From the NCBI GenBank assembly GCA_944332535.1, contig CALVKE010000016.1:1-32631 (forward strand): a DNA stretch of 32,631 nt, written 5' to 3'. The DNA comes from an uncultured Bacilli bacterium. GTDB lineage: Bacteria > Bacillota_I > Bacilli_A > RF39 > UBA660. The position numbers and the translations under genes were made by a program. Below are positions 1 to 32,631 of this stretch, one piece after another (the first letter of the stretch is position 1; each line of letters begins with the position of its first letter). Under the pieces are notes generated by a model that saw nothing but the letters and a program-made list of their open reading frames with translations, made no database searches and had not been told where the DNA came from.

Positions 1-101
1 CTTACGAAGAGTTCTTTAAAGCTTTTGGATATAAGCAAATTAGATATGAAGATTTAACTCTTAATCATTCTTTATTCAACAAAAAAGATAATACTAATTA
101 G
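1..101 (+). CDS. C-terminal tail of an unknown protein (5' partial)
   Basis: An open frame enters from the left edge (codons in phase with base 3) and stops at TAG 99-101, giving about 32 residues that begin YEEFFKAFGYKQIRYEDL. The tail is aromatic and charged, with no motif I can assign. A terminator-like hairpin follows at 179-209, which supports a real gene end. I do not recognise the family; the rest of the gene lies outside the window. Confidence 0.45.
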   Translation, partial: YEEFFKAFGYKQIRYEDLTLNHSLFNKKDNTN

Positions 102-178
102 TAGTACTATCTAAACCTAAACATAAACATAAAAACTAAATAAACAAGCAAAATATCACATTTATAAATGTCAATTTA

Positions 179-209
179 GTTTTGCACGATTTTGGGCAAA
201 ACCTCTTTT
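179..209 (+). terminator. Possible terminator of the left-edge gene
   Basis: A perfect 7-bp stem (GTTTTGC 179-185, GCAAAAC 196-202) with a 10-nt loop is followed by CTCTTTT. It lies 78 bases after the stop codon of the partial gene. The U-tract is short, so this is a modest call. Confidence 0.4.
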
Positions 210-264
210 GCGTGTAATAATTTATTAATTTTATAGTTATATTATCATATTCGATGCTCTTTGG

Positions 265-302
265 CAAATAAAAAATGCAAATTTTATCAATTAAAATCTG
301 CA
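265..302 (-). terminator. Terminator-like hairpin on the minus strand
   Basis: Read on the minus strand, TGCAGATTTTA and TAAAATTTGCA form an 11-bp stem with one G-U pair and a 5-nt loop, then TTTTTTATTTG follows. On the plus strand the G-U becomes an A-C mismatch, so the structure favours minus-strand RNA. No minus-strand coding gene lies upstream, so it would terminate an untranslated RNA. Confidence 0.4.
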
Positions 303-407
303 CTTTCTCTCTTATTGGTGGATTTACAATTTACTTTTGAAATTCACCAAAGTTTAAAAAAGTCCCATTTTTTGATAGGATATGGAAAATCTTTCCCTTT
401 TTTAAAA

Positions 408-436
408 TTTACTTTTTCGATTATACGTGATATAAT
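408..436 (+). promoter_or_regulatory. carD promoter, extended -10
   Basis: TTTACT (408-413), a 17-bp spacer and TATAAT (431-436) preceded by TGA form a good sigma-A promoter with an extended -10. It leaves a leader of about 75 nt before carD. A mirror-image ATTATA at 420-425 supplies a -10 for the opposite strand. Confidence 0.7.
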
Positions 437-519
437 ATAAAAACAACGAGTAGCGTATTCTCTTCTTCTAAAATAAACGCGTAAATCCAGTTGTATCCTA
501 TTCGAAAAGGAGGGAAATT

Positions 520-1035
520 ATGTTTCATATAGGAGATTATGTACTTTATAAAAGAGAGTTGTGTGTGGTCAAAGCAAAAAAAGAAAATTATCACATGGGA
601 AAGGATTATTATGTACTCTCTTCGGTCAATGATCCATCTTTGTCCATCGAAGTTCCAACGGATAACGCGAATGGTTTTTTACGAAATGTCATGACAGAAG
701 AAGAAGCATATGAGCTAATTGATAAAATTCCTTATATCGTGCCAATTGTTGCCGAAGAAAGACAATTGGAAAGCGAGTACCGAACACTCTTAAGATCCAA
801 TCAATACGAAGATCTTATTAAGATTATCAAAACGACTTATTTACGAAACGAAGCAAAAAAACACGCGGGAAAGAAAGAAGCAGAAAAAGATGCTTCCTAT
901 TTTCGAAAAGCGGAAAACTATCTTTACAGCGAATTAGCCGTTGCTCTTCATATGAGTTATGTGGATGTAAAACAATACGTCATAGAACAAGTACAAAACA
1001 AAATTCAAAATATGCAAGATACTTCTGTTTTATAA
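520..1035 (+). CDS. CarD/CdnL-family RNA polymerase-binding regulator
   Basis: This 171-residue protein starts at ATG 520 behind a strong AAAGGAGGG Shine-Dalgarno. Residues 1-60 form the small beta-rich domain of the CarD/CdnL/TRCF family (opening MFHIGDYVLYKRELCVV), which contacts the RNA polymerase beta subunit. Residues 70-165 are helical and basic, as in the DNA-contacting C-terminal domain. Family members stabilise the open promoter complex, especially at rRNA and housekeeping promoters. The length matches the family. No terminator separates it from the next gene, whose promoter begins 18 bases after its stop, so readthrough is possible. The family is clear; the target set in this organism is not known. 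Confidence 0.85.
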   Translation: MFHIGDYVLYKRELCVVKAKKENYHMGKDYYVLSSVNDPSLSIEVPTDNANGFLRNVMTEEEAYELIDKIPYIVPIVAEERQLESEYRTLLRSNQYEDLIKIIKTTYLRNEAKKHAGKKEAEKDASYFRKAENYLYSELAVALHMSYVDVKQYVIEQVQNKIQNMQDTSVL

Positions 1036-1053
1036 TAACTTTTACGTATTTTT

Positions 1054-1082
1054 TTGCTGGAAAAAAAGTTTCGTGGTATAAT
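1054..1082 (+). promoter_or_regulatory. Promoter of the LTA-synthase-like gene
   Basis: TTGCTG (1054-1059), a 17-bp spacer and TATAAT (1077-1082) preceded by TGG. The TTG at 1054 could be read as a start codon, but it is better explained as the -35. Transcription would begin near 1089, only about 10 nt before ATG 1099. Confidence 0.6.
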
Positions 1083-1098
1083 GAATATGGTGAGCAGT

Positions 1099-3006
1099 AT
1101 GAACAAAATTAAACAATTTCTTCATTGGATAGGAGAAAATCAATATTGGAAACACATTCTTATTTGGATGGGTATGGGGTTTTCTCTTTTAGTTATTGAC
1201 GTAATGTTACGTTATTTTTCTAATCAATATGTAATGGCGTATCGTTTCACGCATGCCAGTCCCTTATTTTTTAGTATTAGTTGGATTCTTCTGTTCATGG
1301 GAATCTGTTACTTACTTCCTAAAAAGGGACGCATGATTCTTTATACCATTGGAACGGTTGCTTTTAATATATTGGCAGTTGCTCAAATCTTACATATGAA
1401 AGTATTAAATCGTTTCTTTGGGCTTAGCGACTTATTTTTGGCGGGCGAAGGAAGCGATTATTTTCTATTTGCCATCAAAAAGATCGACTGGTTCACAATT
1501 GGAATGGTTGTTATTTCGCTTTCAGCAATGGGAATCACTTTATTTTTAATGAAAAGAACGAAAGAATTTCCAAGAAACCGTTATTATTATCTGATAGTTT
1601 TACTCGTAACTATTCTTCTTGTTTCTTCATTTCGTTTCCTTGCAATAAAGCGACTTGGAGAAGCCGCAGAAGATAGTAAAAGTTGGGAAGCAGCCTATAA
1701 TGTAAAAAACATCTATTTAGACTTTAATAATCAAAGTAAAAATATGGAAGTTGCCGGACTTTATGAACAAACCTTCCGGAACAGCTATTTATATATTAAG
1801 AGCCTCTTTAATGTAGAAAAAGAAAAAATTGGCCAAGAGTTAGATGCTTATTTTGAAGAACAAGGACTTACCCTTAGTAAAAAGAATAGTTATACGGCCA
1901 AATTAAAGGGACAAAATCTCATTATTGTTTTGATGGAATCCATTGATTCCTGGTTAGTAAATGAGGAAGTAATGCCTACTCTTACTAAATTACAAAAAGA
2001 AGGATTAAACTTTACGAATCGATATGCTCCAACCTTTGGTGGAGGAATGACGATCAATAGTGAATATGCTGTCAATACCGGACTTTATGCGATTCCTAAT
2101 TCCAAAGCAATTTATAATTTTGATGCTAACTATTATCCTTATTCTCTTGCAAATATGTTTTTAAACGAAGGATATACAGCAGTCAGTGTTCATGCTAACA
2201 CAGCAAAGTTTTATAATCGTGCAAACTTCCATCGCGCATTAGGATATACTCATCACTATGCCCTAACCGATGAAAAAGAGCTGGACCAAAGTTATAATTA
2301 CTTTTTAGATAGTTCTCTTATTAAAAATCCGCAAGTAGCAGATATTATTGTTCGGGAAGAACCTTTCCTTACCTTTATTACAACCTACTCTGCTCATCTT
2401 CCTTATGACAATGAAAATCCTAGTTGTCAAGAATTAAGTGGATTAGAAGTAGAAGGAAATAAAGAATTATCTTGTATTCGTAATCTTGCTCATGATACCG
2501 ATGAATTTTTAAGGCTTTTGTTAGAGAAGTTAGAAGAAAAAGGAGAACTCGATAACACTACTTTGGTATTATTTTCCGATCATTACATGTACGGTTATTC
2601 CGACTTGGATTATATGATGAAAGAAAAAGGGGTAGATGATACGAATCTAGTACAACAAGTGCCACTCGTTATTTGGAGTAACAGCTTAAAAAAGAAACAA
2701 GTAAATACTATTATGGATACTGCCGACATTCTACCAACGATTCTTAATTTATTTGGAATCGAATACACAACCAACTATTATGTTGGAACCGATGTATTTA
2801 GTAAAGAACACGAAAAATTTGTTTATTTCGATAATACGACATTTTATGATGGAGAGCTCTACTACAACGATCGAAAAAAGAGAACCGAAGAAAATCAAGA
2901 CTATATCGATGAAACACTCAACACCATTCAAGAAAAAATGACCACGAATGATCAAATCATTTTAGGAAATTATTTTCAGTATTTAGAAGAGAAGGATTCC
3001 GAATAA
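1099..3006 (+). CDS. Lipoteichoic acid synthase-like membrane sulfatase-fold enzyme
   Basis: A protein of 635 residues from ATG 1099. Five hydrophobic helices fill roughly the first 185 residues. An extracellular alkaline-phosphatase/sulfatase-fold domain follows, like LtaS, which polymerises glycerol phosphate from phosphatidylglycerol. Metal and catalytic residues are visible: E280 in LMESID, the nucleophile T318 in GGGMTINSEY, and D494-H495 in LFSDHYMYG. LtaS-family enzymes are usually about 600-650 residues. The frame stays open upstream to TTG 1054, but a promoter covers 1054-1082, so ATG 1099 with GGTGAG just before it is preferred; GTG 1090 is another option. The final codons form part of a terminator. 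It could be a related phosphoglycerol transferase rather than the main LTA synthase. Confidence 0.85.
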   Translation: MNKIKQFLHWIGENQYWKHILIWMGMGFSLLVIDVMLRYFSNQYVMAYRFTHASPLFFSISWILLFMGICYLLPKKGRMILYTIGTVAFNILAVAQILHMKVLNRFFGLSDLFLAGEGSDYFLFAIKKIDWFTIGMVVISLSAMGITLFLMKRTKEFPRNRYYYLIVLLVTILLVSSFRFLAIKRLGEAAEDSKSWEAAYNVKNIYLDFNNQSKNMEVAGLYEQTFRNSYLYIKSLFNVEKEKIGQELDAYFEEQGLTLSKKNSYTAKLKGQNLIIVLMESIDSWLVNEEVMPTLTKLQKEGLNFTNRYAPTFGGGMTINSEYAVNTGLYAIPNSKAIYNFDANYYPYSLANMFLNEGYTAVSVHANTAKFYNRANFHRALGYTHHYALTDEKELDQSYNYFLDSSLIKNPQVADIIVREEPFLTFITTYSAHLPYDNENPSCQELSGLEVEGNKELSCIRNLAHDTDEFLRLLLEKLEEKGELDNTTLVLFSDHYMYGYSDLDYMMKEKGVDDTNLVQQVPLVIWSNSLKKKQVNTIMDTADILPTILNLFGIEYTTNYYVGTDVFSKEHEKFVYFDNTTFYDGELYYNDRKKRTEENQDYIDETLNTIQEKMTTNDQIILGNYFQYLEEKDSE

Positions 3007-3018
3007 GGGATCCTTTTT
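2992..3018 (+). terminator. Terminator overlapping the end of the LTA-synthase-like gene
   Basis: AAGGATTCC (2992-3000) pairs with GGGATCCTT (3007-3015) over 9 bp with one G-U. The 6-nt loop GAATAA contains the stop codon TAA (3004-3006), and TTTTT follows. The last codons of the gene therefore double as the 5' arm. Confidence 0.75.
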
Positions 3019-3059
3019 CATAAACCCTGTCAATTAACAAGGAAGAGCTTTTAAAATTC

Positions 3060-3088
3060 TTTCTTTTTCACAAAATTTACTATATAAT
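3060..3088 (+). promoter_or_regulatory. Candidate promoter of the PASTA gene
   Basis: TATAAT at 3083-3088 has only a weak -35 (TTTCTT at 3060-3065, 17-bp spacer) and no TGn extension. It lies between the preceding terminator and AAGGAG at 3102-3107 before ATG 3115. Confidence 0.45.
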
Positions 3089-3114
3089 GATATTAGAATA
3101 TAAGGAGTTGTATT

Positions 3115-4620
3115 ATGAAAGAAAGATTTTGTTTATTAAATAAGGGAACTTATGTATTGTTGGCAACTGCTTTCGTAAGTAGTCTTTCCCTTCTAATTTA
3201 TCAGATATATACAATAGGAGATCAAGTCACCTTTTGGGGAAATATTTTAGTTGCTGTTTTTGTCCTTCTCATCTATGTTGGTTTTTTAGCTTTAGCAATG
3301 CGTTCTAGTGATCGAAGAAGTGAAAAAGCAATTATTGTTACTTCTGTTTTGTTTCTTTGCTTCAATATTTTTGAATTTCTTGTTTCTTCCGGAATCTTAG
3401 TGTTACCGGGAAATGCCGTCGTTGAGAATTTTTATGGAAAAGATATTTCCGAGGTGGCCAAATGGGCTGAAGAAAAGAATGTTGCTCTGGAACAGGTTTA
3501 TGTTCACTCTGAGACGATGGAAAAATATAAAGTGTTAGCACAGGATGTGGAGCCAGGAACTTTGGTGAAAAAAATTACAAAACTTGTCGTTACCGTCTCG
3601 GATGGACCCGATGAAGAAGTAGAGTTAACGGTTCCTAATATGATCGGTTGGAATTTAGATGAGGCCCTCGCCTTTTTGGAAGAAAATCATTTTACGAACG
3701 TAACGATTGATTTTGAATATAGTTCCAAGGAAAAAGATACTATTATTAAGCAAAGTATTAGTAGTGCTGAAATCAAAAGAAATGAAGCAATCTCTTTGGT
3801 TTCTTCCTTAGGAGAAGAAGGGGTAAAACAAACAGTAAAAATGGAAGACTTGGTTGGATTAGATTTATTCCATGCGACTATTTTCCTTAGACGAAACGAT
3901 TTAAACTATGAAATTCAATATGTTTATCGCGAAGAGGAAGAAGAAAATACTGTAGTATCCCAAAGTGTTGATGAGGGAGTTACTGTTAGCAATCAGGACG
4001 AAGATCCTATTATTATTGCTGTTGTAAAAAAAGAAGCTGTGACGGTTCCTCATTTAGAAGATATGGATACGGATGATATTGAAAAATGGGCCAAAGAAAA
4101 TCAATTGAGTGTAGAATTTGAAGAGGCTTACGACGATACCATTGCCAGCGGAAAAGTTATTTCTTCTACAATTATTGCTGGAGAAATTGTGAAACCAAAC
4201 TCTTCTTTCCGAGTTACCATTTCCAAAGGTCCTTTAAAAATGATTGGTTTTGATAATGTGGATGATTTTAGAAAATGGGCCGAAGAAAATGAAGTTACTT
4301 ATCATATTGATTATCAATTTAGTAATACCGTTGCCAATGGAAAGTTGATCTCCTCTTCTCACGAGGAAGGAGAAATTATCAAAAACAAAGATACCGTGCG
4401 ATTAGTAATTTCTCAAGGAGGAAATACAACCATTCCAAATTTTGTTGGAAAAACAAAAGCGGAAGCAGAAGATCTTTGTGAAGAACATCTTCTACGGTGT
4501 AGTTTTCAAACTGCTAGTTCGACGAGGGAAAAAGATACTGTAATCAAACAATCAATGCGAAGTGGTAGTACCGTACCACAAGAAACTTCTATTACTTTAA
4601 CACTAAGTCAAGGACAATAA
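3115..4620 (+). CDS. Membrane protein with six PASTA repeats and no kinase domain
   Basis: A protein of 501 residues with three hydrophobic helices (about 11-34, 41-63, 71-96) and then only extracellular PASTA-type repeats: roughly 101-165, 170-233, 239-305, 308-373, 374-436 and 437-501. Repeats 2, 4 and 6 keep the opening VPN/VPH/IPN and most end in a VTVSDGP- or VTISKGP-like strand. PASTA domains bind muropeptides or peptidoglycan and normally form the sensor of PrkC/StkP kinases or the tail of class B PBPs. Here there is no kinase and no transpeptidase. ATG 3115 has an AAGGAG ribosome site. It is flanked by terminators, so it is probably monocistronic. A role as a wall-binding or septal scaffold is inference. 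Confidence 0.85.
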   Translation: MKERFCLLNKGTYVLLATAFVSSLSLLIYQIYTIGDQVTFWGNILVAVFVLLIYVGFLALAMRSSDRRSEKAIIVTSVLFLCFNIFEFLVSSGILVLPGNAVVENFYGKDISEVAKWAEEKNVALEQVYVHSETMEKYKVLAQDVEPGTLVKKITKLVVTVSDGPDEEVELTVPNMIGWNLDEALAFLEENHFTNVTIDFEYSSKEKDTIIKQSISSAEIKRNEAISLVSSLGEEGVKQTVKMEDLVGLDLFHATIFLRRNDLNYEIQYVYREEEEENTVVSQSVDEGVTVSNQDEDPIIIAVVKKEAVTVPHLEDMDTDDIEKWAKENQLSVEFEEAYDDTIASGKVISSTIIAGEIVKPNSSFRVTISKGPLKMIGFDNVDDFRKWAEENEVTYHIDYQFSNTVANGKLISSSHEEGEIIKNKDTVRLVISQGGNTTIPNFVGKTKAEAEDLCEEHLLRCSFQTASSTREKDTVIKQSMRSGSTVPQETSITLTLSQGQ

Positions 4621-4749
4621 TAAAAACCTCTCTTATTGATAGAATTAGATGACATCTAGAGCTTTAATATATGGGACAAAACGATGCCAAATCATTGTAT
4701 TATCCTTTTGAAAATGAGAGAAAAGAGAAAATTTACGAATGACAAAGTT
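4621..4749. other. Short gap between convergent genes
   Basis: Between the PASTA stop codon and the shared terminator there is no supported gene. A 6-bp inverted repeat around 4645-4657 is too short to interpret. Confidence 0.4.
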
Positions 4750-4787
4750 AAAACCTTACATTTTAAAACGTAAGGTTTTCTTTTTTT
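4750..4787. terminator. Bidirectional terminator between convergent genes
   Basis: A perfect 10-bp stem (AAAACCTTAC 4750-4759, GTAAGGTTTT 4770-4779) with a 10-nt loop is followed by CTTTTTTT on the plus strand. On the minus strand, TTTT is followed by AACTTTG. It can end both the PASTA gene and the gene at 4803-6071. Confidence 0.85.
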
Positions 4788-4802
4788 ACAATTAACTATT
4801 TT

Positions 4803-6071
4803 CTATTCGAGATTATTTTTCTTTTTTGGAGGTGTTGGTCTTTTTCCTTTCTTTGCTAGCACTACTACTAACACAAGAGAAAGTACTGCAGATAATCCTG
4901 CCAAACCAACAATTAACATATTTTTGACTTTTTCATCTTGAGAAGATGGAGCAGGTTCTTCCTCCTTACTATTTTCTTCTAATAGTCTTTGAAGAGTTCC
5001 TTCTTCCTCTAAATAACGATACCATCCAGTCGTTTTAGAAGTTAAATTTTCTCCGTATAGTAAGTAGTATCCCTTCTCCTCTTCCGTCTGATAAGCAGGA
5101 ATCGTCTCTTCCCCTATTTTCAACTCTACTTGTTGATACCCATCAGGAATCACAGAAGGAGTCTGGGTATAAAAAGACATCCCCGTTGTTTGAATGCTGT
5201 GGTACGCTTGATATGTTCCATCTTCCGGCGAATAACGAAACAACTGGATTTCTCCGTCTTCTCCTTTTAATCCGACTAATAAAATTCCATCCTCTCCCCA
5301 ACGAAAAGCAGGAATTTCCGTCTCTTCAATCGTACAGGTCGCTTCTTGAAATCCTTCTATAGCAGGAAGAGCATCTTTTCTTTTTACCACCGTATACTCT
5401 TTGCCATCTACTTCTACTATGATGGGATTATTATCTTTTACTGTCGCTAAAATCGTATACGTCTTTTTCGCTCCGGTTTCGCTCGTTACTACAACCTCAA
5501 TTTTATTTTCTCCCTCTTGTACTTCGATTTCTCCACTTCCACTAACGCTTGCATAAGAACTTTCTTTGGTAGCATTTACTTTTATTTTCGTTACCTCTGC
5601 TGGTAACTCCACTGTATATTCTGTCGTGTTCTTATTAAAACTTGGCGAAAGTTCATAACCATCAATCGATAATGCTTTTAAATTATTATTAGTAGACTTT
5701 TCTCTTGGAGCAACTACTTTAATTTTAATAGACTTACTGGTAGTATACGCAGCGCTCGTATCAAAATCTCCTAAAGTTAAAGGTTTGACCGTAACGGTTA
5801 CGGTTCCAGTTGATTTTGCTTTAAATGTATACGTTTTTGTCTGGTTTTCAATCCATTCTCCACTTGTTCCTCCACTCAAAACGGAACTATCGGAAGAAGT
5901 AACGGCGATTTTTCCAGCTACGCTGTTTGCTTTCACCGAAATTCTTACACTCCCTCCCGTAGTCACTGTGGTACTACTTGCAGAAATTCCGAGGGATCCT
6001 GCACTTACTTGCCATTGATAGCCAAACATGATAACAAAAAAGAATATCAGAACTTTTACTATTTTTTTCAT
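4803..6071 (-). CDS. Membrane-anchored surface protein with Ig/cohesin-like and cadherin-like domains
   Basis: A protein of 422 residues. Residues 1-24 are a signal peptide. Residues 27-120 form a beta-sandwich rich in Thr, Ser and Val that resembles bacterial Ig-like or distant cohesin-like domains. Residues 128-212 match the cadherin-like beta-sandwich family (LKALSIDGYELSPSF ... EYTVELP ... ENKIEVVV). Two related segments follow, about 217-292 and 308-366. An acidic linker, one membrane helix (384-406) and a basic tail (KKGKRPTPPKKK) end the protein, giving a type I topology. It begins 20 bases after the dockerin-glucosaminidase stop and shares its transcript. AGGAGG lies about 16 bases before the ATG, which is unusually far. 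Function is unknown; a docking role is inference. Confidence 0.75.
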   Translation of the reverse strand: MKKIVKVLIFFFVIMFGYQWQVSAGSLGISASSTTVTTGGSVRISVKANSVAGKIAVTSSDSSVLSGGTSGEWIENQTKTYTFKAKSTGTVTVTVKPLTLGDFDTSAAYTTSKSIKIKVVAPREKSTNNNLKALSIDGYELSPSFNKNTTEYTVELPAEVTKIKVNATKESSYASVSGSGEIEVQEGENKIEVVVTSETGAKKTYTILATVKDNNPIIVEVDGKEYTVVKRKDALPAIEGFQEATCTIEETEIPAFRWGEDGILLVGLKGEDGEIQLFRYSPEDGTYQAYHSIQTTGMSFYTQTPSVIPDGYQQVELKIGEETIPAYQTEEEKGYYLLYGENLTSKTTGWYRYLEEEGTLQRLLEENSKEEEPAPSSQDEKVKNMLIVGLAGLSAVLSLVLVVVLAKKGKRPTPPKKKNNLE

Positions 6072-6091
6072 ATTTTCTCGCCTTCTTCCTC

Positions 6092-8149
6092 CTACTTAAT
6101 TACACTATTATTTCCCATAATATAGTTTTTAATATTTACATAGTCGACGGCACTGATGCTATTATCTTTATCGACATTAGCGGCATTTTGATATACTCCA
6201 GATAATGCATTGGTTCCCATAATATGATTCTTTACTAATACGTAATCAACCGCCGAAATGGTTCCATCTCCGTCGACATCTCCATAGATAATCACTTCTA
6301 GTGTTTCTTTGTTATTACCAGATTGAATAGTAACTTTATCCCCTGTTTGAAGAACTCCAGACGTAATAGTCTGATCCTTTCTAGCAATCGTTACTGTTGC
6401 TCCATGATTCGATAATTTCGAGATAGCATCTTCTACTTTCGTCCCAACAGCGATATCGCTAATTTTGCCAGGTTCATAATAATAAGAAGCTTCACTTACA
6501 ATGGTAGAGATTGCTACGTCCTCGTTTTCTGGAGGTTTTGGTGGATCCGTTGGCTTATCTTCTGGTTCTTCCCCACCCGTTTCTACAGAATTAATTTTTT
6601 GAAAATAGCTGGCAGGAACATAAACCGCTGTTTGCTCCCACTTATATTCAATTCTTGGATCACTTTTACTGCTTCCTATATAATTTAAGTTACTATCTAA
6701 CGTCGGATCACTCATAATCTTATACCAAGTAGTACTTCCGTTTACCTTTGGCCCTGTTACTTCCTCTAAAATTAGAATCGCGGAATTTTTTGTTTTATAC
6801 TGATAAAAACTATTGGATACTTTTTCTCCCCCAGGCGTTTTATAAGCGTAAACTTTTCCATTTTGATCCTCTTTCAAAACTGCTAGCTGATAAGCATTGT
6901 AGTCTTGTAATTGGTAATACTTATCAAATTCATAATAAATACTAGCTGCTATTTCTCCCCAATACAAATCAGAAGCATAATGGACATTTAAGCCTTGTCC
7001 CTTATTTCCAAGATTGGCCCCCTCGAATCGATAATCTCCAGGTTGCAAATATCCATAAGCTAACCAAGTATAGGCATAATCATCAATACAGTCATCTACT
7101 GATTTAAAATAATCAGCCGATTCTCCTGGTGTAGCATCTACTGCATTCAATCCAAATAAATTATTTTTCTTTTGGGCAATAGGACTATTTCCCCATCCTG
7201 ATTCATTAATTCCAATCGCTAACATAAGAGCAGCATTGACTCCATATTTGTTCTGGTAATTAATAAAGCTTTCTCCTGTTTGATACAATTTTGAACTAGA
7301 AGAAGTTCTGCTTTTGATATATTGATTAATATTGTCGGCGTTATAAGTTGTTTTACTACGGAAAGATAGATACATATAATAATTATAATACGGATCGTTT
7401 GCATTGACACTCGATTGATACGTATTATTTTTATAATCCTTTAATAAAGTAAGAAGATCTTTATAAAAATAGTGTCCATCATAACTATAATAAGTTCCTA
7501 CTGGCAATTGTTCTGGTTTTGGTCCCAGAGTAATTTGACTGGTAGATTTCGTATTATAAAGATTTCCTGGCAAGTAATGAATGATTTCCGTATCTGTTAC
7601 TTTATAATAGCTTGGACTAGCGGCCCAAGTAATGGGAACAATATCGTATAATATATTGGTTTGACTAGATTCTACTTCGTATTTTCGAATCCACCCTACG
7701 GTATCACTTACTTTTATCTTAATTCGCTTTGTCGCATAATCCACTTCTAATAACGCGGCATCATCCGAAGTACTAGTAGTAGATGCAATATAAGTGATTC
7801 TATTATTTAAGTTTTTTTCTTGATATACCTCGGTATATTTTAAATTACTTAGTTGGTCATAATCAATTAAAGCATTTTGTGCATCGACAATCATTCCGTT
7901 TTCAATAATAACTAAGTACTCTGCATTGATATCTTTACTTGTCGTCATAGCTTCTTTGGCTTCTTTATACGTTTTATAACATCCATGCGTAGTTAGCGTT
8001 CCATTAAAATTGGCAACTGCGAGTTCTACTGGCTTTTCTTCTCCACAAACATTTCCTCTTACTTTTACTTCGTTAGGGGACATTGCTTGAACAGAATCAG
8101 AAAATAGAAAACATACTAAAAGAAGAAAGATCCATCTTACCTTTTTCAA
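6092..8149 (-). CDS. Secreted glucosaminidase with C-terminal dockerin type I
   Basis: A protein of 685 residues starting at TTG 8149, with AGGAGGG six bases upstream; the frame stays open to 8203, but the promoter lies there. Residues 1-22 are a signal peptide ending SVQA. Residues about 287-412 form a GH73-type N-acetylglucosaminidase domain (LAIGINESGWG with presumed catalytic E316, then KKNNLFGLNA), which cleaves peptidoglycan glycan strands. A Pro-rich linker (KPTDPPKPPENED) and a small beta domain precede a dockerin at about 624-680, with two calcium-loop repeats starting DVDGDGTISAVDYV and NVDKDNSISAVDYV. Residues 23-280 are unassigned. The dockerin implies attachment to a cohesin-bearing partner; the next gene is the obvious candidate. 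Confidence 0.85.
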   Translation of the reverse strand: MKKVRWIFLLLVCFLFSDSVQAMSPNEVKVRGNVCGEEKPVELAVANFNGTLTTHGCYKTYKEAKEAMTTSKDINAEYLVIIENGMIVDAQNALIDYDQLSNLKYTEVYQEKNLNNRITYIASTTSTSDDAALLEVDYATKRIKIKVSDTVGWIRKYEVESSQTNILYDIVPITWAASPSYYKVTDTEIIHYLPGNLYNTKSTSQITLGPKPEQLPVGTYYSYDGHYFYKDLLTLLKDYKNNTYQSSVNANDPYYNYYMYLSFRSKTTYNADNINQYIKSRTSSSSKLYQTGESFINYQNKYGVNAALMLAIGINESGWGNSPIAQKKNNLFGLNAVDATPGESADYFKSVDDCIDDYAYTWLAYGYLQPGDYRFEGANLGNKGQGLNVHYASDLYWGEIAASIYYEFDKYYQLQDYNAYQLAVLKEDQNGKVYAYKTPGGEKVSNSFYQYKTKNSAILILEEVTGPKVNGSTTWYKIMSDPTLDSNLNYIGSSKSDPRIEYKWEQTAVYVPASYFQKINSVETGGEEPEDKPTDPPKPPENEDVAISTIVSEASYYYEPGKISDIAVGTKVEDAISKLSNHGATVTIARKDQTITSGVLQTGDKVTIQSGNNKETLEVIIYGDVDGDGTISAVDYVLVKNHIMGTNALSGVYQNAANVDKDNSISAVDYVNIKNYIMGNNSVIK

Positions 8150-8172
8150 ATCAATCCCTCCTATCCTGTAAT

Positions 8173-8201
8173 AATTATAACAAAACTCGACAAGAAAGTA
8201 C
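8173..8201 (-). promoter_or_regulatory. Promoter of the dockerin-glucosaminidase gene
   Basis: On the minus strand a TATAAT (8178-8173) is preceded by TGT, an extended -10. The -35 at 17 bp (TGTACT) is poor. It lies 23 bases before TTG 8149 and so decides the start codon. Confidence 0.55.
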
Positions 8202-8327
8202 ACCTCTCCTCTTGCTTTTTCGATTTTTCGAGAATCTTTTAGCCAAATAATGTAAACCTTCGAAATTATGTAAAAGGACTAATCAAATTCCTTTTTTTTC
8301 CATATATTATACTAGAAAGGAAGAGCG

Positions 8328-8396
8328 ATGTGGAATGGGATCCAAAGGATCCGTTTTCGATTTTTCCTACAAAAGAAAAACAGAAAGGAAAGATAA
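8328..8396 (+). other. Possible leader ORF before the glycosyltransferase
   Basis: ATG 8328 follows AAAGGAAG and opens a 22-codon frame that stops at TAA 8394-8396, five bases before ATG 8402. Arg and Lys are frequent in the peptide. A GGATCC-AAA-GGATCC snap-back hairpin (8339-8353) lies within it. It may be a leader peptide, or the GTG at 8330 may start a longer glycosyltransferase. I cannot choose firmly. Confidence 0.3.
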
Positions 8397-8401
8397 TTCG
8401 T

Positions 8402-9481
8402 ATGGCAAAATATAAAGTTTGTGTTTATGCAATTGCGAAAAATGAAGAGAAATTTGTGGATCGTTTTATGGATTCTGTAGAAGAAGCGGATGGGGTTTAT
8501 GTACTCGATACCGGTTCAAGTGATAAAACTGCTTCTCTTCTTCAAAAAAGAGGGGCTCATGTGGAGAAGAAAGTATTAACGCCCTTTCGTTTTGATGTCG
8601 CACGTAACCTTTCTTTAGATATGGTTCCTAACGATACAGATATTTGTGTATGTATTGATTTAGATGAAGTACTAGAAAAAGGATGGCGAGAAAAATTAGA
8701 ATCGATTTGGACAAAAGATACAAATCGGCTCTATTATAATTATAATTGGAGCTTTGATGAGTACCAACGACCAAAAGTAAATTTTAATATTTCTAAAATT
8801 CATGATCGTACTAATTACAAGTGGACTCATCCAGTACATGAAATATTAACTTGTCAAAAAGATAAGGAAGTAGTCCTTATTTCTAATGATATTACCGTAA
8901 ATCATTATCCGGATGCGACGAAATCACGTTCCAATTACTTGCCCCTTTTAGAACTTTCAGTGAAAGAAGATCCTTTAGATGACAGAAATATGCACTACTT
9001 AGGGAGGGAATACATGTTTCATGGGATGTGGAATGAAAGTATCGATACCCTTATCTGTCATTTAAACTTGAAATCTGCTACTTGGAAGGATGAAAGAAGT
9101 GCTTCGATGCGATTCATTGCACGGTGTTATCAAGCCTTAAATCGCTTTGAAGAAGCTCGTATGTGGTTAGATAAAGCAATGAAGGAGACTCCTTATTTGA
9201 GAGATCCTTTTGTAGAAAGAGCCCTTTTAGAGTATCGCTTTGAAAATTGGAAAGAAGTAGAATTTTACTGTCTTAAAGCTTTAGAGATTACAACAAAGGA
9301 AAAAACATATATCAATGAACCTTTCAGTTGGGACCATACTATTTATGATTTGCTATCTCTTTCTTATTACTATCAAGGAAAAAAAGAAGAAGCCATGCAC
9401 TATATAGATATTGCCTTAGAGATAAACCCAAAGGACGAACGATTACAGAAGAATAAACAATTTATAGAACAAATGGATTAA
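8402..9481 (+). CDS. Family 2 glycosyltransferase with TPR-like C-terminal repeats
   Basis: A protein of 359 residues from ATG 8402. Residues 4-120 form a GT-A domain: VCVYAIAKNEEKFV at the start, VLDTGSSDKT for nucleotide binding, and the DXD-type motif D86-L-D88-E89. From about residue 190 the chain is helical with TPR-like repeats (for example RFEEARMWLDKAM and KKEEAMHYIDIAL). Such GT2-TPR proteins usually glycosylate surface polymers or proteins; the acceptor is unknown. The frame continues to GTG 8330, adding 24 residues, but homologous GT2 proteins typically begin near MAKYKVCVYA. An overlapping 22-codon leader ORF (8328-8396) occupies the extension in another frame. It stands alone between divergent and convergent neighbours. 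Confidence 0.8.
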   Translation: MAKYKVCVYAIAKNEEKFVDRFMDSVEEADGVYVLDTGSSDKTASLLQKRGAHVEKKVLTPFRFDVARNLSLDMVPNDTDICVCIDLDEVLEKGWREKLESIWTKDTNRLYYNYNWSFDEYQRPKVNFNISKIHDRTNYKWTHPVHEILTCQKDKEVVLISNDITVNHYPDATKSRSNYLPLLELSVKEDPLDDRNMHYLGREYMFHGMWNESIDTLICHLNLKSATWKDERSASMRFIARCYQALNRFEEARMWLDKAMKETPYLRDPFVERALLEYRFENWKEVEFYCLKALEITTKEKTYINEPFSWDHTIYDLLSLSYYYQGKKEEAMHYIDIALEINPKDERLQKNKQFIEQMD

Positions 9482-9528
9482 AAAAACACCTAGTGATTCG
9501 TAAATTATTTACGAAACAGGTGTTTTTT
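9481..9528. terminator. Bidirectional terminator shared by convergent genes
   Basis: AAAAAACACCT (9481-9491) pairs with AGGTGTTTTTT (9518-9528), and inside lies a second perfect 8-bp stem (TTCGTAAA 9497-9504, TTTACGAA 9508-9515). The arms provide U-tracts in both directions. The glycosyltransferase stop codon ends at 9481, and the opposing gene's stop begins at 9527, so both stops touch the structure. Confidence 0.85.
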
Positions 9529-10450
9529 ATTGGTTATTTGGTTTTAGGATAAGCACCACTACTTTATAATTATTTTCGAAATAATCTTCAAAATAAGGAT
9601 TTACTTCTTGCGAAGAGAAAACGAGATAATCTTTTTCTAAGGTGTAATTTTCTTTGGTAATAGTAGACGGTTCTGTCAAGTTAGCAAGAGTAGTACTTGC
9701 TAAAAAGTCTTCTTTTAATTCATGTGTTCCATAAGTTTCTATATAATTAGCAATACTTTCTCGCAAGTTTTCTTTTATTGGCTCTTCTTGAGCAAAAGTC
9801 ACTACTTTATTTCCTTGTTGATCCGTCTCTTCTTGATAAAGGATAGAACCTTTTAGGAAATATGTACTAGTATTATCTGCCCAATTTGCCTTTAGACTTT
9901 CACCTTGATAATCTTCCATTGTAATAATACTATTTGTATAATCTTTTCCCATAATCTCTTTTGTTAAATCGATTTTAATCTTGTAACGATTTCTTCCTTT
10001 TAATTGTTCTATTTCGATTCCATCTTCTGAAAGTTGGTAATCACTAACTGTATTGGTTTCAAAAACGGTAAAAAAGGATGCCCCCTCATTTTTTAAAGCT
10101 AATATACTATCGATTAATTCCATTGCAATTACGCTTTCCAAATAGTCCTCGCTAGATAAGATATTTCCTTCTAATTTCAGTAACAAACGATTGTTGGCAT
10201 ACCCAAAAGTATAAACAATAGCAATTGTATTGGTATCTACCAGTTCTGCTTTTATTTCTTCCTTTTCATCGTTTACATAGAGAGCTACCTCTTTTGCGTT
10301 GAAATTCGTTACTATTTTCGGTAATAATTCTTGACTTTCTAAATTATCCGTTGGAGTGGACCTCTTATCAGTAAAAACTAATAAAAATATTCCAATTACG
10401 ATAGTAAGGCTTCCTAATAGGAAGAGCCCAATGATTCCCTTTTTGTTCAT
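9527..10450 (-). CDS. Membrane-anchored extracellular protein of unknown function
   Basis: A protein of 307 residues with one N-terminal hydrophobic helix (about 5-27) and no lipobox or clear cleavage site. The rest is a hydrophilic extracytoplasmic domain rich in Glu, Asn and Thr, with no motif I recognise. It starts at ATG 10450 behind AAGGAG. A TATAAT on the minus strand at 10473-10468 could drive it with a very short leader, but no -35 is visible. It follows the prepilin-like gene by 35 bases, so co-transcription is likely. A role as a minor pilin or pilus-assembly partner is only a guess from position. Confidence 0.6.
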   Translation of the reverse strand: MNKKGIIGLFLLGSLTIVIGIFLLVFTDKRSTPTDNLESQELLPKIVTNFNAKEVALYVNDEKEEIKAELVDTNTIAIVYTFGYANNRLLLKLEGNILSSEDYLESVIAMELIDSILALKNEGASFFTVFETNTVSDYQLSEDGIEIEQLKGRNRYKIKIDLTKEIMGKDYTNSIITMEDYQGESLKANWADNTSTYFLKGSILYQEETDQQGNKVVTFAQEEPIKENLRESIANYIETYGTHELKEDFLASTTLANLTEPSTITKENYTLEKDYLVFSSQEVNPYFEDYFENNYKVVVLILKPNNQ

Positions 10451-10485
10451 ACTTGCTCCTTACATATATTATATTATTATGATTT

Positions 10486-10932
10486 TTATAGCCATTTTTT
10501 GTACGAGTTAGCAAAAAATTCATTCGTTGCAAGGATATTTGTTGAACACAGTACATTGTTTGTTTGATAATCATTGCATTTAACACAGCTAGTATACTCA
10601 TAGTCATTTGTACCTTTTTTTTGAATTACGACATAACTACTAGTACAAGATCTTCCTTCTTTATCTGTAATTTTTTCTATCTCTTTATATCGGACTAGAT
10701 CACTTCCTAATATGCGGCTAGTATTTCCTACATTTGATGGAAGATACTCCTTATTTTCTTGGACAAAGTCCATAGCAGCTAAGCGAAGATTGTCTTCTAA
10801 AGTTTTATAGTATTGGTCGCCTGCTTGGTTGATGAAGCTTTTTACAGCTGGATAGGCAATAATCATCAAAACAGGAAGAATGACAAGTACTGCCAATAGT
10901 TCAATCAATGTAAATCCACGTTTTCTTTTCAT
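10486..10932 (-). CDS. Type IV pilin-like / pseudopilin prepilin
   Basis: A protein of 148 residues with a class III prepilin leader: MKRKRG, then FTLIELLAVLVILPVL. Prepilin peptidase would cut between G6 and F7, and E11 is the conserved Glu5 of the mature subunit. A hydrophobic helix extends to about residue 28. The globular part has four cysteines (C96, C116, C119, C129), enough for two disulfides. Family members form pili or pseudopili for DNA uptake, secretion or adhesion. No pilus ATPase, membrane platform or prepilin peptidase is encoded in this window, so it is an orphan here. AAGGAG precedes ATG 10932, and a good promoter lies just upstream, at the end of ffh. Confidence 0.8.
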   Translation of the reverse strand: MKRKRGFTLIELLAVLVILPVLMIIAYPAVKSFINQAGDQYYKTLEDNLRLAAMDFVQENKEYLPSNVGNTSRILGSDLVRYKEIEKITDKEGRSCTSSYVVIQKKGTNDYEYTSCVKCNDYQTNNVLCSTNILATNEFFANSYKKWL

Positions 10933-10961
10933 GGCGCAACTCCTTATTCTATTCTTTTTTC

Positions 10962-10990
10962 ATTGTAATAAATCTCGCAAATATTTTCAA
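10962..10990 (-). promoter_or_regulatory. Promoter of the prepilin gene
   Basis: Minus strand: TTGAAA (10990-10985), a 17-bp spacer and TACAAT (10967-10962), five of six matches in each box and no TGn. It sits directly after the ffh stop codon, suggesting transcription independent of the SRP operon. Confidence 0.65.
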
Positions 10991-10994
10991 TCCT

Positions 10995-12302
10995 TTAAAA
11001 TGGCATTTTCATATTTCCATTCGACATTTGCTTCATCATTTTTTTCATGTTGTCAAACTGCGCTAATAATTTGTTGACTTCTTGAACACTTTGCCCACAA
11101 CCTTTGGCAATTCTTGTCTTTCGTGAGGCCTTAATAATTTCTGGATGTTTTCTCTCGTAAGGCGTCATCGACAAAATGATCGCTTCGATTCGTGCCATCT
11201 GTTTTGGGTCGATTTGCACATTGTTTAGCCCTAATTTGCTAGCTCCTGGAATCATCTTTAATAGATTTTCAAGAGGTCCTAATTTGCGAATCTGCTTGGT
11301 TGTTTTCAAGAAATCATCGAGATCAAATTTTCCATTTTGCATTTTCTTTGCGGCATTCATGGCTTCTTCTTCATCAATTACTTCGGTTGCTTTCTCTACC
11401 AAAGAGATAATATCTCCCATTCCAAGAATTCGCCCGGCCATACGCTCTGGATCAAAAGACTCTAATCCGTCTAATTTTTCACTAGTTCCAATAAATTTAA
11501 TAGGAACATTCGTTAAATGTCTTACTGATAATGCAACTCCACCACGGGTATCTCCATCTAATTTGGTTAAAATAACTCCGCTCAATGATAAGGCTTGATG
11601 GAATCCTTCGATCACATGAATGGCGTCTTGCCCCATCATGGCATCAATTACTAATAATACTTCGTGTGGATTGACTTCTTTTTGAATGTTTTGTAATTCT
11701 TCCATCAATACTTCGTCAATGTGAAGACGTCCGGCCGTATCGATCAATACATAATCAAAGTGATGCTCCTTGGCATAGGAAACAGCATTCTTTGCAATTT
11801 CAACAGGATCTTTCTTCCCTTCTTCGTATACTTCTATTCCAAGACTTTTCCCTAACTGCTTCAATTGGTCGATTGCCGCCGGACGATATACATCGCAAGC
11901 AACGAGAAGCGGATTCTTCTTTTCTTTCTTACGTAAAAATAGAGCAAGTTTGGCAATCGTTGTTGTTTTACCACTTCCTTGAAGCCCGACTAGCATAAGA
12001 GTCGCAGGATTTCCACTAAGATTTAATGGCTTACTTTCTCCTCCTAAGAGTTCCGTTAGTTCATCTTTTACGATCTTAACAAATAAATCTCCTGGCTTAA
12101 TGCTCTTTTGTACTTCTTCTCCTAAGGCTTTCTCTTTTACTTTTGTCGTAAATTCTTTCACTACTTTATAATTGACATCAGCCTCTAATAAAGCAAGACG
12201 AATCTCTCGCATCGCCTCGCTAATATTTTCCTCGGTAATTTTTCCATACCCCTTAATTTTATGTACTGCACTTTGCAGTCTATCTCCTAAACTCTCAAAC
12301 AT
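10995..12302 (-). CDS. ffh: Signal recognition particle protein Ffh
   Basis: This 435-residue SRP54 GTPase binds 4.5S/scRNA and signal sequences and delivers ribosomes to FtsY. The N domain covers about 1-90. The G domain has GLQGSGKT at 106-113, DTAGR at 188-192 and TKLD at 246-249. A Met-rich M domain runs from about 310 to the end (MKKMMKQMSNGNMKMPF). The start is ATG 12302, behind AGGAGGG, where the typical MFESLGDRLQ begins; an in-frame extension to 12347 is not needed. It is the last gene of the ftsY-ylxM-HerA-like-ffh cluster. In many Firmicutes ffh directly follows ylxM; here an ATPase gene intervenes. No terminator is visible after it. Confidence 0.97.
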   Translation of the reverse strand: MFESLGDRLQSAVHKIKGYGKITEENISEAMREIRLALLEADVNYKVVKEFTTKVKEKALGEEVQKSIKPGDLFVKIVKDELTELLGGESKPLNLSGNPATLMLVGLQGSGKTTTIAKLALFLRKKEKKNPLLVACDVYRPAAIDQLKQLGKSLGIEVYEEGKKDPVEIAKNAVSYAKEHHFDYVLIDTAGRLHIDEVLMEELQNIQKEVNPHEVLLVIDAMMGQDAIHVIEGFHQALSLSGVILTKLDGDTRGGVALSVRHLTNVPIKFIGTSEKLDGLESFDPERMAGRILGMGDIISLVEKATEVIDEEEAMNAAKKMQNGKFDLDDFLKTTKQIRKLGPLENLLKMIPGASKLGLNNVQIDPKQMARIEAIILSMTPYERKHPEIIKASRKTRIAKGCGQSVQEVNKLLAQFDNMKKMMKQMSNGNMKMPF

Positions 12303-12324
12303 CGAAAACCCTCCTTCTTTTTCT

Positions 12325-14079
12325 TTAATTTTTTGTCCATTTTTCAATTACATTTGAGTTTCCACTGGATGGAAGTGGATTTGGAAGTTCTACTCGTATC
12401 AATAATGGTACTTTAAAAGCACTTCCAAAAGCAAGACAAGTTCCTACTTGCAAACTTTTTTGTTTTTCGATAATATCCTCGGTAATATTGGGAATCATCT
12501 TGGTAATATAATCAATATCTCTTGGGTGGCTCATCTTAAAGATAATAAAGTTCGAGCACTGTGAAATAACGGTTTCTGAAATATCGACTGGTCGCTGGGA
12601 AATAAGTCCTAGCATTACGCCATACTTTCGTCCTTCTTTGGCAATTCGGTCAAAAATATTATATCCCAAGAGTTCTTCGTCATTATCTTTTCGCACGTAA
12701 CGGTGTGCTTCTTCAATCAACAAGTTGAATGGGAAGCTTCCTCTTTCTAACTTTTTACTAAATTCTAAAATCATTTTTGATAGAATCTTTACAATAGCAC
12801 TAGCTAATTTATCATCAATATCTTCCAAGTTAAAATTAATAATCTGGAACTTTTGATTTTGGGATACTACCAAATTACTTAAGAATTGATCCTTGGTTAC
12901 GAATTTGTGGGCGTGAAAAAACTTAGCGGTATCTCCAATTACTAGTTCGTGCAATTTTACTTTTAACGTAATGGAGTCGGCATACACATTTTCATTTCGT
13001 AACCATCCTTCGGAAATCAAGGCAAAGTGAAGCGCTTTTTCTAAGTCTTCTAACGTGTAATAGTGAATTTTATCCACATCTTTGGCTTCGTATTTTATAT
13101 TGATAAATTTGCTCACGTATTCCGTTAGTAAAACACGTTCGGCAAATTGTCCATTCGAATCAATCAAGAAACAATCCTGTAACTTTCTCGTGTACCCTAC
13201 TCCTTGCACGATGGTATCTCTTGAGAACTCTTCGGTACTACAAGTATTGAAAATAGAGAAAATCTCATCTCGTTTACTAGCAGATGGTTGGTTACTATAA
13301 AGAATATTCATGATTGCCGATGCAATCAAATGATTTTTGTATCCTCTTCCTAAATCGCTATCCTCTGCAAAAATACGTGCTAGTTTCAACGTCTTTTCGA
13401 GAATGGAAATGGCCGTATGCGAATGAACGTTTAAAAGAAGCGTCAAATCGTAAGCATCGAGTAACCAAATCGGAATTTGTAATAACTCACTTCCTGGTTT
13501 TTCTAAATTATTGGTCGTAATAAAACGATAATGATAATTGGGATTGATCTGATTTAAGTTGGAAAAAGCCGAATAATACTCTCCGGATGCATCAAAAATC
13601 AAAAAGTTCGCTTTATAAGGAATAAAATTTGGCGTTTGAAATAAATTCTGTAGAAATCGCGCTACCCCACAACTTTTTCCGCTTCCACTATTTCCAAAAA
13701 TGGCAATATGATTGCTAAAGAGTTCGTTGGAAGAGGCGTATACTTCTTTATTACTATAAAAGGGACTGGTTCCCATTTTTAAATGTCCATACTTTTCTTC
13801 TCCGACAATTAAATAAAGTTCTTCGATCGACAAAGAACGAATTTGCGAAGATAGGCTCGGTTTTCGAAGGACTCCAGAGACAAACCTACCCTCTGTAATT
13901 TCTCCTAATAACTTTACTTTGGCTTGTCCTTGATCAATCGATTTTACTTCGGCTAAAATTGACTTTTGATCGTCTTCTAACACCAATGGCATATTCATAA
14001 TATCTTCGCCACTTATAAGTTCTTTCTTTAATTCGATGATGGCATCTTGTTCTCCGACATATAGAATTCTTTCAAACAT
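12325..14079 (-). CDS. HerA-like / DUF87-type ATPase
   Basis: A 584-residue protein with an N-terminal beta-barrel-like region (about 1-100), then a RecA/FtsK-type ATPase domain: Walker A GNSGSGKS at 129-136, IFDASGEY at 161-168, Walker B FNLLIEEAH at 451-459, the ISQRP motif at 493-497, and a candidate arginine finger in KEGRKYGV. This matches the HerA family, hexameric DNA translocases that in archaea work with the nuclease NurA, and which also occur in bacterial defence systems. No NurA, Sir2 or other partner nuclease is encoded nearby. It lies between ylxM (16 bases) and ffh (22 bases) on the same strand, behind GGGGAG. Its role is unknown: DNA repair, or a membrane- or SRP-linked function. 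Confidence 0.8.
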   Translation of the reverse strand: MFERILYVGEQDAIIELKKELISGEDIMNMPLVLEDDQKSILAEVKSIDQGQAKVKLLGEITEGRFVSGVLRKPSLSSQIRSLSIEELYLIVGEEKYGHLKMGTSPFYSNKEVYASSNELFSNHIAIFGNSGSGKSCGVARFLQNLFQTPNFIPYKANFLIFDASGEYYSAFSNLNQINPNYHYRFITTNNLEKPGSELLQIPIWLLDAYDLTLLLNVHSHTAISILEKTLKLARIFAEDSDLGRGYKNHLIASAIMNILYSNQPSASKRDEIFSIFNTCSTEEFSRDTIVQGVGYTRKLQDCFLIDSNGQFAERVLLTEYVSKFINIKYEAKDVDKIHYYTLEDLEKALHFALISEGWLRNENVYADSITLKVKLHELVIGDTAKFFHAHKFVTKDQFLSNLVVSQNQKFQIINFNLEDIDDKLASAIVKILSKMILEFSKKLERGSFPFNLLIEEAHRYVRKDNDEELLGYNIFDRIAKEGRKYGVMLGLISQRPVDISETVISQCSNFIIFKMSHPRDIDYITKMIPNITEDIIEKQKSLQVGTCLAFGSAFKVPLLIRVELPNPLPSSGNSNVIEKWTKN

Positions 14080-14095
14080 CTTCTTATCTCCCCTT

Positions 14096-14386
14096 TTATA
14101 TCCATTTTTCTATTTTTCTTTTGATTTCTGGATCCAAGTCTTCTATAATCTTTTTAATTTTTTCCCGATTGCGGTAAAGATGTAGTTTTTCTTCGTAAAA
14201 GTCAAGGTGCTCTAATACAATTTTTACCTGATTAAAAACGGCATTTCGACTTACCTTCTCGTTTTCGGCAATTTCTTGTAGAGAATAATCTTGAAAGTAA
14301 TAACTTTCGTAATAATCTTGTTGCTTCTTGGTCAGTAGTTCTTTGTAATAGTCGTAGAGTATATTATAATAAAATTTTTTATCCAT
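14096..14386 (-). CDS. ylxM: YlxM/UPF0122-family SRP-associated HTH protein
   Basis: This 96-residue protein resembles YlxM (UPF0122), a helix-turn-helix protein encoded with SRP genes in Firmicutes; in streptococci YlxM modulates SRP GTPase activity. Residues 20-65 hold the HTH-like stretch (LTKKQQDYYESYYFQDYS, then LQEIAENEKVSRNAVF), related to sigma-70 region 4. The ATG starts one base after the ftsY stop codon, implying tight translational coupling. The length is normal, though shorter than some homologues of about 110 residues. Confidence 0.9.
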   Translation of the reverse strand: MDKKFYYNILYDYYKELLTKKQQDYYESYYFQDYSLQEIAENEKVSRNAVFNQVKIVLEHLDFYEEKLHLYRNREKIKKIIEDLDPEIKRKIEKWI

Positions 14387-14387
14387 C

Positions 14388-15377
14388 TTACATCATATCC
14401 TTGAACAATCCATAAATATATTTTTCAATATCAAAAACTTGTAAATCTTCTTTTCTCTCTCCTAGTCCAATATATTTGACAGGAAGTCCTACTTCTTCTT
14501 TAATGGCAAGGACGATTCCACCCTTTGCCGTACCATCTAATTTCGTAAGAACAATTCCTGTTACATTGGTAATTTCTTGGAAACTTTTGGCTTGACTTAT
14601 TCCGTTTTGTCCTGTTGTTGCATCTAGCACTAACAGCGTTTCATGAGGAGCTCCTGGAAGAAGATTGCCAATGACGCGATTGATTTTTTCCAACTCCTTC
14701 ATTAAATTTACTTTGTTTTGAAGACGTCCGGCCGTATCGATTAATACCACATCATACGCTTCTTCTTTGGCTTTGGTAATTCCATCAAACACGACACTAG
14801 CTGGATCACTTCCCTCATTTTTATAGCTACAATCTACCCCCAAGCGGTTTGCCCACTCACGAAGTTGTTCCACTGCTCCGGCACGGAAAGTATCGGCAGC
14901 AACCAACAATACTTTTTTCCCCTCGTCTTTTAGGCGACTGGCAAGTTTGGCGATCGTCGTTGTTTTTCCAACTCCGTTTACTCCCACGAACAATAATACC
15001 GTTGGTCCTTCTTTCGCAAATTGAATTTTGCTACTTAAGATATCGTCTTTTACATAAATAATAAATAATTCATCGACAATAACCTCCCGAAGTTCTTCCG
15101 GATTTTCTATTTTTTCACTGCGAACTCGCGTCTTCAAACGATCGATAAACTCCATGACCGTGTTGACCCCGATATCTGCCATAATTAAAATTTCTTCTAA
15201 TTCTTCAAAATACTCTTCGTCTATCTTACTATGATTCTTGGTTAAGGAAACGAGCCGAGACACAAAAGTCTCCCTCGTTTTGGTAAGACCTTTTTCATAC
15301 ACTTGAATTTCTTTTTGCTCTTCCGGCTTTTTTTCTTCTTTTCCAAATACACTTTTTATTTTACTAAATAATCCCAT
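14388..15377 (-). CDS. ftsY: SRP receptor GTPase FtsY
   Basis: This 329-residue receptor GTPase pairs with Ffh at the membrane to hand translating ribosomes to SecYEG. A short acidic and basic A region (1-30, with KEEKKPEEQ) precedes the N domain. The G domain shows GVNGVGKT at 132-139, then DTAGRLQNK and TKLDGTAKGG. It ends in GLFKDMM. The start is ATG 15377 (MGLFSKIKSVFG, the classical opening with a membrane-binding amphipathic helix), behind AGGAGG; the frame stays open to 15401, but that stretch is the leader. It is the first gene of the cluster and has its own promoter. Confidence 0.97.
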   Translation of the reverse strand: MGLFSKIKSVFGKEEKKPEEQKEIQVYEKGLTKTRETFVSRLVSLTKNHSKIDEEYFEELEEILIMADIGVNTVMEFIDRLKTRVRSEKIENPEELREVIVDELFIIYVKDDILSSKIQFAKEGPTVLLFVGVNGVGKTTTIAKLASRLKDEGKKVLLVAADTFRAGAVEQLREWANRLGVDCSYKNEGSDPASVVFDGITKAKEEAYDVVLIDTAGRLQNKVNLMKELEKINRVIGNLLPGAPHETLLVLDATTGQNGISQAKSFQEITNVTGIVLTKLDGTAKGGIVLAIKEEVGLPVKYIGLGERKEDLQVFDIEKYIYGLFKDMM

Positions 15378-15405
15378 GTTATCTATCCTCCTGTTAATCA
15401 TTATT

Positions 15406-15434
15406 AGTATAGCATAGTTTCTTTTGTTTGACGA
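15406..15434 (-). promoter_or_regulatory. ftsY operon promoter
   Basis: Minus strand: TCGTCA (15434-15429), a 17-bp spacer and TATACT (15411-15406) preceded by TGC. It gives a leader of about 20 nt and is divergent from the rnj promoter 31 bases away. Confidence 0.6.
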
Positions 15435-15441
15435 GAAAAAG

Positions 15442-15470
15442 TTGCGAATTATCGAACTTTATGTTATAAT
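15442..15470 (+). promoter_or_regulatory. rnj promoter, extended -10
   Basis: TTGCGA (15442-15447), a 17-bp spacer and TATAAT (15465-15470) preceded by TGT. The leader to TTG 15519 is about 40 nt. Confidence 0.75.
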
Positions 15471-15518
15471 TTTTCTCGGTTAGTTCTTTATTATAAAAAA
15501 AGAAAGGAGTTTATAAAA

Positions 15519-17198
15519 TTGACAAATAATAACCAACCAAGTGAAACAAAGATAATTGTTTTAGGAGGTTTAGGGGAAGTTGGGAAAAATATGTACGCCA
15601 TCGAATGTGGTGGAGAAATTATCATTATCGATTCCGGAATTAGTTTTCCAGAAGGAGAACTGTTAGGAATTGATTATGTTCTTCCGGATTTTACGTATTT
15701 AAAAGAAAACGAAAGTAAGATTAAGGCCCTTTTTATTACCCATGGGCATGAAGATCATATCGGAGGGATTCCTTTTCTTTTACAAAGTGTTACGATTCCA
15801 AAAATTTATGCACCAAATCAAGCGAAAGAATTGATTGCTATGAAATTAGAAGACAAGGCAATTCGCTACGATGGATTAGAAGCCTATACGGATCAAGATG
15901 TTATTTCGTTTTCCCATATTCGCGTAGAGTTTTTTAAAACGACCCATTCGATCCCAGATTCTCATGGAATTTGTATTACGACCAAAGATGGGACCATTGT
16001 TACAACCGGAGACTTTAAATTTGATTTTACTCCGATTGGTCCAATGGCCGATTTACATAAGATGGCCGAAATTGGAAAAAGAGGCGTTGATTTATTAATC
16101 AGTGACTCTACGAATGTATTAAATGAAGGGATTTCTACTAGTGAATCCAAAGTAGATGGGGCACTTTCTGATTTCTTTGATCGTTATCGAACAGAACGAA
16201 TTATTATCGCAACGTTTGCTTCTAATATTTATCGTTTAAAACATATTTTTGAAACGTGTTATAAATATCATCGAAAAATTTGTGTGTTTGGAAGAAGTAT
16301 GGAAAATAATATTGCGATTTCGATTCGTGGTGGTTATATCGAACATGGAGATTTATTAATTACTCCAGAGGAAGCAAATCAATTAAAACCTGGAGAAGTT
16401 ACTCTTCTTTGTACAGGAAGTCAAGGAGAGCCTCTTGCAGCGCTTTCTCGTATTGCGAATGGAACACACAAACAAATTAAGTTAAGACCGGATGATGTCG
16501 TTATCTTCTCTTCTAGTGCGATTCCTGGAAATCAATTAAGTATTTCTCGAACAATCAATAAACTTTATTTAAAAGGAGTACGAGTATTTACGAACACTTC
16601 TCTTAGTGATATTCATACCTCAGGACACGCCAACCAAGAAGAGTTGAAATTTATGATTCGCTTATTAATGCCGAAATATTTGATGCCGTTTCACGGAGAT
16701 TATCGTATGTTAAAACGTCATGCGGATTTAGGAGTAGAGTGTGGAATTCCAAAAGAAAACACTTTTGTTCTTCGCAATGGAGATGTCTTGTTGTTAAAGG
16801 ATCATGTTATTGTGAAGAGCCAAGAGTGTGTATCGGGAGAAGATGTCTATGTCGATGGAAACCGCATCGGAGAAATTTGTAGTGCGGTCATTCGTGATCG
16901 GAAAATTATGGCCAATGATGGAATTTTAGTGATTTTAGCAAATATTGATGCCAAAACGAGAGAATTATTAACCAAACCAAATATTACGACGAGAGGATTT
17001 ATTCTCGTTAACGAAAATGAAGAACTAATTAAAGAATTGGAAAATGTATCTAGTAAGATTCTTTCCAAATATTTAAAAACAAATGATTCTCTTAGTGCGA
17101 TCAAACCTAAAATAATTTCCGAGATGATTCCATTTATCGAGCAGAAAACAGGAAGACGGCCAATTATTTTACCAATTTTAACAGAAATTAATCGTTAA
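15519..17198 (+). CDS. rnjA: Ribonuclease J
   Basis: This 559-residue metallo-beta-lactamase/beta-CASP RNase has both 5'-3' exonuclease and endonuclease activity in mRNA decay and rRNA maturation. The zinc motif THGHEDH is at 74-80 (H75, H77, D79, H80). Also visible are TTHSIPDSHG and GDFKFDFTP in the lactamase part, and GSQGEP, SSSAIPGN and the HTSGHA motif of the beta-CASP region. The length fits RNase J1/J2. The start is TTG 15519 with AAAGGAG 10 bases upstream; no ATG lies nearby. I assign J1 rather than J2 because it is the only copy seen and the active site is intact. A terminator follows directly. Confidence 0.95.
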   Translation: MTNNNQPSETKIIVLGGLGEVGKNMYAIECGGEIIIIDSGISFPEGELLGIDYVLPDFTYLKENESKIKALFITHGHEDHIGGIPFLLQSVTIPKIYAPNQAKELIAMKLEDKAIRYDGLEAYTDQDVISFSHIRVEFFKTTHSIPDSHGICITTKDGTIVTTGDFKFDFTPIGPMADLHKMAEIGKRGVDLLISDSTNVLNEGISTSESKVDGALSDFFDRYRTERIIIATFASNIYRLKHIFETCYKYHRKICVFGRSMENNIAISIRGGYIEHGDLLITPEEANQLKPGEVTLLCTGSQGEPLAALSRIANGTHKQIKLRPDDVVIFSSSAIPGNQLSISRTINKLYLKGVRVFTNTSLSDIHTSGHANQEELKFMIRLLMPKYLMPFHGDYRMLKRHADLGVECGIPKENTFVLRNGDVLLLKDHVIVKSQECVSGEDVYVDGNRIGEICSAVIRDRKIMANDGILVILANIDAKTRELLTKPNITTRGFILVNENEELIKELENVSSKILSKYLKTNDSLSAIKPKIISEMIPFIEQKTGRRPIILPILTEINR

Positions 17199-17331
17199 AG
17201 GTAGAAAATGTATTTCTATCTTTTTCTTTTTTCAAAGAAGATAACTGAGATAGAATACGCGTTTCTAAACGGGCGCATCTTGCGTTTTGCTCCATTTGTT
17301 TTAACACTTCGATCACTTGTAAATAATTCAT
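17188..17331 (-). CDS. Possible small protein of 47 residues
   Basis: On the minus strand ATG 17331 opens a 47-codon frame that stops at TAA 17190-17188, overlapping the end of rnj by 11 bases. The peptide is helical and charged, with Leu, Gln, Glu and Lys through MNYLQVIEVLKQMEQNARCA and a basic segment near residue 35. GTGGGGAT lies just before the ATG, and AAAGGA a little further out. It matches no family I know. Its tail overlaps the rnj terminator (17200-17232), so composition there is constrained by RNA structure. It fills most of an otherwise empty 280-base gap. It may be real or chance. Confidence 0.35.
   Translation of the reverse strand: MNYLQVIEVLKQMEQNARCARLETRILSQLSSLKKEKDRNTFSTFND
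17200..17232 (+). terminator. rnj terminator
   Basis: GGTAGAAA (17200-17207) and TTTCTATC (17213-17220) form an 8-bp stem with one G-U and a 5-nt loop, followed by TTTTTCTTTTTT. It starts one base after the rnj stop codon. Confidence 0.8.
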
Positions 17332-17431
17332 ATCCCCACATCCTTTTTTCTAGTTTATCAAAAAATATCTCTCTTTACATCTCTTTCGACAAAACTAGTG
17401 CTTTTTTGTGGTAGAAAATAGCAAAAGGTTA

Positions 17432-17460
17432 TAGTAATTTGAGGAGATTTTTGATATAAT
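17432..17460 (+). promoter_or_regulatory. recU-ponA promoter
   Basis: TATAAT (17455-17460) is preceded by TGA. The -35 at 17 bp (TAGTAA) is weak. Only 18 bases separate the -10 from ATG 17479, so the leader is about 12 nt and nearly all of it is the AGGTGAT ribosome site. Confidence 0.6.
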
Positions 17461-17478
17461 GTTATAGCAGGTGATATC

Positions 17479-18054
17479 ATGAAATATCCAGATGGAAGAG
17501 TCTATTCTGCACCCTCTTCTTGGAAAGAGGTAACCTATGGAAATCGTGGAATGGATTTGGAACATGAAATTAATCTGAGTAATCAATATTATTTAGAGAC
17601 GAATCGAGCGGTGATTTACAAGAAACCGACTCCGATCAAAGTAAGTGATGTGGATTATCAATCGCGAGGAAAAATGATTCGAAAAGCGTTTTTCGAAAGT
17701 CCTTCGACGACCGATTACAACGGAGTCTATCGCGGGAAGTACATTGACTTTGAAGCCAAAGAGACGATTTTGAAAACGTCCTTTCCTCTTAAAAATATTC
17801 ACGAACATCAAATTCAGCATATGTTTCGCGTACTAGAACATGGTGGCATCTGTTTTTTAATCGTTCGCTTTCAAACATTACAAGAGACGTATTTGTTACC
17901 GGCGGAACGATTACAAACCTTTTTAAAACGGGAAACAAGAAGTTCCATCCCCTACTCTTATTTTCAAGAATACGGGTATCGAATACCGGATGGCTATGTT
18001 CCACGGATTGACTATTTGAAGGTTATTGATACTATTTATGGAGGTGTATTTTGA
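17479..18054 (+). CDS. recU: Holliday junction resolvase RecU
   Basis: This 191-residue RecU-family nuclease cleaves Holliday junctions in recombination and helps segregate chromosomes. The PD-(D/E)XK-type core is intact: E30 in DLEHEIN, D79 in SPSTTDYNG, and E92/K94 in KYIDFEAKET. The stalk region lies between about 50 and 70. The start, ATG 17479, has AGGTGAT four bases away. The stop codon TGA shares its last base with the ponA ATG, so translation is coupled. recU-ponA linkage is known from Bacillus subtilis. Confidence 0.95.
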   Translation: MKYPDGRVYSAPSSWKEVTYGNRGMDLEHEINLSNQYYLETNRAVIYKKPTPIKVSDVDYQSRGKMIRKAFFESPSTTDYNGVYRGKYIDFEAKETILKTSFPLKNIHEHQIQHMFRVLEHGGICFLIVRFQTLQETYLLPAERLQTFLKRETRSSIPYSYFQEYGYRIPDGYVPRIDYLKVIDTIYGGVF

Positions 18055-20942
18055 TGCAAAAGAAAACTGCCAAAAAAACGAATACGAAAAAGACGACAAA
18101 ACCAGAAGAAAAAAGAAATATTGTTCCTTCGGATAAGCGAATGCTTTTTATCATGCTGGCATCCCTTGTCATTGCTTTTATTCTTGGGTGCATCGTATCG
18201 GATGCATTAATTGGACTTGTATTTGTCATCGTTTTATTCTTTTTTCTATTGATAGGACGATTCTTAGATAGTACAAAGACAAAGAAAAAGCGACGCAAAA
18301 TCATTAATGGATTATTTATTGCTTTTCTTGTTTGTTTGATTGTTGGAATTATCGGCGTTGCAGGATTTTTTACGTACGTTATCATGCAAGCTCCCGCTTT
18401 TGATGTCAACGAACTAGAAAATAAAGAATCTTCTATCATGTACGATAGCGAGGGAGTAGAAATTACTCGTTTGGGAAAAGAGTTACGGGAAAATATCCAA
18501 TACTCTGATTTACCAGAGGTATTAGTAGATGCCCTAGTTGCAACAGAGGACTCAAGATTTTTCCAACATAATGGATTTGATGCTCCTCGTTTTATTAAAG
18601 CATCGATCGGTCAATTATTAGGAAATGAGGATGCTGGTGGAGGATCTACTCTATCCATGCAGGTAATCAAAAATAGTTTAACTTCTAGAGCGTCTTCTGG
18701 ATGGAAGGGAATCGTTCGAAAATTTACCGATATTTATCTTGCTGTTTTTAAACTAGAAAAGAACTTTACCAAAGAAGAAATTATCGAATTTTATGTTAAT
18801 AACCATTGTTTAGGAAATCAAGCTTGTGGTGTGGAACAAGCCAGTCAGACCTATTTCGGAAAAAGTGTACACGAACTAAATCTAGCAGAGGCATCTATGC
18901 TCGTTGGTATGTTCCAAGCTCCTGGTTCTTATGATCCTTACACGAATCCTGATAAAACAGAAAAGAGACGAAATCAAGTATTAAATTTGATGGTTCGTCA
19001 CGGTTATATCAGTAGTGAAGAAGCTAATATTGCCAGAGCGATTCATGTTGAAGATTTAATTAAAGATAAGGAAGGAAAAACACTCGAATACCAAGGTTAT
19101 ATTGATACTGTTCTTCGAGAATTAGAAGTAAAATACGGAATTAATCCTTACACTACTCCGGTATTAATTTATACCAATATGGATCGTAGTAAACAAAAAG
19201 CGCTTGATGATATCTTTAATGGAGTAACCTTTAAATGGGCGAAAGAAGATGTCGAAAGTGGAGTCGCTGTAGTGGATGTGGATACTGGAAAACTAGTGGC
19301 AGTAGGAGCCGGACGTGATAAAACGACGGAACGTAGTTTCAACTATGCAACACAAGCAATGCGACAAATCGGTTCTACCGCAAAACCACTTTTCGATTAT
19401 GCTCCTGGTATCGAATATCTCGATTGGAGTACTTATCAAATTTTTGATGATTCTCCACATAGTTATACGAATGGAAAAGAAGTTAATAACTCCGACCGTA
19501 AATTTATGGGAGAAATCACAATGCGAACAGCTCTTGCACAATCTCGTAACATTCCAGCTTTAAAAGCTTTCCAAATGGTTAGTAAAGAAGTAGGAAATGA
19601 TAAAATCTTAGATTTTGTAACCAAACTTGGAATTCACGCAGAAGTAGAAAATGGATACGTGCATGAGGCGCATTCATTAGGAGCCTTTACTACGAAAGAT
19701 GGTACGAGTCCTCTTCAAATGGCTGCAGCATATGCCGCATTTGCTAATGGAGGATACTATCAAGAACCATTAACGGTTAATAAAATCGTTTATCGTGATA
19801 ACGGAGACGTTACTACCTATGAAAGTGAAAAAGTAAAAGTAATGAGTGAAGCAACGGCTTTCATGATTACTGATATGTTAAAAACAGCAGTAGAATCTGG
19901 TCTTTCTTCTGGAGCTAAAGTTAGTGGTGTTAATTTAGCAGCAAAAACTGGTACGACCAACTTTGATACTGCTACTCAAGAAGCACATAATTTACCAGGA
20001 AATGCCGTAAACGATGCTTGGATTGTTGGATATGATCCAGATTATGCCATTGGTATGTGGTACGGTTTCGACGAAGTAGATAGTAAGCATTATAATACTT
20101 CTACTGAGGCCGTTGTACAAAGAGGACGTCTATATCGAGAATTAGTAAAAGCCATTTGTAAGAAAAACAATCAAGACTTTGAAGTTCCATCGAGTGTTGT
20201 AAAAGTAGCAGTCGAAAAAGGAACCAACCCTCCTCTTCTTGCTAGTAGTAATACTCCAGCGGATCAAATTACCTATGAATATTTTAAAAAGGGAACCGAA
20301 CCAACAGAGACATCTACTACTTATCAAAAACTACAAACCGTTAGCAATTTAAAAGTAACATACGATGAGGCAAGTCAAAAATTAAAAATTAGTTGGTCTA
20401 AATTAAATGCTCCAGATGCAAATGCTAGTTATGGAAAATTTGGATACAACGTTTATTATGAGAATGTACTTCTTGGATTTACAACGGATAATTATTTAGA
20501 AATTGATGCAAATACTAATATTGATGGTACTTATAAAGTTGTTACAACATTTGAAAACTTTACAGGAAATCAAAGTGATCCTGCTACCTATTCGTTCCGG
20601 CATACATCAAGTGGCGGAGGCGATAACACTGGTGGTTCTACAGATCAATACCAAGTAAAATTAAACGGTGGAGACGTATCTATTAGTTTAGGAGATACTT
20701 ATACGGATTCTGCGAATCCAATTGATTTCTTGAAAAATGGTACCAGTATTGCATCCAGTGTTAATCTTTCCGTCATGACAACAGCAACTGTTACAGACCC
20801 TAAAGGAAGTAAAGTTGGAGAGTTTACCGGCGGGAAAGCAGCAACTTTCACTGCATCTATTCAAGGAAATTATAAGATTACTTATCGTTTCAAGTATAGT
20901 GGAAAAGAATATTCTATCACTCGAACGGTTACTGTAAAATAA
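18054..20942 (+). CDS. ponA: Class A penicillin-binding protein 1A
   Basis: This 962-residue bifunctional peptidoglycan synthase starts at ATG 18054, eight bases after GGAGGT. Three hydrophobic segments (about 30-49, 51-69, 83-111) precede the enzyme; most class A PBPs have one. The GT51 domain carries catalytic E165 in ATEDSRFFQH and GGGSTLSMQ. The transpeptidase has S441-TAK444, S497-R-N499 and K631-T-G633. A fibronectin III-like domain (about 752-848), a Gly/Ser linker (SSGGGDNTGGS) and a final Ig-like beta domain (863-962) follow. It polymerises and cross-links wall glycan outside the membrane. It is coupled to recU by a one-base overlap and closed by a terminator. Confidence 0.95.
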   Translation: MQKKTAKKTNTKKTTKPEEKRNIVPSDKRMLFIMLASLVIAFILGCIVSDALIGLVFVIVLFFFLLIGRFLDSTKTKKKRRKIINGLFIAFLVCLIVGIIGVAGFFTYVIMQAPAFDVNELENKESSIMYDSEGVEITRLGKELRENIQYSDLPEVLVDALVATEDSRFFQHNGFDAPRFIKASIGQLLGNEDAGGGSTLSMQVIKNSLTSRASSGWKGIVRKFTDIYLAVFKLEKNFTKEEIIEFYVNNHCLGNQACGVEQASQTYFGKSVHELNLAEASMLVGMFQAPGSYDPYTNPDKTEKRRNQVLNLMVRHGYISSEEANIARAIHVEDLIKDKEGKTLEYQGYIDTVLRELEVKYGINPYTTPVLIYTNMDRSKQKALDDIFNGVTFKWAKEDVESGVAVVDVDTGKLVAVGAGRDKTTERSFNYATQAMRQIGSTAKPLFDYAPGIEYLDWSTYQIFDDSPHSYTNGKEVNNSDRKFMGEITMRTALAQSRNIPALKAFQMVSKEVGNDKILDFVTKLGIHAEVENGYVHEAHSLGAFTTKDGTSPLQMAAAYAAFANGGYYQEPLTVNKIVYRDNGDVTTYESEKVKVMSEATAFMITDMLKTAVESGLSSGAKVSGVNLAAKTGTTNFDTATQEAHNLPGNAVNDAWIVGYDPDYAIGMWYGFDEVDSKHYNTSTEAVVQRGRLYRELVKAICKKNNQDFEVPSSVVKVAVEKGTNPPLLASSNTPADQITYEYFKKGTEPTETSTTYQKLQTVSNLKVTYDEASQKLKISWSKLNAPDANASYGKFGYNVYYENVLLGFTTDNYLEIDANTNIDGTYKVVTTFENFTGNQSDPATYSFRHTSSGGGDNTGGSTDQYQVKLNGGDVSISLGDTYTDSANPIDFLKNGTSIASSVNLSVMTTATVTDPKGSKVGEFTGGKAATFTASIQGNYKITYRFKYSGKEYSITRTVTVK

Positions 20943-20947
20943 AAAAG

Positions 20948-20982
20948 AAAAGAGAAAGGTAAACACACTTTTCTCTTTTTTC
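20948..20982 (+). terminator. ponA terminator
   Basis: AAAAGAGAAA (20948-20957) pairs perfectly with TTTCTCTTTT (20970-20979) over 10 bp, followed by TT. The stem is AT-rich, but the U-rich arm is long. Confidence 0.7.
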
Positions 20983-20996
20983 TATTTCATTAAAGG

Positions 20997-21027
20997 AAAA
21001 ACTCATGCTGCAAAACATGAGTTTTTT
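20997..21027 (-). terminator. Terminator of the gene at 21026-21436
   Basis: A perfect 11-bp stem (AAAAACTCATG 20997-21007, CATGAGTTTTT 21016-21026) with an 8-nt loop. It has U-tracts in both directions, so it also backs up the ponA terminator. Its arm reaches the stop codon of the minus-strand gene. Confidence 0.8.
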
Positions 21028-21436
21028 ACATCTCTACTTCGTCTTTTATTTGTCGTACAATTCCAGAAATTCCTAAGAAAGTAAAGATAACTGAAATAAC
21101 AAGATCTTTTAGTACTGCTGTTACATAAGTAGAATCAGAATATAATAACTGTAAATTATAGAAATTAGCATAGTATCCTTCTTTTTGTAACAATAGTAAC
21201 GGAATAATAACTGTGGTTACTACGACGACAATGGCAATCGATGTAATCGTAATAATAAGTGGTAGATGTTTATCTACTTTTCCCTTTAATAGACGATATC
21301 CATAATTTACACCAAACGCAATAATAAAAGCTAGAACAGACAAAATCATATTACCGTAGATATAAATTAGAATCCAAGGGATGGATGCAACCAAGCCGCC
21401 AAGGATACCACCAATGATTCCTTTTACATAATCCAT
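21026..21436 (-). CDS. Small polytopic membrane protein, unknown
   Basis: A 136-residue, very hydrophobic protein with about four membrane helices. It starts at ATG 21436 (MDYVKGIIGGILGG), 9 bases after AGGAGGAG; an in-frame extension to 21496 would run into the ZIP gene and contains the promoter. The N-terminal GxxGGxxGG pattern suggests tight helix packing. The last residues (VRQIKDEVEM) are cytoplasmic-like. I recognise no family. Its own extended -10 promoter lies over the end of the ZIP transporter gene, so it can be expressed separately from it. Confidence 0.65.
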   Translation of the reverse strand: MDYVKGIIGGILGGLVASIPWILIYIYGNMILSVLAFIIAFGVNYGYRLLKGKVDKHLPLIITITSIAIVVVVTTVIIPLLLLQKEGYYANFYNLQLLYSDSTYVTAVLKDLVISVIFTFLGISGIVRQIKDEVEM

Positions 21437-21457
21437 AACTTCTCTCCTCCTAATCTC

Positions 21458-21486
21458 ATTATAACATCTTCTTCTAAAAAAGGAAA
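21458..21486 (-). promoter_or_regulatory. Promoter of the small membrane protein gene
   Basis: Minus strand TATAAT (21463-21458) preceded by TGT, with a weak TTTCCT -35 at 17 bp. It overlaps the last codons of the ZIP gene. Confidence 0.55.
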
Positions 21487-22220
21487 TGACTGACAATCAT
21501 AAATAGAGATCCAATTAAAAGGCAGACAAGAGTAACATTTCGAACGCGATAAGACTTAGAAGTTGGTAATAATTCATAAAGAGATATATGCATCATAATA
21601 CCAGCGATAATAGCAAATAAACATCCCATTACAATATCATTCATAAACGGGCTTAAAAATAAGAAGGCAAGAAGAGCTCCAAAGGGTTCGGATATTCCAG
21701 AAAGGAAAGTATAAAAAAGCGCTTTCTTCTTACTCTTGGTAGCATAGTAAATAGGAACAGAGATACTGATTCCTTCTGGAATATTGTGAAAACTAATGGC
21801 CAAAGCTAAGGATAGTCCTAGCGTTCTATCGACATTAGAAGCCATAAACGTGGCAATTCCTTCTGGGATGTTATGTAAAATAATAGCAATCATAGAGAAT
21901 ATTCCCACACGATAAAGACCACTCTTTCCTTTGTCTTCTGGTAAATATTTATCTACTAACATCGAAAATAACATTCCCACTACAAAAAAGGTAGCAAGCA
22001 ACAAAATTGCAAATACTGGAAAAAAAGTTTGACTTAATAATCCATAAGATGAGGGAATCAAATCCGTTAGTGAGACGGTGATCATTACTCCCGCTGCAAA
22101 GGAGAGACTTCCTGCTAACACTTTGGAACTAGTTTTTCGACAGAAAATAAGGAAGCTTCCAAAAAGTGTGGAAAGACCTGCTAAACTGCTGATTAGAAAG
22201 CTATATTCTATATTACTCAT
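21474..22220 (-). CDS. zupT: ZIP-family divalent metal transporter
   Basis: This 248-residue transporter has about eight helices. The ZIP metal-site motif HNIPEG appears twice (116-121 in helix IV and 145-150 in helix V), which defines the ZupT/GufA type taking up zinc, iron or manganese. The loop before helix IV (KYLPEDKGKSG) lacks the His-rich stretch of eukaryotic ZIPs. The start is ATG 22220 with GGTGAT close by and a TATAAT only 14 bases upstream, so the leader is very short. No metal-regulator site could be recognised. The symbol is by family; the metal is not determined. Confidence 0.88.
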   Translation of the reverse strand: MSNIEYSFLISSLAGLSTLFGSFLIFCRKTSSKVLAGSLSFAAGVMITVSLTDLIPSSYGLLSQTFFPVFAILLLATFFVVGMLFSMLVDKYLPEDKGKSGLYRVGIFSMIAIILHNIPEGIATFMASNVDRTLGLSLALAISFHNIPEGISISVPIYYATKSKKKALFYTFLSGISEPFGALLAFLFLSPFMNDIVMGCLFAIIAGIMMHISLYELLPTSKSYRVRNVTLVCLLIGSLFMIVSHFLF

Positions 22221-22233
22221 GCTATCACCAATT

Positions 22234-22242
22234 CATTATATG
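22234..22242 (-). promoter_or_regulatory. Candidate -10 of the ZIP gene
   Basis: CATATAATG on the minus strand, 14 bases before the ATG, with no good -35. It begins 12 bases beyond the poly-U of the nth terminator. Confidence 0.4.
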
Positions 22243-22253
22243 TTAGAGGCAAT

Positions 22254-22278
22254 AAAAAAAGAAGAACTCCTCTTCTTT
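22254..22278 (-). terminator. nth operon terminator
   Basis: Minus strand: AAAGAAGA, loop GGAGT, then TCTTCTTTTTTT. The 8-bp perfect stem (22278-22271 with 22265-22258) contains part of the nth stop codon (22277-22279). Confidence 0.8.
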
Positions 22279-22909
22279 ATCGTGTTTTTTCCGAATAGTA
22301 CTTGCAAATAGATTGTAACTTACATTTCTCACAAGCTGGACGGATGGCTTTGCAATGATAGCGTCCAAAGAAAATCAATTGATGATGTCTCTTTACCCAA
22401 TCTTTTCGCTCTAGTTTTCGTTTTAGTTTTTGTTCCACTTCTACTACACTATCTTTTTCTTTAGCAAGACCTAACCGTTTACTTACTCTTTCAACATGCG
22501 TATCTACGGCGATATTTGGCTCGATTCCTAATTCTCCTAACACCACGTTAATGGTCTTTCGCCCTACTCCTGGAAGTTTTTCTAACTCTTTTCTTTTGGT
22601 AGGAAGTTTAGCTTGATATTGGTCGGTTAATATCGTCGCTATCTCTTTTACAAAAACTGCTTTTTTATGATAGGTACCAATCTCTTTTAAAATCTGCTCT
22701 AAATCTTTAATATCCGCCTCTTTTAAAGCAGGCAAGCTAGGATACTTTTGGAATAGCACTTTGGTTACTTGATTGACCCTTTTATCGGTCGTCTGGGCAC
22801 TTAACATGACTGCTAATAGCAACTCATAATCTTTTGTATAATTTAGCTCACAATAAGCATTTGGATATAGTTGATCCAAATATTTAGTAATCTTCTCTAC
22901 TCTATTCAT
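22277..22909 (-). CDS. nth: Endonuclease III
   Basis: This 210-residue DNA glycosylase/AP lyase removes oxidised pyrimidines in base excision repair. The helix-hairpin-helix motif LPGVGRKT lies at 112-119 with catalytic K118, and D136 lies in NIAVDTHVERV. The iron-sulfur cluster ligands C186, C193, C196 and C202 show the canonical C-X6-C-X2-C-X5-C spacing. The full length is normal. Its start overlaps the end of dnaD by 8 bases, so the two are co-translated; the dnaD-nth pairing is known from Bacillus. It is the last gene of the cca-dnaD-nth unit. Confidence 0.96.
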   Translation of the reverse strand: MNRVEKITKYLDQLYPNAYCELNYTKDYELLLAVMLSAQTTDKRVNQVTKVLFQKYPSLPALKEADIKDLEQILKEIGTYHKKAVFVKEIATILTDQYQAKLPTKRKELEKLPGVGRKTINVVLGELGIEPNIAVDTHVERVSKRLGLAKEKDSVVEVEQKLKRKLERKDWVKRHHQLIFFGRYHCKAIRPACEKCKLQSICKYYSEKTR

Positions 22910-23573
22910 CGTCTTCCTCTTCTAGCCAATTATAATCAAAAATTTCCTTCTTTTCTCTTGGCTCTTTTTCCAGTTCCGCTTTTCGTTTTGCTCTTTGTTT
23001 TTCCACGTCTTCTTTCGTTTTGTATCCTTTTTTTCCCCACTCGTATAAAATTTTATCAATGTACCTTAAATTCTTTACTCCGTTGAAGATTGCTTCTTTT
23101 ACCGCTTCTAAAATCAATTCCTCTTTGATATTACTATCGATCCATGCGCCAATTATTTCATACTCCATAGGACTTAGCATTCTTCCAAATTCTTTTTGAA
23201 TTACCTCATAGATCGTACTACTCTGCTCCTCGTCGTTTAATTCTTCGACCAGATACTTTAATACTTTATGATAAAACGGCTGAAGAGAAACACCCTCTTC
23301 TATTTTTCCACTTTCGTTTTTTCTTACTTCCATACTTAAAAGACCTTTTTCCAATAAAGTAGTAAACCATTCCATAATACTTTCTTTATCACAAGAAAAA
23401 TCCTTACTCATCTTCTCCGTATCTAACGGAATTGGCTCTTCCAGTTGCATTAAATACATTAAAAAAAGAAAGGAAGCTAAATCAATGTCTAACGTTTTAT
23501 ACATCGGATATAGAAAAAGAGGAACCGTAATACTTTTTCTTTGAATTAATTCTAATAACTGCTTACTTTTCAT
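22902..23573 (-). CDS. dnaD: DNA replication initiation protein DnaD
   Basis: This 223-residue protein has a winged-helix N-terminal part (about 1-105, with IPLDTEKMSKDFSCDKE) and a DnaD C-terminal domain (about 115-200) ending in the characteristic YIDKILYEWGKKGYKT. DnaD helps DnaA open the origin and load helicase in Firmicutes. A charged tail (KQRAKRKAELEKEPREKK) and an acidic end close it. ATG 23573 follows AGGAGG. It lies 25 bases downstream of cca and overlaps nth, so it is the middle gene of one operon. Confidence 0.93.
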   Translation of the reverse strand: MKSKQLLELIQRKSITVPLFLYPMYKTLDIDLASFLFLMYLMQLEEPIPLDTEKMSKDFSCDKESIMEWFTTLLEKGLLSMEVRKNESGKIEEGVSLQPFYHKVLKYLVEELNDEEQSSTIYEVIQKEFGRMLSPMEYEIIGAWIDSNIKEELILEAVKEAIFNGVKNLRYIDKILYEWGKKGYKTKEDVEKQRAKRKAELEKEPREKKEIFDYNWLEEEDDE

Positions 23574-23598
23574 AGATTCCTCCTTTTGTTTCTTTATC

Positions 23599-24714
23599 TT
23601 AGCACTTTTTGTAATGCTTCACAATATATTTTTTTAGATCTAATTTCTTATTTTTTATTTTTCGCATTAAAATTTGTTCTTCTAGATCTTCAAGAATTTC
23701 TTTTATGAGTGGTCCTTCCTTTACTTCTAGTAAGTTCATAATCTCATTTCCATCTAGTGCAATTTCTTTTCGACTTTGAATCGGTAAATGATTATAGCGC
23801 TTGGTAATTTCTTTTTTACTTATTCCTTGAATATCTGCTGCGATCATGGCAACATATAAATCATAGCGATATAACACTCGTGGATCTTTTAAATTTTCTT
23901 TGGAAGCTTGTTGCACCAAGTGAATAATTTGACTTTCGTTTTTGGTAAATGGATATTTTGTATCTAGGATTGCCCAAATTCCACATAAGTCTCCATAATA
24001 ACGTAACTTTGGCAAATTAGGTAAATCTAGATATTCTTCTAGTCCAAGTTCCAGTAATAAGGAAATTCCATAACGAATGTTTTTACTCGTAAAAATTTTA
24101 TCCAATTCTTTTCTTTTTCGTTCATAAGATAGCTTTTTTAATAGAAAACGATTCGATAAAATAGCTTCTTTTACTTCTTGACTCAATTTAAAATGCAATA
24201 CTGTAGCAAAACGAATGGCTCTTAGCATTCTCAGAGCATCTTGTTGAAATTTTTCATTACTTGGTCCAACGGTATGAATCGTTTTCGTCTTGATATCGTT
24301 CATCGCGTTCAAGTGATCGATTATTTTTCCGCTAGAATCCATACATAGTGTATTCATTAAGAAGTCTCGTCGTGTTAAATCTTGCTCCAATTTATCGATA
24401 TATTCAAATTCGACGGGCTTACGATAGTCTTGGTAGGTAATTTCTCGACGAAACGTCGTAATATCAAAAGCAGTTCCTTGGAAGAATAAAGTAACGGAAC
24501 CATATTCTTCTTTCGGAAGACAATTTTCGGGAAAAATCTCACGAATTTCTTTGGGTGTCGCATTGGTTGCAATATCGACATCACTCGTTTGACGTCTTAA
24601 TTTCCAATCTCTTACAAAACCTCCTACAATATAAGCTTGAAATCCCGCTTCTTCGAATTTTTTTAATACTGTTAAGGATTTCTCTAGTAGTTTTTTATTG
24701 TTCTTCCGGTCCAT
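23599..24714 (-). CDS. cca: CCA tRNA nucleotidyltransferase
   Basis: This 371-residue class II nucleotidyltransferase adds or repairs the CCA end of tRNAs. The signature GGFVRD is at 31-36, with catalytic D45-V-D47 in TSDVDIAT. RRDFLMNTLC and the RNA/nucleotide-selection region around DALRMLRAIRF follow. The C-terminal half is helical, and no HD phosphohydrolase domain is seen. A poly(A) polymerase is the usual confusion, but one copy in a compact Firmicute argues for CCA addition. The ATG at 24714 lacks a strong ribosome site (GAGAAAT only), which is unusual here. No clear promoter was found upstream. Confidence 0.9.
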   Translation of the reverse strand: MDRKNNKKLLEKSLTVLKKFEEAGFQAYIVGGFVRDWKLRRQTSDVDIATNATPKEIREIFPENCLPKEEYGSVTLFFQGTAFDITTFRREITYQDYRKPVEFEYIDKLEQDLTRRDFLMNTLCMDSSGKIIDHLNAMNDIKTKTIHTVGPSNEKFQQDALRMLRAIRFATVLHFKLSQEVKEAILSNRFLLKKLSYERKRKELDKIFTSKNIRYGISLLLELGLEEYLDLPNLPKLRYYGDLCGIWAILDTKYPFTKNESQIIHLVQQASKENLKDPRVLYRYDLYVAMIAADIQGISKKEITKRYNHLPIQSRKEIALDGNEIMNLLEVKEGPLIKEILEDLEEQILMRKIKNKKLDLKKYIVKHYKKC

Positions 24715-24810
24715 ATTTCTCTTTTTCTCATTCCCTTCTATCCTTATAGAGAATACTTTCTTCGTTTCTTATTTTATCATATTAATCCTATTTTTGGAAG
24801 AGTTTCCTAC

Positions 24811-24840
24811 AAAAGAAAAAAGCCGTTAGGCTTTTCTTTA
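24811..24840 (-). terminator. HU gene terminator
   Basis: Minus strand: AAAAGCC (24835-24829), loop TAAC, GGCTTTT (24824-24818), then TTCTTTT. It begins directly after the stop codon. Confidence 0.85.
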
Positions 24841-25116
24841 TTATTCGTTGACAGCTTCTTTTAATGCTGAACCAGCTTTAAATGAAACAGCAGTTCTTGC
24901 TGCAATTTGAACAGTTTCTCCAGTTTGTGGATTACGTCCTTCACGAGCAGCTCTTTTACTTGTTGCAAAAGTTCCAAATCCAACTAGTGGTACTTTATCT
25001 CCTCTTACTAATGCTTCTTTTACTGTTTCTAAGAATGCATCGATAGCGCGAGTTGCATCTGCTTTTGTTAATCCAGTTTTGGTTGCAACTGCTTCAACTA
25101 ATTCTGATTTTTTCAT
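24841..25116 (-). CDS. hup: DNA-binding protein HU
   Basis: This 91-residue histone-like protein opens MKKSELVEAVATKTGLTKAD and has the DNA-gripping arm signature VPLVGFGTF-(A)TSKRAAREGRNPQTGE. HU bends and compacts DNA and assists replication and repair. The size is typical. It has a strong AGGAGG ribosome site, its own promoter and its own terminator, as expected for an abundant protein. A 6-bp hairpin lies in the leader just upstream of the ribosome site. The hbs/spoIVA neighbourhood is conserved from Bacillus, although a TasA-like gene is inserted here. Confidence 0.97.
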   Translation of the reverse strand: MKKSELVEAVATKTGLTKADATRAIDAFLETVKEALVRGDKVPLVGFGTFATSKRAAREGRNPQTGETVQIAARTAVSFKAGSALKEAVNE

Positions 25117-25139
25117 GTTTCATTAACCTCCTAATTTTT

Positions 25140-25160
25140 TAAGCACACCTATGATGCTTA
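25140..25160 (-). other. Leader hairpin of the HU mRNA
   Basis: On the minus strand TAAGCA and TGCTTA form a 6-bp stem with a 9-nt loop, followed by AAAAAATTAGGAGG. It may protect the 5' end or act in control; no U-tract follows, so it is not a terminator. Confidence 0.35.
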
Positions 25161-25167
25161 CATATAC

Positions 25168-25196
25168 AGAATAGCATCTTTTAGCTTTAAAATCAA
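25168..25196 (-). promoter_or_regulatory. HU promoter
   Basis: Minus strand: TTGATT (25196-25191), a 17-bp spacer and TATTCT (25173-25168) preceded by TGC. Confidence 0.6.
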
Positions 25197-25227
25197 GGGT
25201 TTTCTCGAAGATTTCTAAAAATTATTG

Positions 25228-25770
25228 TTAGGATTGTTGCTCTGCCTCTATTTTGATTTTCGCAAAATAGTATTTATTCTCTTCGGCAGTCGTACTTTCT
25301 TCCTCTAACCATAAGCGTAATTCAAATTTCTTTGTTGCTCCTCCCTCAATATTTCCGCTTGTTAAAACGTTTCCTACATCGGATAAAAAGGTAGATCCTA
25401 CGACACTCGTTCCCTCTTTTAATTCATACTTTAGTTTATCATTGGATAAAAAGGTGCAGCCGCTGCAAGCATTTTTTTGCTCTTCATCTTCTTCCAAAGA
25501 AATTTGATACATAACGGTAAGATCTCCTGTATTATGAAGTGTAAACACATAAGGATTCAATGTTTTTCCTTCTTCGTCTGTCATAGGATAAGCGTTATTT
25601 AGGCGAATCGCATTTTCTTCTTGCTCTAGTTCAAAGTCAAGCGTTCCAACAGAAAGCCGATAATTCTTCTTTCCACTTAGTGTCACTTGAAAAAGAGCAT
25701 AACTAGTCGCGATAACAGCAACAAACATAATGATTCCTACCCCAATTAAAATTCCTGTTTTCTCTTTCAT
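25228..25770 (-). CDS. Secreted TasA/camelysin-like protein (tentative)
   Basis: A 180-residue protein with an N-terminal hydrophobic segment (about 8-26) ending ATSYALFQ, which resembles the signal peptides handled by SipW-type peptidases in the TasA/CalY family. A beta-rich domain follows, with VGTLDFELEQEE near 41-52 and NPYVFTLHNTGDLTVMYQISL near 72-92, typical of that group. A CSGC pair (C102, C105) may form a disulfide. TasA-like proteins form extracellular fibres in Bacillus biofilms. No SipW is encoded in this window. It lies between HU and spoIVA and has its own strong promoter. Family membership is from overall appearance, not from a decisive motif. Confidence 0.5.
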   Translation of the reverse strand: MKEKTGILIGVGIIMFVAVIATSYALFQVTLSGKKNYRLSVGTLDFELEQEENAIRLNNAYPMTDEEGKTLNPYVFTLHNTGDLTVMYQISLEEDEEQKNACSGCTFLSNDKLKYELKEGTSVVGSTFLSDVGNVLTSGNIEGGATKKFELRLWLEEESTTAEENKYYFAKIKIEAEQQS

Positions 25771-25806
25771 GTTTTTACCCTACCTTTTTTATTTTCCTAT
25801 AAGAAT

Positions 25807-25835
25807 ATTTTAGCAGAAACGAGGATCTTTTTCAA
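25807..25835 (-). promoter_or_regulatory. Promoter of the TasA-like gene
   Basis: Minus strand: TTGAAA (25835-25830), a 17-bp spacer and TAAAAT (25812-25807) preceded by TGC. With both boxes at five of six plus the extension, it is one of the best promoters in the window. Confidence 0.75.
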
Positions 25836-25841
25836 CCTCTA

Positions 25842-25873
25842 TAAAAAAGAAAAAGAGCGGGGAGCTCTTCTTT
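25842..25873 (-). terminator. spoIVA terminator
   Basis: Minus strand: AAGAGC, loop TCCCC, GCTCTT (25869-25864 with 25858-25853), extendable to about 9 bp through a G-U pair, then TTTCTTTTTT. The base of the stem touches the spoIVA stop codon (25872-25874). Confidence 0.8.
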
Positions 25874-27347
25874 ATAATACGATGGCAATCATATTGTTGG
25901 AACCTTTATTTACAATTTTGGTCAACGTATTTTGTAATTTGAAACGAATATTATCTGGCATCATATTGATCTTAGACTGTATTCCTTCTTGTACGATGGC
26001 ATCTAAACTTCGTCCAAAGATCTCGCTTTTCCAGATACTTCCAGGTTCTGCCTCGTAATCTTTCATCAGGTAATTAATTAATTCTTTGCTTTGCACTTCG
26101 CTTCCGATGATTGGTTCAAAAGTGGAGTTAACATCTACTCGAATCATGTGAATACTTGGAGCAGTGGCTTTTAATTTTACGCCAAAGCGACTTCCTTGTT
26201 TGGTAATTTCTGGAGTATCTAACTTCATGTCATCAATCGTTGGTGTTGCTACTCCATACCCTGTTTGTTTGACCATTTTTAAAGCAAATTTAATTTGATC
26301 GTATTCTTTTTTTGCTTCGTTTAACTCTTGGAATAAATTTAACAGTTCCGCACGATTCGTTACGTCGATATTGATAATTTCGGATAACACTTGATGATAA
26401 AGTTCATTCGGTGCTTCTAGCGAAATCGTTACTTCTCCGGTTGCAGGGTTCACATCCGATAAATAAGACTTACTGATTTCTGGAATATTCATAAAATGGG
26501 AAGTAATATTTTCAATATCTCTTAACTTATCTACTTCTACGACACTTTCACGAATGGCATCGATGAAACATTTTTTTACCGGATGTTTTGGATTTAAAAT
26601 AGCAATCCATTCTGGCAAGTTTACTTTTACATCTACGACTGGGAATTCATAAAGGGCTTCTCTTAGAATGTCATACATATCTTTGTTATTCATGTTTTCA
26701 ATATTCATCGGAAGAACTGGTACATTATGTTCTTCTTTTAGGCGTTCTGCTATTTTTTCGGTTTCTGGAATCATTGGATGTGTACTATTTAATAATACAA
26801 TAAAAGGTTTGCCAATTTCTTTTAATTCGCGAATTACTCGCTCTTCCGCTTCAATATAATCACTTCGTTTAAAGTCCCCGATACTACCATCCGTCGTTAC
26901 GACAATTCCAATGGTAGAATGATCTTTGATTACTTTTTCTGTTCCCACTTCTGCCGCTTCTACAAAACTAATCGCATCATCATACCATGGTGTTTTTACA
27001 AGTCTTGGGCCATTTTCATCTTCTGCTCCCTTGGCATCGTTAATGAGATACCCAACACAATCAATCAATCGAATATTGCAAGAAAAGTCATCAATTTTAA
27101 TTTTCGCTGCATTGTTGGGTACAAACTTTGGTTCTGTAGTCATGATGGTCTTTCCACCTGCACTTTGAGGAATTTCATCTAACGCTCTTTTTCGCTCGTA
27201 TTCATCTTCGATATTCGGAACAATTAAATTTTCTACGACCTTCTTAATAAACGTACTTTTTCCGGTTCGAACGGCTCCTACTACTCCTAGATAGATGTCT
27301 CCTCCTGTTCTTTCTGCAATATTTTTAATGATATCTTTCTTTTCCAT
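25872..27347 (-). CDS. spoIVA: Stage IV sporulation protein A (coat basement ATPase)
   Basis: This 491-residue protein is made in the mother cell; it polymerises with ATP hydrolysis on the forespore surface and is the base layer of the spore coat. The length is essentially that of the Bacillus protein. Walker A GAVRTGKST is at 24-32 with K30, and an RLIDCVGY switch-like motif and the NSTHP segment follow. The conserved C-terminus (NKGSNNMIAIVL) is intact. The start is ATG 27347, with a weak ribosome site (AGAGTGGAT). It stands alone between a terminator upstream (27394-27427) and its own downstream. Mother-cell sigma-E control would be expected; a poor match (TTCTATT, 13-bp spacer, CGTATAGTT) is visible at about 27377-27421. 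Confidence 0.97.
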   Translation of the reverse strand: MEKKDIIKNIAERTGGDIYLGVVGAVRTGKSTFIKKVVENLIVPNIEDEYERKRALDEIPQSAGGKTIMTTEPKFVPNNAAKIKIDDFSCNIRLIDCVGYLINDAKGAEDENGPRLVKTPWYDDAISFVEAAEVGTEKVIKDHSTIGIVVTTDGSIGDFKRSDYIEAEERVIRELKEIGKPFIVLLNSTHPMIPETEKIAERLKEEHNVPVLPMNIENMNNKDMYDILREALYEFPVVDVKVNLPEWIAILNPKHPVKKCFIDAIRESVVEVDKLRDIENITSHFMNIPEISKSYLSDVNPATGEVTISLEAPNELYHQVLSEIINIDVTNRAELLNLFQELNEAKKEYDQIKFALKMVKQTGYGVATPTIDDMKLDTPEITKQGSRFGVKLKATAPSIHMIRVDVNSTFEPIIGSEVQSKELINYLMKDYEAEPGSIWKSEIFGRSLDAIVQEGIQSKINMMPDNIRFKLQNTLTKIVNKGSNNMIAIVL

Positions 27348-27393
27348 ATTTTATCCACTCTTCTTTCTTTTTGTTCAATTAACTATACGTGTA

Positions 27394-27427
27394 GAAACAA
27401 AAAATAGAACTTTTTCGTTCTATTTTT
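27394..27427 (-). terminator. spoVIF terminator
   Basis: On the minus strand AAAAATAGAAC (27427-27417) pairs perfectly with GTTCTATTTTT (27410-27400) over 11 bp with a 6-nt loop, followed by TGTTTC. It separates spoVIF from spoIVA. Confidence 0.75.
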
Positions 27428-27480
27428 CTCTCTTCCTAGTAATGAAACCGCAAAAAAATCCCTCTTTTTTCTTCGCCGGA

Positions 27481-27720
27481 TTAAAACATTTTATCAATAT
27501 CTTTTGGAATATTATCTTTTACGATCGTACTTACAATTTTATCCTCTTTTTCTTTGCTTACTGGTTTTCCTGTCATGTTACTAATCTCTTGAATGACATC
27601 CCTTAAAACTTTTTCATCTTTCATATTGGATTTTTGTAATTTATTCGCTAACGATAAAATCGTATCCTTGTTTACACTCGTTTTCTTTTCTACTTTGTTA
27701 AAAAAATTATCTCCAAACAT
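27481..27720 (-). CDS. spoVIF: Stage VI sporulation protein F-like
   Basis: This 79-residue protein matches the SpoVIF family in my reading: FFNKVEKKTSVNKD near the start, LANKLQKSNMKDEKVLRD in the middle, and GKPVSKEKEDKIV...NIPKDIDKMF at the end. In Bacillus SpoVIF is a mother-cell protein needed for late coat assembly under sigma-K/GerE. The start is ATG 27720, behind AGGAGG and seven T; the frame stays open to 27810, but that stretch is the upstream intergenic region. Upstream transcripts would fold the ribosome site into a 14-bp hairpin. It lies next to spoIVA, forming a small coat-gene pair. Confidence 0.85.
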   Translation of the reverse strand: MFGDNFFNKVEKKTSVNKDTILSLANKLQKSNMKDEKVLRDVIQEISNMTGKPVSKEKEDKIVSTIVKDNIPKDIDKMF

Positions 27721-27759
27721 AAAAAAACCTCCTACCACATTATATGTAGAAAGTTTTTT
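27721..27759 (-). terminator. Hairpin over the spoVIF ribosome site (terminator-like)
   Basis: On the minus strand AAAAAACTTTCTAC (27759-27746) pairs with GTAGGAGGTTTTTT (27735-27722) over 14 bp with two G-U pairs and a 10-nt loop. The 3' arm contains AGGAGG of spoVIF and merges with a seven-T run directly before the ATG. It could terminate readthrough from der, hide the ribosome site, or both. Confidence 0.65.
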
Positions 27760-27764
27760 ATGGT
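27738..27764 (-). promoter_or_regulatory. Candidate spoVIF promoter inside the hairpin
   Basis: CATATAATG (27746-27738) lies in the hairpin loop and the last base of the 5' arm, with ACC (27764-27762) 15 bases upstream. This resembles the sigma-K pattern of AC then CATA at about 16 bases; the sigma-A -35 (GAAACC) is poor. Transcription would start near 27732, at the ribosome site itself. Confidence 0.4.
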
Positions 27765-27772
27765 TTCGCACC

Positions 27773-28003
27773 TTATTGGAAAAAGCCATTTTTTTGATTA
27801 GACGCAGCAAGTACTTCTTGAAACAATTCTTCTCCTAATGCTTTTCGAAGTTTTTCGCGTCTTTTTCCGAATTCTTGGCATTGCTTTTGATAAGCTCCAA
27901 AATCAATCTGTTGTTTTTCAAATCGTTCGTCCAATAATTTTTGGGCGCGCTCTAAGCTTTCTAAACTTCTCTTTGCTTCCATCTTATCGCTTTTAAAAAA
28001 CAT
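27773..28003 (-). CDS. Small helical/coiled-coil protein, unknown
   Basis: A 76-residue, highly charged helical protein (SLESLERAQKLLDERFEKQQ followed by RREKLRKALGEELFQEVL) with Leu spacing that suggests a helical hairpin or short coiled coil. It starts two bases after the der stop, with AAAGGAG inside the end of der, so it is translated together with der. No family recognised. An association with the ribosome-assembly GTPase Der is suggested only by position. Confidence 0.65.
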   Translation of the reverse strand: MFFKSDKMEAKRSLESLERAQKLLDERFEKQQIDFGAYQKQCQEFGKRREKLRKALGEELFQEVLAASNQKNGFFQ

Positions 28004-28005
28004 AA

Positions 28006-29313
28006 TTATTCTTCTCCTTTATTTTTGAATTGAAGAAGGATGGGCGTTCCTTCAAAATCGAAATTTTCTCTTAATTTATTTTCTAAGTATCGTTCATAAG
28101 AAAAATGAACAAGCCCTTTATTATTTACATGGAAGGTAAATTTGGGAGGACAAACACCCGATTGATTGGCAAAGTAGATTTTTAAGCGTTTTCCTTTATA
28201 AGAAGGCGGTAAATTAAGAGCATACGCTTCTTCGATCACTTCGTTTAAGACACTTGTTTTTATTTCTCTTGTAATGTTATTGGCAACTTTTAATACTTCT
28301 GGCATTAACGTATGAAGACGTTTTTTTGTAAGGGCAGACAAGAACACAATGGGAGCATAGGTAATAAATTGAAATTCACTTCGAACAAGCTTCGTATATT
28401 CTTTGATGTCTTTCTTTTCTACTTTATCCCATTTATTAACGACGATGATTAAGCCTTTTCCCTTTTCTAAGGCATACCCTGCAATGTGCTTGTCATGTTC
28501 GATAATTCCCTCTTCGGCATTGATTACCAAAAGACAAATATCGCATCGATCAATTGCTGTCAGGCTTCTTAGTAAACTATATTTTTCTACTGCTTCGAAG
28601 ACTTTTCCTTTTTTTCGCATCCCCGCGGTATCGATTAGTACGAATTCTTCTTTGTCGTAGGTAAAGACGGTGTCGATAGCATCTCTTGTCGTTCCAGCCG
28701 TCGAGCTGACAATCACTCTATTTTCCATTAGAAGAGCATTTACTAAGCTACTTTTTCCAACATTTGGTCTTCCAATCACCGCAAGTTTTAACCGAGTATC
28801 CTCCGGTTGCTCTTCTATTTTACGAAAATCGCGAACGATACTATCCATTAGTTCTACAAAACCAATGTTATGCTCTCCCGAAACGGGAATATATTCTGAA
28901 AAACCTAATTCGTAAAAGTCATACATGTGTTCTTTACTTTCTCTCGTATCGATTTTATTAATCACAACAATAATTCTTTTTTGACTTTTGCGAAGCAAAT
29001 CTCTTACTACTAAATCGTTTTGCGTAAGACCTTCTTTTCCGTCGACAATAAATAGAACAACGTCACTTTTTTCAATGGCAATTTCAGCTTGTATTTTGAT
29101 TTCTTCTTGAAAAGCATCATCCCCTAAATCGATTCCTCCAGTATCGATCAAATGGAATTGATAAGGGCCATAAGTGGCATCAGAGTATAGCCGATCTCTA
29201 GTAACTCCTGGAGTATCTTCGATAATGGCAATCTTTTTCCCAGCAATACGATTAAAAATCGTACTTTTTCCAACGTTTGGTCTTCCAACTAAGGCGACAG
29301 TGGGTAACTTCAT
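28006..29313 (-). CDS. der: Ribosome-assembly GTPase Der (EngA)
   Basis: This 435-residue protein has tandem GTPase domains for 50S subunit assembly. Both P-loops are GRPNVGKS, at 10-17 and 181-188; DTGG and NKID occur in the first domain and DTAGMRKKGK and NKWDKVEKKD in the second. A C-terminal KH-like domain runs from about 345 to the end. The start is ATG 29313, behind AAGGAGG; the seven codons upstream in frame overlap the ribosome site. Its promoter lies within the terminator of the previous gene. der near spoIVA and HU is a Bacillus-type arrangement, but gpsA, usually between them, is missing here. Confidence 0.97.
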   Translation of the reverse strand: MKLPTVALVGRPNVGKSTIFNRIAGKKIAIIEDTPGVTRDRLYSDATYGPYQFHLIDTGGIDLGDDAFQEEIKIQAEIAIEKSDVVLFIVDGKEGLTQNDLVVRDLLRKSQKRIIVVINKIDTRESKEHMYDFYELGFSEYIPVSGEHNIGFVELMDSIVRDFRKIEEQPEDTRLKLAVIGRPNVGKSSLVNALLMENRVIVSSTAGTTRDAIDTVFTYDKEEFVLIDTAGMRKKGKVFEAVEKYSLLRSLTAIDRCDICLLVINAEEGIIEHDKHIAGYALEKGKGLIIVVNKWDKVEKKDIKEYTKLVRSEFQFITYAPIVFLSALTKKRLHTLMPEVLKVANNITREIKTSVLNEVIEEAYALNLPPSYKGKRLKIYFANQSGVCPPKFTFHVNNKGLVHFSYERYLENKLRENFDFEGTPILLQFKNKGEE

Positions 29314-29341
29314 AGGTCTTCCTCCTTTCTTCACTAGGGTT

Positions 29342-29370
29342 ATTATAGCAAAAAAAAAGAGAAAAGTAAA
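29342..29370 (-). promoter_or_regulatory. der promoter inside the preceding terminator
   Basis: Minus strand: TTTACT (29370-29365), a 17-bp spacer and TATAAT (29347-29342) preceded by TGC. The -35 occupies the loop and 3' arm of the upstream terminator, and the spacer contains its U-tract. Confidence 0.7.
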
Positions 29371-29379
29371 ATTCTTTTC
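29351..29379 (-). terminator. Terminator of the gene at 29378-29815
   Basis: Minus strand: GAAAAG (29379-29374), loop AATTTTA, CTTTTC (29366-29361), then TCTTTTTTTTT. The stop codon TGA (29380-29378) overlaps the stem. Confidence 0.7.
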
Positions 29380-29815
29380 ACGGTATTACCATTCCTTCTT
29401 TTTTTACTTTTTCTGCTTCTTCTTTATAATGAAAATCTAGAAACTCAATTTCTTTTTCAAGATCCACTAATAAGATATCCATATAATATCTTCCTTGATA
29501 GAAATACTGTTTTCCGCAAGTGGTAAAGCGATTTTCGGAAGATGCTAAAATACTGTGATTTAGATGCAATACGATATTTAAATCGATTTCTTCTTCGTAC
29601 TCGTCGATTTGTTCAAATTCTAAAATCATTATTTTATTGATATAGACGTCTAAATGATAATATCCTTGCAAAGCAAGATGGTGCTGTTTGCGAAGTCGAA
29701 TTACTAACAGCTTGATTAAGGTCTTCACGTCTTCCACTTCATAGTCTAAAATATTATCGAAAATTAAAGTATAATAAACTACTAATTTATCATTGCTGAG
29801 CCACTCTACTTTCAC
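29378..29815 (-). CDS. Conserved-looking cytoplasmic protein, unknown
   Basis: A 145-residue soluble protein beginning MKVEWLSNDKLVVYYT at GTG 29815, with AGGTGAT six bases upstream. It alternates beta-like segments (KLVVYY, YYHLDVYINKIMILEF, YYMDILLVD) with one basic helix (VKTLIKLLVIRLRKQHH) and acidic loops, ending in a Lys/Glu-rich tail. The pattern loosely recalls small adaptor-like proteins, but I see no decisive motif and give no function. It lies between engB and der, with its own promoter and terminator. Confidence 0.6.
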   Translation of the reverse strand: MKVEWLSNDKLVVYYTLIFDNILDYEVEDVKTLIKLLVIRLRKQHHLALQGYYHLDVYINKIMILEFEQIDEYEEEIDLNIVLHLNHSILASSENRFTTCGKQYFYQGRYYMDILLVDLEKEIEFLDFHYKEEAEKVKKEGMVIP

Positions 29816-29832
29816 AAGATATCACCTAACAT

Positions 29833-29862
29833 ATTGTATGACGGCGAATCTCTTTGGTTCAA
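29833..29862 (-). promoter_or_regulatory. Promoter of the gene at 29378-29815
   Basis: Minus strand: TTGAAC (29862-29857), an 18-bp spacer and TACAAT (29838-29833). The sequence CATACAAT also matches a sigma-E -10, but no sigma-E -35 is seen at the right distance. The leader is about 11 nt. Confidence 0.5.
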
Positions 29863-29876
29863 CGTCTATCCTATTT

Positions 29877-30470
29877 TTAAAGAGTTTCCATCGTAATTTC
29901 TTCAATTTTTTGAAGGATTTGATCTTTTCCCAATTTTGTCACACTAGAAAATAATACTAGATCATCTCCTACTACTAAGTCTAGCGTCGATAACAATTCT
30001 TTTTTGATGCTTTCTACTTTGCTATTTCCCACTTTGTCTACTTTGGTTGCAATGATTGTCACAGGAATATTATAGTATTTTAAAAAGTTATACATTAATA
30101 CATCGTCTTCCGTTGGTTTATGACGAAAATCTACTAACATAAATACTCGCTTCATCTGCTCGCGATGCTCTAGGTATTCCTCGATCATTTTTCCAAATTT
30201 TTCTTGGGTCTTCTTATCGACGGATGCATATCCATATCCTGGTACGTCAACTAAATAAAAGGCATTATTTACTAAATAGAAATTTAAGGTTTGCGTCTTT
30301 CCAGGTTTGGAAGAAGTACGGGCAATGTTTTTTCTACCTACCAACGTATTGATAAAGCTACTTTTTCCCACATTACTCCTTCCCACTAGCATAAACTCTG
30401 GAAGATGATCTTCAGGATACTGACTAATACGGACAGCACTAATTTTTAATGTTACATCATTAATTTTCAT
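29877..30470 (-). CDS. engB: Ribosome-biogenesis GTPase EngB (YsxC/YihA)
   Basis: This 197-residue GTPase is needed for late 50S assembly. The P-loop GRSNVGKS is at 30-37; SSKPGKTQTLNFY (switch I), DVPGYGYA (G3) and TKVDKV (G4) follow, and the C-terminal helix ends in EEITMETL. The start ATG 30470 overlaps the nrnA stop in an ATGA, so translation is coupled; the frame runs upstream to 30500 only inside nrnA. In Bacillus ysxC normally follows lonA; here it belongs to an ackA-nrnA-engB unit. No strong terminator follows. Confidence 0.96.
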   Translation of the reverse strand: MKINDVTLKISAVRISQYPEDHLPEFMLVGRSNVGKSSFINTLVGRKNIARTSSKPGKTQTLNFYLVNNAFYLVDVPGYGYASVDKKTQEKFGKMIEEYLEHREQMKRVFMLVDFRHKPTEDDVLMYNFLKYYNIPVTIIATKVDKVGNSKVESIKKELLSTLDLVVGDDLVLFSSVTKLGKDQILQKIEEITMETL

Positions 30471-31423
30471 AGCGTTTCCCCCTCTATAAATTCTTGACAA
30501 GCCTCATCTAATTCTTTTAATAAGAAATCAATTTCTTCTTTTTGTTTTACTCTGGCACCAGCGGCTAACTTATGTCCTCCACCATGATACTTTTCAGCAA
30601 TTTTATTAATTTCTGGTCCTCGGGAACGAATACTTACTTTGATTAATTCGTTCTTATTATCTTCGGAGATGGTTACCCAAACAAGCACTTCTTCGATGTA
30701 GTTTAAATTATTGATCATGTTTCCAGCGGATGAGGCATCTACTTTAAAACGATTGATAACGTCTTCGGTAATATGAATATATCCTACTCCATTTTCGGTT
30801 ATTTTCATGTTTTGCTCAATATAACCTTGTAAACGGACCTCTCGTAAAGGTCTTAAATAAAGAGGTTCATAAAGAGTATCTAGGGAAAAAGAATAGTCTT
30901 CCATCATTTTTCCAACTAGATGAAAAGTGCTTGCACGCGAATTGGAAAAAAGAAAGCGATTGGTATCCGATACGATTCCTTGAAATAATTTTTCCATGAT
31001 CTCTTTGGTTTTTACCAACTTGCTTTCATAGAGAAATTCTGCAATTAGTTGGCAAGTAGAAGAGGTGGTATCTTCGATGATTTCAATATCGCAAAATTTT
31101 TCGATAAAGGGATGGTGATCAATTTTAATTTTGAATGCATACTCTTCGATATGAGAAGTATCGACTCTTTTTAAATCAGGAGTATCTAATACAATTAGAA
31201 GGCTCTTGGAAAAGTCGATATCTTCTAACTTATCTAATTTCCCTAAATAGGTAAATTTACTACTTCCCTGTCCTGTTGCATATACCTTTTTCTCTGGAAA
31301 AGTCTCTAATATCGCATCTCTTAGTGCAACTTGACTTGCCATCGCATCCGGATCTACTCCAATATGACGAGCAATTACAATCGTTGGGTATTTTTTGATT
31401 TCTTTATAAACTTCTTTCCACAT
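30467..31423 (-). CDS. nrnA: NrnA-type DHH phosphoesterase (nanoRNase / pAp phosphatase)
   Basis: This 318-residue DHH/DHHA1 phosphoesterase degrades short oligoribonucleotides and, in characterised homologues, pAp. Metal ligands are visible: H20...D24-x-D26 (RHIGVDPDA), D80 (VLDTPD), and D102-H103-H104 (IDHHP). The DHHA1 glycine motif GGGHKLAAGA is near the end. The length is typical. It starts nine bases after the ackA stop and overlaps engB by four bases. A related GdpP-like enzyme would have extra N-terminal domains, which are absent here. Confidence 0.92.
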   Translation of the reverse strand: MWKEVYKEIKKYPTIVIARHIGVDPDAMASQVALRDAILETFPEKKVYATGQGSSKFTYLGKLDKLEDIDFSKSLLIVLDTPDLKRVDTSHIEEYAFKIKIDHHPFIEKFCDIEIIEDTTSSTCQLIAEFLYESKLVKTKEIMEKLFQGIVSDTNRFLFSNSRASTFHLVGKMMEDYSFSLDTLYEPLYLRPLREVRLQGYIEQNMKITENGVGYIHITEDVINRFKVDASSAGNMINNLNYIEEVLVWVTISEDNKNELIKVSIRSRGPEINKIAEKYHGGGHKLAAGARVKQKEEIDFLLKELDEACQEFIEGETL

Positions 31424-31432
31424 TTTATCATC

Positions 31433-32611
31433 CTATCTAATTAAAGCTAAGGTATCTCTTGCAATCATCAATTCTTCGTTCGTTGGAACAACGTATACTT
31501 TGATTTTTTCTCCGTCTTTGGAAATCTCCGTTAATTCCCCTCTAACTTTGTTTTTGCTAATATCAATATGAATGCCAAGACACTCTAATTTTTGACAGAT
31601 TGCCTCTCTTACATCTATTCCGTTTTCTCCAATCCCTGCCGTAAAGCATAGACAATCGATTCCACCTAATTCTACATAATACTCGGCAATATAGTTAACA
31701 ATAGTTTGTACAAATTTATCCATGGCCAATTTACAACGTTCATTGCCTTGCTTTATTCCCTCTTCTATATCACGGCAATCTCCACTGATACCACTAAGAC
31801 CAAGAAGACCTGATTTTTTATTGAATATATTTAATACTTCGGCTGCATTTAATCCTTCTTTTTCCATAATATAAGGAATAATAGATGGATCTACATCTCC
31901 TGTTCTAGTTCCCATCATGACCCCAGTAAGAGGAGTAAATCCCATAGAAGTATCGATACATTTTCCGTTCTTTATAGCAGAAACACTTGCTCCACTACCT
32001 AAGTGACAAACGATAACTTTTAAGTCGTCTTTTCCTAATACTTCAGAAATGGTTTTTGCAACATAGCGGTGACTGGTTCCATGAAATCCGTATTTTCTTA
32101 CAGCATACTTCGTATACCATTCGTATGGTACTGGATAAATATATTGTGTTTTTTCTAACGTTTGATGGAACGCCGTATCAAACACAACTGTCATTGCTAC
32201 ATTAGGAAGAGCTTTCCGAACTGCTTCGATTCCTAAAAGATGGGCCGGATTATGAAGTGGTGCTAAATCAGAAACGGCACGAATGTCTTCTATTACTTTA
32301 TCTGTAACGAGCACGCTTTGACTATATTTGTCTCCTCCATGCACGATACGATGACCTACTCCATCAATATCCTCCAAACTTTCAATAATTCCTAGTGAGA
32401 TTAGACGATCTAGTAAGATTTCTACTGCAACAGTATGATTTGGCATTTCAATTTCTTCGCGAATCTTTTCGCCATTATACTTAATTGTATAAAAGCTACC
32501 TTCAATTCCAACTCTTTCGAAATACCCTGAAGCAATTAAACTTTCATCTTGCATTTCGAACAAACTAAATTTTAACGAACTACTTCCAGCATTCACTGAC
32601 ATTATTTTCAT
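31433..32611 (-). CDS. ackA: Acetate kinase
   Basis: This 393-residue enzyme interconverts acetyl phosphate + ADP and acetate + ATP, the ATP-forming step of fermentative acetate production. Motifs: NAGSSSLKF near the N-terminus, GVGHRIVHGG around residue 85, the FDTAFHQT segment, the GFHGTSH loop and ICHLGSG-type nucleotide site (VCHLGSGASV), and the terminal PTNEELMIARDT. The start is ATG 32611 (MKIMSVNAGSSS), with GAGGG upstream; the frame runs four codons further to 32623. The promoter lies beyond the window. It leads an ackA-nrnA-engB transcript; pta is not in view. Confidence 0.97.
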   Translation of the reverse strand: MKIMSVNAGSSSLKFSLFEMQDESLIASGYFERVGIEGSFYTIKYNGEKIREEIEMPNHTVAVEILLDRLISLGIIESLEDIDGVGHRIVHGGDKYSQSVLVTDKVIEDIRAVSDLAPLHNPAHLLGIEAVRKALPNVAMTVVFDTAFHQTLEKTQYIYPVPYEWYTKYAVRKYGFHGTSHRYVAKTISEVLGKDDLKVIVCHLGSGASVSAIKNGKCIDTSMGFTPLTGVMMGTRTGDVDPSIIPYIMEKEGLNAAEVLNIFNKKSGLLGLSGISGDCRDIEEGIKQGNERCKLAMDKFVQTIVNYIAEYYVELGGIDCLCFTAGIGENGIDVREAICQKLECLGIHIDISKNKVRGELTEISKDGEKIKVYVVPTNEELMIARDTLALIR

Positions 32612-32631
32612 ATTATCCCTCATTTCTATTA

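Follow-up and report, generated by a model that had tools for sequence, protein, structure and literature searches.

Known and proposed insulation of genes against read-through transcription

In phage T4, gene e (and likewise I-TevI, soc and 49) is carried on long transcripts that sequester its ribosome site; a stage-specific promoter just upstream gives RNA without the 5' strand, and this RNA is well translated (PMC3014915). In Bacillus subtilis, translation of sigG on spoIIG read-through transcripts is proposed to be blocked by a hairpin, one that transcripts started at the sigG promoter are unable to form (PMC5942855). A second, small hairpin, conserved in Bacilli, occludes the sigG ribosome-binding site (RBS) within the gene's own transcript and has a dampening effect of 2-4 fold (PMC5942855). 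IS200, as represented by a secondary citation, uses RNA stem-loops both to stop transcripts that enter from outside and to mask the ribosome site (cited in PMC3196728).

The locus described here belongs to an uncultured Bacilli member with a 1.12 Mb genome in 96 contigs; the window is the whole 32,631-nucleotide stretch of DNA analysed, and statements about the genome beyond it are based on pattern searches. A hairpin lies directly before the sporulation gene spoVIF. It probably silences read-through RNA while accommodating a sporulation promoter, with weak intrinsic terminator activity added where its U-tract is long.

Gene order and anatomy of the hairpin

The minus-strand gene order is der, a 76-aa ORF, spoVIF and spoIVA (Table 1). 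After the stop codon of the 76-aa ORF (27775-27773), the 5' arm follows at about 14 nt and the spoVIF ATG at 52 nt, and no terminator was found between this ORF and the hairpin. Pfam and NCBIfam gave no convincing match for the ORF, which is conserved: ORFs of similar size lie between der and spoVIF in most of the family. On the other side, the classical terminator between spoVIF and spoIVA makes spoVIF look monocistronic, a transcription unit of its own.

Table 1. Features of the spoVIF locus, in window coordinates
Feature	Position	Strand	Evidence
spoIVA	25872-27347	-	
Classical AT-rich terminator 3' of spoVIF, AAAAATAGAAC-GAAAAA-GTTCTATTTTTT	27399-27427	-	Fold of spoVIF-spoIVA gap
spoVIF, 79 aa	27481-27720	-	Pfam PF14069, 4.2e-24
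U7: SD-ATG spacer, 3' side of A-U stem, terminator-like U-tract	27721-27727	-	
3' arm GTAGGAGGTTTTTT	27722-27735	-	Fold, alignment
Shine-Dalgarno (SD) AGGAGG, buried in 3' arm	27728-27733	-	SD-exposure folds
Hairpin loop ATATAATGTG, 10 nt	27736-27745	-	Fold
-10 element CATATAAT	27739-27746	-	CATA and final T conserved in family leaders
5' arm AAAAAACTTTCTAC, inside promoter spacer	27746-27759	-	Folds; conserved pyrimidine arm, covariation
Core anti-SD CTTTCTAC within 5' arm	27753-27746	-	
AC of sigma-K-type -35, 16 nt before CATA	27763-27764	-	Sequence; family AC position; PMC517825 spacing
76-aa ORF, co-directional, upstream of spoVIF	27773-28003	-	
der, ribosome biogenesis GTPase, housekeeping; putative read-through source	28006-29313	-	TIGR03594, 1.4e-170

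The initial annotation had described a 14-bp minus-strand hairpin with two G-U pairs, a -10-like sequence in its loop and adjoining 5' arm, and AGGAGG in its 3' arm followed by seven U beside the ATG. The hairpin proved exact to the base, and the coordinates bear out the remaining elements. Its 14 pairs are consecutive, the G-U pairs being T27752-G27729 and T27750-G27731. The C of the -10 element forms the loop-closing pair, ATATAAT sits in the loop, and the CAT directly 3' of the AC shares bases with the beginning of the A-rich arm region. The spoVIF ATG begins at 27720, after the 3' arm and one further T.

For the 44-nt RNA, the fold energy is -12.7 kcal/mol (z = -3.6), against a shuffle mean of -5.1; none of 200 shuffles did as well. 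On the opposite strand, the same segment reaches only -5.1 kcal/mol (z = -0.6) because the G-U pairs turn into A-C, as had been argued from the letters at the outset. Since the segment was chosen for its hairpin look, the single-sequence z overstates the case, and it is the comparative evidence given below (arm swap, covariation) that excludes chance. The 8-bp core stem alone contributes -6.0 kcal/mol, and A6:U7 pairing supplies half of the stability; pairing can be extended to the AUG via a bulge, at -13.7 to -14.4 kcal/mol.

A putative sigma-K-type promoter with its -10 in the loop

Sigma-K promoters have AC at -35 and a -10 that starts with CATA; sigma-E promoters are unlike them, with a gap of about 12 and a longer -35. 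Work by Kuwana in 2003 is said to have placed B. subtilis spoVIF under sigma-K control. The sigma-K -10 lies about 15 nt after its short -35 (PMC517825), and the window promoter, AC-N16-CATATAAT, fits the pattern of -35 AC, a gap of about 14-16 and -10 CATAnnnT.

Comparison covered 97 distinct spoVIF leaders from the same family (f1), 96 of them anchorable on the -10. CATA is present in 94 of the 96, as is the T at position 8 of CATAnnnT, and nothing else in these leaders is conserved as well as the -10 in the loop. An AC dinucleotide lies 15-16 nt before CATA in 60/96, and AGGAGG follows CATA at 13 nt in 72/96 and at 14 nt in 16/96. This tight spacing between -10 and SD has six matches in the window genome, and only the one at spoVIF has the hairpin. 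A sigK-type gene is present at C7, scoring 297.5 bits against the sigma-K model, just under the cut-off of 298.65, with the sigE model scoring lower; a separate sigE-like gene lies at C73. A sigma-70 scan called no promoter at the hairpin site, and for that reason the TATAAT within the element was dropped as a candidate sigma-A -10.

The earlier proposal of a sporulation promoter can thus be refined to the sigma-K type by motif, with CATA kept almost throughout the family. The promoter appears to belong to a mother-cell sigma factor, and by motif the factor in use would be sigma-K. With the -10 ending at 27739, transcription is predicted to start at about 27734-27732, at or just before the SD.

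Predicted silencing of read-through RNA and the role of the U-tract

The position of the 5' arm between -35 and -10 means that promoter-started RNA cannot contain it, and that der RNA does. In the window leader, the computed probability that the SD is unpaired is 0.0 in long RNA and 1.0 in promoter-started RNA; thermodynamic folds of 62 hairpin leaders give means of 0.06 and 0.71, respectively. Anatomy and computed SD exposure agree with the T4 gene e logic that the initial annotation had invoked. Read-through RNA from der and the 76-aa ORF would carry the pyrimidine-rich 5' arm, which would fold onto the spoVIF SD and leave the gene untranslated; at the U7 after the stem, some polymerases would probably terminate. 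Mother-cell RNA polymerase would recognise the AC and the -10 in the loop, start about 6 nt downstream and make mRNA without the 5' arm, with an open ribosome site. That the spoVIF product comes from the sporulation promoter only is a prediction of this model. The folds ignore ribosomes, and a ribosome terminating at the stop codon of the 76-aa ORF, so close to the 5' arm, might open the stem. Transcription in Bacillus is of the runaway kind, with polymerase moving ahead of the ribosomes (PMC13323073), and this would favour folding of the stem before they arrive.

How far termination contributes can be judged from the relatives. The T-run of the spacer averages 5.1 in hairpin leaders and 2.7 in those without hairpin (p 5e-8); being longer where the hairpin exists, it indicates that termination probably contributes. 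Of the GC-rich stem, short loop and adjoining U-tract of an intrinsic terminator, the window hairpin has the U7, but its 8-bp core reaches only -6.0 kcal/mol and its loop is 10 nt long; U-tracts are shorter in many relatives, and a terminator scan of the window did not pick the hairpin up. Conserved hairpins also occur without a U-tract, as in GGTGATAAAG (L167), GAGGTGAAAGTG (L209) and GGAGGTTTTATA (L107), and hairpin leaders of family f11 have four T only. SD sequestration is therefore the common denominator, which ranks untranslated, partly terminated read-through first and a mainly terminating hairpin second.

That second reading holds that the hairpin primarily serves the upstream operon as its intrinsic terminator and was pushed by genome compaction onto the spoVIF promoter and SD, with SD burial as a by-product. 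It draws on the longer T-run, on the near exclusion between the hairpin and classical upstream terminators, and on the MntP/YtaF-like gene behind spoIIR (both described below), where SD-in-hairpin and T-tract recur and CATA is not kept in the loop. It is nevertheless unlikely, given the conserved hairpins with no U-tract or a short one and the GC-poor core stem of the window; moreover, there is no need for a terminator to stop precisely at the SD.

In sequestering the SD by a stem that includes U-G pairs, the spoVIF hairpin resembles RNA thermometers. A condition-dependent switch on the spoVIF mRNA itself (thermosensor or ligand riboswitch) is still highly improbable, because RNA from the spoVIF promoter cannot include the 5' arm, which precedes the -10; a search of the window against Rfam (riboswitch, thermometer and other leaders) also gave no match above the gathering score.

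Conservation and covariation in family leaders

Among the family leaders, the mean MFE z is -2.7, and most keep an SD-complementary 5' arm that lies wholly between -35 and -10. The hairpin is present at spoVIF in 63.5%, against 5.7% of the 35 AGGAGG-bearing starts of other genes in these loci. In the 96 leaders, the SD pairs with the stretch 5' of CATA at a mean probability of 0.78, against 0.50 after shuffling of the arm. Leaders fold at -12.8 kcal/mol with their own 5' arm and at -9.4 kcal/mol with arms swapped between genomes (mean cost 3.3, p 1e-9).

AGGAGG is fixed, so pairs inside the SD cannot covary and the informative pairs are those outside it. At the first pair beyond the SD, A-U, U-A, G-U, U-G, G-C and C-G are all seen, and pairing is kept above shuffles (p 0.0005); several further positions outside the SD are nominally significant (p 0.0005-0.014). 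When 42 leaders with the hairpin were aligned without gaps, 84% of cells were paired; sliding the partner by 1-3 columns lowered this to 50-59%. The covariation score of 0.216 is reached by 0 of 500 shuffles. A check was run on whether stem bases vary freely among relatives, and the opposite was found: the anti-SD arm is kept and covaries. By this comparative evidence, the spoVIF hairpin is not due to chance and is maintained by selection.

These results bear on two further readings. The inverted repeat overlaps the -10 and spacer, as it would if a sporulation regulator bound the promoter DNA there. In hairpin-bearing leaders, however, the sense strand folds at -13.4 kcal/mol against -8.9 for the antisense (p 2e-9), and a structure that is more stable in RNA of the coding strand than in the complementary RNA argues for RNA rather than a DNA site. 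Frequent U-G pairs, which are A-C on the other strand, a loop length that varies between families, and pairing kept outside the SD where sequence is not, likewise leave a DNA site with very little probability. Chance pairing of a pyrimidine-rich promoter spacer with AGGAGG in an AT-rich genome would account for the 0.50 that same-composition shuffled arms already reach, yet it is scarcely credible when own arms outdo both shuffled and swapped arms, covariation extends beyond the SD, control AGGAGG starts so rarely carry the hairpin, and the search pattern described below has no matches in reversed form.

Distribution across the Bacilli

The comparison was widened to 11 further families of the class with 60 more spoVIF leaders, 59 of which were scored. 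The same anatomy occurs in f8, f11 and f21 and in single or few members of f3, f5, f18, f19 and f24. In f8 and f11, CATA is mostly followed by the SD at a distance of 24-28 nt, and stems are longer, with energies down to -27 kcal/mol; with spacing and stem so different, the element is not merely inherited letter by letter. In the outgroup loci that were read, the upstream gene is der in f24, as in f1, gpsA-like in f3, f8, f11, f16, f18 and f21 (by eye, no profile search), and unrelated in f5 and f19.

Across 155 leaders, 2 have both hairpin and upstream terminator, 86 the hairpin only, 27 the terminator only and 40 neither. Classical upstream terminators are found in most of f5 and f16 and in several f1 members, and the hairpin is absent there. 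The exclusion is strong by Fisher's test (7e-10), a count that ignores relatedness; under a laxer hairpin definition (pr>0.6, MFE<=-8) the raw p is 0.012. A test of independent pairs leaves about 3 informative pairs (2.8 opposite, 0.2 same; p 0.25) and is no better class-wide, so a swap between hairpin and terminator is suggestive and not significant after phylogenetic correction. Some relatives, including most of f13, have neither hairpin nor detected terminator, which means that silencing is not essential everywhere.

A broader proposal is an interchangeable insulator across the class: compact Bacilli would guard late sporulation genes behind housekeeping genes either by a terminator or by the superimposed element of 45 nt, kept or re-evolved in several families with differing hairpin sizes, and with its SD-in-hairpin half reused elsewhere. 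This proposal is about as likely as not.

Similar leaders at other genes

The pattern of pyrimidine arm, CATA -10, 13 nt and SD has 37 matches in 186 family genomes, against 0 for the reversed control. Some of the matches lie at probable sporulation genes, identified by eye as SPOCS/SpoVID-like and YabP-like (L223, L225, L226, L231, L234, L236). There, a classical terminator has its T-tract running up to CATA or close to it, with AGGAGG 13 nt further on, and these matches were rejected as hairpin cases. Such genes appear to share the same ultra-short sporulation leader and to have ordinary insulation.

At the MntP/YtaF-like gene behind spoIIR (spoIIR assigned by eye; relatives L238-L267), SD-in-hairpin with a T-tract is found in 13/24 leaders and CATA is not conserved. 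The copy in the window genome (L239 / L275, C75 ~3300-3346) reads CCTTCTATC...GATAGGAGGTTTTTTT ATG, with T7 after the hairpin. In the same genome, a tatD-like leader (L273, C62 ~4650-4696) has the hairpin CTCTATGATAT...ATCATGGAG, then T7 and ATG; the hairpin contains TGATATAATG, which is extended -10-like and vegetative, and reaches -17.1 kcal/mol in a 53-nt fold.

Meaning and relation to known systems

In spore-forming gut Bacilli, spoVIF read-through transcripts should stay silent and the sporulation transcript should be translated. With silencing as predicted, the locus shows that a sporulation gene can sit downstream of housekeeping genes in constant transcription and yet stay unexpressed in growing cells, with minimal DNA and no protein regulator. 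Two predictions follow: a -10 inside an SD-sequestering loop would mark genes with silent read-through RNA, and operon calls and RNA-seq coverage at such genes would overstate protein expression.

A literature search did not find the element at spoVIF. The apparent novelty is that sigma-K promoter, anti-SD, SD and U-tract overlap in some 45 nt, and that this arrangement is conserved and covaries at one sporulation gene across families. IS200, as far as the secondary citation describes it, concerns transposase genes and uses two separate stem-loops, whereas at spoVIF one element appears to combine the roles. IS10-type elements have similar protection against impinging transcription. The small sigG RBS hairpin differs in that the spoVIF promoter transcript lacks the 5' arm.

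As in T4 gene e, long RNA is closed and promoter RNA open, at spoVIF by computation. Gene e uses the phage late promoter TATAAATA and spoVIF a promoter of the bacterial sporulation sigma type; unlike in gene e, the -10 lies in the loop, the spacer encodes the 5' arm and the U-tract is the SD-ATG spacer. Silencing of gene e was measured, at about 100-fold, whereas that of spoVIF is predicted from sequence. The closer precedent is the read-through hairpin of sigG, likewise a sporulation gene downstream of other genes. That hairpin is very large (20+ bp) and goes with a sigma-F/G promoter, whereas the spoVIF hairpin is compact, coincides with promoter and SD and, unlike that of sigG, is documented by covariation across many genera. 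A logic established in phage T4 and suggested for a single B. subtilis gene thereby gains a probable counterpart at spoVIF, where the element is conserved and covaries in many genera.
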